Assembly (NCBI GenBank): GCA_024224665.1
Contig: JAAENG010000379.1
Coordinates: 1 to 41,200, forward strand
Direction: 5' to 3'
Length of the DNA stretch: 41,200 nt
DNA from: Chloroflexota bacterium
GTDB taxonomy: Bacteria; Chloroflexota; Anaerolineae; J102
Shown here in pieces: positions 1-41,200 of the stretch; within the stretch, counting starts at the first letter, position 1; the number at the start of each line of letters is the position of its first letter. The notes under the pieces were generated by a model that saw nothing but the letters and a program-made list of their open reading frames with translations, was not told where the DNA came from and did not search any database. The translations under genes and the position numbers were made by a program.

Positions 1-3000
1 GACTTCCACGGCAATCTCGAGACTGACTACAAGGGCCGCGGCGGCTCAGCCTTCATGGCCACTGTGATCAGCGAAGTCCGGGATGAAGTTGGCGCCAACA
101 ATGTGATCCTGGCGGACGCGGGGGACGTATACCTGGGTGCTCCACCCATATCCCAGCTTGTCGATGGCGAAAGCACTATCGCCATCTACAACATGCTGGG
201 CTACGATGTTGCCAGCTTCGGCAACCACTCATTTGATAAGGGACAGGAAGTGATCCAGGCTCGCGTAGAGCAGTCCGATTTCCCCTGGCTGGGCGCCAAT
301 ATCGTGCTCGAGGACAGTGAATGGGATCTCCCCGCCTGGGCCAAGCCTTATGTCATCTTGGAGAAGGGTGGCGTGAAGGTAGGCGTCATCGGTCTGGACA
401 CCGACGAAACCCCGGAAGTTACACTGAAAGGCACGACCGATGGCCTGGTCTTCAAAGACCTCACCGAGACGATCTTGCACTACTACGACGAGGTCAAGGC
501 TCAGTCCGACGCCATGATCATTCTGGTGCATATGGGCACAGATGACAGCGGACCCTACAAGGGTATGCAGACCATTGCCCAGGCACTGATCGATGCCGGC
601 AAGCCGGTGGACTTGATGATCGGAGGGCATCAGCACCAAGCTCTCTCTGAACCCGTCATGGTCGGGGACACGGCTATCATCCAGGCAGGCTACTATGGCC
701 GCTGGCTGGGCCGGGCCGACATCACGGTCGACGTGGCTACCAAGTCCCTGACCCTCAACAACTATGAGTTGATAACCATCAATAACGAACTTCCAGAGGA
801 CCCGGATGTGGCGGCGGTTATCGAAACCTGGGCCGAAGCTATCGCTCCCATCGTCGAGCAACCGGTTGGCGTTACCAATGTCGATCTCATTCGTGACTAC
901 GTCCGTGAATCTAACATGGGCAACCTGGTAACCGACAGTATGTTGTGGAAGGCGGACCAGTACGACGACGAAGAGGTCAACGGATCGGTGGATATCGCCT
1001 TCACCAACCCTGGCGGCCTGCGCGCCAACATAGAAATCCCCGAAGGCTCAGACCTACCTTACACCATGACCTGGGGAGATACCTTCAACGTATTGCCCTT
1101 TGCCAACACGCTCTTCCTGATGGACCTGACGGGCGCCCAGATCCAGGACTTACTGGACCAGGCAGCCAGCCTCTACAAAGGCATCTTGCAGACCTCCGGC
1201 GCCAGTTGGTACTGGTACAACGACTGCGACTGTGATGCTCCCACGAGTTGGGGAGCCTACGATGTCATGGTTGATGGGGAGGCGCTCGATCCTGAGATGA
1301 CCTACCGGGTCGTAACCAATAACTTCCTGGCTGGTGGACAGGATGGATGGGTAACCTTTGCCGATGGCACCAACCGTTGGGATACCTACTACGATATGCA
1401 GGTGGGCGCCAACGAATACATCGAGATGTACAACGATACCGTTGGACCGATCGATTATGCGGTCGAAGGGCGCATCACCAAGGTCGATAAAGTGATCACC
1501 ATCCTGCACACCAACGACACCCATGGTCGCTGGCCTGCCAGTTCTTATTACGGGGATCCCCAAGGCCTGATCTACCTGGCATCGCACATTGCGGAGGAGA
1601 GGGCCAAGAACCCGAACACCATTTTGTTAGATGCTGGCGATACCTTCCAGGGGAACGCCTTCGCCCAGTACTTCAGAAATGCAACCCCTAATCCCATCGC
1701 CGGCGGCATGAATTCGCTGGGGTACGACGCCATGACGCTCGGCAACCATGAGTTCAACTTCGGGGCAGAGACCTTCGCCACCATGTTGGGCCAGGTTGAC
1801 TTCCCGATTCTGGGAGGCGCCAACATGGATGACGATGGCAGCTATGGCTTTATCAACGAAAATGTGCAGGATTACATCACGTTGAACGTCGGTGATGTGG
1901 ATGTCACTATCTTCGGCCTGACCAATCCGGAGGTGCCGCAATACGAACTGCCAAGCAACATTCAGGGTCTGACCTTCTATTCGGCCGTCGATACGGCCGC
2001 TGCCCTGGTACCGCAGGTTCAGGCCTCTGAGGATCCCGATGTATTGATCGCGCTCAACCACATCGGCTACGATGTCTACAAAGGCGGCACCGACAAGGAT
2101 AAGTTCATGGCCGAGCAGGTTCCAGGCATAGATGTGATCATTGGCGGACACAGCCATACCAAGCTCGACCCGGCTGTCTTAATCAGCTCCGACCTCAACC
2201 CCAACGGGACATTGGTCGCCCATGCCTATAAATACGCTCTGTACCTGGGGAAGGTCAACGTCGGCCTGGTCGCCGATGAGACCGGCGGCTATGATGTCGT
2301 ATTCCGAGAAGGATACCTGCTCGACGCCGCTTCTGTGGAGGAAGATGCCACCATGGCGGAGTACCTGGCACCCTTCAGTGCCGAGTTAGCTACCTATACC
2401 GGCACGGAAATCGGACAGACCACGGAACCCATCGATGCGCTGGAGGCCTATACGGAAGAGACCAGCGGCGCCAACCTGCAGGCGGATTCGGCGGTCTTTG
2501 AGCTTGAAACGAATGGCATCGAAGTAGACTTCCACCTCTCCGGCGCCATGAGCAACAAAAAGGCGGCGGATGACGCAACGGCAGAGAATCCTGTGACGCT
2601 GACAGTAGACGATATGTACACGCTCATGCCCTACGAGAACTCGCTGGTGGTCATGGAGATGAACGGGCCCCAGATCAAAGAGGTATTAGAGCGAGGGTAT
2701 CGCAACTACTGGTACTACAAGTACGTAGAAGACTACGGTGGTTATTCGCATTACACGACCTGCATGCTCGACATCAGTGCCGGCGGCGTGATTACCTACA
2801 ACGACGCCTATCCTGAAGAGCCGAGTGGCAACAATGCGGTGTCGTTGGTCTCTGACGGCCAGTCTGTCGACTTCGAAGATTCCGACACCTACTACAATGT
2901 CTCCAGCGTCAACTACCTGGCGGCGGGGTCCTGCAACTTTAATAACGATGGTGAGACCTTATGGCCGCTGGACCAGATCGTGGCCGATACGCAATTCTAT

Positions 3001-3087
3001 GTGCGCGATGCAGTCATCGACTACATCACGGCCACGGGCACCATCTCACCGCAGGTTGAAGGCCGGCTTGTATTTACCACCCCCTAG
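1..3087 (+). CDS. Secreted tandem 5'-nucleotidase / 2',3'-cyclic phosphodiesterase (5' end outside window)
   Basis: This is the 3' part of a UshA/YfkN-type nucleotidase; the frame is open from base 1, so the true start lies upstream. Two complete modules are present, each a calcineurin-like metallophosphatase followed by a 5'-nucleotidase C-terminal (substrate-binding) domain. Module 1 begins with DFHGNL at the first bases and has DAGDVYLG near 115, GNHSF near 222 and GGHQH near 625. Its C-terminal domain runs to about 1480. Module 2 has TNDTHGRW near 1510, DAGDTFQGN near 1630, GNHEF near 1740, GGHSH near 2143 and a C-terminal domain ending at the stop. The metal-ligand motifs are intact in both. 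The family hydrolyses extracellular nucleotides or cyclic nucleotides to nucleosides and phosphate, which suggests phosphate or nucleoside scavenging outside the membrane. A signal peptide would lie outside the window. It is followed at once by an intrinsic terminator, so it ends its transcription unit. Confidence 0.92.
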   Translation, partial: DFHGNLETDYKGRGGSAFMATVISEVRDEVGANNVILADAGDVYLGAPPISQLVDGESTIAIYNMLGYDVASFGNHSFDKGQEVIQARVEQSDFPWLGANIVLEDSEWDLPAWAKPYVILEKGGVKVGVIGLDTDETPEVTLKGTTDGLVFKDLTETILHYYDEVKAQSDAMIILVHMGTDDSGPYKGMQTIAQALIDAGKPVDLMIGGHQHQALSEPVMVGDTAIIQAGYYGRWLGRADITVDVATKSLTLNNYELITINNELPEDPDVAAVIETWAEAIAPIVEQPVGVTNVDLIRDYVRESNMGNLVTDSMLWKADQYDDEEVNGSVDIAFTNPGGLRANIEIPEGSDLPYTMTWGDTFNVLPFANTLFLMDLTGAQIQDLLDQAASLYKGILQTSGASWYWYNDCDCDAPTSWGAYDVMVDGEALDPEMTYRVVTNNFLAGGQDGWVTFADGTNRWDTYYDMQVGANEYIEMYNDTVGPIDYAVEGRITKVDKVITILHTNDTHGRWPASSYYGDPQGLIYLASHIAEERAKNPNTILLDAGDTFQGNAFAQYFRNATPNPIAGGMNSLGYDAMTLGNHEFNFGAETFATMLGQVDFPILGGANMDDDGSYGFINENVQDYITLNVGDVDVTIFGLTNPEVPQYELPSNIQGLTFYSAVDTAAALVPQVQASEDPDVLIALNHIGYDVYKGGTDKDKFMAEQVPGIDVIIGGHSHTKLDPAVLISSDLNPNGTLVAHAYKYALYLGKVNVGLVADETGGYDVVFREGYLLDAASVEEDATMAEYLAPFSAELATYTGTEIGQTTEPIDALEAYTEETSGANLQADSAVFELETNGIEVDFHLSGAMSNKKAADDATAENPVTLTVDDMYTLMPYENSLVVMEMNGPQIKEVLERGYRNYWYYKYVEDYGGYSHYTTCMLDISAGGVITYNDAYPEEPSGNNAVSLVSDGQSVDFEDSDTYYNVSSVNYLAAGSCNFNNDGETLWPLDQIVADTQFYVRDAVIDYITATGTISPQVEGRLVFTTP

Positions 3088-3148
3088 CGACCAGTGAGCC
3101 ACACCTAGCACTATCCCAGAGGACGCTACTGCTGAATGAACTAACCCA

Positions 3149-3191
3149 GTCCTGGGCGGTTGATTTTAACCGCCCAGGACGTTTTTCTTTT
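3149..3191 (+). terminator. Rho-independent terminator of the 5'-nucleotidase gene
   Basis: A perfect 13-bp GC-rich stem (3149-3161 pairs with 3168-3180, 6-base loop GATTTT) is followed by a T-rich tract at 3182-3191. It sits about 60 bp after the nucleotidase stop and points in the same direction. Confidence 0.93.
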
Positions 3192-3323
3192 GGCCTGCGG
3201 GTAACAACCGTGCAACGAACGCCCTGTAACGTATAAAAACCTTGTCCAATCCAATGGACCTCGCCTTGAGACCGCCTGAGGCTGTATTCCAAGACCGTTT
3301 AGCGTCCTTCGGGTTTCGCGGAA

Positions 3324-3704
3324 TTGGTGTCAGAGGGATGGCTGGATGCCAGGGGCAAACGTCGGTTTCCTAATCCCGAGGAGAATGCTCGCATACTGCA
3401 GTAAGTAGCCGAACATGCCTATCGCCTGCCGGAAGAATGGGCGACGGTCATCAATGACATCACCTCCCTCAACCTCCGACACATCGCCTTCTTGGAAAAC
3501 CTCCTTCGGCGCATCGATGCCTCCATCTCCGCCCAGATGGAGGAGGCCCCATACACCTTTGAAACCATTCCTGGCATCGGTCTGGTATTACAGCCGGTGT
3601 CATCGCCGAAGTGGGCGACCTCGCGCGCTTCGACTACAACGAAGCCAAAGTCGCCAGCTATGCCGGCCTCAAATGGCCTCGTTCCCAATTTCGTAAACTC
3701 AGTT
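3324..3704 (+). pseudogene. Decayed IS110-family transposase fragment (C-terminal transposase_20 region)
   Basis: In the reading frame from 3324 one sees a stretch ending ARILQ, a TAA stop at 3402-3404, then continuing VAEHAYRLPEEW and TIPGIGLV. The reading then jumps frame near 3590 to GVIAEVGDLARFDYNEAK and YAGLKWPRSQF. The order 'IPGIG-GD-F-YAGL' is characteristic of the IS110/IS1111 C-terminal transposase_20 domain. At least one nonsense and one frameshift lesion, plus loss of the N-terminal DEDD half and the extreme C-terminus, make it inactive. It fills most of the gap between the nucleotidase and the K+ channel gene. The remainder of the gap (3192-3323) shows nothing recognisable. Confidence 0.75.
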
Positions 3705-3716
3705 TCATATCTTGCC

Positions 3717-4100
3717 TTACTTAACGTCGCTAACCTGATCATTAGCGTTCCGGCTTCCATGTTTGGCGGCAATTCGCTCCGCGTGCGTTTTCGCAAGAGA
3801 GCTGGCAAAAGTGGCAATTATACTAAGCCCCAGAAAGATGTAAACGGTTGTGACCAGTTTGCCCAGGGTCGTCTCTGGATGGAAGTCACCGTAGCCAACT
3901 GTTGTCAGCGTAACGACAGAGAAATAGAACGAATCGACCAGGCTCCATCCTTCGACTATGCTAAAGAAAATGGTTCCGATCAGAATTAATAGAACCACCA
4001 TGAGAAAAATCGCCCGACCGACGCGATCCGAAAACAAATCCTTCAGACCTCGAAAAAAAACCACAAGCAGACTGAATGCACCTAAAATAGCAGCGGCCAT
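3717..4100 (-). CDS. Two-TM potassium channel (KcsA-like pore protein)
   Basis: This 127-aa protein has a hydrophobic segment at about residues 29-48, a pore loop with the K+ selectivity filter TTVGYGD at 66-72, and a second membrane segment at about 82-100. A short basic tail follows. This is the minimal 2TM-P-loop architecture of bacterial K+ channels, expected to act as a tetramer in the plasma membrane. No RCK/TrkA-N domain is attached, so any gating ligand would have to act through another protein. The ATG at 4100 is preceded by AAGGAGC at good spacing. It lies 54 bp downstream of the AI-2E gene and is probably the last gene of that co-directional cluster. No clear terminator is seen beyond it, where the IS110 remnant abuts. 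Confidence 0.88.
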   Translation of the reverse strand: MAAAILGAFSLLVVFFRGLKDLFSDRVGRAIFLMVVLLILIGTIFFSIVEGWSLVDSFYFSVVTLTTVGYGDFHPETTLGKLVTTVYIFLGLSIIATFASSLAKTHAERIAAKHGSRNANDQVSDVK

Positions 4101-4154
4101 CTATCAAGCTCCTTGTCCAAAAAGATGTGTTGAGCCCATGCCAGTTTTATCGGT

Positions 4155-4481
4155 TTATAAGGCATCATCATTACCCCTGTCATCTAATTCATTTGCTGCA
4201 CCGGCGTCATCAGCGTCATCAGCATCACCCTTCGTGAAAAAACTATGTTTCAAGCGACCCCAAGTGCGATCCAGGTTTGCATGTGCCTGCTTACGCTCTC
4301 CAGCATCTTGTTCTTTCTTTGGAACGGTCATCAGGACAGCAATCCAGCGCGTGTCGGGGAAGTTATTGAGAACGGCCAATACGATCATGGTGAGGGGCAC
4401 TGCCAGGATAGCGCCGACACCACCAAGCAAAAAGCCCCAGAAAAACAGGGAGATGAATACCACCACGGGGGAAATGCCCAA
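4155..4481 (-). CDS. AI-2E/PerM family transporter, C-terminal part after an in-frame TGA
   Basis: This stretch is contiguous and in the same frame with the gene half at 4482-5276, separated only by the TGA at 4484-4482. It carries the conserved end of the family: LGISPVVVFISLFFWG, then GGVGAILAVPLTM, two membrane segments, followed by a charged, Asp-rich cytoplasmic tail. In intact relatives the sequence runs straight through from the 'PRMMGQ' segment into this part. The first codon is TTG, so re-initiation here is possible but unlikely to give a working protein. Treat this with the upstream half as one gene carrying a nonsense codon, unless the TGA is a sequencing error or is read through. 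Confidence 0.6.
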   Translation of the reverse strand: MGISPVVVFISLFFWGFLLGGVGAILAVPLTMIVLAVLNNFPDTRWIAVLMTVPKKEQDAGERKQAHANLDRTWGRLKHSFFTKGDADDADDAGAANELDDRGNDDAL

Positions 4482-5276
4482 TCACTGTCCCATCATGCGC
4501 GGCTGGATGAAATTCTGTACAGAACCGTTGATCAATACAAACCCGAGGAAGACGATCGCGGCAGTTTGCAGCCCATGCGTCGTCCAGGCAAGAATAACGG
4601 GCGGGATCATTGCAATCCAGAAGCCGATGGTGGGGATGTAGCCCATAAACCAGGCGAGTAGCCCCCACACCAGTGGGTACGGCACGCCAAGGAGCCATAG
4701 TAGAAGTGCATCCCCTAAACCAACCAGAAAATTGACGCCTGTCATAATGGACATGTAACTACGGACGTCTTCCGTTAATTGGGCTATCTGGTTGAGCACC
4801 TCATTACTGACACTTAGTCCCAGTCGGTTGGCAGCAGGCATGGTGATGGCGGCGCTCAACATGAAAATGAAGATGATCAAGACGGTAACGCCCAGCGCAA
4901 CTGCCCCGCCGGCCCAACGGACGATGGCGCCAAAGAACTGGTTCATTTGTTCTGCCGTGATTGTACTTTGACCGGGCGATGCCAGTTGCCCAGAAACATC
5001 CTCCGAGATCTGCACGAACGCACCAAATACAAGGATGAGGACGAACACTATCAGGGCGACCACGAGCAGTAAGGTCAGCACAAAGGACAACCAGTCAGGT
5101 AGGCCTCGTTTTGCCAATTTTTGCGGCACAGGCATGACTACAATCGTGATAATGGTAGCCAAAAGGATGGGATTGAGAATGGTGGCCGTTGTCTGGATCC
5201 CCAAAATGATGATAAAGAGGGCCGCTAAACTGACAAGCAAAACGGCGAAAGAGGGTGCGGTATTCGTTTTATTCAT
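4482..5276 (-). CDS. AI-2E/PerM family membrane transporter, N-terminal part (stopped by TGA)
   Basis: The AI-2E transporter (formerly UPF0118/PerM) family comprises about 350-370-aa inner-membrane proteins. Members have been linked to autoinducer-2 export and to Na+/H+ antiport. Here the N-terminal two-helix segment, the central amphipathic region and the later helices up to 'IQPRMMGQ' are intact, then a TGA occurs. Removing that stop gives a normal-length protein of about 373 aa together with the sequence at 4155-4481. I chose the ATG at 5276 because AAGGAGC precedes it by about 10 bases; the earlier ATG at 5303 has no such site. The gene lies 77 bp after the SulP gene and 54 bp before the K+ channel, in the same direction. 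The physiological substrate here is unknown. Confidence 0.8.
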   Translation of the reverse strand: MNKTNTAPSFAVLLVSLAALFIIILGIQTTATILNPILLATIITIVVMPVPQKLAKRGLPDWLSFVLTLLLVVALIVFVLILVFGAFVQISEDVSGQLASPGQSTITAEQMNQFFGAIVRWAGGAVALGVTVLIIFIFMLSAAITMPAANRLGLSVSNEVLNQIAQLTEDVRSYMSIMTGVNFLVGLGDALLLWLLGVPYPLVWGLLAWFMGYIPTIGFWIAMIPPVILAWTTHGLQTAAIVFLGFVLINGSVQNFIQPRMMGQ

Positions 5277-5311
5277 GTTCTGAAGCGCTCCTTGTTTGTG
5301 CATGTTCGGTG

Positions 5312-5334
5312 CGACTCCCGAGGGAGTCGTTTTT
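5312..5334 (+). terminator. Intrinsic-terminator-like hairpin facing against the local genes
   Basis: CGACTCCC (5312-5319) pairs perfectly with GGGAGTCG (5322-5329) and is followed by five T on the plus strand. It lies between the SulP stop (5354) and the AI-2E start (5276), both minus-strand genes. On the minus strand the stem is not followed by U, so as a terminator it would stop only antisense transcription. Confidence 0.5.
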
Positions 5335-5353
5335 CTGGTTTGTGCGTCGCCAT

Positions 5354-7234
5354 CTAACTTTGCTCCTGCTGCTCTTCCAGCTGGCTGCGTACGCCCTCCA
5401 GCCGGTCGATCGCTGTGCTCAATCTTGCTCGATGCTCCTCACTCACATGCTCAGAAGCGTTATCGAATATCGCTGTTAAAGCATCGATTCTGTTAATGAC
5501 CGTTTCCGGATCATCAATAGTTAATTCTTCTAAATGCTTTAACGCATAAGCCAGTACAGCTTCCAACACCGTATGGTGAAGGTTTTCCTCGCTAATCTTC
5601 TCTGTCAAGCCACTGATATCGAGCATTTCCCTAACCGGTTGATGTATCCCAGCCAACTTAAACTGGATCCCCAGTGATTCATGCTCCTCGTACAGCTTCT
5701 CTAGCATCTCCACACTGGATACATCTAGGTCATTCGACATCTCGACATCGATAATCGTAACTTTTATCGACATTCTTGCAGCGCCAATCTGTCTACGTAT
5801 AGCATTCCGCAATCCGGCCGCATTAGCAAAGAAAATACCTTCATCAGGACGGAGTATGAGCAGGCTTGGATCCGTGACGGTATCTGGATGATGTTTGGTG
5901 CTTTTGTACAAGACTGTACCTGGGATACGGCCCAAAACGCTCAGTTTTGGGGTACTTGTGCGCCATATCAGAGTCAACAATGAGAGTACGACTCCGAGCA
6001 GTAGACCAGCCAAGACCTCTTTAAAGGTAAGAACACCGAGGAAGGTGATCACTGCCAGCCAGAATTCTGGCCTATGCAGTCGATAAAGGCGCTGAAAGTC
6101 GTTGACTTTTACCATCCCCGATACCGCCACAATGACGATGGCGGCCAACGCCGCTTCCGGAAGGTTGAAAAACAATGGCGTGAAGAACAGGGCGACCAGA
6201 ATCGTGCTAAGCGCAGCAATGATTCCGGCCATTTGGGTTGCGCCCCCGGCGGCATCATTGTCCGCCGACTTTGAGAGGCTGGCTCCAATAGGGAAACCCT
6301 GGAAGAATCCAGCTCCCATATTGGCCATGCCAAGGCCGATCAATTCCTGGTTTTCATCGATTTCGTAATGGTGTTTGCCGGCGAAGCTACGCGCAGGCTG
6401 GATTGCTTCCGCAAAGATCACCAGCGTAATTGCAATGGCCCCCGGTATAAGCGTCAACCATGCCTGCAAGCTGATGTCAGGGAGTTTTGGCGGAGCGACA
6501 CCCGAATGGATTTCACCTATGATATGGACGCCCTGGCCCGCCAGATCGAAGACAGAAACGACGGCGATACCGTAGATCATGACAATGAGGGCGGCCGGGA
6601 TTCGTTTGAAACGGCGCTCCAAAAAGATCATCAGAATGAGTGTGGAGAGGCCGACTGCCAGTATCTGCATATGCGTCTCTGGCAGTTCGTGAACAAGTTC
6701 GATGACGCGTTCCCAGAAATTGCCACTGACCGGTTCAAGACCAAACAACTTGGGGATCTGTTTGATCATGATCACCAAGGCCAGGCCGGATATAAAACCA
6801 ACCAGGACCGATTCGGAGAAAAACTGAGCAATACGTCCCAATCGGAGCAATCCCGCCAGCAGAGCCACGAGACCCGCCATAATTGCCAGTACAGCCGTCA
6901 GAGCGATGAATTCCGGCGAGTGGGCCGGCGCCAACGCGCCCACGATGGAGGCCGACATAACGGCGACAATTGCAGAAACGGCCACGACAAGTTGACGTGA
7001 TGAACCGAAGATGGCATACAGGATCAATCCGGCTGGGGCAGCATAAAAAGCTGTCTGCGGTGGCATGCCTGCCAGTTCAGCATAAGCCATCCCTTCCGGC
7101 ACCAACAGAGCCATGATGGTCAAACCTGCAATGATATCAACCCACAGCCACTTACTTTGGTACTGAGGTAGCCATGCCAAGATGGGGATGTAGCGCCGGA
7201 GACCCGTCGATTCCGCTTGCGCCTGGATCGTCAT
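5354..7234 (-). CDS. SulP family anion transporter with STAS domain (SulP copy 1)
   Basis: This 626-aa protein belongs to the SulP/SLC26 family, which carries sulfate, bicarbonate or other anions across the membrane. The transmembrane domain spans about residues 20-430. It shows the typical 'VPEGMAYAELAGMPP' start of the first helices and 'AIFGSSRQLVVAVSA'. The STAS domain lies at about 475-560, with IDVEMSNDLDVSSVEML. A C-terminal extension of about 70 residues is helical and charged. The ATG at 7234 was chosen because a GGGGG sequence lies 6 bases upstream; an in-frame start 18 bases earlier has no ribosome site. It is 51 bp downstream of the phosphatase gene, consistent with the same operon. 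The transported anion cannot be told from sequence. Confidence 0.88.
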   Translation of the reverse strand: MTIQAQAESTGLRRYIPILAWLPQYQSKWLWVDIIAGLTIMALLVPEGMAYAELAGMPPQTAFYAAPAGLILYAIFGSSRQLVVAVSAIVAVMSASIVGALAPAHSPEFIALTAVLAIMAGLVALLAGLLRLGRIAQFFSESVLVGFISGLALVIMIKQIPKLFGLEPVSGNFWERVIELVHELPETHMQILAVGLSTLILMIFLERRFKRIPAALIVMIYGIAVVSVFDLAGQGVHIIGEIHSGVAPPKLPDISLQAWLTLIPGAIAITLVIFAEAIQPARSFAGKHHYEIDENQELIGLGMANMGAGFFQGFPIGASLSKSADNDAAGGATQMAGIIAALSTILVALFFTPLFFNLPEAALAAIVIVAVSGMVKVNDFQRLYRLHRPEFWLAVITFLGVLTFKEVLAGLLLGVVLSLLTLIWRTSTPKLSVLGRIPGTVLYKSTKHHPDTVTDPSLLILRPDEGIFFANAAGLRNAIRRQIGAARMSIKVTIIDVEMSNDLDVSSVEMLEKLYEEHESLGIQFKLAGIHQPVREMLDISGLTEKISEENLHHTVLEAVLAYALKHLEELTIDDPETVINRIDALTAIFDNASEHVSEEHRARLSTAIDRLEGVRSQLEEQQEQS

Positions 7235-7285
7235 GTATACCCCCGATAACATGTTTGCATAACACCTACATCATCTTCGGCCATG

Positions 7286-7762
7286 TTACTTATTCCAATT
7301 AGATTCGAATATCTCAATTCGTTTGCGGATGTAACCTGCATAAGGATCTGCTTTGTCTCGTTTTTCTTTGACAAGCTTCATGGCATTTTCTGATGTACAT
7401 CCTTTGGTGATGAGGATGCAACAAGCCATAGCCACACTACGATGCACCCCTGCCCTGCAATGCACAAGCACAGCATGCTCTTGCTCGTCGATGACCGGCA
7501 ATGCTCTGTGCACGCCTCGGCGTAAGATAAATTGGGGAATGGGTGTGATGGGGGAATCGAATGCAGGGCAGTGAATGAATTGAAAGGGTTCCTGACGATA
7601 TATGCTAGGCGGCCGGCAAAGAGGCATGGAAATAACGAGACGAATACCTAGAGAATAGATATGTCCCGCATGCTCATCTTTCGGCAAAGAAGATAGATAG
7701 AGATAGTCTGTTATCTGGGACAAATCGGGATGATTCAAACTACTATTCCTTATCTCTGCCAT
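7286..7762 (-). CDS. Dual-specificity/tyrosine-type protein phosphatase (copy A)
   Basis: This 158-aa single-domain cysteine phosphatase carries the P-loop HCRAGVHRS. Cys102 is the nucleophile, Arg108 binds phosphate, and Asp69 (FDSP) is the candidate general acid. The fold matches the compact DSP/PTP-like family; members dephosphorylate phosphotyrosine, phosphoserine or phospholipids. It is a paralogue of the gene at 8554-9075: both share the HRSVAMA segment and an 'IRKRIExFE' tail. I chose the start at 7762 (MAEIRN), whose ATG overlaps the end of the upstream 47-aa frame by 20 bases. A longer frame from 7846 would overlap that small gene almost entirely and adds residues that do not look like this family. 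The candidate ribosome site is weak, so coupling to the upstream frame is likely. Confidence 0.85.
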   Translation of the reverse strand: MAEIRNSSLNHPDLSQITDYLYLSSLPKDEHAGHIYSLGIRLVISMPLCRPPSIYRQEPFQFIHCPAFDSPITPIPQFILRRGVHRALPVIDEQEHAVLVHCRAGVHRSVAMACCILITKGCTSENAMKLVKEKRDKADPYAGYIRKRIEIFESNWNK

Positions 7763-7886
7763 TTGATTTATCACTTTGATTATTGAGATTGTTTCGTTCG
7801 TGCCTTGCCTGCTCAAAGGTCTCAATGCGCTTCCGCAGCGCGTCATCTAAATCCGCTGAATGAGGGCATCTAGTTCTCCATTTCAT
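7743..7886 (-). CDS. 47-aa peptide gene coupled to PRC-barrel and phosphatase genes
   Basis: The ATG overlaps the stop of the PRC-barrel gene (TAATG), with GGGAAGGA just upstream. Its own TAG lies 20 bases inside the following phosphatase gene. Both overlaps suggest translational coupling. The peptide, beginning MKWRTRCPHS, contains 'ALRKRIETFEQ'. That resembles the C-terminal tails of the two phosphatases in this cluster ('IRKRIEIFES', 'IRKRIEKFEP'). It may therefore be the leftover C-terminus of a third, lost phosphatase copy, or a real small protein sharing a docking helix. I know no named family for it. Positions and overlaps are certain; that it is expressed is inference. Confidence 0.45.
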   Translation of the reverse strand: MKWRTRCPHSADLDDALRKRIETFEQARHERNNLNNQSDKSNGRDKE

Positions 7887-8521
7887 TATCCTTCCCAAGG
7901 ATACTTATTGAGCGCGATGGTTGGTAACGCCTTTACAGCAGCCTTATCTATTTTCAAGTAAATGGCATCCATTTCTGCCCGTTCGATCTCAGCGACCGGA
8001 ATAGTAACAATCCATTTGTCTAACAGATTGTGCTGACGCAAGACCAAGTGGCTTACATGATGAGTCTCTGGATCGATGACGACTTCATCAATCTTGCCCA
8101 CCGGACCATCTGTAGCAAACACACCAGCGCCTTTATTCACTGCCAGTGGGGTAAGGGAAGGATGAGATCGAGTACCTTGACTTCCTGCTTTTGCCGTCCG
8201 ATAAGGATGATACATGGCGTAACTGGCTGTCATTCCAGGCGAAGGCACTGGAGGAGAACCTTCGTATGCATCATAACCATAAAAGTACTCCTCCTTGAAA
8301 GGACGTAGTTGATAGATGTCATCCTTATGGCAATCGAGCAGGATGACTGTTCGATCTGAATCCTTCACCAAGTCTAAGGGGACCAGGAATTCGCGCCCAT
8401 GATCCTTCGTTTTTACAACAAAATGGGTTACTTCTCCGTTCACGAGATCGACAATGATGTATGATGATTTGCCTACGGGACCATCATAACAAGATACGGT
8501 TGCATGTACTGGGAGGTCCAT
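7886..8521 (-). CDS. Tandem PRC-barrel domain protein
   Basis: This 211-aa soluble protein has two PRC-barrel-like repeats at about residues 8-65 and 128-190. Each has the core 'DGPVGK...V(D/I)...HFVV/HLVL' (YDGPVGKSSYIIVD and TDGPVGKIDEVVID). PRC barrels are small beta-barrel modules found in photosynthetic reaction-centre H subunits and the RNA-processing factor RimM. Stand-alone tandem versions are often stress-induced and of unknown function. The linker at about 75-125 is Pro/Tyr/Ser-rich. The ATG at 8521 follows AAGGAGA at a good distance. It sits 32 bp after the phosphatase copy B and overlaps the next small gene by TAATG. The partner and ligand are unknown. Confidence 0.8.
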   Translation of the reverse strand: MDLPVHATVSCYDGPVGKSSYIIVDLVNGEVTHFVVKTKDHGREFLVPLDLVKDSDRTVILLDCHKDDIYQLRPFKEEYFYGYDAYEGSPPVPSPGMTASYAMYHPYRTAKAGSQGTRSHPSLTPLAVNKGAGVFATDGPVGKIDEVVIDPETHHVSHLVLRQHNLLDKWIVTIPVAEIERAEMDAIYLKIDKAAVKALPTIALNKYPWEG

Positions 8522-8553
8522 GATCGTCTCCTTATGTGATATGAGGGATGTTG

Positions 8554-9075
8554 CTAATTTGAGTGACCCTGCTGTTCGTTCCAGTAGGGCTCAAATTTCT
8601 CGATACGTTTTCTGATGTGCGGCTTGTAGGGATCCGCGATCTCACGTGCGTCCGCCACCATTCGCATTGCCTCTTCTGCCGAATAGCCCTGACCAATAAG
8701 AATACAGGAAGCCATGGCCACACTACGGTGGATCCCCGACTTACAGAAGACGAGCACTCTGCCGTCAGCTTCCAACACTGGCAGCGCCGCTTCCACACCT
8801 CTGCGTAATTGAGACATGGGCAAGGGCATAAAAGGAGCATCTGTCATGCGAATGTGAATCATTTTCAGGGGTGGCTGATTCAATTCTTTGTCTTGGCTTT
8901 CCCAGATCGTGCAAATGATGAGTTCGATGCCGTAACCCACGATTTCTGGCTCATGTTTGGCGATGGGCCAGTTGGAGACAAACAGGCCATCGGTTATCTT
9001 GGAGATGTCCAGAATATCTGTCTCCTCGGTGATACCCTGTCTGCGATTGCGTAATTTGCGAACGATAGATGCCAT
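8554..9075 (-). CDS. Dual-specificity/tyrosine-type protein phosphatase (copy B)
   Basis: This 173-aa cysteine phosphatase has the P-loop FCKSGIHRS, with Cys111 and Arg117, and Asp79 in TDAP as candidate general acid. It shares its whole core with copy A at 7286-7762, including LRRGVxxALPV and the 'IRKRIExFE' tail. Its P-loop starts FC rather than HC; the His before the Cys is common but not universal in the family. The start at 9075 has AGGTGA upstream at normal spacing. It lies 13 bp after the acid-phosphatase-like gene and 32 bp before the PRC gene, so it is in the middle of an operon. The substrate is not inferable; cluster context suggests phosphoprotein or phospholipid signalling. Confidence 0.86.
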   Translation of the reverse strand: MASIVRKLRNRRQGITEETDILDISKITDGLFVSNWPIAKHEPEIVGYGIELIICTIWESQDKELNQPPLKMIHIRMTDAPFMPLPMSQLRRGVEAALPVLEADGRVLVFCKSGIHRSVAMASCILIGQGYSAEEAMRMVADAREIADPYKPHIRKRIEKFEPYWNEQQGHSN

Positions 9076-9088
9076 TTTGTCACCTATG

Positions 9089-10018
9089 TCAGGGTCGCCT
9101 GATCGTTACACTATCGATCAACTCGTCAGAGCGGTTATAGAATGAGAAATTGATACAACCAGCATCTGCGGTCACTAGCAAGGCCCCAAAATCCTGGTTG
9201 TAACGTACTGCGCTGCCCGGCACGGATTCTGCAAAGGTATGAATACGCCAGCGACCACCCAGGCCATTAATGAAGTAGGGGATGTTGTCGCGACTGATGC
9301 GTTCGTAACTGTGCTGGTGGCCGGCCAAAACGGATGTTGCCCCCCACTCTGCAAAGGGCCATTGTATCTCTTGATCATCTCCATGCTTGCCGCCTGAGCT
9401 ATAAGGGGGGTGGTGCAGGCTGACCAATTTCCATGGGGCAGTTGAGGCTGTCATCTCTGTTTTGAGCCATTCCGCCTGCGTGGAGTCGGAGCTACGGCCA
9501 TCGGGTTCTTCTTCATTACTGTCAATCACGAATAGATGCACAGGTCCCAAATGAACATCGTAGTACCGCTCATTGCCGGGCAGCGTGAAATAGTCGAGAT
9601 GGGCGTCGATATTGCCAGTATTCCAATCATGGTTGCCCAGCGCCGGATAAAAGCGGTTTTCTGATGCCCCTTCTCCGTAACTACCTTGATATGGGTAAAT
9701 GTAGTCGTGATAATACTGGCCGATATTCTTATCGATCGTGCTGGCTTTGCCATTTGGATAGTTATTGTCGCCGACAGTCACCACAGAATCCACACTCCAG
9801 CGTTTCACCATATCAGCCACATCTTTTTCTCGTTGAGAGGCATTGCCAAAATCTCCAATGACTGCCAGACGCAGTTCATCAGTACAGTCGGAAGGATCAC
9901 CGCTAATCGACGCATCTACCTCGTAGACATTGCGGCTGGGGCTGTATTCCCACCAAACATAGATTACAGCCACACCGGCCAGAAGAAAGATGACAACAAC
10001 CAGAATCCACTTGGCCAT
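9089..10018 (-). CDS. Membrane-anchored purple-acid-phosphatase-like metallophosphoesterase
   Basis: This 309-aa protein has an N-terminal membrane anchor (residues 4-22, followed by WWEY) and an extracytoplasmic calcineurin-like domain. The metal-site blocks are all present: IGDFG (Asp56), GDNNYPNG (Asp84, Tyr87), GNHDW (Asn129, His130), LHHPP (His202/203) and GHQHSYER (His234, His236). The GDNxY tyrosine is the hallmark of the tartrate-resistant/purple acid phosphatase branch, where it ligates Fe(III). The family hydrolyses phosphomonoesters. The ATG at 10018 was preferred because GGGGA lies 6-7 bases upstream. The ATG at 10033 overlaps the stop of the preceding 43-aa frame by ATGA, so coupled initiation there is also possible. 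It is followed by phosphatase copy B after 13 bp. Confidence 0.87.
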   Translation of the reverse strand: MAKWILVVVIFLLAGVAVIYVWWEYSPSRNVYEVDASISGDPSDCTDELRLAVIGDFGNASQREKDVADMVKRWSVDSVVTVGDNNYPNGKASTIDKNIGQYYHDYIYPYQGSYGEGASENRFYPALGNHDWNTGNIDAHLDYFTLPGNERYYDVHLGPVHLFVIDSNEEEPDGRSSDSTQAEWLKTEMTASTAPWKLVSLHHPPYSSGGKHGDDQEIQWPFAEWGATSVLAGHQHSYERISRDNIPYFINGLGGRWRIHTFAESVPGSAVRYNQDFGALLVTADAGCINFSFYNRSDELIDSVTIRRP

Positions 10019-10029
10019 GCGATTCCCCT

Positions 10030-10161
10030 TCATTTCGTAACTGCACCCGTCAAGGCCAGAGTTATGGGGGCAAATTCATCTCTAGTACGGACGCCGGTCA
10101 CTTTTACGTTGGTGATTGACGCGTCAGATTCAGCTGCGTCGGTTGCTGTTGTTGTGGTCAT
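10030..10161 (-). CDS. 43-aa peptide gene between the lipid kinase and acid phosphatase genes
   Basis: A short frame starts with ATG at 10161, about 7 bases after AGAGG, and ends with a TGA that overlaps the in-frame ATG at 10033 of the acid-phosphatase gene (ATGA). The product begins MTTTTATDAAESD and ends LTGAVTK; it is Thr/Ala-rich with no membrane segment or Cys. I recognise no family. The overlap and ribosome site suggest a real coupled leader peptide or small protein. The alternative is a chance frame in the 191-bp gap between DagK and the phosphatase gene. Confidence 0.4.
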   Translation of the reverse strand: MTTTTATDAAESDASITNVKVTGVRTRDEFAPITLALTGAVTK

Positions 10162-10209
10162 CAGATCCTCTTTACATCGTCACTCGTTCAAAAGGCATGG
10201 TCATCAGTT

Positions 10210-11088
10210 CTATTTGGGCACGATGACCGGCAGGGCGCCGGGGATGACTTTCATAGAGATGGGTGTACGCCCTGTATACTCACCATCGGTCCACACGGGT
10301 TGATCTGGATCCGTATCAATGGAGATCTCTTTACCCTGCCGCATGGATTCTCTGGCATTCTTCGTATCGAGGTGCAACACCCGGTCAATTGCACCTGATA
10401 GTGTTCTCAAGTCTTGTGCACTTAAGAGAAAAACATCCACCAGCCCATCATCTACTTTGGAAATATTTCCCGTTATAGAAATGCCAGTACCCGCTCTGGC
10501 CGCATTGACCACGTAGATCTTCACGGCAGCAAACTCAAAGCTTTCACCATCAATGGTGACTTGATAGTCTACTTCTTTCACCTCCTTCGCACGGTGGAAG
10601 GAATCGATGGCATAGGCAAAGGTACCATACTTGTCTTTGGACTCCCGGCTGGTTTGCTGTTCCGGTTCTATGCCTACGTAGAGCCGTTGAATGAAGTAGC
10701 CTTCATCTAATTGCACTACGTCCACATGCCGTACCTTATGATCAGCGCAGAGTAGTTCCAACGCCGGACGCAGTTTGATGGGGGTTCCCATCTCGTTGGC
10801 AAATCCATTGCCGGTGCCGCCGGGCAAAATGCCCATGAGCGCATCAGTACCGATCAGGCCATTGGCAATTTCATGTTGCGTGCCGTCACCGCCATAGCCG
10901 GCGACAATGTCGAAGCCTTCTTCTGCCGCCTGTCGGCCAAATGCCGTCGCATCACCAAATTTGCGGGTGACCGATACGCCCCAATCAATATCATGCTGAT
11001 GGAACACGTCGTTGATGGTGTTGAGAATGGGTTCGTCTTTTCCCGCTGCGGGATTGATGACAATATGGATTCGTTTTTTCTCAGTCAT
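10210..11088 (-). CDS. Diacylglycerol/sphingoid-type lipid kinase (DagK copy 1)
   Basis: This 292-aa cytosolic or peripheral enzyme of the DAGK catalytic (LCB5/YegS) family phosphorylates a lipid hydroxyl with ATP. Key blocks are INPAAGKDEP at the N-terminus, the nucleotide-binding GGDGT (66-70) and GGTGN (90-94), and a C-terminal beta domain with 'VWTDGE'. The ATG at 11088 follows GGAGGA at 5 bases. It is the first gene of a ten-gene minus-strand cluster reaching to 3717. It is a clear paralogue of the protein at 19453-20346, with the same length and motif spacing. Whether it acts on diacylglycerol, undecaprenol or another lipid is not visible. Confidence 0.9.
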   Translation of the reverse strand: MTEKKRIHIVINPAAGKDEPILNTINDVFHQHDIDWGVSVTRKFGDATAFGRQAAEEGFDIVAGYGGDGTQHEIANGLIGTDALMGILPGGTGNGFANEMGTPIKLRPALELLCADHKVRHVDVVQLDEGYFIQRLYVGIEPEQQTSRESKDKYGTFAYAIDSFHRAKEVKEVDYQVTIDGESFEFAAVKIYVVNAARAGTGISITGNISKVDDGLVDVFLLSAQDLRTLSGAIDRVLHLDTKNARESMRQGKEISIDTDPDQPVWTDGEYTGRTPISMKVIPGALPVIVPK

Positions 11089-11111
11089 GATCGTTCCTCC
11101 GTGCGATATCA

Positions 11112-11292
11112 GGAGTTACACAATTGAGCCTAACCCAAGTGCTCAGTCAACTATGATTTGACGGATTGTCATTCCGAGGCAGAGCCGAGGAATCTCTGCG
11201 CGTGGCTTGGAGATTCTTCACTGCGTTCAGAATGACAATCCCGTCATTTTACGCTTGACTGAATACTAGTTTGATAGCAACTGTGCAACTCC
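11112..11292. repeat. Element with GGAGTT(A/G)CACA(A/G)TTG terminal inverted repeats, enclosing a hairpin repeat
   Basis: The 15-base ends at 11112-11126 and 11278-11292 are imperfect inverted repeats. They resemble the ends of the 98-bp element at 16587-16684 (GGAGTTACGCAG), so this may be a non-autonomous transposon of the same family. The hairpin repeat at 11143-11262 lies inside it. The rest of the gap upstream of the DagK gene holds no gene. Confidence 0.5.
11143..11262 (+). repeat. 120-bp palindromic repeat element, copy 1 (inverted partner at 12821-12938)
   Basis: It begins TCAGTCAA and ends TTGACTGA. Inside, ATTGTCATTC near 11168 pairs with GAATGACAAT near 11229, giving a long imperfect hairpin. 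Copy 2 aligns with it end to end in reverse orientation, on the other side of the two-gene block 11360-12773. The 'GTCATTCCGAG...GAGGAATCT' core is of the type of small extragenic repeats widespread in bacteria. Confidence 0.85.
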
Positions 11293-11359
11293 CAATGAGC
11301 TAACGAGACGTAGATTAAGCGTTTCTCTGCGAAAGGGCACTCAGAGCACAGGTTGGAGA

Positions 11360-12181
11360 CTATTCATCTTCAGCGGCCTGTTCAAGCGCATCTGCGACGT
11401 CGGCCATGACCGCGGCTTCGCCCAATTCTTCGGCGCCGACGGCGATCTCGGCCACGCCTTCCGCGGCCAGTTCGCCCGCTGCGTCGCGCATGCCCTCGGC
11501 CACGGCTACTTCCACCAGTCCTTCAGCCGCCAACTCTGCGCCGGCCTCGGCCAGGTCTTCACTACGGACGGCCATGCCGCCGGCCACAACCAGACGGGTG
11601 AGACCCTCTTCCATCTCGTTTGCGCTCAGGGCGGCGACTTCGACGCCGGTGGCGGCCATGGCGGAGGAGAGTACTCGTGTTGCGCCGGCTTGCAGCATCG
11701 CATCCACCGCCAGTTCATTCAACTCTTCGCTCTTGATTTCCAGGAAGGCGGACAGGATCGGCATGTCCAGCATTGCCACGACGTCCCCGGCAGCTTCCAG
11801 TTGTCCGGCAATGGCGGCGATGTCCATGCCCGCGGTCAGATCCTCGAAGGCCATCATGCCCACCAGGGCGGATTGCACGGCGATATCCTCGGAAGTCGCC
11901 AGCAATTCCACGCCTTCGGCCATGTCGGCCACGCCGGCCGTGGCGATCACTTCGCTGAGAACGGCTGCCCGTTCGGCTACGATAGCGGCGTCAACGCCAC
12001 GCGTGATATCGCTGACTCCCGCTGCCAGCACCTCTCGGCTGGCGTCAGCAACAACCTCAGCGGCATCAATGTCATCAAGACCGGCGGCTACGTCGAGAAT
12101 ACCTACTTCAGCCTCGATATCGCTTTCTATGCCGACTAGATCGGCGACTTCTTGCAGTTCATTCTTCATTTCGTCAGTCAT
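11360..12181 (-). CDS. Alanine-rich acidic helical protein of unknown function
   Basis: This 273-aa protein is made almost only of Ala, Glu, Asp, Val, Leu, Gly, Met and Ile. I find no Cys, Trp, Tyr or His, and one Pro. It looks all-helical with degenerate repeats such as 'GVADMAEGVELLATSEDIA' and, near the end, 'AAGELAAEGVAEIAV'. No signal peptide or membrane segment is evident. The start at 12181 follows AAGGAGA at good spacing. It is 58 bp downstream of the LURP-one gene and both are enclosed by the inverted hairpin repeats, so they probably form one unit. I recognise no family. An elongated helical scaffold or a stress-protective acidic protein are guesses only. Confidence 0.75.
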   Translation of the reverse strand: MTDEMKNELQEVADLVGIESDIEAEVGILDVAAGLDDIDAAEVVADASREVLAAGVSDITRGVDAAIVAERAAVLSEVIATAGVADMAEGVELLATSEDIAVQSALVGMMAFEDLTAGMDIAAIAGQLEAAGDVVAMLDMPILSAFLEIKSEELNELAVDAMLQAGATRVLSSAMAATGVEVAALSANEMEEGLTRLVVAGGMAVRSEDLAEAGAELAAEGLVEVAVAEGMRDAAGELAAEGVAEIAVGAEELGEAAVMADVADALEQAAEDE

Positions 12182-12239
12182 TCTTCATCTCCTTGGAGGT
12201 AGTCATTGACTGTTTTGGGATGGGTGATAAGTTGTTTGA

Positions 12240-12773
12240 TCAATCATGCGCCATCTGGTCGATACAGACCGTGACGGCCAGGATAATGATGTCGTCCTGG
12301 CCTGTTTCAATCTCCACGCCGTAGGCGTCGCGAACACGGAACCACTTTTTGGAAACCTCAGCCACCTTGTCTCGGCCTTCGACAATCGCGTATTCATGGT
12401 TGACAATGTTGCCTTTGACTTCCAAATCCGGACCCTCTTTAATTTTGACGGTGAAGCGGTCACGCACGGGTGAGATCAATGCTTTCTTGACCATAGCGAC
12501 TTGGTGGCCGGATGCATCTTCAACTTCCATGCTATCCTTCACCCGCACCTTCCGTTCCTGAATTTGTACCAGTGTATTCCCGCTTCTGTCCTTGAACTTC
12601 AAGGTGTCGCGCACGCGCAGTGCCTTACCATCTACCTTGTATATCTTGTCTCCTTGAGCGTTTTCAATCCAAAAATCGTCACCAATCGACACGAGTTTTT
12701 CACGCATCATGTAGCGATTCGTGTCGCCTGCGTCCGCGTGCCGTTCTTCTCGTCTTGCTCGACGTCGACTCAT
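12240..12773 (-). CDS. LURP-one-related (LOR) family protein
   Basis: This 177-aa protein matches the LURP-one-related/Tubby-like C-terminal fold. After a basic N-terminus (MSRRRARREERH) comes the beta-rich core starting YMMREKLVSIGDDFWI. It continues with repeated 'I...G...VRD/VKD...V' strands typical of the family (YKVDGKALRVRDT, IQERKVRVKDS, SKKWFRVRDAYG). Related proteins are linked to membrane phospholipid binding in eukaryotes; the bacterial role is undefined. ATG 12773 is preceded by GGAGG. It leads a two-gene unit with the Ala-rich protein gene, bracketed by inverted repeats at 11143-11262 and 12821-12938. Confidence 0.82.
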   Translation of the reverse strand: MSRRRARREERHADAGDTNRYMMREKLVSIGDDFWIENAQGDKIYKVDGKALRVRDTLKFKDRSGNTLVQIQERKVRVKDSMEVEDASGHQVAMVKKALISPVRDRFTVKIKEGPDLEVKGNIVNHEYAIVEGRDKVAEVSKKWFRVRDAYGVEIETGQDDIIILAVTVCIDQMAHD

Positions 12774-12820
12774 AAGGGTTTACCTCCGTAAAAATGAATG
12801 GGTTAGACAAAGGATAGTGT

Positions 12821-12938
12821 TCAGTCAAGCGTAAAATGATGGAAGTGTCATTCTGAACGAAGTGAGGAATCTTCAAGCCACGCGCAGAGATTCCTCGTTG
12901 CACTCGGAATGACAATCCATCATATCATAGTTGACTGA
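12821..12938 (-). repeat. 118-bp palindromic repeat element, copy 2 (inverted relative to 11143-11262)
   Basis: Its reverse complement starts TCAGTCAACTATGAT and ends TTTTACGCTTGACTGA, matching copy 1 at both ends with scattered substitutions inside. It lies 47 bp upstream of the LURP-one start and could affect its transcription. Confidence 0.85.
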
Positions 12939-13007
12939 GCAGTAGTGTGTTAAGTAAGGGCCGGCATGTCTCATATAAAAACGAGATCGCTTCTGCCTTT
13001 CGTATAA

Positions 13008-13060
13008 GGAGTTCGGAGCGAAATGATCGATTACTTCGGTTGAAATTCTTTCCGAACTCC
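13008..13060. repeat. GGAGTTCGG dyad element, copy 1
   Basis: GGAGTTCGG (13008-13016) is the exact inverted repeat of CCGAACTCC (13052-13060). The same dyad with similar flanks (GGAGCGAA after the left arm, ACTTA after the right arm) recurs at 26682-26733. It may be a REP-like hairpin or an operator. The remaining gap 12939-13175 holds no gene. Confidence 0.6.
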
Positions 13061-13175
13061 ACTTAGGACTTAGGACAGATTAACTTGCCGATTTGCTTCC
13101 AGATATGACGGTAGAGTTCCGCAAGTTATTGAATTCTCAGTCCTTAGGGTCAAGATTTTCTGGGTTTTGTCGTTG

Positions 13176-14900
13176 TTAGTCTCCTCCTATTGTGGGCGAA
13201 TCGGTCAGGGTATCATCATCAACAAAATCGTCAGTTTGGCTAGGTGCTGTCTCCACCAACCACTTCTCTGCAACAGCCAATGCGGCCAAGGTCGATTCAC
13301 CCGCTCTATCCGTCGCCTTAAAGACATTGTCCCTGCCAAACTCGTTGATCAGGCCCGTCTTCTCGAATTCACCCAGGCTATGTTCGCCAACGCCGGCCAG
13401 CATCAGGCGACACTTTGCCGCACGTAAATCCTCGGCATAGCGAACCAGTACATTCATAACGGTGCTGCCCAGGTCGATGCGGCCGCGCAGCCGCAAGACG
13501 ACAAGTGCATGACTTGTTTCCTCCCCGATATTGGGTAGTGCTTCTTCGAAGGTAGTTGCTGAGGCGAAAAACAGGCTGCCGTATGGGATCAAGATCGTGA
13601 TTCTCGAGGAGGGCAGAACCTCTGGCGGATCTTGTTCCAGTGGGAGTTGACCTGGCTTGTAAATCCACTCTTTGATGGCAATCGTGTTTGACATTTGAAC
13701 CACAACGAGCAGTACTGCTAGGGCCACTCCCAAGAGCACGGCATACTGAAGGGGGACAAGCAGCGCTAAGACAAAGGTGAGGATCATTACGACCTGTTGC
13801 ATCAAGCCGGTGTTCCAGACCATGCGGATATCGTCGGGTTTGAGCGTGCGAAAGCCGACGACGATGAGCAGGCCAGCCAGGGCGGGCATCGCCATCAAAC
13901 CTATGGCGCCGCCAAATAACACCAAAGCCACCGCCATCGTCACGCCGGCCGTGAGATTGGCCAAACGCGTTTTAGCCCCACTGGTAACGGATAGTGAAGT
14001 GGCGGACAGCGACCCCCCCACAGGCATCCCTTGAAACACGCCACAGGCGACGTTCGCCGCTCCCTGACCAACAAAATCGCCGGAGGGATCGGGATATTCA
14101 CCATCTGGATTGGCGTAGTTTTGACTGACCCCAGCTCCCTGTACCAGACCCACGATGGCCAGGGAAAAGGCGGGTATTATCATGGGAGCCAAAGCGAACA
14201 AACCAGGAAAGCTTGGGCGGGGTAACTGGCTTGGAATATCAGCGATGTCTCTGACCAGGGCCACTGTATCCCAATTCAACAACGTCGGTATGGCGGAAGC
14301 GACGATCAGAGCGACGACCAAACCGAAGCTCTTTAGAGCCGTTTTTTCCAAGATAAGGATCAGAAGAATGGAAAGTATCCCGATTGCCAGGGTTTGGGGG
14401 TTGATTTGGTTAAAATTGAAGATCAAATCAAGGGTCTGCGCCACCTTGTTCGCACCTGAAGTATCATAGCCGGTCAGATCGCCCAGCTGGCCTAAGATGA
14501 TCAGGATTGCCACCGCATTGATGAAGCCGGTCATCACAGAGTTAGGGATGAAACGCAACAGTTTTCCAAACTTAAGTAGTCCGGCGACGATCATAAAAAG
14601 GCCAGTCAGGATGGAGAGGGCCAACAGGAAATCAATGGCATTCTCTCCGCCGGATGTCACCTGGGGCACGCTGGCGATGATAAGCGCCATCGCACTGGTC
14701 CCCTGCACCGACATGTAAACCGAACTGGTAAAAATGGATCCTGTGAAAACACCCACCATGTAGGCATAGACGCCATGGATAGGATTGACCATGGCCAACA
14801 GACCATTAGCCATACCGTCAGGGATGCTCTCGATGCCTAATGTGATGCCCGCAGAGACATCGGCTGAGATTGTGTTACGATTGAAAAAGAATCTTGACAT
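13176..14900 (-). CDS. SulP family anion transporter with STAS domain (SulP copy 2)
   Basis: This 574-aa SulP/SLC26 protein has its transmembrane part at about residues 8-400, with ISADVSAGITLGIESIPDGMANG at the front. A STAS domain lies at about 440-530 (VLRLRGRIDLGSTVMN...). It is clearly diverged from the other two SulP proteins of the window: the first-helix motif reads IPDGMANG instead of VPEGMAYA, and the STAS lacks the Ser/Thr at the usual phospho-position. The ATG at 14900 follows AAGGA at about 9 bases. It lies 103 bp downstream of the K+ channel gene, in the order DUF1269 - K+ channel - SulP. Coupled cation/anion movement is a plausible but unproved role. Confidence 0.87.
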   Translation of the reverse strand: MSRFFFNRNTISADVSAGITLGIESIPDGMANGLLAMVNPIHGVYAYMVGVFTGSIFTSSVYMSVQGTSAMALIIASVPQVTSGGENAIDFLLALSILTGLFMIVAGLLKFGKLLRFIPNSVMTGFINAVAILIILGQLGDLTGYDTSGANKVAQTLDLIFNFNQINPQTLAIGILSILLILILEKTALKSFGLVVALIVASAIPTLLNWDTVALVRDIADIPSQLPRPSFPGLFALAPMIIPAFSLAIVGLVQGAGVSQNYANPDGEYPDPSGDFVGQGAANVACGVFQGMPVGGSLSATSLSVTSGAKTRLANLTAGVTMAVALVLFGGAIGLMAMPALAGLLIVVGFRTLKPDDIRMVWNTGLMQQVVMILTFVLALLVPLQYAVLLGVALAVLLVVVQMSNTIAIKEWIYKPGQLPLEQDPPEVLPSSRITILIPYGSLFFASATTFEEALPNIGEETSHALVVLRLRGRIDLGSTVMNVLVRYAEDLRAAKCRLMLAGVGEHSLGEFEKTGLINEFGRDNVFKATDRAGESTLAALAVAEKWLVETAPSQTDDFVDDDTLTDSPTIGGD

Positions 14901-15003
14901 GGTGATCAATCCTTAAGCAAAAATCCTGAGCGTTTATTATCAACTGTTGCGACGTCGCAAGCAAGGACTGCTTCAGCGCCATTTTGGCATCCATAAGAAC
15001 CTG

Positions 15004-15816
15004 TTATCTGTTGAGATCACGAATCATCTCCTTGATCGTCGCCAGATCCTCCTTTAGATGAGCGATATCTGCTTCAATGTGGGCCGCTTCCATCTCGGTT
15101 TCTACCTCTGCATCTGATGGCCCTATAAAAACAGTGGCAAGATAACTGGTTAGAACGCCATAGATCGCGACCCCAATGAGCATCAATGGCACAGCCAGTA
15201 GCCGGCCAAGATTAGATACCGGATACTGGTCCCCATAGCCAATCGTGGTCACGGTCACAAGAGCCCACCAGAAAGCATCAACGCCGGTTACGATGTTAGC
15301 GTCCTCAAACCGGGACTCTACTTGCAGTACAAACACAGAGGAGATAGTGATGAAAAAAACGGCGACGAGAATCGTAACCAGCAACGCGCTCCGCGCCCGA
15401 TCTGCAATGAAGTCAGCCCAAAGCTGTTTCGAATCTTCGCCACGGAGAGATCGTATAATGCGAGCCAGCCGACCCAATCTGGCCAGTCGCAGAACTGCCG
15501 TCAAAGGTAGAACAGGAATGGAGGGGATACTGCCTAAGATATCTAGCCAGCCCCCCTGCCTGAAGAAGTAGACCCGGCTGTTTGGGGCACGATGCAAACT
15601 GCTCAAGAAATCACCTAGGAAGATGACACACATCAGTGTATCGATTAAATGTAAAGTTGATTTCGTGGCCTGACTGAGCCAGGGCGCCAAGAGTGCAACC
15701 ATGATAGTCATAGAATAGAGGGTCATTATGAGGATGAATACATTGTAGGGCGTGCTATAAGGCTCGGTGCTAGTGGGCTCTCCAGTGCCAACGTATTCAT
15801 CCTGATCCGAGGTCAT
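15004..15816 (-). CDS. Voltage-gated-type (6-TM) potassium channel
   Basis: This 270-aa ion-channel protein starts with a short cytosolic N-terminus. It has an S1-S4 bundle (about 24-125) whose S4 carries regularly spaced Arg (LRLARLGRLARIIRSLR, about 109-125). S5 lies at about 144-165, the selectivity filter TTIGYGD at 190-196, S6 at about 206-228, and a C-terminal charged coiled coil at about 235-270. This is the architecture of bacterial Kv-like tetrameric channels. ATG 15816 was chosen over an upstream frame extension because AAGGAA precedes it and the extension overlaps the DUF1269 gene. It lies 40 bp after DUF1269 and 103 bp before SulP copy 2. Confidence 0.9.
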   Translation of the reverse strand: MTSDQDEYVGTGEPTSTEPYSTPYNVFILIMTLYSMTIMVALLAPWLSQATKSTLHLIDTLMCVIFLGDFLSSLHRAPNSRVYFFRQGGWLDILGSIPSIPVLPLTAVLRLARLGRLARIIRSLRGEDSKQLWADFIADRARSALLVTILVAVFFITISSVFVLQVESRFEDANIVTGVDAFWWALVTVTTIGYGDQYPVSNLGRLLAVPLMLIGVAIYGVLTSYLATVFIGPSDAEVETEMEAAHIEADIAHLKEDLATIKEMIRDLNR

Positions 15817-15856
15817 TCCGACACATTCCTTGATCAGCAACGTGCTGAGTGGGCTC

Positions 15857-16393
15857 TCATGAGTCATTCTCGGTGGGCTCTTCACCCGATTCATCGGGTG
15901 TGGCTTCGACGACGGACTGTAATTCCACCATCGCCTCATCCGACACTTCGTATGTCTCGGTCTGGCCACCCAATACGGCCAGTTCGACTGCGACCTCACT
16001 GGCATCACCCTCTTTGACCATAACGCCCACAGCTGCTTTGCCGCCGTCGAGATCATTATTGAGTCGTTCCTTATCCTCTTTGGATATCTTCAGCCCTTTG
16101 TGGAACACAGAGCCGATTCCGGCGCCTACGAGTGCGCCACCAATCAGGCCGAGGCCGATAGTTAGACCACCTGTCAGGAAAGCGCCCAAGCCAAAGATCA
16201 CGGCGCCCTCCCCGGCACGGCTGTGGCCCAACTTGTGGGTCTTGATCTTTCCTTCCTCGTCTTTGACAATAACGCCGGTTGCACTAATTTTGGCTCTGTC
16301 GGTGCGTTTGGCCCAATGTTGGATCGCTTCGGCGGCGACATCAGCCTCGGCTTCGTCCTTAAACATTGCGAGTACCAGTTGGTGACTTGACAT
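15857..16393 (-). CDS. DUF1269 family protein with glycine-zipper segment
   Basis: This 178-aa protein begins MSSHQLVLAMFKDEAEADVA. That is typical of DUF1269 proteins, which have a ferredoxin-like start followed by a Gly-rich hydrophobic segment (here about 64-98) and a second alpha/beta half (about 118-155). The tail is acidic. The family is annotated as membrane-associated with unknown function. The ATG at 16393 follows CAAGGAG at good spacing. It leads the operon DUF1269 - K+ channel - SulP. A related but longer protein lies at 23831-24676. Confidence 0.82.
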   Translation of the reverse strand: MSSHQLVLAMFKDEAEADVAAEAIQHWAKRTDRAKISATGVIVKDEEGKIKTHKLGHSRAGEGAVIFGLGAFLTGGLTIGLGLIGGALVGAGIGSVFHKGLKISKEDKERLNNDLDGGKAAVGVMVKEGDASEVAVELAVLGGQTETYEVSDEAMVELQSVVEATPDESGEEPTENDS

Positions 16394-16440
16394 GTGAACT
16401 ACTCCTTGAAATATTGAATTGAATTCGCGCTTGAGTAAGA

Positions 16441-16584
16441 CTAGTACAGCGAGGCGTAAATATCCGGTATTTTTCTAGCGCTAGCCGCATCCGAGATGCG
16501 GCGGGTTTGAGTGGCATCCCGCCGGGTCACGGACCCGGCTAGCGCAGTAGAAACCGTTGACTCACTTACGCCGACGTGTACTAG
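16441..16584. mobile_element. Cloverleaf MITE, copy 1 (CTAG-bounded, IS630/Tc1-like target)
   Basis: This 144-bp element starts and ends with CTAG. Its terminal inverted repeats read CTAGTACAnnnnnGGCGTAA. The core folds perfectly: GCGCTAGCC (16478-16486) pairs with GGCTAGCGC (16537-16545). Inside are three abutting hairpins: GCATC/GATGC (16487-16499), GGCGGG/CCCGCC (16500-16523) and GGGTC/GACCC (16524-16536). No base is unpaired at the four-way junction. Two more copies occur in the window. It lies 48 bp upstream of the DUF1269 operon. Confidence 0.88.
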
Positions 16585-16586
16585 TA

Positions 16587-16684
16587 GGAGTTACGCAGCT
16601 AAGCTGAATCTGATCTCGAATGACTGGCTTTCACGAGAAAGACAAGTGCGGAACTTGATAAAATCGTATCAACTGCGTAACTCC
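16587..16684. mobile_element. 98-bp non-autonomous element with 12-bp perfect terminal inverted repeats
   Basis: GGAGTTACGCAG (16587-16598) and CTGCGTAACTCC (16673-16684) are exact inverted repeats. The interior has no coding frame. It is wedged between two copies of the cloverleaf element. Its ends resemble those of the element at 11112-11292, so both may depend on the same transposase, which is not in the window. Confidence 0.75.
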
Positions 16685-16724
16685 GATGATTAGTCCGGCT
16701 CAGCCACGGCCGCTGCGCTTTAGA

Positions 16725-16869
16725 CTAGTACAGCGAGGCATAAATATCCAGATATTTTTCTAGCGCTAGCCGCATCCGAGATGCGGCGGGTTTGAGTGGC
16801 ATCCCGCCGGGTCACAGACCCGGTTAGCGCAGTAGAAACCGTTGGCTCACTTACGCCGAAGTGTACTAG
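16725..16869. mobile_element. Cloverleaf MITE, copy 2
   Basis: This is nearly identical to copy 1 and lies in the same orientation. One change in the outer stem (GGTTAGCGC) leaves a G-U pair, and one change falls in a hairpin loop, so the fold is kept. Its right CTAG overlaps the TAG stop codon of the symporter gene at 16866-16868. Confidence 0.87.
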
Positions 16870-17783
16870 GCCGCTGCGGCCGCGGCCTCCTCAACCGGTG
16901 CTCCCTCCTCCCCCTCATCATCTCCTTTACCGAACCAGGAGCCTACAACCGTGCCAACGACGATCTGTACGAAGATCAGGGCCACGGCGACTCCCAGGAT
17001 TGCGGGATCATTGTCGAAGGCGATGGCGATGGCGGCGAAGACAGGCCCAGCGTTGCTGCCGGGCTCGATCATTGCCGTCGCTTTGCGCACCGGACTGCCA
17101 CCCCTGGAGATAAAGTAGCCCAGCGCGATCATGATGATGACGAACAGCGCCTGCGCCAGAATCGCACGATCACCGAGCAGGTCCAGGATGATGCGGAAGC
17201 TGCCCAGCAGGGCCAGCACGATAACGATCAACAGCGTAATGTTGGCAACTTGCTGGACCGTCGGTCTCCATTCCATTGCGTTCTTGGGCGTCCAGTGACG
17301 CACGGCCATGCCCACCACAAAGGGAACAATCTGCAAGACGGCCACTGCTATGATCAAATCCGCAACCGGCAGCGCGAAATTATCACCCAGGCCGGCGGCG
17401 CCGATCATAAAGTTGGCCATGGGCGCGAACGTGAAGCTGCCGATAATCGCCAGCAGCACCTGCAACCCAGCGGAGGTGGTGAGATCGGCTTTGGCGCTCA
17501 TCGCAAACTTGACGCCCAGTGGCGCGCCCGGGACAGCAGCCAGCAGCAGCATCACGATATAGGACGCCGCCGAGAGGCTGAAGATAGCCGACAACCCCCA
17601 GCCCACCAGGGGCCGCAGGACAAAGGCGGTGATCAAGACCAGGATGAGCAACACGACGTTCTTGAAGACCGATCCCAGGGCTTTCGTTGTTGTCGCCAGG
17701 CCGGCGGCAAACATCGTGGCCATAATCATGATGACCAGCGAGGCATTGAATAGTCCGCCCATCAGGGCTTGGACAGTTTCCAT
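16866..17783 (-). CDS. Bile acid:sodium symporter (BASS/SBF-like) family transporter
   Basis: This 305-aa integral membrane protein has about 9-10 hydrophobic helices and belongs to the SBF-like (BASS, Na+-dependent organic anion) superfamily. Recognisable blocks include 'LVIMIMATMFAAGL' in the first helix, a PGAPLG turn near 85-90 and 'SNAGPVFAAIAIAF' in the late crossover region. Eukaryotic members import bile acids or steroid sulfates with Na+; bacterial ones carry organic anions such as pantoate or pyruvate. The C-terminus is an odd Glu/Ala-rich tail ending in six Ala. The stop TAG lies inside the CTAG end of the adjacent MITE, so the natural C-terminus may have been altered by the insertion. 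The ATG at 17783 follows AAGGAGA. Confidence 0.82.
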   Translation of the reverse strand: METVQALMGGLFNASLVIMIMATMFAAGLATTTKALGSVFKNVVLLILVLITAFVLRPLVGWGLSAIFSLSAASYIVMLLLAAVPGAPLGVKFAMSAKADLTTSAGLQVLLAIIGSFTFAPMANFMIGAAGLGDNFALPVADLIIAVAVLQIVPFVVGMAVRHWTPKNAMEWRPTVQQVANITLLIVIVLALLGSFRIILDLLGDRAILAQALFVIIMIALGYFISRGGSPVRKATAMIEPGSNAGPVFAAIAIAFDNDPAILGVAVALIFVQIVVGTVVGSWFGKGDDEGEEGAPVEEAAAAAA

Positions 17784-17849
17784 GATTCATTCTCCTTTTC
17801 TACATGTACCTGGATTGTCCCCTATGGACAGTTCCAAGATCAGGGTTTG

Positions 17850-17885
17850 TCCTGGGCTTTCCTTGTGTTCCAGGAAAGCCCAGGA
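17850..17885. terminator. Perfect 13-bp hairpin downstream of the sulfatase gene
   Basis: TCCTGGGCTTTCC (17850-17862) pairs exactly with GGAAAGCCCAGGA (17873-17885) around a 10-base loop. It lies 33 bp after the sulfatase stop and before the symporter start. There is no T-run on either side, so it may be a weak or factor-assisted terminator or an RNA-stabilising stem. Confidence 0.5.
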
Positions 17886-17917
17886 GTCAGTGTTAAATCT
17901 ACGTCAACCTGGCACAA

Positions 17918-19276
17918 TCAGTTGTAGCCTTCGAAATCGGCGCCGGGCGCGATATTCGGGTACTCCGCCTGGCTCTGGGCCAGGGCAACCAATGGGGCCG
18001 AAGCCGCGCCGATCACCCAGGCATAAACGAGCTCGGAATCCATCAGGTCGATGAACTCATGGGGGTCGTTGATCAGGTCCATGACCATCGGGACCTGACG
18101 CTTGATGTATGGCGCGGTCCACGACTCCTCTAAGGTGTAGCGGTAGTGCACCTTGAAGTGCTTCCATTTCGCCGCAATCGGCTCAGCATCGACCCCGATG
18201 TAGAGGTAATGGTCACGGCCGGAGGTTTCGGCCTGGCCCAGCATAAAGGCCGACATGTCCATCCCATCGATCGGACGGTCCGTTGGTACTTTGTCGCCCA
18301 GGCCGGCCAGATTCGCCAGGGTTGGATACCAGTCGAGGGCGGCGACGATCTCTTCGGTGACCACACCGGCGGGGATTTTGTCCGGCCAGCGGATCATGGC
18401 GGGTGTGCGGTAACAACCTTCCCAACCGCCGCCGAAGGTGCCACGCCAGTATCCACCGGATCCGATCCCTTCCCCCGTCAGGTGTCCAGTGCCGTTATCG
18501 CTGGCCCAGATGACGATGGTGTCGTCGGCGAGGTCTAGCTCATCGAGGACATCCAGGATCTGACCGGCGCGGTAGTCGAGTTCAGCCAGGTTCTTCGGTG
18601 CCGCGAAGGGGCTATTGGTTGCATCCTCGAAGTCCGGGTGAACAACCAACGGCGGGTGCACGTTGGTGAACCCGACATAGGCGTAGAATGGTTTGTCTTC
18701 GGCGTGGTTGCGGCGGATGAAGTCGATCGTCTTCTCGGTGATCTTCTCATCCATGAACGGCCGGGTCTCCAGGTTGAACTCATCGACTTCCTCAAAGGGC
18801 TGACCCTTGACGGCGGCCTTGATCTTCGGAGTCGGCCAGTTCGGGGGATACATCGGGTGAGAGGACCAGGCGGCCTCGTCGGAGGTTTCGCTGATGCCCC
18901 ACCACTCGTCGAAGCCCTGGTCGGTCGGGATCCGACCGGCGACGTTGCCGAGGTGCCACTTGCCATACATCGCGGTGGCGTAGCCGCCGTCGGAGAACAG
19001 GTTCCCCATCGTGTACTCCCACGGCGAGAGCCCGTAGTGGCCGGGTTCGCCGGGCTGCGGGACCCGGAATGTGCCACAGCGGACTGGCATGCGTCCGGTC
19101 ATGACGGCGGTGCGGGTGGGGGTGCACTGTGCTTCGGTGTTGTGGTTTGTGAAACGGATCCCTTCCGACGCCAACTGGTCCAGGCGGGGCGTGGGATTGA
19201 GGGCGCCATAGCAGCTCAGGTCACCCCAGCCGGTGTTGTCGACAAGCATGAAGACGACATTTGGTTTGTTAGCCAT
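17918..19276 (-). CDS. Formylglycine-dependent arylsulfatase family enzyme
   Basis: This 452-aa alkaline-phosphatase-superfamily sulfatase has the active-site signature CTPTRTAVMTGR (Cys51, Pro53, Arg55). There the Cys is normally converted to formylglycine. Metal-site residues appear as FMLVDNTGWGDLSCYG (Asp13, Asn14) and ASDNGTG in the middle. Family enzymes hydrolyse sulfate esters of aromatic compounds, steroids or sugars. No signal peptide is visible, so the enzyme should be cytoplasmic. ATG 19276 follows AGGAG at 8 bases and fits the family N-terminus; a longer frame upstream lacks support. A BASS transporter lies downstream and DagK/SulP genes lie upstream. No formylglycine-generating enzyme gene is in the window. 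Confidence 0.9.
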   Translation of the reverse strand: MANKPNVVFMLVDNTGWGDLSCYGALNPTPRLDQLASEGIRFTNHNTEAQCTPTRTAVMTGRMPVRCGTFRVPQPGEPGHYGLSPWEYTMGNLFSDGGYATAMYGKWHLGNVAGRIPTDQGFDEWWGISETSDEAAWSSHPMYPPNWPTPKIKAAVKGQPFEEVDEFNLETRPFMDEKITEKTIDFIRRNHAEDKPFYAYVGFTNVHPPLVVHPDFEDATNSPFAAPKNLAELDYRAGQILDVLDELDLADDTIVIWASDNGTGHLTGEGIGSGGYWRGTFGGGWEGCYRTPAMIRWPDKIPAGVVTEEIVAALDWYPTLANLAGLGDKVPTDRPIDGMDMSAFMLGQAETSGRDHYLYIGVDAEPIAAKWKHFKVHYRYTLEESWTAPYIKRQVPMVMDLINDPHEFIDLMDSELVYAWVIGAASAPLVALAQSQAEYPNIAPGADFEGYN

Positions 19277-19452
19277 AGTGATTACTCCTTTTTGTGGGGA
19301 ATCCAGCATTGTCGGCATTCAGATGCACTTTGCTTTTGGCTAGAATGTCAAGAATGGATAGGATCTCTTGGTTGGTCATATCTGGATTGGTTGCTACGTT
19401 TATTCTCGTTATTGGTTCAATAAGTGCCTCCTTCTTGCTCGGCTATCCTACT

Positions 19453-20346
19453 TTATTCTGGGACCACAATTTCCAATGCCTGCGGCATGGCGCTGACGGT
19501 AAAGGGAGTTTGACCACCGGTTTCACCGTCGATCCAGACATCCTGGATAGGATCCGCTTCCAGGCTGATTTCTTTGCCGCGCCAATGGTAGACACCAGCC
19601 CCGGCATCCGCGCCTTGGTAACGATAAATATGCTTGGAGATTGCCCGTAAGGGTTTTACTTCTTTAGTAACGACATACAAATCAAGATAGCCATCACTGA
19701 TATCTACATTGCCAACTTCCGGAATTTCTTTACCCATGACAGCGCCAATCGAACCGGCATTGAGGATGAAAACTATCAGTGCTTCACCTTCAATAATCTC
19801 TCCGTCAACCGTTGCCTTATATTGAGCCACCGGCATTTTTCTGAGAAAATGCAAGGCGGAGTGCACGTAGGCGAGCTGGCCATATTTATCTTTCTCTTCC
19901 CTGCTGGCAGCTTCGTCAGAGCTCAAACCGGCATAAGCACGCAACATGAAGACTTGGTCGCCCATCTTGGCCAGATCTACGGCACGACGCTTATGACTGT
20001 TAACGATTAACTCGGCCGCCTCTTGCAGAACGAGAGAGACGCCCAGTTCATGAGCCATCGCGTTGCCTGTGCCTCCAGGCAGGATCGCTTGTGGCACACC
20101 GCTGCCCAACAGACCGTTGGCCACTTCCATCTGCGTGCCATCACCACCATAGGCAGCGACCAGATCGACGCCGGAGGCCGCCGCGGCGGCGGCCAGGCGT
20201 GTAGCATCGCCAGATTTGTGGGTCAGGCTGATGTCCCAGTCCACCCCTGCCGGATGGAAAACATGATTAAGCACATTAACGATTGGTTCATCTTGTCCGG
20301 CGGCAGGATTAAGTATCACATGGACTTTCTTATAAGGTAAGGTCAT
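19453..20346 (-). CDS. Diacylglycerol/sphingoid-type lipid kinase (DagK copy 2)
   Basis: This 297-aa DAGK-family enzyme has ILNPAAGQDEP at the N-terminus, GGDGT at 67-71, GGTGN at 91-95 and 'VWIDGE' near the end. It aligns throughout with copy 1 at 10210-11088 and is a within-window paralogue. ATG 20346 follows TTGGAGA. It is 81 bp downstream of SulP copy 3, so this SulP-DagK pair mirrors the DagK...SulP arrangement of the cluster at 5-11 kb. The lipid substrate is unknown. Confidence 0.9.
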   Translation of the reverse strand: MTLPYKKVHVILNPAAGQDEPIVNVLNHVFHPAGVDWDISLTHKSGDATRLAAAAAASGVDLVAAYGGDGTQMEVANGLLGSGVPQAILPGGTGNAMAHELGVSLVLQEAAELIVNSHKRRAVDLAKMGDQVFMLRAYAGLSSDEAASREEKDKYGQLAYVHSALHFLRKMPVAQYKATVDGEIIEGEALIVFILNAGSIGAVMGKEIPEVGNVDISDGYLDLYVVTKEVKPLRAISKHIYRYQGADAGAGVYHWRGKEISLEADPIQDVWIDGETGGQTPFTVSAMPQALEIVVPE

Positions 20347-20427
20347 AGTTTTTTCTCCAATTCATTCCTATCTTCGTAATTGGCCGAGTTCAAACATGTG
20401 TGGAATTGCATTTTCCTAAACTGTTGC

Positions 20428-22158
20428 TCATTGGGGAGGCGTATCAGGGATCTGGTCGGCCGCCGCTTCGTAGACATTGCCGTAGATATGGTCCTCGCCA
20501 AGACGATCGATGACACCATCCCGACGCAACAGCGCCTTCACCTCCGGCTTGACGCGCGTCAGGCGCATATCAATGTCATAGTTGTTCGCCAACTCGACGA
20601 TTTCAGCAATCTTGCTGGAGCCTTGCGAGTCGATGAAATTGATACCCTCAAAGTCAATGACCACTGTATGCAATGGTGGATCTGCCTGCAGGGCCAGCTC
20701 ACGGATACGGTCTTCAAGCGCATCAGCACTGGCGAAAAAGAGCCCGGCATCAAAGCCCATCACCAGCAGGCCGGGATAGGACTCACTGTCCGGATATTCG
20801 TCTATGCTTCTAAACACCTGCGTGCCGGGCTTACGACCAAGTACGGGCATGTACGGCGCCGCCGAGACATAGATCAGCCAGACGATTGACAAGACAATTC
20901 CAATCATCACCCCCGCCAGTACGCCGGCGCCCAACACGCCGAGGATGGCGGCAATGGCGATCCAGAAGTCCGCTCGCGCCACGCTGCGCAGACGGCGCAT
21001 CTCTTTCACGTTCATCATGCCAAACACGACGGCGTCGATGATGATCGCCGCCAGCACCGCCTTGGGCAGGAATGAGAACAATGGGGCAAGTAGGAGCAGG
21101 GTAAGGATGATTATTACGCCGGTGGAAAGCGAGGCGACAGGCGTCTTGGCCCCGGAGGAATCATTGAGCGAACTGGCCGATAGGCTGGTGGAAACAGGAA
21201 TGCCCTGCACCACACCGGAACCGACATTGGCCATGCCCTGGGCCACCGACTCCTGGTTGATATCGACGCGATATTTGTGCCTCGCCGCAAACTCACGCGC
21301 GTCGCCAGCACTCTGTGAGAAACCGATCAGCAGCAGACCCAGGGCGGCCGCGCCGATCACTGTCCAATTGTCAATGATGAATTGCAAGCTGGGCAGGGCC
21401 AGCGACGGCAGCCCGCGCGGTACTTCGCCCACCAGCGCTATGCCCAGTTCACCCAGATTGAATAGGGTCGAGGCCAACAGCCCGAGGATGACCAGCACGA
21501 GCGCCCCGGGCACTTTGGGGACGGCAAAGCGCAGACCAAGGATCAAGACCAGGGATATGACGCCCAATACCAGTGTCGCCAGATCGGTTTCAGGCAGGCT
21601 TTGTAGCCAGCTAAACAGTTTCTGCCAGGCGTTGGAACCTTCAATAGAGGTGCCTGTGATTTTGGGCAGCTCGCCGATCACAACCTCGATGGCCGCCCCG
21701 AAAAGGAAGCCGGTGATCACCGCTTTAGAGAGGAACTGGGAGATCCAGCCCATGCGGAACAAAGCCAGCAGCAGAAAAAGTATACCGGTGACGATGGTGA
21801 TCGCCGCAACCAGGGCCACGGACTCTTCGCTGCCAGCGACCACGCCAGCGGCAATGACCGCGCTGGCGGCAACAGCCGCTAAGGCCGAACTCGGTCCGGT
21901 GGCGATCTGCTTCGAAGTGCCAAAGAGGGCATATAAGATCGCTCCGGCAGCGGCGGCGTAGAGGCCATTCTGGATGGGCACGTTGGCAATCCCGGCATAG
22001 CCCAAGGACTTGGGTATGACCAATGCGGCCACTGTCAGCCCGGCGATCAGATCCGGTCGCAGCCATCCTCGATCATACTTGGGCGCCCACTGCACAATGG
22101 GCAGGTAACGGGCAATCCCGCGTGGTTTTGTTTGGGTTGCTTGCGCTGTTTCAGTCAT
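20428..22158 (-). CDS. SulP family anion transporter with STAS domain (SulP copy 3)
   Basis: This 576-aa protein is the most canonical of the three SulP proteins. It has IAGLTVAALVIPKSLGYAGIANVP in the first helices, ALFGTSKQIATGPSSA, and a full membrane domain to about residue 420. The STAS domain lies at about 450-560 with IDFEGINFIDSQGSSKI. The Asp-Ser in 'IDSQGSS' is where anti-sigma-antagonist-type STAS domains are phosphorylated. ATG 22158 is only two bases beyond the stop of the DUF2252 gene, with AAAGGA at the end of that gene as ribosome site. The two are therefore almost surely co-translated. DagK copy 2 follows after 81 bp. Confidence 0.92.
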   Translation of the reverse strand: MTETAQATQTKPRGIARYLPIVQWAPKYDRGWLRPDLIAGLTVAALVIPKSLGYAGIANVPIQNGLYAAAAGAILYALFGTSKQIATGPSSALAAVAASAVIAAGVVAGSEESVALVAAITIVTGILFLLLALFRMGWISQFLSKAVITGFLFGAAIEVVIGELPKITGTSIEGSNAWQKLFSWLQSLPETDLATLVLGVISLVLILGLRFAVPKVPGALVLVILGLLASTLFNLGELGIALVGEVPRGLPSLALPSLQFIIDNWTVIGAAALGLLLIGFSQSAGDAREFAARHKYRVDINQESVAQGMANVGSGVVQGIPVSTSLSASSLNDSSGAKTPVASLSTGVIIILTLLLLAPLFSFLPKAVLAAIIIDAVVFGMMNVKEMRRLRSVARADFWIAIAAILGVLGAGVLAGVMIGIVLSIVWLIYVSAAPYMPVLGRKPGTQVFRSIDEYPDSESYPGLLVMGFDAGLFFASADALEDRIRELALQADPPLHTVVIDFEGINFIDSQGSSKIAEIVELANNYDIDMRLTRVKPEVKALLRRDGVIDRLGEDHIYGNVYEAAADQIPDTPPQ

Positions 22159-22160
22159 TA

Positions 22161-23579
22161 TTAAATTCCTTTTGCGGCAACGATGCGACCGGCATCTACA
22201 GCCTCTACCAGAAGCTGGTAATCGCGTTCGGTTTGGTCGGCATAGGTCATGGCGAAGTCGGCCACGGCCGTATCAAAGCTTTTACCCCTGCCCAAATAAC
22301 CGGCAATCGTTGAGGCATCCCCGGTGCGGGCATGGGCGCGGGCCAGGCACAAGGCGCATAACTCGATGTAGGAATTCAGGCCTTCATCGTCCAACTTGGC
22401 CACATTGACTGAGCCCTTCATATCTTTTAGCTGCCGCCAGTAATAATCGCTGCCGGAATATTTACTACTGTGCCAACCCAGGAAAATATCATTCGTGGTT
22501 TGCATCAGTTGTTGGCCAGTCACTATCCGTTGCGCATATTGCGCATATTTGCGGGGAGGTAAATAGGCTTCCAGGGTGGAGGGACCGGCTTCTTTCAGTT
22601 GCAGAATCAAGCCATCGTCGTCGGCGCCGCCTTGCAGCAAAACGATCATGCAGCGCGTACCAACGCTGCCAACCCCGCCTACGCGCAGGGCGGCATCAAC
22701 GATCTTGTAACGTGACAGCAGAAACTTTTTTTCATCATCCAGGCTTTGCAGGTATTGCTGCCAGGATTCTTCAACGGCCGTTTCTGAAATTGCGGCCAAA
22801 TCTTCTGTATCAACAAGTTGAGTCAGGTTTTCAGCTCGTAAAGGAATCAGCAGCGGCGGTTCACGTCTGATGCGGCGACGGCCGTTGCTGTCGATATAGG
22901 TCAATTTTGCCAATGTTTGCTCCTGGGTTTTCGACCGCGCCTTGTCAATAAACTTCTGTGCTTTTTTACGTCTATTTTTGGTCGCGCGTTCTGCAAAAAC
23001 ATCCTGCAAGGCATCGGCATCCACATAGAAATACCAGACGTCCAGCGTGCTCATCTCGGCAAAACGGATCATTGTCCGCCGGTAGGCGCGCACACCCTCT
23101 TGAGCCAGGCTGCGATTGGTTTTATCACTGAAGCCGTTATCCCGTCCGGCAACAGCTACACTGGCGGCCAGCCGTTTTACATCCCATTCCCAGGGGCCGG
23201 GAAAGGCTTCGTCGAAATCATTCAGATCAAAAACCAGACGCCTTTCCGGCGAAGCAAAAAGACCAAAGTTAGAGAGATGGGCGTCGCCGCACAAGATAAC
23301 TTCTAAGCCGCTGGTGGGTGTGTGGGCCAGGTCGGAGGCCATTACTACCGCCGAGCCACGTAGGAAGGCAAAGGGTGAGGCCAGCATCCGGCCGTATTTT
23401 ATCGGCAGCAAATGTTGTAATCGTCCCTCATCCTGAGCTTGCAGTAAGTCCAGGGGATTGGGCCGTTCGGTTGCCGGCTGCCAGTCGCCGTGACTGCTGC
23501 GCGGTGCTTTTTGGCGCAACGCTTTTCCTTTCTTGTACCGTTCTGCACGGCTTAATTCTTGTGGATTGTCAAGGGACAT
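22161..23579 (-). CDS. DUF2252 family protein
   Basis: This 472-aa protein has the typical DUF2252 blocks: PIKYGRMLASPFAFLRG (about 59-75), CGDAHLSNFGLFASPERR (about 97-114), FDLNDFDEAFPGPWEWDVKRL (about 116-136) and TGQQLMQ-type later motifs. The HLSNFG / DLNDFD pair resembles the catalytic and metal loops of aminoglycoside-phosphotransferase-like kinases, so an atypical kinase activity is suspected for the family but not established here. ATG 23579 follows GGAGA. It is the first gene of the unit DUF2252 - SulP - DagK. Confidence 0.9.
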   Translation of the reverse strand: MSLDNPQELSRAERYKKGKALRQKAPRSSHGDWQPATERPNPLDLLQAQDEGRLQHLLPIKYGRMLASPFAFLRGSAVVMASDLAHTPTSGLEVILCGDAHLSNFGLFASPERRLVFDLNDFDEAFPGPWEWDVKRLAASVAVAGRDNGFSDKTNRSLAQEGVRAYRRTMIRFAEMSTLDVWYFYVDADALQDVFAERATKNRRKKAQKFIDKARSKTQEQTLAKLTYIDSNGRRRIRREPPLLIPLRAENLTQLVDTEDLAAISETAVEESWQQYLQSLDDEKKFLLSRYKIVDAALRVGGVGSVGTRCMIVLLQGGADDDGLILQLKEAGPSTLEAYLPPRKYAQYAQRIVTGQQLMQTTNDIFLGWHSSKYSGSDYYWRQLKDMKGSVNVAKLDDEGLNSYIELCALCLARAHARTGDASTIAGYLGRGKSFDTAVADFAMTYADQTERDYQLLVEAVDAGRIVAAKGI

Positions 23580-23710
23580 ATTTCATTCTCCAAGCGCAAC
23601 CAGCCGGCCTGGTAGTTGGACAGCCAGCCCACGCTGGGAACGTATTTTGCAATTCCGGTTGGTGCGGTTGTTGTGATCAAATCCTGTTACCTATGACCAG
23701 ACCAGGTGAA

Positions 23711-23740
23711 AATCCGTGTTAATCCGCCTTGATCCGTGTC
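23711..23740 (+). repeat. Short direct repeats of the ATCCGTGT/AATCCG type
   Basis: AATCCGTGTTAATCCG is followed by GATCCGTGTC. Such runs are common extragenic repeats; a related palindromic version lies at 41053-41108. Nothing else is seen in the gap 23580-23830 apart from the hairpin at 23785-23816. Confidence 0.4.
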
Positions 23741-23784
23741 ATGAAAGCCTTGAGAGCGACTTCTCCGACAGACTCCTAGGGTTG

Positions 23785-23816
23785 AATAAGGGAAGGACGG
23801 GTCATTGGACCCGCCC
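23785..23816 (-). terminator. Probable intrinsic terminator of the DUF1269-tail gene
   Basis: Read on the minus strand, GGGCGGGTC pairs with GACCCGTCC (one G-U) around a 4-base loop and is followed by TTCCCTTATT. It starts about 15 bases after the stop of the gene at 23831-24676. Confidence 0.55.
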
Positions 23817-23830
23817 AACCCTTTTGCAGT

Positions 23831-24676
23831 CTATTCAGCTTTATCCTCTTCACTCGCGGCTTCTTCTTCCTCAGCAGGCTCATCTGCCGCGACTGCTTCC
23901 TCTGGCGCGGCTTCTTCGTCCTCAGCTGTGGCATACGCGTCAACGACGACCGCGCCTTCTTCGGTGACCACACCGGCCTCATAGGCCGCTTCATCCTCAG
24001 TGGCGGCCACAACCTCATAGGCGGCCCCCGCTTCAGTAACAACTGCTTGACCGGCGACGACACCCTCTTCTGTGACGGCAATGCCAAATACAGCCACTTC
24101 TGATGGCGAAGAAACAACTTTACTGGCAGCCACACCCTCTTCTGTGATCACCATGGCGAGCAGAAGGTCTTGACGAGCGGACAATCGTTCATTGATTTCC
24201 GCACCAATGTCTTTGGCGAGGGACAACGTCTGTCCTTCATCTGCCTGTTTGCGTACTGCTTCAACAAAATCTTTGCTGGTGGTCACGACAAGCGCTGATG
24301 TTCCTGCAGGTAGGGCAGCGCCGATCTCTTTAAGAGAATCTTTGCCGAATCCGGCATCGTGATGGGCGGCAATGGCGCCTATGGCAGCCCCGCCGGCAAC
24401 AGCCCAGCCTACCGGCCCAGCCAAAAGACCGACGACTCCACCCACGAGGGCGCCAATTGTGGCACCCTTGCCAGTGCTCATATCTCCTGTTTCTTTTATA
24501 TGCACTTTACCCTCGGCGCTACTGCGTACGACCGCGGCATCGTCGAAATAGAACTGCTGGCTCTTTTTGGCTTGCTTCAACTGATCTAAAGCATTATCTG
24601 CACCACGTTCATCTACATACGCGGCTACAAACAAGCCAACACCTGCGATTCCTTCATTGGTTTTTTCGTCACTCAT
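23831..24676 (-). CDS. DUF1269-like protein with long acidic repeat tail
   Basis: This is a 281-aa protein. Residues 10-160 follow the DUF1269 pattern: an alpha/beta start (VGLFVAAYVDERGADNALDQL), a Gly-zipper hydrophobic segment at about 68-105 (GATIGALVGGVVGLLAGPVGW), and a second alpha/beta half. After about 160 comes a low-complexity region. There 'VTEEGV'-like units recur (ITEEGVAAS, VTEEGVVAG, VTEEGAVVV). It ends in a Glu/Ala-rich run from about 245. The ATG at 24676 follows TAAGGAGA. It stands between the MscS gene and the DUF2252 operon. The tail could be a periplasmic or cytosolic polyanion or an interaction region; no function is known. Confidence 0.75.
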   Translation of the reverse strand: MSDEKTNEGIAGVGLFVAAYVDERGADNALDQLKQAKKSQQFYFDDAAVVRSSAEGKVHIKETGDMSTGKGATIGALVGGVVGLLAGPVGWAVAGGAAIGAIAAHHDAGFGKDSLKEIGAALPAGTSALVVTTSKDFVEAVRKQADEGQTLSLAKDIGAEINERLSARQDLLLAMVITEEGVAASKVVSSPSEVAVFGIAVTEEGVVAGQAVVTEAGAAYEVVAATEDEAAYEAGVVTEEGAVVVDAYATAEDEEAAPEEAVAADEPAEEEEAASEEDKAE

Positions 24677-24760
24677 GATCTTTCTCCTTAGATGTGAAGA
24701 TGATTGAAATTGGGTTAAATCGGCTATTTTAACTGTGACAGCGATTTTTCAGCTTTAGCT

Positions 24761-26122
24761 CTAGATACTTTCGACATTTTCTTCATTGTGGACAAAGAGA
24801 TCGTACTTTGGGTAGGGGATTTCGATGCCGTTCTGGATAAGTGCCAGCTCCATAGATGAATTCACCTTGTCACGCATGCTCCATTCTTGATCATGGGTAG
24901 CAATCCACCAGCGAATAGTTATTAACCTGGCCGACTTTCCGTATCCGAGGAACAGCACTTCCACTGGCCTGTCAGGCAGCACGCCTTCAACGTTCTTTAC
25001 TGCATCGGATAACACCTGTCTTGCTTGGTCAATGTTTTTACCGTAAGGCAAGTGCAGGTCAGTGCTGAGACGGAAAGTGGGATCAGGATAGGCGTAGTTC
25101 ACCACCTCGCTTTCTACGATCTTGCTGTTGGGTATGATCACTTCACGATTTTCCATTGTGCGTATCTTGGTAGTTCGCAAACCGATCTCAAGTATCACCC
25201 CTCTACGTCGCAAACTTTCGATGTATATGGCATCGCCCAGCCGGAACGGCTGGCTCATGAGGATTATGAACCCAGACATGACGTCAACGACCACATCTCT
25301 GGCCCCGAAAGCAAGTAGAACACCTACGACTAGTATGGTAACCGACAATGCAGTATTGCTGATCCCGAAATGAGATAGACCAACACTTAGAGCCAGAATC
25401 AAAACCATGAGCTGGCTAAAACGGCGAGTGATGGTCAGAACTGGAGCTAATCTAGTGAACTCGTCAGCCTCGAGCTCGGCACTGTAGTTATCAACAAGGA
25501 GGTCGATAAATCGTAATGCTATCGCTGTGGCCAGCACGGTAATCAGAACAAAGAAAAGATCATCGACTATGGTTCGTACATTATCGCTGAGAAATTTGAG
25601 GCGTAGGATGGCATAGCGAGTTAGGATAAGTAGCACAAGCCACTGCAGTTCCCTGCTTAAGGTCTGAATGGGTGTCTTGCTGAGTTGAATACCTGTATGC
25701 CTGAAGAACCATGTAAGCAATTGCGCTATCAGCTTGACGATCACGAAGTAACCGATCAGAACGATTAAGATCGATATGACTACATCTATCCAATCCCTCA
25801 CCGACAAACCGATAAATTGCGTGTCACTCAGACCCAAGTCATCAGCGATATCATCCACTTTTCCTGCTACGATGCCAGGCGTCGGTGTCGGAACCGGGGT
25901 ACTGGCTTTAACTGCCGAGGACACTTCATCGGCCGACTCAGCGATGCTGTCCTTTGCGACAGGTGTTGTCTGTGCGACGTTTGGTGGCTGGGTGGGGCTG
26001 AGGGCAACGGTAGCGGTCGCAGTCGGCGCCGGAGTCGTCGGTTCAGAAGCGCAGGCAACCATGATCCCACTGAAGGCCAGAGTAGTGAGTATAAGAAGCA
26101 TCCGGGCACGCGCGTGTTTCAT
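24761..26122 (-). CDS. MscS family mechanosensitive channel with lipoprotein-type N-terminus
   Basis: This 453-aa protein starts with a signal sequence and lipobox ending VAC at Cys24, then a Pro/Thr/Ala-rich linker (about 27-88, TPVPTPTPG). Three membrane helices follow at about 105-250, and the MscS pore/beta domain at about 255-340 (VLLAFGARDVVVDVMSGFIILMSQPFRLGDAI). The alpha/beta C-terminal domain ends at about 445. The pore helix and the 'QPFRLGD' loop are classical MscS. The family releases solutes on hypo-osmotic shock. ATG 26122 was chosen because it begins the signal peptide; a TTG three codons upstream is possible. The ribosome site is weak. It lies 77 bp after the receiver gene. 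Confidence 0.9.
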   Translation of the reverse strand: MKHARARMLLILTTLAFSGIMVACASEPTTPAPTATATVALSPTQPPNVAQTTPVAKDSIAESADEVSSAVKASTPVPTPTPGIVAGKVDDIADDLGLSDTQFIGLSVRDWIDVVISILIVLIGYFVIVKLIAQLLTWFFRHTGIQLSKTPIQTLSRELQWLVLLILTRYAILRLKFLSDNVRTIVDDLFFVLITVLATAIALRFIDLLVDNYSAELEADEFTRLAPVLTITRRFSQLMVLILALSVGLSHFGISNTALSVTILVVGVLLAFGARDVVVDVMSGFIILMSQPFRLGDAIYIESLRRRGVILEIGLRTTKIRTMENREVIIPNSKIVESEVVNYAYPDPTFRLSTDLHLPYGKNIDQARQVLSDAVKNVEGVLPDRPVEVLFLGYGKSARLITIRWWIATHDQEWSMRDKVNSSMELALIQNGIEIPYPKYDLFVHNEENVESI

Positions 26123-26199
26123 GATGACCAAGTGACCGTTAATACACAGTGAGCAATTGCCGACTCGATAGATTGTTCGTCATGGTAGCGAAATCTTGA

Positions 26200-26622
26200 T
26201 TATGATTGAGACACGATGGTGTTGTCATCATTTTGGTTTGATTCAAGTGAGTCGCTCGATTGCAGCGCCCATTCGATCGCATCGAGTAGCGCCGTACCGT
26301 CAATGGGTTTACGAAAGTACCCTTCTGCACTCATTTTTAATGCTATGCGCCTACTCTGCGGATCGTCATCAGCCGAAACAATGATGATGGGCACATGTGC
26401 GCTGCACGCCGAGAGTTCCGCTTGCAGCTCCTTATCCGATAGCCTGAGCATTCGAACCTCCAGCACCACACATCCAGGCATGTCAAATCTGAGTGCAACA
26501 AGGAGGTCTTCTACGGAAGTGAATTCACGGATATCATAGCCAGCCACACGTAACAAACGCACAAGCCCTGTCCTAGCCGACTGATCGCTGTCTGCCACAA
26601 ATACAACGTTGACATTGTTCAT
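26200..26622 (-). CDS. Receiver-only response regulator with Glu at the phospho-acceptor position
   Basis: This 140-aa protein is a single CheY-like receiver domain with a short polar tail. By alignment with the regulator at 27498-28127, the acidic pocket reads ADSD instead of DDD, the acceptor Asp becomes Glu55 (CVVLEVRM), Ser83 of the Thr/Ser position is kept (IVSADD), and Lys105 is kept (FRKP). Glu at the acceptor commonly mimics the phosphorylated state, so it may be locked on, or may be a non-phosphorylated scaffold. ATG 26622 starts exactly at the receiver fold; a longer TTG start upstream lacks support. A GGAGCTCGG dyad lies 60 bp upstream. Confidence 0.82.
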   Translation of the reverse strand: MNNVNVVFVADSDQSARTGLVRLLRVAGYDIREFTSVEDLLVALRFDMPGCVVLEVRMLRLSDKELQAELSACSAHVPIIIVSADDDPQSRRIALKMSAEGYFRKPIDGTALLDAIEWALQSSDSLESNQNDDNTIVSQS

Positions 26623-26681
26623 GTTAATCAAAGTACGGAATGTCTTTCGAAAACGATAGGTCTTCAACCTTTACCAAGAAC

Positions 26682-26733
26682 GGAGCTCGGAGCGAATTGA
26701 ACCATTGTTTAGCTATTCTCCTTTCCGAACTCC
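26682..26733. repeat. GGAGTTCGG dyad element, copy 2
   Basis: GGAGCTCGG (26682-26690) faces CCGAACTCC (26725-26733) with one mismatch. The flanks match those of copy 1 at 13008-13060. It lies just upstream of the receiver-only regulator gene, where an operator or a REP-type hairpin could sit. Confidence 0.5.
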
Positions 26734-26846
26734 ACTTAAGAGTATATATGGCTGGGACACTGGGCGATATACCATCTTAGTGGTACACGGGAAAACAAGG
26801 TTCGCTTGCGTAGCAGTCCATAAGTAGCGAAATAGGGACGGAGAAA

Positions 26847-27005
26847 ATGGCTAAGTAACACCGATCGAAAGCGCTGAAACCATTCAAGATGACCTGCCTC
26901 AAACCATTTCGTTTCGAAGATGTCTTTAACGCCGCGCCCCGAAATCCCCGCCTGCCATTTCTAACTCACGAATCTATAGGACCTGCAAATCTTGTTCGCC
27001 ACTAG
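26847..27005 (+). pseudogene. Possible broken short gene in the 26.7-27.5 kb gap
   Basis: After a GGACGGAG sequence an ATG opens MAK, then TAA at 26856. The same frame continues as HRSKALKPFKMTCLKPFRFEDVF up to a TAG at 27003. The residue pattern looks protein-like but I recognise no family, and the frame may be chance. No other gene is supported between 26623 and 27497, which otherwise holds the dyad repeat and MITE copy 3. Confidence 0.2.
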
Positions 27006-27179
27006 ACCAATAGGTCAATTTCCTAATTCGTCTTCCCCAAGCCCGTTCCCGATGTCAACAGACGCTAACGAGCCATACTTCTGTCTTGCAGACTGTTCAT
27101 CTTTGGAACAGCTGATATTAGTTGTCAGAAAATGTCTAAACAGCCGAGGACAACCACTTCAATATGACGGTGCCGAGAA

Positions 27180-27324
27180 CTAGTGCATCGATGCATAAAT
27201 ATCCAGATATTTTTCTAGCGCTAGCCGCATCCGAGATGCGGCGGGTTTGAGTGGCATCCCGCCTGGTCACGGACCCGGCTAGCGCAGTAGAAACCGTTGA
27301 CTCACTTACGCCGAAGTGTACTAG
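27180..27324. mobile_element. Cloverleaf MITE, copy 3
   Basis: Its sequence matches copies 1 and 2 and it lies in the same orientation. The outer 9-bp stem and first two hairpins are intact; the last hairpin has one T/C mismatch (TGGTC against GACCC). The left end differs (CTAGTGCATCGATGCATAA). ACTAGTGCATCG occurs on both sides of the element (27179-27190 and 27320-27331). Confidence 0.87.
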
Positions 27325-27497
27325 TGCATCGTCAAGCCTTAAATTTCGGATCATTTCCCTGCTGAGAAACCCGAATTTTTAATGTAGCTGATGTACTAGG
27401 GCAAACCACGAGGCTCGCGCAAGCCGCCATGAATAACCTTCTGTTCAATTGACCACAACAGGAAGGAGTAGAGTTCGGCTGGTGTTCGCCGGCGTGT

Positions 27498-28127
27498 TTA
27501 CTGGCGGCGTGTTTTAGCTGGGTTGATACCAGCTTTTTCGCACAGGCGAACGAGCTCAGCAACCGATACGATCTCCATTTTCTGCATGACCCGGCCGCGG
27601 TGGATCTTGACTGTTTCCTCGGATATTCCCAGTTCGGACGCGATCTGTTTGTTCAGCATGCCGGTAATAACGTAGGTCATGATTTCGTACTCACGTGGAG
27701 TCAACGAATTGATCCGTTCACTGATGGAAGAAAGCTCGGCCCTTTGAGCGCGGCTCTCGGCGTCTTTGGCCAACGAAATGCGGATGGCTTCCAGCAGGTC
27801 GTCCCGGTCGACGGGTTTTGTCAAGAAGTCGACCGCTCCCATTTTCATGGCCTCGGCCGTTGTTTCAACATCTGCATGTGCAGAGAGAAAGATGATCGGC
27901 ATGCTATCTTCAGCCTTGACCATTTCCAACTGCAGCTCCGGTCCCGTCATTTCAGGCATTCTGACATCCAGGACTATGCAACCTGGACCGTCATATTTTC
28001 CTGATTCCAGAAAATCTCGGGCCGATGAAAACGACTCCTGTTTCATATCGGCCGCCTTGACAAGACGAGCAAGTCCTCGACGGGCCGATGGATCATCGTC
28101 AATGATAAAGACCGTTGGTTCGCTCAC
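27498..28127 (-). CDS. FixJ/NarL-type response regulator (receiver + LuxR HTH)
   Basis: This 209-aa regulator has a receiver domain at about 4-120 with acidic pair in IIDDD (Asp10/Asp11), phospho-acceptor Asp54 (VLDVRMP), Ser in FLSAHAD and Lys in LTKPVD. A LuxR-type helix-turn-helix lies at about 138-198 (LTPREYEIM...NKQIASELGISEETVKIHRGRVMQKM). This is the FixJ/TodT arrangement. The start is GTG at 28127, overlapping the TGA of the kinase gene (GTGA), with AAGGAAGA upstream. Kinase and regulator are therefore translationally coupled and should be a cognate pair. DNA targets are unknown. Confidence 0.93.
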   Translation of the reverse strand: MSEPTVFIIDDDPSARRGLARLVKAADMKQESFSSARDFLESGKYDGPGCIVLDVRMPEMTGPELQLEMVKAEDSMPIIFLSAHADVETTAEAMKMGAVDFLTKPVDRDDLLEAIRISLAKDAESRAQRAELSSISERINSLTPREYEIMTYVITGMLNKQIASELGISEETVKIHRGRVMQKMEIVSVAELVRLCEKAGINPAKTRRQ

Positions 28128-31100
28128 GTTTCATCTTCCTTATTGGTCACGGGGAGTGCAAAGCCCACGCGAACGCCTCCCTCGGGCCTGTTGTCCGCCC
28201 ACATTCGTCCGCCGTGCGCTTTGATGATCGAGTTGCTGATTGCCAGGCCCATGCCCGTGCCCGTGTGGCCTGGTTTCCAAGTTGCCAGGGGCTCGAAGAT
28301 ACCATCAATCACATTCGGATCAATTCCCGGGCCATTGTCATCTACGCAAACCTTGACCTCATCGGCATCGTGCGCCGTTGCGATTAGGATTCGCCGATCT
28401 TCACCAGTCTTGTCATTCATGGCCTGGCTGGCATTCATGATGAGATTGACCAGAACTTGCTGGATCTGGACTCTGTTTCCATTCACCCATGGCAGAGATG
28501 AATCAAATTGCGTCGTCAGCATGACACGCTGGATGATAAACTCGCTATGGAGAAGTTTCGTTGTTTCTTCCACAATAGCATTGATGTCGATCGGCAAGAA
28601 TTCCACTCTCTGTTCACGATAGAGTTGCCGCAGATTGCGGATGACATCTCCGGCGCGTTTGGCGTCGGCTACGATGTCGGCCAGAATCTCTGACATTTCC
28701 TCTTCTTCCCACTGGCCGCTCTCGATCATCATTTCCGCAGCTTGGGCATTGCAGAGAATGCCGGTAAGCGGCTGGTTCAATTCGTGGGAAATCGAACCGG
28801 TTAGCTGCCCCATACTCGTGGTGCGGTCGACTCGAGCCAGGGCTTCCCTTTGCTCTTGTGCCTCTTGCTCGGCCCGTTTGAATTTCGTGAGATCCATGTT
28901 AATGCTGACTACGTACTCTATCTCCCCATTGGCATCTTTGACCGAATACAGGTGACTTTGAATCCAACGAAATCGCGCTTCCGTATCCTCCAATCCCATT
29001 TCCTCTGTCGAGCGATTCCCTTCGTAGTCCATCGGCGGCAAAATTATGGGCTCGCCCTTGAAAGCTCTTTCCACCAGTGGCGCAAGACCGAGATCCTCAA
29101 TCTGCTTGTCGGTAAGCATGTTATAGTTCGCCAGCACTTGGGCGGTCTCTTCTTCGTTAAGCCCCCAATGCTTCTTCCAGGCAGCATTCACCTGGCTAAT
29201 TTTCCCTTCAGGCGTCAAAATCACAATGTCTAACGGAGAGCGCTCCATTAGGCTCCGGAATCGCTCTTCGCTCCTCAGCAACTCCTCTTCTACCTTCTTG
29301 CGTTCAGAAATGTCGGTAATAGAGCCTGACATACGGATAGCTTTGCCAGTTTCATCCCAGATGGCATTCCCTCTTGTATGAAACCACCGGTATTCTTCAG
29401 ATTTAGTTTGAAGGCGATAATCTACCTGGAATGGCACCCGATTTGTAAGGTGTTGGTCGACAGCCTGTCGGGTAGAATGGTAATCATCAGGATGCAGCCG
29501 GTTCCAAAACTCATCCGCTGAGTCTGAGAATTCCCCTGGCGAGTATTCCAGAACTTCCGTAAATCGGTCAGAATAATACACCGTGTCAGAGGAAATGTCC
29601 CAATCCCAGAGCGCGGCTGTGGATCCGGCGACGGCCAATTGGTAGCGTTCCTGGCTCACCTGAAGTTCCCTGACCGTTTTTTCGAGGCTATCGTAGAGCA
29701 AGGCATTTTCCACAGAGATGGCGAACTGAGATGACAGGTGCTTGAGGAGTTCTGCATTTTCCGGGGTGAAGACATCTGCCGTTTGGTTGTTTTCAAGATA
29801 CAGCATGGCTCGGAGTTTCCCCTGGCCCAAGGCGGGGAGGCAGGCAATCGATTGGGTCGTGTTTTTGATCAGTCGATCTTCGGCGAAACGATGATCCAGT
29901 TGGGCATCCCCCAAGACCAGCACATCTTGCGTCCTCTGGCAATAATTGAAGACCGATTCTGGGATGAGTTCGGTCTCGCGATCAGTCGGATCGAAGGGCT
30001 GGTGGAAAAGAGCCGTATGTTCATCGGTTGTTAAATCTTTTCGGGCCTGAACGAACCATTCATCTTCCTGCTTTAGCAGCAACACTGCTCTTTCCGCACC
30101 TGAGTTGGTCATCACCAAATCCATCATTTGGGTACAAAGTTGATCGAGATTGGTTTCGGCAGCCAGCAACTGCGAAGCGCGGGTGATACTTTCAAAATCC
30201 AACTGAATTGGAGTCGCGGATTGGGTAATGGTTGAATTTACCTTGCCAATGCCGGCCGAGGTATCAGGTATTCCGCTGAGGGTGGTATCGGGCGTAAACC
30301 ACTGCGGGTAGCGCTTTTCAAGGTCGTCGACCTTGGCGCCTGCTCCCCACTGACGGTAAAGTGAACATGCTTTACGCATATACATTTCGGCGATCTTATC
30401 GTTGCCCTGTTCCAGCCAGAATTGAGCAAATAATTCGTTCGCCAATGCTTGATCGTGCACAAACTGGTTCTCTTGTGCTCCCCTGATAGCTTGCTCATAA
30501 AGTTGGACAGCTTCCCACTGCTTGTCTGATGTTCGGCATTTTTCTGCAATCACCAGGTCGTATTGATGTTGATAATTCATAGGGGCTACATCGGCCCATA
30601 ATTCCAACTCATTTTCGAAGGTTGCCAGTCTCTCTAACCGTTCCTGCTGGTCAGCATCATTTTTGACATCTGCCAGGCCGGCAATACATGCCAATCCGCC
30701 ATAAAAGGAGATCTTGGTATACAGGTAGTGAGGATTGAGACTGCCACGGTACTTCAGCACATCGTTGATGCACCGGTATGCTTCTTGATGATCGCCGAAC
30801 AGATAGCACAATGTCATCTTCTGCAATCCGTAGAGAGCCAGAAGCATGGTGTTACTCTCCACCTCCGGCCACATCGTCTCTTTCGAAAACCAACTCCCCT
30901 CCAATCGTGTCGTCTGTCCAGATCGTTCTGCTAGGTTGTGCGCGGATTGTGCAAACAGCAGGAACATGAGCAGGTTGGCCACCTGCCTTTTGCTTCTACT
31001 GACCTCTACTGCCCACTCGATTTCGGCGAGATAGAAGTCCAGGGGCTTCCCTGTGCCCCAGATAAGGAGTGTGTGATTCAGAAGGCACCAGAGGCCCCAC

Positions 31101-31207
31101 TCGAAATTGCCTTCCTGCATTCCGATGTAATAGTACTTTTTGAGTGGTTCGATCAGGTCGTGAACTGGGCTCTCCCAATGGCGTATGAATGCATAGTGTA
31201 TGTCCAT
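28124..31207 (-). CDS. Giant sensor kinase, C-terminal part: helical region, GAF, two PAS, histidine kinase
   Basis: This is the downstream part of the STK/AAA/sensor kinase interrupted by a frameshift near 31290. In this 1027-aa stretch residues 1-300 are helical (the end of the ATPase-linked superhelical region), about 345-505 is a GAF domain, and about 518-635 and 645-785 are PAS/PAC domains. His808 lies in the H-box SISHELNQPL, followed by an ATPase domain with the N-box QVLVNLIMNASQ, G1 DNGPGID, F-box FEPL and G2 GTGMGLAIS. The FixL-like kinase core fits the FixJ-like regulator that follows with a GTGA overlap. The ATG at 31207 is only the first Met after the lesion. True coding sequence continues upstream to about 31285 in this frame. 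Confidence 0.85.
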   Translation of the reverse strand: MDIHYAFIRHWESPVHDLIEPLKKYYYIGMQEGNFEWGLWCLLNHTLLIWGTGKPLDFYLAEIEWAVEVSRSKRQVANLLMFLLFAQSAHNLAERSGQTTRLEGSWFSKETMWPEVESNTMLLALYGLQKMTLCYLFGDHQEAYRCINDVLKYRGSLNPHYLYTKISFYGGLACIAGLADVKNDADQQERLERLATFENELELWADVAPMNYQHQYDLVIAEKCRTSDKQWEAVQLYEQAIRGAQENQFVHDQALANELFAQFWLEQGNDKIAEMYMRKACSLYRQWGAGAKVDDLEKRYPQWFTPDTTLSGIPDTSAGIGKVNSTITQSATPIQLDFESITRASQLLAAETNLDQLCTQMMDLVMTNSGAERAVLLLKQEDEWFVQARKDLTTDEHTALFHQPFDPTDRETELIPESVFNYCQRTQDVLVLGDAQLDHRFAEDRLIKNTTQSIACLPALGQGKLRAMLYLENNQTADVFTPENAELLKHLSSQFAISVENALLYDSLEKTVRELQVSQERYQLAVAGSTAALWDWDISSDTVYYSDRFTEVLEYSPGEFSDSADEFWNRLHPDDYHSTRQAVDQHLTNRVPFQVDYRLQTKSEEYRWFHTRGNAIWDETGKAIRMSGSITDISERKKVEEELLRSEERFRSLMERSPLDIVILTPEGKISQVNAAWKKHWGLNEEETAQVLANYNMLTDKQIEDLGLAPLVERAFKGEPIILPPMDYEGNRSTEEMGLEDTEARFRWIQSHLYSVKDANGEIEYVVSINMDLTKFKRAEQEAQEQREALARVDRTTSMGQLTGSISHELNQPLTGILCNAQAAEMMIESGQWEEEEMSEILADIVADAKRAGDVIRNLRQLYREQRVEFLPIDINAIVEETTKLLHSEFIIQRVMLTTQFDSSLPWVNGNRVQIQQVLVNLIMNASQAMNDKTGEDRRILIATAHDADEVKVCVDDNGPGIDPNVIDGIFEPLATWKPGHTGTGMGLAISNSIIKAHGGRMWADNRPEGGVRVGFALPVTNKEDET

Positions 31208-34061
31208 GACCTGTGAGTCTATCCCGGAGTAGGGATACCGTTCGAGCAGATTGATGCCCAGTCTGCTGAAGCGGTTCGCCTCTTTGAACCGCGAACCGCC
31301 GATCGAAGCATTGGATTAGTGAGTACCAGGTATAAGCCGGACCTGATACATGGTTGTGGCCGTATTGATTGATGGTGTTCACCATGGTGTAAGCTAAAGA
31401 CGGGAGACGATCAGTAGCTGCCAGGTATGTTGGCGTGGTGATCGCCATCATTATCTCCAGTGCCGCCTCCTTCTCCTTATCTCGTATGGGAGGCAGATCG
31501 AGTAACTCGTCCTCAGACAGGAAAGAACCGGGTGCATCAAGGAAGCTGATACGGAGTTTTTCGAGATATCTGTCGGCCAACGATATCGACTCCACCAATT
31601 CGTTTCTGGCGAGCATAGTCAATATCATCGTCTTGTAGGCATTGCACGTGTCAATCTCTCGTTTCGCATGATCCAGGATGGTGCCGTACAACCTGTCGAC
31701 TTCTTCGTATTCAATATTCAGAAAACAAGCGTCTATCAACTCGTTGTGAACACACAAAGACAGCTCGAAGTGATCTTGCCAACAGTTCTCGCTCAATAGA
31801 GCAAGCCCTTGCCTCAGATAAGCAGTCGAGGCGGCGAACGCGGAGTTCACTTTGGCTTTGCGGCCCGCTATCAAATTCAATTCCGTCAGCTGGGTTTTTT
31901 CTACCGGATCCGTCAATAGATCGGCACTCAGGTTGTAGTGCGCAACAATATCGAAAATCCGATCATTCAGTTCTGTTTCAGCCGTGTCGGCCAAGAGCAA
32001 CCGTCCAATTTCCAGGTGTTTTGCCTTTCTGTCCTCGGCATCTAACAAGCAATAGGCGGCCTGCTGCACTTGGTCATGCACAAACACATATGCATCGCCG
32101 GATGGGCGAATATACTGACCACTCAATGAGGCGTTCAGCAAATGGATAACATCTTTTTCTGGAAGGCCGGAGATCAACACCAGGGTCGGCAGGTCAAAAC
32201 TGTTGCCGATGCAGGCTGCCAGTGACAATGTATTATTCGTTCTCTCTGACAATTGCGTGATCATTCTTGCCAGGAGATCGGCCACATTGTCTGAGATCGC
32301 TTCTGAATTGATATCTTCAAGATCCCATTGCCAGCTGGTTGTATCAGGATCATATTGGAAACGGCCTTCTTCGTTTAATGAAGTCAGCAGCCTGCGTAGG
32401 AAGAACGGATTGCCATGTGTTTTTTCGTAGATAGTCGTGCCCAACGCGGGGACACCCTCTGAGGCTCTCAGCGTATCCGCTAACAGTCTCTCTACGTGTT
32501 GCGGCTCCAATTCAGCTAGCTTCAGAATCTGGATAGGGATGCCGCTCTCTTCCTGGTGATCAAGCAGCCCCATCAGCGGATGGCTAGTATCGACTTCGTT
32601 GTCACGGTAGGCGCCCATCACTAGCAACCCGGATCGATTAACTTCAGACTGGATCACTTTGAGCAACCGGAGTGACGCTGCATCGATCCATTGCAGGTCA
32701 TCGATAAACAAGACCAGCGGATGCTCCTCCGTGGCAACGGTCGTAAGAAAATGAGTGAAAACATAATTGAAGCGGTTTTCAGCTTCCTGGCCGCCCAACT
32801 GGGGGATATCGGGTTGTGTGCCGATGAGCTCCTCGAGGGTCGGAACCACATCTATCAACACCTGACCCAGATCGCCGACTGACGCTTGGATCTCTCTCTG
32901 CCATAAATCAAAGTTCGTATCCGGCTCAGTCAAGATCAGAGAAACAAATTCAGCAAATGCTTGGCTGATCGCTGCATAAGGCGTAGTTCTCAGATATTGG
33001 TCGAATTTGCCCCTGACAAAGTAACCGCCATTTTGCGACACTGTTGGCTGGAGTTCTTCCACCAGCACTGTCTTGCCGATGCCAGAGTAGCCACCGACAA
33101 AGAGCATAGATGAAGTCCGCCGACAGGCGTTTCCGAAGGCCTCCTCCAATATCTTCAAATCCCCTTGGCGTCCATAAAGCGTCTGCGGGTATTTGAACCG
33201 GCTGGCATCGTCGACCTCTCCCAGAGGGAAATCTTCAATCATATCCGCCGGACTCAAACGCTGGAGACATGTGTCCAGATCAGCCTGAACCCCGGTCGCG
33301 GATTGATAACGGTCTTCGGCATTTTTTGAAAGTAACTTCAGAATAATAGCGCTGAGAATCTCAGGGATTGCTGTGGAGAGCTCTGTCGGTGAAACCGGTA
33401 CTCGGGCAATGTGGTCGTGGACAAGCTGTAACGGATCGCTTAAATCGAAAGGCAACTGACGGGTCATCAGTTCATACAAAACCACCCCCAGAGAATACAG
33501 ATCCGAGCGTTCATCCACAACACGGTTGATGCGTCCGGTCTGTTCCGGTGAGATATAGGGTAGGGTGCCCAACAGTTGATCGGATCGCACTTTTTGGTGA
33601 CCACTGCGGTTAATATAGGAGGCAGAACTGAGATCGATGATTTGAACAGACGCCTGATCCTTTCTGATGAGGATATTCTTACTGTTCAAATCCAGATGGA
33701 TCACATTCAGTTGATGGATGTTTCCCAAAACGCGGGTTAGATTGACGGCAATTTCCAGTTTTGATCGCAGATCGAGTGTTTGTCTGGCGATCGTATCCCG
33801 CAGGGTCTCTCCATCAACGTATTCCAGGATCAAAGCGGGTTGACTGTCAATTGACTGATGTTCTAAAACCTTACGCACCCCCTCAACCCCATCGAGGGTG
33901 CGGGTCATCTCGTATTCATTTTCCAGAGTTCGAAGACTTCGTATAGATGGGTGGCGTTTGGCAGGTATTTTGATCACCACCGGCCAGGCGTAATCCGGAA
34001 GACTCTCAACGGAGATTCTTGAATTGCCTTGATGAATGATTTCTTTAGTCGTCGATTTCAT
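30996..34061 (-). CDS. Giant sensor kinase, N-terminal part: Ser/Thr kinase-like domain plus AAA ATPase
   Basis: This is the upstream part of a trifunctional Ser/Thr kinase / AAA ATPase / histidine kinase, a type known from cyanobacteria and Chloroflexota at about 1800-2000 aa. Counting from the TTG two codons upstream, the kinase domain spans about 15-270. It has the ATP lysine in VVIKIP (Lys33), the catalytic loop HLDLNSKN (Asp126), DLS in place of DFG (Asp145) and YISPEQ. The STAND/AAA ATPase has Walker A GGYSGIGKT (325-333) and Walker B LVLFIDD (451-457), then a long helical TPR-like region. Real coding ends near 31300; the last ~100 residues before the stop at 30996 are out of frame owing to the 7-bp duplication. 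ATG 34061 is used; no strong ribosome site is seen. Confidence 0.85.
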   Translation of the reverse strand: MKSTTKEIIHQGNSRISVESLPDYAWPVVIKIPAKRHPSIRSLRTLENEYEMTRTLDGVEGVRKVLEHQSIDSQPALILEYVDGETLRDTIARQTLDLRSKLEIAVNLTRVLGNIHQLNVIHLDLNSKNILIRKDQASVQIIDLSSASYINRSGHQKVRSDQLLGTLPYISPEQTGRINRVVDERSDLYSLGVVLYELMTRQLPFDLSDPLQLVHDHIARVPVSPTELSTAIPEILSAIILKLLSKNAEDRYQSATGVQADLDTCLQRLSPADMIEDFPLGEVDDASRFKYPQTLYGRQGDLKILEEAFGNACRRTSSMLFVGGYSGIGKTVLVEELQPTVSQNGGYFVRGKFDQYLRTTPYAAISQAFAEFVSLILTEPDTNFDLWQREIQASVGDLGQVLIDVVPTLEELIGTQPDIPQLGGQEAENRFNYVFTHFLTTVATEEHPLVLFIDDLQWIDAASLRLLKVIQSEVNRSGLLVMGAYRDNEVDTSHPLMGLLDHQEESGIPIQILKLAELEPQHVERLLADTLRASEGVPALGTTIYEKTHGNPFFLRRLLTSLNEEGRFQYDPDTTSWQWDLEDINSEAISDNVADLLARMITQLSERTNNTLSLAACIGNSFDLPTLVLISGLPEKDVIHLLNASLSGQYIRPSGDAYVFVHDQVQQAAYCLLDAEDRKAKHLEIGRLLLADTAETELNDRIFDIVAHYNLSADLLTDPVEKTQLTELNLIAGRKAKVNSAFAASTAYLRQGLALLSENCWQDHFELSLCVHNELIDACFLNIEYEEVDRLYGTILDHAKREIDTCNAYKTMILTMLARNELVESISLADRYLEKLRISFLDAPGSFLSEDELLDLPPIRDKEKEAALEIMMAITTPTYLAATDRLPSLAYTMVNTINQYGHNHVSGPAYTWYSLIQCFDRRFAVQRGEPLQQTGHQSARTVSLLRDRLTGHGHTLCIHTPLGEPSSRPDRTTQKVLLHRNAGRQFRVGPLVPSESHTPYLGHREAPGLLSRRNRVGSRGQ
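31286..31299. repeat. 7-bp tandem duplication (GAACCGC x2) that breaks the giant kinase gene
   Basis: GAACCGC occurs twice in direct succession. Removing one copy joins the two kinase frames as ...SLIQCFDRRFKEANRFSRL... with no stop and gives a 1976-aa protein. GCGGTTC, its inverted complement, lies just beside it at 31271-31277, forming a hairpin that could promote slippage. Confidence 0.85.
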
Positions 34062-34165
34062 ATACAATTTAAGTTCTCACATCAAAGAGAATATCTTACA
34101 GACCTTACAAACCAATGTACATTCCCTGTGGCCTAATTTGAATGAGTGTGATGAAATGTATCTTT

Positions 34166-34339
34166 TCAATAATTCGGGGAAACTCCTGAGACTGCCTTCG
34201 CAGATACGCAACGGTTTGTTTGCTGCCAGGACGGCATTGACCCTGATGATGCTTTGCTCCAGGCCAAATTGTCAGAAAGTGCGCCGCTTTCCCGCGGGGT
34301 ATAGCCCCGGTCAGCTACAACTTGGGTTAGGCTGCGCCT
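34166..34339 (-). pseudogene. Possible DDE-transposase remnant
   Basis: In the gap between the giant kinase and the Doc gene, a minus-strand frame reads SLTQVVADRGYTPRESGAL. This resembles the 'VxADRGY' block around the second catalytic Asp of IS5/IS1182-like transposases. Similarity is lost after that and a stop follows. Nothing else is seen between 34068 and 34374. Confidence 0.3.
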
Positions 34340-34374
34340 TGGTTTGAACTCATATAAATCTTGAAGTGTTGTCG

Positions 34375-34758
34375 TTATCTTTCTGCGATATACAAACGTA
34401 CCCAATCTTCAAAATCTCTGCGCTCAATCTCTCCAGAGGCAACTTGAAGAATTACTTTTTCTTGTTCGTTTACAGCTACGGAGATTTCATAGCCGTTCAA
34501 CACCATAAAGATTTCCATGGCAGCCTGACCCGCACGCTTATTCCCATCCACAAACGGATGATTTTTGATGATTGAATAGCCCAGGGCGACAGCTTTTTCT
34601 ACTACTGTTGGGTATAACTCTTCCCCACCAAACGTCATGCGCGGCTGGGCAATGGCAGATTCTAACCCACTAATATCTCGGATACCATCTGCCCCGCCAG
34701 ACAACTCAATCAGACGACGATGCAACGCCAGAACTTCATTTAGCGTCAAATAGCGCAT
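34375..34758 (-). CDS. doc: Doc/Fic family toxin
   Basis: This 127-aa protein is of the death-on-curing (Doc) branch of the Fic fold. The signature HPFVDGNKRAG is complete (about residues 67-77), with His as catalytic base, Asp in place of the Glu/Asp of Fic, and GNKR for phosphate binding. Doc of phage P1 phosphorylates EF-Tu and stops translation. The N-terminal 'MRYLTLNEVLALHRRLI' and the length are typical. The ATG directly follows the TAA of the antitoxin gene, so the two are co-translated. Confidence 0.92.
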   Translation of the reverse strand: MRYLTLNEVLALHRRLIELSGGADGIRDISGLESAIAQPRMTFGGEELYPTVVEKAVALGYSIIKNHPFVDGNKRAGQAAMEIFMVLNGYEISVAVNEQEKVILQVASGEIERRDFEDWVRLYIAER

Positions 34759-34959
34759 TTAGACCGCCAGTCGTTGATAAAGCTCATTGTTTTTTTCTAA
34801 CACATAGTCCATGGCGCTCTGAAATGTTTCTTCGGGGCGGGTAAGCATATCTTCGATACTCAAGCGAACAAGTTCTTCAGGCGAAACTTTGAGCCGATTT
34901 GATAACTTTTGTAAGGCTCTCAAGCGATCATCGGTTAGATTTATCGTCAATGTACTCAT
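34759..34959 (-). CDS. Ribbon-helix-helix-type antitoxin partner of Doc
   Basis: This 66-aa protein starts MSTLTINLTDDRLRALQKL, a beta-strand then helix pattern of the ribbon-helix-helix/CopG type, followed by a helical C-terminal part that could bind the toxin. It sits immediately before the toxin gene with zero spacing (stop then ATG). The start follows GGAGG at 5 bases. It would neutralise Doc and repress its own promoter. The classic partner of Doc is Phd; here the sequence looks RHH-like instead, as in several chromosomal Doc systems. Confidence 0.82.
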   Translation of the reverse strand: MSTLTINLTDDRLRALQKLSNRLKVSPEELVRLSIEDMLTRPEETFQSAMDYVLEKNNELYQRLAV

Positions 34960-35375
34960 AACAACCTCCGCTTTAAGTCTACCTTTAATGAAGATTAATT
35001 ACCAGCCCTACTTTTTTGTGAGAATTCTTCTGAAGTTCCAGTCGCCAAACGACTGAACTCAGCGGACGGGCGGGTCACGACTTCCGAAAGCGGCGAACCA
35101 CAGTCTTCGAGTTCGCCTGCTTAGCACCGAGGGCGTAGCCCGTTCCGTTGAAGTGACTTGTTAGAGCGCCAAGGGTAGGATGAAGAAAATCGGCGGGGAG
35201 CAGGCTCTTGATGCCAACTGGAGGCTATGATAGCAAAAACACCTACGCCTGCCAACGGCTTTCTTTACCACCAGGCCATCCGAACCAGCACAATGACCGG
35301 GATTAGGAGGCGCACTAACATTTTTTTGATCGAAAGACACGCCATTAACTCTACCAAACACTGTTTTATTTTTCC
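34960..35375. other. Non-coding stretch upstream of the antitoxin gene
   Basis: I see no gene here. It contains a small stem (CAGTCGccaaaCGACTG near 35040) and a GC-rich patch around 35080-35160 containing GGGCgtaGCCC. The antitoxin promoter should lie near 34970-35030, where the sequence is AT-rich. Confidence 0.4.
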
Positions 35376-35490
35376 TGATTCTACCGGATTCTGTGGATCC
35401 GCCCAATCCGCCGATTGAAATCGGCGGTTGCCAAGAAAAACCAGCTCAAGCTGGTTGAAATACCGCTTATTGAACGTGTTTCAGCACGTT
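35376..35490 (+). repeat. Tandem hairpin array beginning with a 43-bp repeat also found at 41158
   Basis: The first 43 bp (35376-35418) are identical to the last 43 bp of the window. Three palindromes follow in series: CCGCCGATT/AATCGGCGG (35408-35427), AACCAGCT/AGCTGGTT (35439-35456) and AACGTG/CACGTT (35473-35490). They are separated by short A-rich spacers. This pattern is typical of extragenic palindromic repeats mobilised by Y1-type transposases. The sequence from 35491 to 35689 holds nothing recognisable. Confidence 0.75.
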
Positions 35491-35689
35491 ATCTGTAGCA
35501 GCCCAAGAATTCATTCATTGGATGCAGTTCTCGCCATTGTTCGTCATCTGAGCAAATGAGATACTTTATAAACGCATCGATCCTTACCCTTGCTGATGTT
35601 TGAAATTGTCTCTATACTTGGCTCAGAAAGTTATACAATTACCAGTGGAACCCAGACCGATATGAGGAGTCAGACTCAAGGGACTGCGT

Positions 35690-35830
35690 ATGTACATCGC
35701 CCACTTTGCCAATACCTATAAAGCCAATGTCAATGGCGTTGTCAAATCCGTCAGCATTTTCCGCGACGCGCTGGCAGGCATTGGGAACAACGTCTTCATC
35801 TTTGCTCGGCATGCGCGACGATACGAATAA
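35690..35830 (+). pseudogene. N-terminal remnant of a GT4-type glycosyltransferase
   Basis: A 46-codon frame begins MYIAHFANTYKANVNGVVKSV and ends FARHARRYE then TAA. The pattern 'M-I-A-F-x-N/D-T-Y-x-P-x-V-N-G-V-V-x-S' is the start of family-4 glycosyltransferases of about 400 aa. The rest is missing; downstream sequence to 35958 is non-coding. It is a deletion remnant, or the stop is a recent mutation. Confidence 0.6.
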
Positions 35831-35958
35831 GTGATTGGTCTAAACCAAGCCCTCCTCAGAATCTGAACTTAGTCCATGTAAATATGCGTCATTCAACGTA
35901 TTGAATCTCAGTATCGAACTGGGTATAAGTACGAGGAACGGCGGACACACCTGACAGA

Positions 35959-36624
35959 ATGCATAATCTCAACGAACCGCCCACCAAGAGTGCTATTCGC
36001 TACAGCCGTGTATTGACTTTGTGGCGAACGGTTGCACTGGGATCTTCTGTCACCGTTGGATTGGCGATTTACACCTTGCTGGGTCCTACGCTGCTTCTTG
36101 CAGGCCGGGAAAACGTTGTTGGATCCTATTTACTATTGCTCATTCTGGCCTTGCCGATTGCCTTAACATTGGCAGAACGGGCAGGTGTGATCTCGGGTCG
36201 GGGTGGTGTTTACAATTTGGTGCGCACGCGGGGCAATCTTGCGCTTTCGTTTAGTACCGGCTGGCTGTTAGTCGGTGGCCAGATCAGCCTCGTCGCTCTT
36301 CTTGGCTGGGGTTTGGCGGTCCATCTCGACGTTGTTTTGGTGAGATTGCTGGAAAGGCAAATCGATCTCAATCAAATTGCCGCCCTAATGATTGGACTTG
36401 TCATTGCGAATCACATCTTGAGCACACGCGTCAGATGGCGCGCCCGTACTGCCGGGATTTTCGCGAGTATTGCGATTCTAACAGCCATGGTTGTCGCCAA
36501 TTTGTTGCAGGGCGTCGAAAATCCACTGAAAGACTGGGTTAGTTACTCATCCAATGACATGTTCGACGCCGCTGTGTTGCTGGGCGCGGGATTATGGGGA
36601 TTCTATTATCAATGCCCGGGATGA
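35959..36624 (+). CDS. APC permease-Usp-DUF389 fusion, N-terminal part (permease helices 1-6)
   Basis: This 221-aa stretch begins an amino acid/polyamine/organocation (APC) permease. It has SRVLTLWRTVALGSSVTVGLAIYTLLGP in the first unwound-helix region, then membrane segments to about residue 210 and SGRGGVYNLVRTRG in the loop before helix 3. It stops just after GAGLWGF, where the reading continues in the next frame as SIINARDEV. A single extra G in the GGGG at 36596-36599 would explain the break; the corrected gene to 39742 would encode about 1260 aa. The start ATG lacks a good ribosome site nearby, so the true start is uncertain. Confidence 0.8.
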   Translation: MHNLNEPPTKSAIRYSRVLTLWRTVALGSSVTVGLAIYTLLGPTLLLAGRENVVGSYLLLLILALPIALTLAERAGVISGRGGVYNLVRTRGNLALSFSTGWLLVGGQISLVALLGWGLAVHLDVVLVRLLERQIDLNQIAALMIGLVIANHILSTRVRWRARTAGIFASIAILTAMVVANLLQGVENPLKDWVSYSSNDMFDAAVLLGAGLWGFYYQCPG

Positions 36625-39600
36625 AGTGATTCGCCCCACGAAAACCATACCAAAAGCGCTATTGATCTCGCTAGGATTAATGACCGGGCTCGGTATAGTG
36701 GCCGGATTGGCGATCAGACAGTATCCATCCAGTGTCACAAATTATCTGACACCATTGCTGCAGATAACTGAGGACTCCGGTATATTGCCGGATCTTTTAG
36801 TGGCGATACTCTACGCTATCGCGGGGCTTATCATCATCCTTTCAGCGCTTAATCGAGCAATCGTCAATATGGTAGAAACGACTGGGATACTGATTCGTGC
36901 TGGCTTTCTACCCGATCGGCTCAACCGCCATGTCAACAAAAACGGATCACCCGTGTTCTTGCTAATTGGTTTGGCAGTCTCGGCCATGCTGCTGATCTTT
37001 TTTGTCGACACCCTACTCGTCTTGGCATTGGTCGCTCTGTCCTTCTTTTGGACAGCTGCGTTAGCACATATCCCCGATCTATTTAGCAGAAAACCAAATC
37101 TACCTGATAACCGACGACCGAAACTACCCTTCCATCCTCTGTTTCCCGGCCTGACAGTAGCCACAGGCCTGTTGCTGCCGGCTATAACCTTTGATGGTAA
37201 CGTTTGGTTGTTGATCATTGGATGGGCGGTGGTTGGCGCCCTGGTATATGTCTTTTATGCCAATACACATGCAGCTGAGATACGCCGGTTAGAGTTTGTT
37301 GTAGGAAAGGAGGATCAGCATGTTACCGGCCAGGCAAAGATACGATATAAAGTCCTGGTTGTCGCCAACGAACCCGCCAGAGCGCGGCGTTTGATCGACC
37401 TCGGACAACGATTGGCAAGAGCGAGACAGGGAGATCTCGTCGTACTACAAACCCTTGTCCTGGCCGACCAGATGCCTGACTATATAAAACGCCAGCGAGC
37501 ACAGTCAGCCTGGAAGCGACTTTCACAACAGATCGATGCACTGGCAATCACTGACGTCCACATCGAAGCGGTTGTTCGATTAACAGCCAGCATGGCCGAC
37601 GGCATTGTGGCGTCGGTCAATGATGAACAGGCTGATCTACTTCTACTTGATTGGCACGAAGAGGGCGAAGACATTCGGGAGCCTTCATATGATTTCAAAT
37701 TCGATATCATTTTGAGGCACGCCAGGTGCGATATTGCGATCGTCAAAGGTGACTTGCCTGAGCAAGCACACGCCATCGTTGCGCCAACAGCAGGAGGTCC
37801 CAACGCGCCTACCGCGGCAAGAATTGGCGCCGACCTAAGTACGGCTGAAGAAAGCAGTATCGTTGTCGTCCATGTCGTAACCGAGCCGGAAACACAACAA
37901 GTTAGAGAAACCGCGCAGAAGAACCTTGACGCTACCCTTCTGGCATTGCAAGATGTCGGATCGGTCGAGTCTCGCATCGTCTATCGGCGTACTGTTAGTG
38001 CAGGTTTGGCAAGTGAGATCGAAAAGGCTGACATACTGGTCATCGGAGCAGCCCAAGAGGGTGTCTTTGAAAGATCATATTTTGGTGGTCAGGCCGTCGG
38101 GATTGCGGAAGATCTCAGCATCCCCGCCATCATGGCCAGTACGAGACGGCGAACACGCTACACGGCCCTGACATTGCTCTGGGATGCGCTCTCCGGCCCT
38201 CTACCAAAGCTCACACGACGGCGACGGGCAGATGTGGTCGCAGGTATGCGTGAAGGCGCTCAACCAACGGTCGACTTCTTTGTATTAATTTTGCTCTCGG
38301 CCATGATCGCTACGCTAGGCTTGCTTCAGAACAGTGCAGCCGTCATTATCGGCGCCATGCTTGTCGCTCCCTTAATGACACCCATCCTATCGATGGGCAT
38401 GAGTATGGTTGTCAGCGATCTCAAACAGTTGCGAGTAGCAGCTGAGGCCACTGTACAGGGCGCGGCCCTGGCTATCGTGGTTGGTGTCGTCACCGTTCTG
38501 CTCTCGCCCATCCAGACGGTAACGACCGAAATCCTTTCGAGAACCACACCCAATGTTCTCGATTTGGTCGTTGCCCTGGCCTCGGGTGCGGCAGCCGGTT
38601 ATGCCGTGAGCCGAAAAAAGGTTGCTGCAGCCTTACCCGGTGTCGCAATCGCAGCAGCGTTGGTCCCACCCCTTTGTGTCGTAGGTCTTGGATTCGGTAT
38701 GGCCGATATCGAGATTGCAACGGGTGCATTGCTTCTATTTATCACGAACCTGGTTGCTATCGTTTTTGCTGCCGCACTGACATTCATTGCACTGGGCTTC
38801 TTTCCAGAAAGAGAGAATCGCAACGAAGTCTTCAAAGGATTGCGTATCACCGTCATTCTTCTAGCCATCGTAGCAGGCATTCTGGTTTTTGCGACTATCT
38901 CGACGTCCCGGCAATTAGCGCTGGTTCAAACGGTCGAGCAGGTGCTTGATGATGGCCTGGAAGATGCTGCGGAAGTCGATGTGATATCGGTTCACCGCCA
39001 GGGTGAATCTTATCTAATAACTGCTGATATTCTTAGTTATGAGAACGTAGATGTAACTGCCGCTCAGTTGCAAAGTATCGAGGGTGAATTGATCCGCGTG
39101 TTAGAGGCTCCGGTCCAGCTAACTGCTACCGTGATTAGTGGCTACAGCGGTGATATCAATGATTTGGATAAACTGCTGCTTATCGATGACATGTTCACGA
39201 CTGCGGTTACCGAGTTGAATGCGGACATTGCCTTGCTGGATGTCAGCAGAACCAATAACGGTTATCTCATCTCAACAGTGATCATACTTTATGAGGATTC
39301 GCTCCTGACCGAAGCGCATTTGCATATCATCCAATCGGAGATAAGCACAGAAATCGGGTCGGAAGTCACAACCGATGCCACGTTCATCCATGGAACGCGA
39401 GCTGTGCTGGATCCGATGACAGCATCGACCAAAACGCCGACCACTACACCATCTCCAACCGCAGAACGTGATGGGCTGCGCCCTGCGAAACCGACCGATA
39501 CACCACAGCCTGTTCCGACCGACACCCCAACATCGATACCGGAACCGACCAGTGAACCTACATCCGAACCGACAAGAGGACCGATCCGTACGCCCACAGA

Positions 39601-39742
39601 TGTACCGACACAGGAGCCAACAGAAGAACCACTGCCTTCTCCGACCTCAGCGCCTACCCTTGAGCCGACCGAAGAACCAACAGCAGAACCAACCGCCGGG
39701 CCCACAGAAGAACCGCCGGCAGCCACACCAGCCGGCGGTTAA
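36554..39742 (+). CDS. APC permease-Usp-DUF389 fusion, C-terminal part with Pro/Thr repeat tail
   Basis: The first ~16 residues of this frame are out of phase; real coding starts at SIINARDEVIRPTKTIPKA. Up to about residue 235 it is the second half of the APC permease. Two universal-stress-protein-like domains follow at about 262-398 (KVLVVANEP...) and 402-530 (VVHVV...ILVIGA). A DUF389 membrane domain lies at about 570-752 (VDFFVLILLSAMIATLGLLQNSAAVIIGAMLVAPLMTPI). An alpha/beta region follows, then a tail of about 100 residues of Pro-Thr-Glu repeats (SEPTSEPT, TEEPTAEP). Such tails often span or anchor in the envelope. The substrate is unknown; the Usp domains suggest nucleotide-controlled transport. 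Confidence 0.85.
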   Translation: MTCSTPLCCWARDYGDSIINARDEVIRPTKTIPKALLISLGLMTGLGIVAGLAIRQYPSSVTNYLTPLLQITEDSGILPDLLVAILYAIAGLIIILSALNRAIVNMVETTGILIRAGFLPDRLNRHVNKNGSPVFLLIGLAVSAMLLIFFVDTLLVLALVALSFFWTAALAHIPDLFSRKPNLPDNRRPKLPFHPLFPGLTVATGLLLPAITFDGNVWLLIIGWAVVGALVYVFYANTHAAEIRRLEFVVGKEDQHVTGQAKIRYKVLVVANEPARARRLIDLGQRLARARQGDLVVLQTLVLADQMPDYIKRQRAQSAWKRLSQQIDALAITDVHIEAVVRLTASMADGIVASVNDEQADLLLLDWHEEGEDIREPSYDFKFDIILRHARCDIAIVKGDLPEQAHAIVAPTAGGPNAPTAARIGADLSTAEESSIVVVHVVTEPETQQVRETAQKNLDATLLALQDVGSVESRIVYRRTVSAGLASEIEKADILVIGAAQEGVFERSYFGGQAVGIAEDLSIPAIMASTRRRTRYTALTLLWDALSGPLPKLTRRRRADVVAGMREGAQPTVDFFVLILLSAMIATLGLLQNSAAVIIGAMLVAPLMTPILSMGMSMVVSDLKQLRVAAEATVQGAALAIVVGVVTVLLSPIQTVTTEILSRTTPNVLDLVVALASGAAAGYAVSRKKVAAALPGVAIAAALVPPLCVVGLGFGMADIEIATGALLLFITNLVAIVFAAALTFIALGFFPERENRNEVFKGLRITVILLAIVAGILVFATISTSRQLALVQTVEQVLDDGLEDAAEVDVISVHRQGESYLITADILSYENVDVTAAQLQSIEGELIRVLEAPVQLTATVISGYSGDINDLDKLLLIDDMFTTAVTELNADIALLDVSRTNNGYLISTVIILYEDSLLTEAHLHIIQSEISTEIGSEVTTDATFIHGTRAVLDPMTASTKTPTTTPSPTAERDGLRPAKPTDTPQPVPTDTPTSIPEPTSEPTSEPTRGPIRTPTDVPTQEPTEEPLPSPTSAPTLEPTEEPTAEPTAGPTEEPPAATPAGG

Positions 39743-39790
39743 TTCGCCAAAGAGAAAAAGTCGCACACCAGCGAGGCCAGGCGGGGATAT

Positions 39791-40822
39791 CTAAAGTAGA
39801 CGAGCGATAAATTCTGCATGTGCTTCCAGGCCAGTCAGATACTTGAGAGGGTGACGACGAAAGCGTCGGCCATCAGAAAAGGTGGACAGATGAGAGCGAA
39901 TACGCTGACGCTCGTGCCGCCATTCTGCCAGGGAGATACGTTGGAAGCATTGTATTTGTTCCTGCAGGTTAGGCACGATATCAAAGAGCAACCAGGCCCC
40001 CTGTTCATGTAGGCGCTGTCTGGCGTGGTAGGGGCCGGAAGTGAGGAGTGTTTGACGACGCACTCGTGCGAAGAGGGATTCGGTATCGTTGTTGGTGCGA
40101 GGCAAACCGGGGATGTCATAGCAGTGGAAGAGTCCGGGAGCATAGCGCTTGGTCAAGTTGTGCAGGTGCCGGCGAAAGCTGGTCAAAGTAGAATCAAGGT
40201 CAGAACGCCGTTGCAATTGTAGCAGGTAGGTGTGCAATTGTGCCTGCACAATGGAAGAGAGGGTTGATTCGGTCAATTGCGCCTCTGCTATTGGTGGTGG
40301 CACATCCAAGATATCACTGATGTCGAGGAGCCAAGAAAAGGCTTCGGCGAGGGTGGTGTACTCGGTCTCGAAAGTTGACAGAGCCTGACGAATGGCCTGA
40401 ACGAAGCAGAATAAGCGAGGTTCATCAGGCAGGAAGGAAAGGCTGATTTCCAGGGAACTGAGGAGTAGCAACAGGTCAGCATAGAGACGCAAGCCGGCCA
40501 AGCGAAATGGTTTGCGTCCACTGCGAGAGAGAACGGGGCGCAAGCGAGCGGCATAGGCAGCCACCAACTCATCAGTTTGCTGTTGTCGGTTGGGTGGGGT
40601 CAATTTCGCTGCTTCTTGCTCAAACGATAGCGTCGCAGAGGATTGATGTAGGGCCGTCGCCGACCCTGCCCTGAACCAATTCACTCCGCCCAGATTACCA
40701 TCACTTGCCCTCTCACGGCCGTTGGGGCCATTGACGCTTGTCCCACATTGCACTGTCCTGCCTGATCTTTCCAGCTCGACAACACAGTCCCGGTCAGCAA
40801 AATCAGTACAAAGTATGCACAT
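39791..40822 (-). CDS. Truncated transposase, C-terminal portion
   Basis: From about residue 75 on, the protein has the pattern of a transposase C-terminal half seen in Chloroflexota: RPVLSRSGRKPFRLAGLRLYADL, then FHCYDIPGLPRTNNDTESLFARVRRQ. The 'PRTNNDxE' block carries the last acidic residue of a DDE-type site. The N-terminal ~75 residues do not look related and overlap the frame at 40681-40845, so the catalytic N-terminal half is missing and this is an inactive remnant. I cannot assign the IS family. Confidence 0.5.
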   Translation of the reverse strand: MCILCTDFADRDCVVELERSGRTVQCGTSVNGPNGRERASDGNLGGVNWFRAGSATALHQSSATLSFEQEAAKLTPPNRQQQTDELVAAYAARLRPVLSRSGRKPFRLAGLRLYADLLLLLSSLEISLSFLPDEPRLFCFVQAIRQALSTFETEYTTLAEAFSWLLDISDILDVPPPIAEAQLTESTLSSIVQAQLHTYLLQLQRRSDLDSTLTSFRRHLHNLTKRYAPGLFHCYDIPGLPRTNNDTESLFARVRRQTLLTSGPYHARQRLHEQGAWLLFDIVPNLQEQIQCFQRISLAEWRHERQRIRSHLSTFSDGRRFRRHPLKYLTGLEAHAEFIARLL

Positions 40823-40845
40823 TCCATCAACACGGTTTTCTTCAT
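40681..40845 (-). CDS. 54-aa frame with signal-peptide-like start
   Basis: A very good ribosome site (CGGAGGA, 5 bases) precedes an ATG opening MKKTVLMECAYFVLILLTG, a charged-hydrophobic export-signal pattern. The frame then ends after 54 codons in sequence shared with the transposase frame. It could be the start of an exported protein cut off by the transposon, or a small secreted peptide. No family is recognised. Confidence 0.35.
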   Translation of the reverse strand: MKKTVLMECAYFVLILLTGTVLSSWKDQAGQCNVGQASMAPTAVRGQVMVIWAE

Positions 40846-41052
40846 AGCAGTCCTCCGACTTGAGAATTGCCGGATAGAATGCCAGATTCTTGCTTTTCTA
40901 GCCAAACACCGACTGCCTCCTCTTTCCCTCGTTTACTTTAATCTGATGCTACACATCTGTGGCCATGGCCGCGGGCCTTCATCCTCTGGTGGTGTGCGAT
41001 TTTTGCCGTTTGGCGTTTTTGATTCGTAACTATTCAGGTCACCCCGCCTTGT

Positions 41053-41108
41053 CCACAGATTACTCAGATTAAAAACAAAAAATCTGTGCAAATCAGTGTA
41101 ATCTGTGG
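41053..41108. repeat. Inverted repeat CCACAGATTAC ... GTAATCTGTGG
   Basis: An exact 11-bp inverted repeat (41053-41063 with 41098-41108) has internal copies of CAGATT/AATCTG. This is a common extragenic repeat type. The gap from 40906 to 41200 holds no gene. Confidence 0.65.
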
Positions 41109-41157
41109 TCAGTTTTGGACTGACAAGCCATTCTAAGTGGAACCTGTACAGTTACTT

Positions 41158-41200
41158 TGATTCTACCGGATTCTGTGGATCCGCCCAATCCGCCGATTGA
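41158..41200 (+). repeat. 43-bp direct repeat of 35376-35418, cut by the window end
   Basis: It is identical to the start of the hairpin array at 35376 and stops at the window edge in the middle of the first hairpin, so the array probably continues outside. The two copies bracket the permease fusion and the transposase remnant. Confidence 0.8.

Follow-up and report, generated by a model that had tools for sequence, protein, structure and literature searches.

The copying of REPINs is thought to rely on a REP-associated tyrosine transposase (RAYT) encoded in the same genome. REPINs, or REP doublets, consist of two inverted REPs and a spacer, show compensatory changes and have arrays adjoining the RAYT gene (PMC3116915; Nunvar 2010, PMC2817692); they fold either as a long hairpin or as a less stable 'clover', and it was the clover on which the RAYT was proposed to act (Bertels and Rainey, 2011; PMC3116915). 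IS630-derived MITEs, as which the Correia and RUP elements have been named (PMC2817692), are short and non-coding, with inverted ends matching IS630 and a TA within CTAG. A 2013 paper cites Nezha of cyanobacteria as a MITE and, in one passage, places a REP or REP dimer inside a longer palindrome in A. variabilis (GTAG-15), T. roseum (GTAG-23) and H. neapolitanus (CGTC-1) (PMC3733652). REPINs, RAYTs and IS630 MITEs are each already known, and the repeat described here shares the listed features of both REP doublets and IS630-derived MITEs. What is new, and sets it apart from the former, is that a predicted REPIN fills a DDE-transposon MITE of IS630 type and occurs many times over in genomes that yielded no cognate RAYT; in addition, its REP heads are GCTC or GCGC in contrast to the classical GTAG. 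Unlike the IS630-derived MITEs, its interior appears to be a REPIN and not an IS remnant. The enclosure of a REP or REP dimer by a longer palindrome is common to the 2013 elements, for which that passage gives no transposase link, whereas the arms here correspond to IS630 ends and complete IS630 elements bearing those ends were found. A search of open-licence papers, including REPIN/RAYT together with MITE and RAYT together with Chloroflexi, found none in which an IS630 MITE is described as having a REPIN for its interior.

The window, that is, the whole stretch of 41,200 nucleotides analysed, carries three full-length copies of the repeat at 16441-16584, 16725-16869 and 27180-27324, exactly where the original prediction had placed them. 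No other full copy was found in the 5.77-Mb assembly of the same genome, where the full copies show 100, 95 and 94% identity. The element is 144-145 bp long, has no coding capacity and is dispersed, with more copies in relatives. Every window copy has CTAG at its left and right ends and a core of 68 bp at its centre (16478-16545, 16763-16830 and 27218-27285). On comparison of these sequences with those of related genomes, each copy is very probably a composite non-autonomous element, with IS630-type terminal inverted repeats of ∼33 bp each and a REPIN as its whole interior. In copy 1, read on the plus strand, the left repeat (CTAGTACANNNNGGCGTAAAT...) occupies 16441-16473 and its minus-strand counterpart 16552-16584. 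The core between them has a 9-bp outer stem (GCGCTAGCC/GGCTAGCGC) and comprises the REP 1 hairpin GCCGCATC-CGA-GATGCGGC at 16484-16502, a middle hairpin of the REP tails (GGCGGG/CCCGCC) at 16500-16523 and the REP 2 hairpin GCCGGGTC-ACG-GACCCGGC at 16521-16539, which is in minus orientation and reads TCCGTGA on that strand. Copies 2 and 3 lie in the same orientation as copy 1, and the REP 2 loop of copy 2 is ACA.

The interval separating copies 1 and 2 contains a further inverted-repeat element (16587-16684), with the ends GGAGTTACGCAG...CTGCGTAACTCC. The right CTAG of copy 2 (16866-16869) provides the TAG stop of a minus-strand open reading frame at 16866-17783, so that the insertion sets the C-terminus of that protein. 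Copy 3 is adjoined by a second small CTAG-ended element of ∼79 bp (27319-27400, CTAGTGCATCGTCAAGCC...GATGTACTAG), the CTAG being common to both, and contig C68 of the window's genome carries two relatives of this small element, with 95% and 92% identity (L049, positions 311-391 and 609-687).

The repeat had been predicted to be a MITE with an IS630-type parent, and this was borne out by complete IS630 elements of 1,328-1,342 bp with matching ends in sister Anaerolineae genomes (L185, L186 and L193). Their ends are CTAGTACA...AAAT inverted repeats as in the MITE, and each carries a helix-turn-helix reading frame and an overlapping DDE_3 reading frame in another frame (Pfam run on L185), an arrangement that would reflect a programmed frameshift. 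The predicted target, CTAG with a putative duplication of TA, agrees with the CTAG seen at both ends of all copies. The MITE arms are similar to the IS630 ends as far as a common GGTT at position ∼31-33, and in 14 distinct elements from several genomes the distance from either end to the start of the core is 36-39 bp; the shell is thus an IS630-type MITE made up of two IS630 ends of ∼33 bp, with none of the transposase gene left. With up to two mismatches, the end motif CTAGTACANNNNGGCGTAART was found 18 times in the genome of the window, 24 times in G008, 74 in G014, 51 in G113 and 41 in G162, and the reversed motif used as control gave 0-3 matches per strand and totals of 1-4 per genome in the same five genomes. 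Contig edges of G113 that bear the shell end continue into a transposase gene, the family of which was detected in 26 of the 396 genomes of the class using its C-terminus as query. Of the genomes that share these ends and have related cores, those with a name belong to Caldilineaceae and other Chloroflexota, from which the class was taken to be Anaerolineae. DDE_3 matches in the genome of the window (C628), in G113 (C75) and in G162 were rejected as parents, as they represent other IS630 lineages and no matching ends were seen. Also observed, at L085 and in the flanks of L005, were a different IS630 lineage in G113 and small CACTAGTGTCCCGTCA-ended elements that likewise use CTAG.

Hairpins of the kind found in the core also occur beside RAYT genes. 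In G127 and G073, arrays of alternating TCCGTGA/TCACGGA hairpins lie on both sides of a small HUH transposase (RAYT) gene, and TCCGTGA/TCACGGA hairpins are likewise found on both sides of the RAYT of G157. One G157 hairpin has the stem GCCGCATC, identical to that of REP 1 in the window, and another has the tip TCTCGGA, the complement of the TCCGAGA of the window. In G014 the hairpins flanking the RAYT are GCCGGATnTGCGATCCGGC and GGCGGAACGCACTTCCGCC, and the core of the IS630 MITE in that genome has the stems and tips of the GCCGGATnTGCGATCCGGC hairpin. Scores with the NCBIfam model for REP-associated tyrosine transposases (REP_Tyr_transpos) were 81.6 bits for G073, 85.5 bits for G014 and 78.8 bits for G127, the last being just under the cut-off of 80 bits, and the RAYTs of G127, G073, G157 and G014 form one clade (support 100/99). 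As the same hairpins stand beside RAYT genes and the four RAYTs belong to one clade, the core is read from its sequence as a REPIN composed of two inverted REP palindromes. A first RAYT check, covering six genomes, had detected no hairpins with the TCCGTGA tip next to Y1_Tnp genes. Several further RAYT genes of the class (L350-L368) are flanked by hairpins of their own, often with complementary-tip partners, such as GCCA/TGGC in G227 and AACA/TGTT in G098.

The core hairpins of relatives vary in their stems and are constant in their tips (TCCGTGA/TCACGGA). When the hairpin pattern was counted in 396 genomes of the class, matches were concentrated in a few of them (104 in G073, 85 in G113, 64 in G286, 49 in G162, 40 in G008 and 32 in G145), with controls giving 0-1 in these six rich genomes. 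The hairpins form inverted pairs separated by a short spacer, the whole pair measuring 68 bp in the window and mostly 47-94 bp in relatives, and are bounded by GCTC...GAGC or, as in the window, by GCG(C/T)...GCGC. Assignment to the GTAG-tagged REPs was rejected, the unpaired GTAG head being absent and the heads here being GCTC or GCGC/GCGT. In two pairs of otherwise similar elements (L110 versus L119, and L272 versus L288), the tip of one REP is inverted, TCCGTGA becoming TCACGGA, which suggests inversion or template switching within the hairpins. Of the 72 matches listed in repeat-rich genomes, 68 have paired bases at the two variable stem positions, versus 11 of 61 in genomes poor in matches (Fisher 7e-21, a value that serves only as a guide because related copies are included in the counts). 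The compensatory changes to which the original prediction had looked for support are thus present, relatives keeping the stems through them.

Such covariation could stem from template-switch correction of palindromes, not from selection by a RAYT, and the core might accordingly be mere MITE filler, its palindromes perfected at replication by quasipalindrome correction so that stems covary without any function. Loop inversions and arms collapsed to a single hairpin were seen (L159, L382 and L383), as template switching would give. This process explains the upkeep of the stems, but not the same tips and heads flanking RAYT genes of one clade, and it leaves unexplained the REPs that occur outside the MITE and between other inverted repeats; we therefore regard it as unlikely.

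Regarding its geometry, the core can be drawn as predicted, as a four-way junction in which a 9-bp stem encloses hairpins of 5, 6 and 5 bp with no unpaired base at the junction, and the single G-T pair in the outer stem of copy 2 and the single T-C mismatch in the third hairpin of copy 3 (its REP 2) were confirmed. Folded as RNA, all three copies are far more stable than their shuffles (z = −7.6, −5.3 and −4.7; 0 of 200 shuffles equally stable), and the minimum-energy fold is the cloverleaf in copy 2 only. In copies 1 and 3 an unbranched long hairpin is favoured over the cloverleaf by 5-6.5 kcal/mol (−48.2 versus −41.7 kcal/mol in copy 1, and −43.6 versus −38.5 kcal/mol in copy 3). The position of the junction is not fixed, because the REP is an 8-bp hairpin able to borrow 3 bp from the adjacent stems. 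The cloverleaf had further been taken for an unexplained junction with a purpose of its own, resembling a Holliday junction or a tRNA-like RNA. This part of the prediction was not supported, since a core made of two inverted REP palindromes would take on this geometry by its make-up, no further purpose being needed, and REPINs are known to have a hairpin and a 'clover' as alternative folds (PMC3116915). The outer stem would be formed by pairing of the two inverted REP heads (GCGCTAG...), the side hairpins by each REP folding on itself and the middle hairpin by pairing of the inverted REP tails.

The strong fold, the G-U pair of copy 2 and the compensatory stem changes between genomes would also be expected of a structured RNA, either a tRNA-sized cloverleaf or an RNA regulator spread by the MITE, whose stems are kept by selection on the RNA. 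An Rfam scan of the window gave no match, however, and a tRNA search of the window was empty. The same hairpins adjoin RAYT genes as tandem REP arrays, the orientation of a REP can flip (as between L110 and L119, or L272 and L288) and the long hairpin is favoured in two of the three copies, so that this explanation appears very unlikely. A role of the core as a DNA cruciform, whether as the target of a structure-specific nuclease or as a site of recombination, is hardly credible. A fully paired junction able to branch-migrate by 3 bp can be drawn, but only this geometry speaks for a cruciform. Two inverted palindromes are enough to account for it, and in G162 the REP pair can even stand in direct order (L110).

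The preferred reading, a REPIN within an IS630-type shell, was also considered in the light of where either part occurs by itself. REPINs free of IS630 ends and bounded by GCTC...GAGC are present in G113 (L377-L379), and IS630-ended MITEs with other cores were found in Calothrix and Desmonostoc (Cyanobacteria), in Nitrospinota and in Desulfuromonadales; these occurrences point to two mobile modules that are independent of each other and joined in one composite element. Other inverted repeats, too, enclose REPIN cores, and at least three further pairs were found: AGATCACA... in G145, GTACAGGTTCAGT... in G246 and GTATCCTCTCA... in G162, G081 and G127. Across genomes, the REPIN in the IS630 MITE always lies mid-element, within 1.5 bp, a constant position that fits either one ancestral fusion or insertion at the centre of a palindrome. 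Among the loci retrieved, no 'empty' MITE of the same backbone without the core was found. In Nitrospinota, IS630-ended MITEs with a GTCATTGCGAG...GAAGCAATC palindrome as core were observed (L264, L270 and L280), perhaps another dispersed palindrome in an IS630 shell.

With regard to the enzymes that could serve the two modules, the metagenome-assembled genome (MAG) to which the window belongs yielded no IS630 element with these ends and no intact cognate RAYT, and no RAYT in it is flanked by these REPs. The closest RAYT there is a pseudogene of 40% identity with an internal TAG, the REP tip of which is TGGC. As neither helper was found intact in this genome, the three copies of the window are probably stranded. 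In seven genomes in which the REPs are present (G113, G008, G162, G286, G246, G393 and G378), no member of this RAYT family was detected at E ≤ 1e-20; absence from MAGs is weak evidence, but G113 and G008 are 98% and 96% complete. Such REP-bearing genomes suggest that the IS630 shell may allow REPINs to spread without a RAYT of their own.

In the mechanism that we propose, an IS630 (DDE) transposase supplied in trans would move the whole unit between CTAG sites, and the REPIN fixed to the shell would thereby be copied without its own RAYT. The REPIN inside would be a present or past single-stranded recognition substrate for its RAYT, an HUH tyrosine transposase, and could alternate between the long hairpin, as an inert state, and the branched clover; on this view the RAYT would act, or have acted, on a REPIN enclosed in the MITE. 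More tentatively, Anaerolineae REPINs may have escaped dependence on their own RAYT as cargo of DDE-type MITEs, the at least four inverted-repeat backbones that carry a REPIN between their arms being dual-system elements that spread in genomes lacking a cognate RAYT, perhaps through insertion of REPINs at palindrome centres or through the seeding of such centres by them; we hold this to be possible, with the balance somewhat against it.

If REPINs are indeed carried by an IS630 MITE, they would have a second way of spreading, which would account for REP-rich genomes that yielded no cognate RAYT. The RAYTs of G157, G127 and G073, together with their defined hairpins, offer a clean system for asking whether the clover form is what RAYTs act on, and equally whether REPINs settle at the centres of palindromes, as scattered remarks in the literature suggest.
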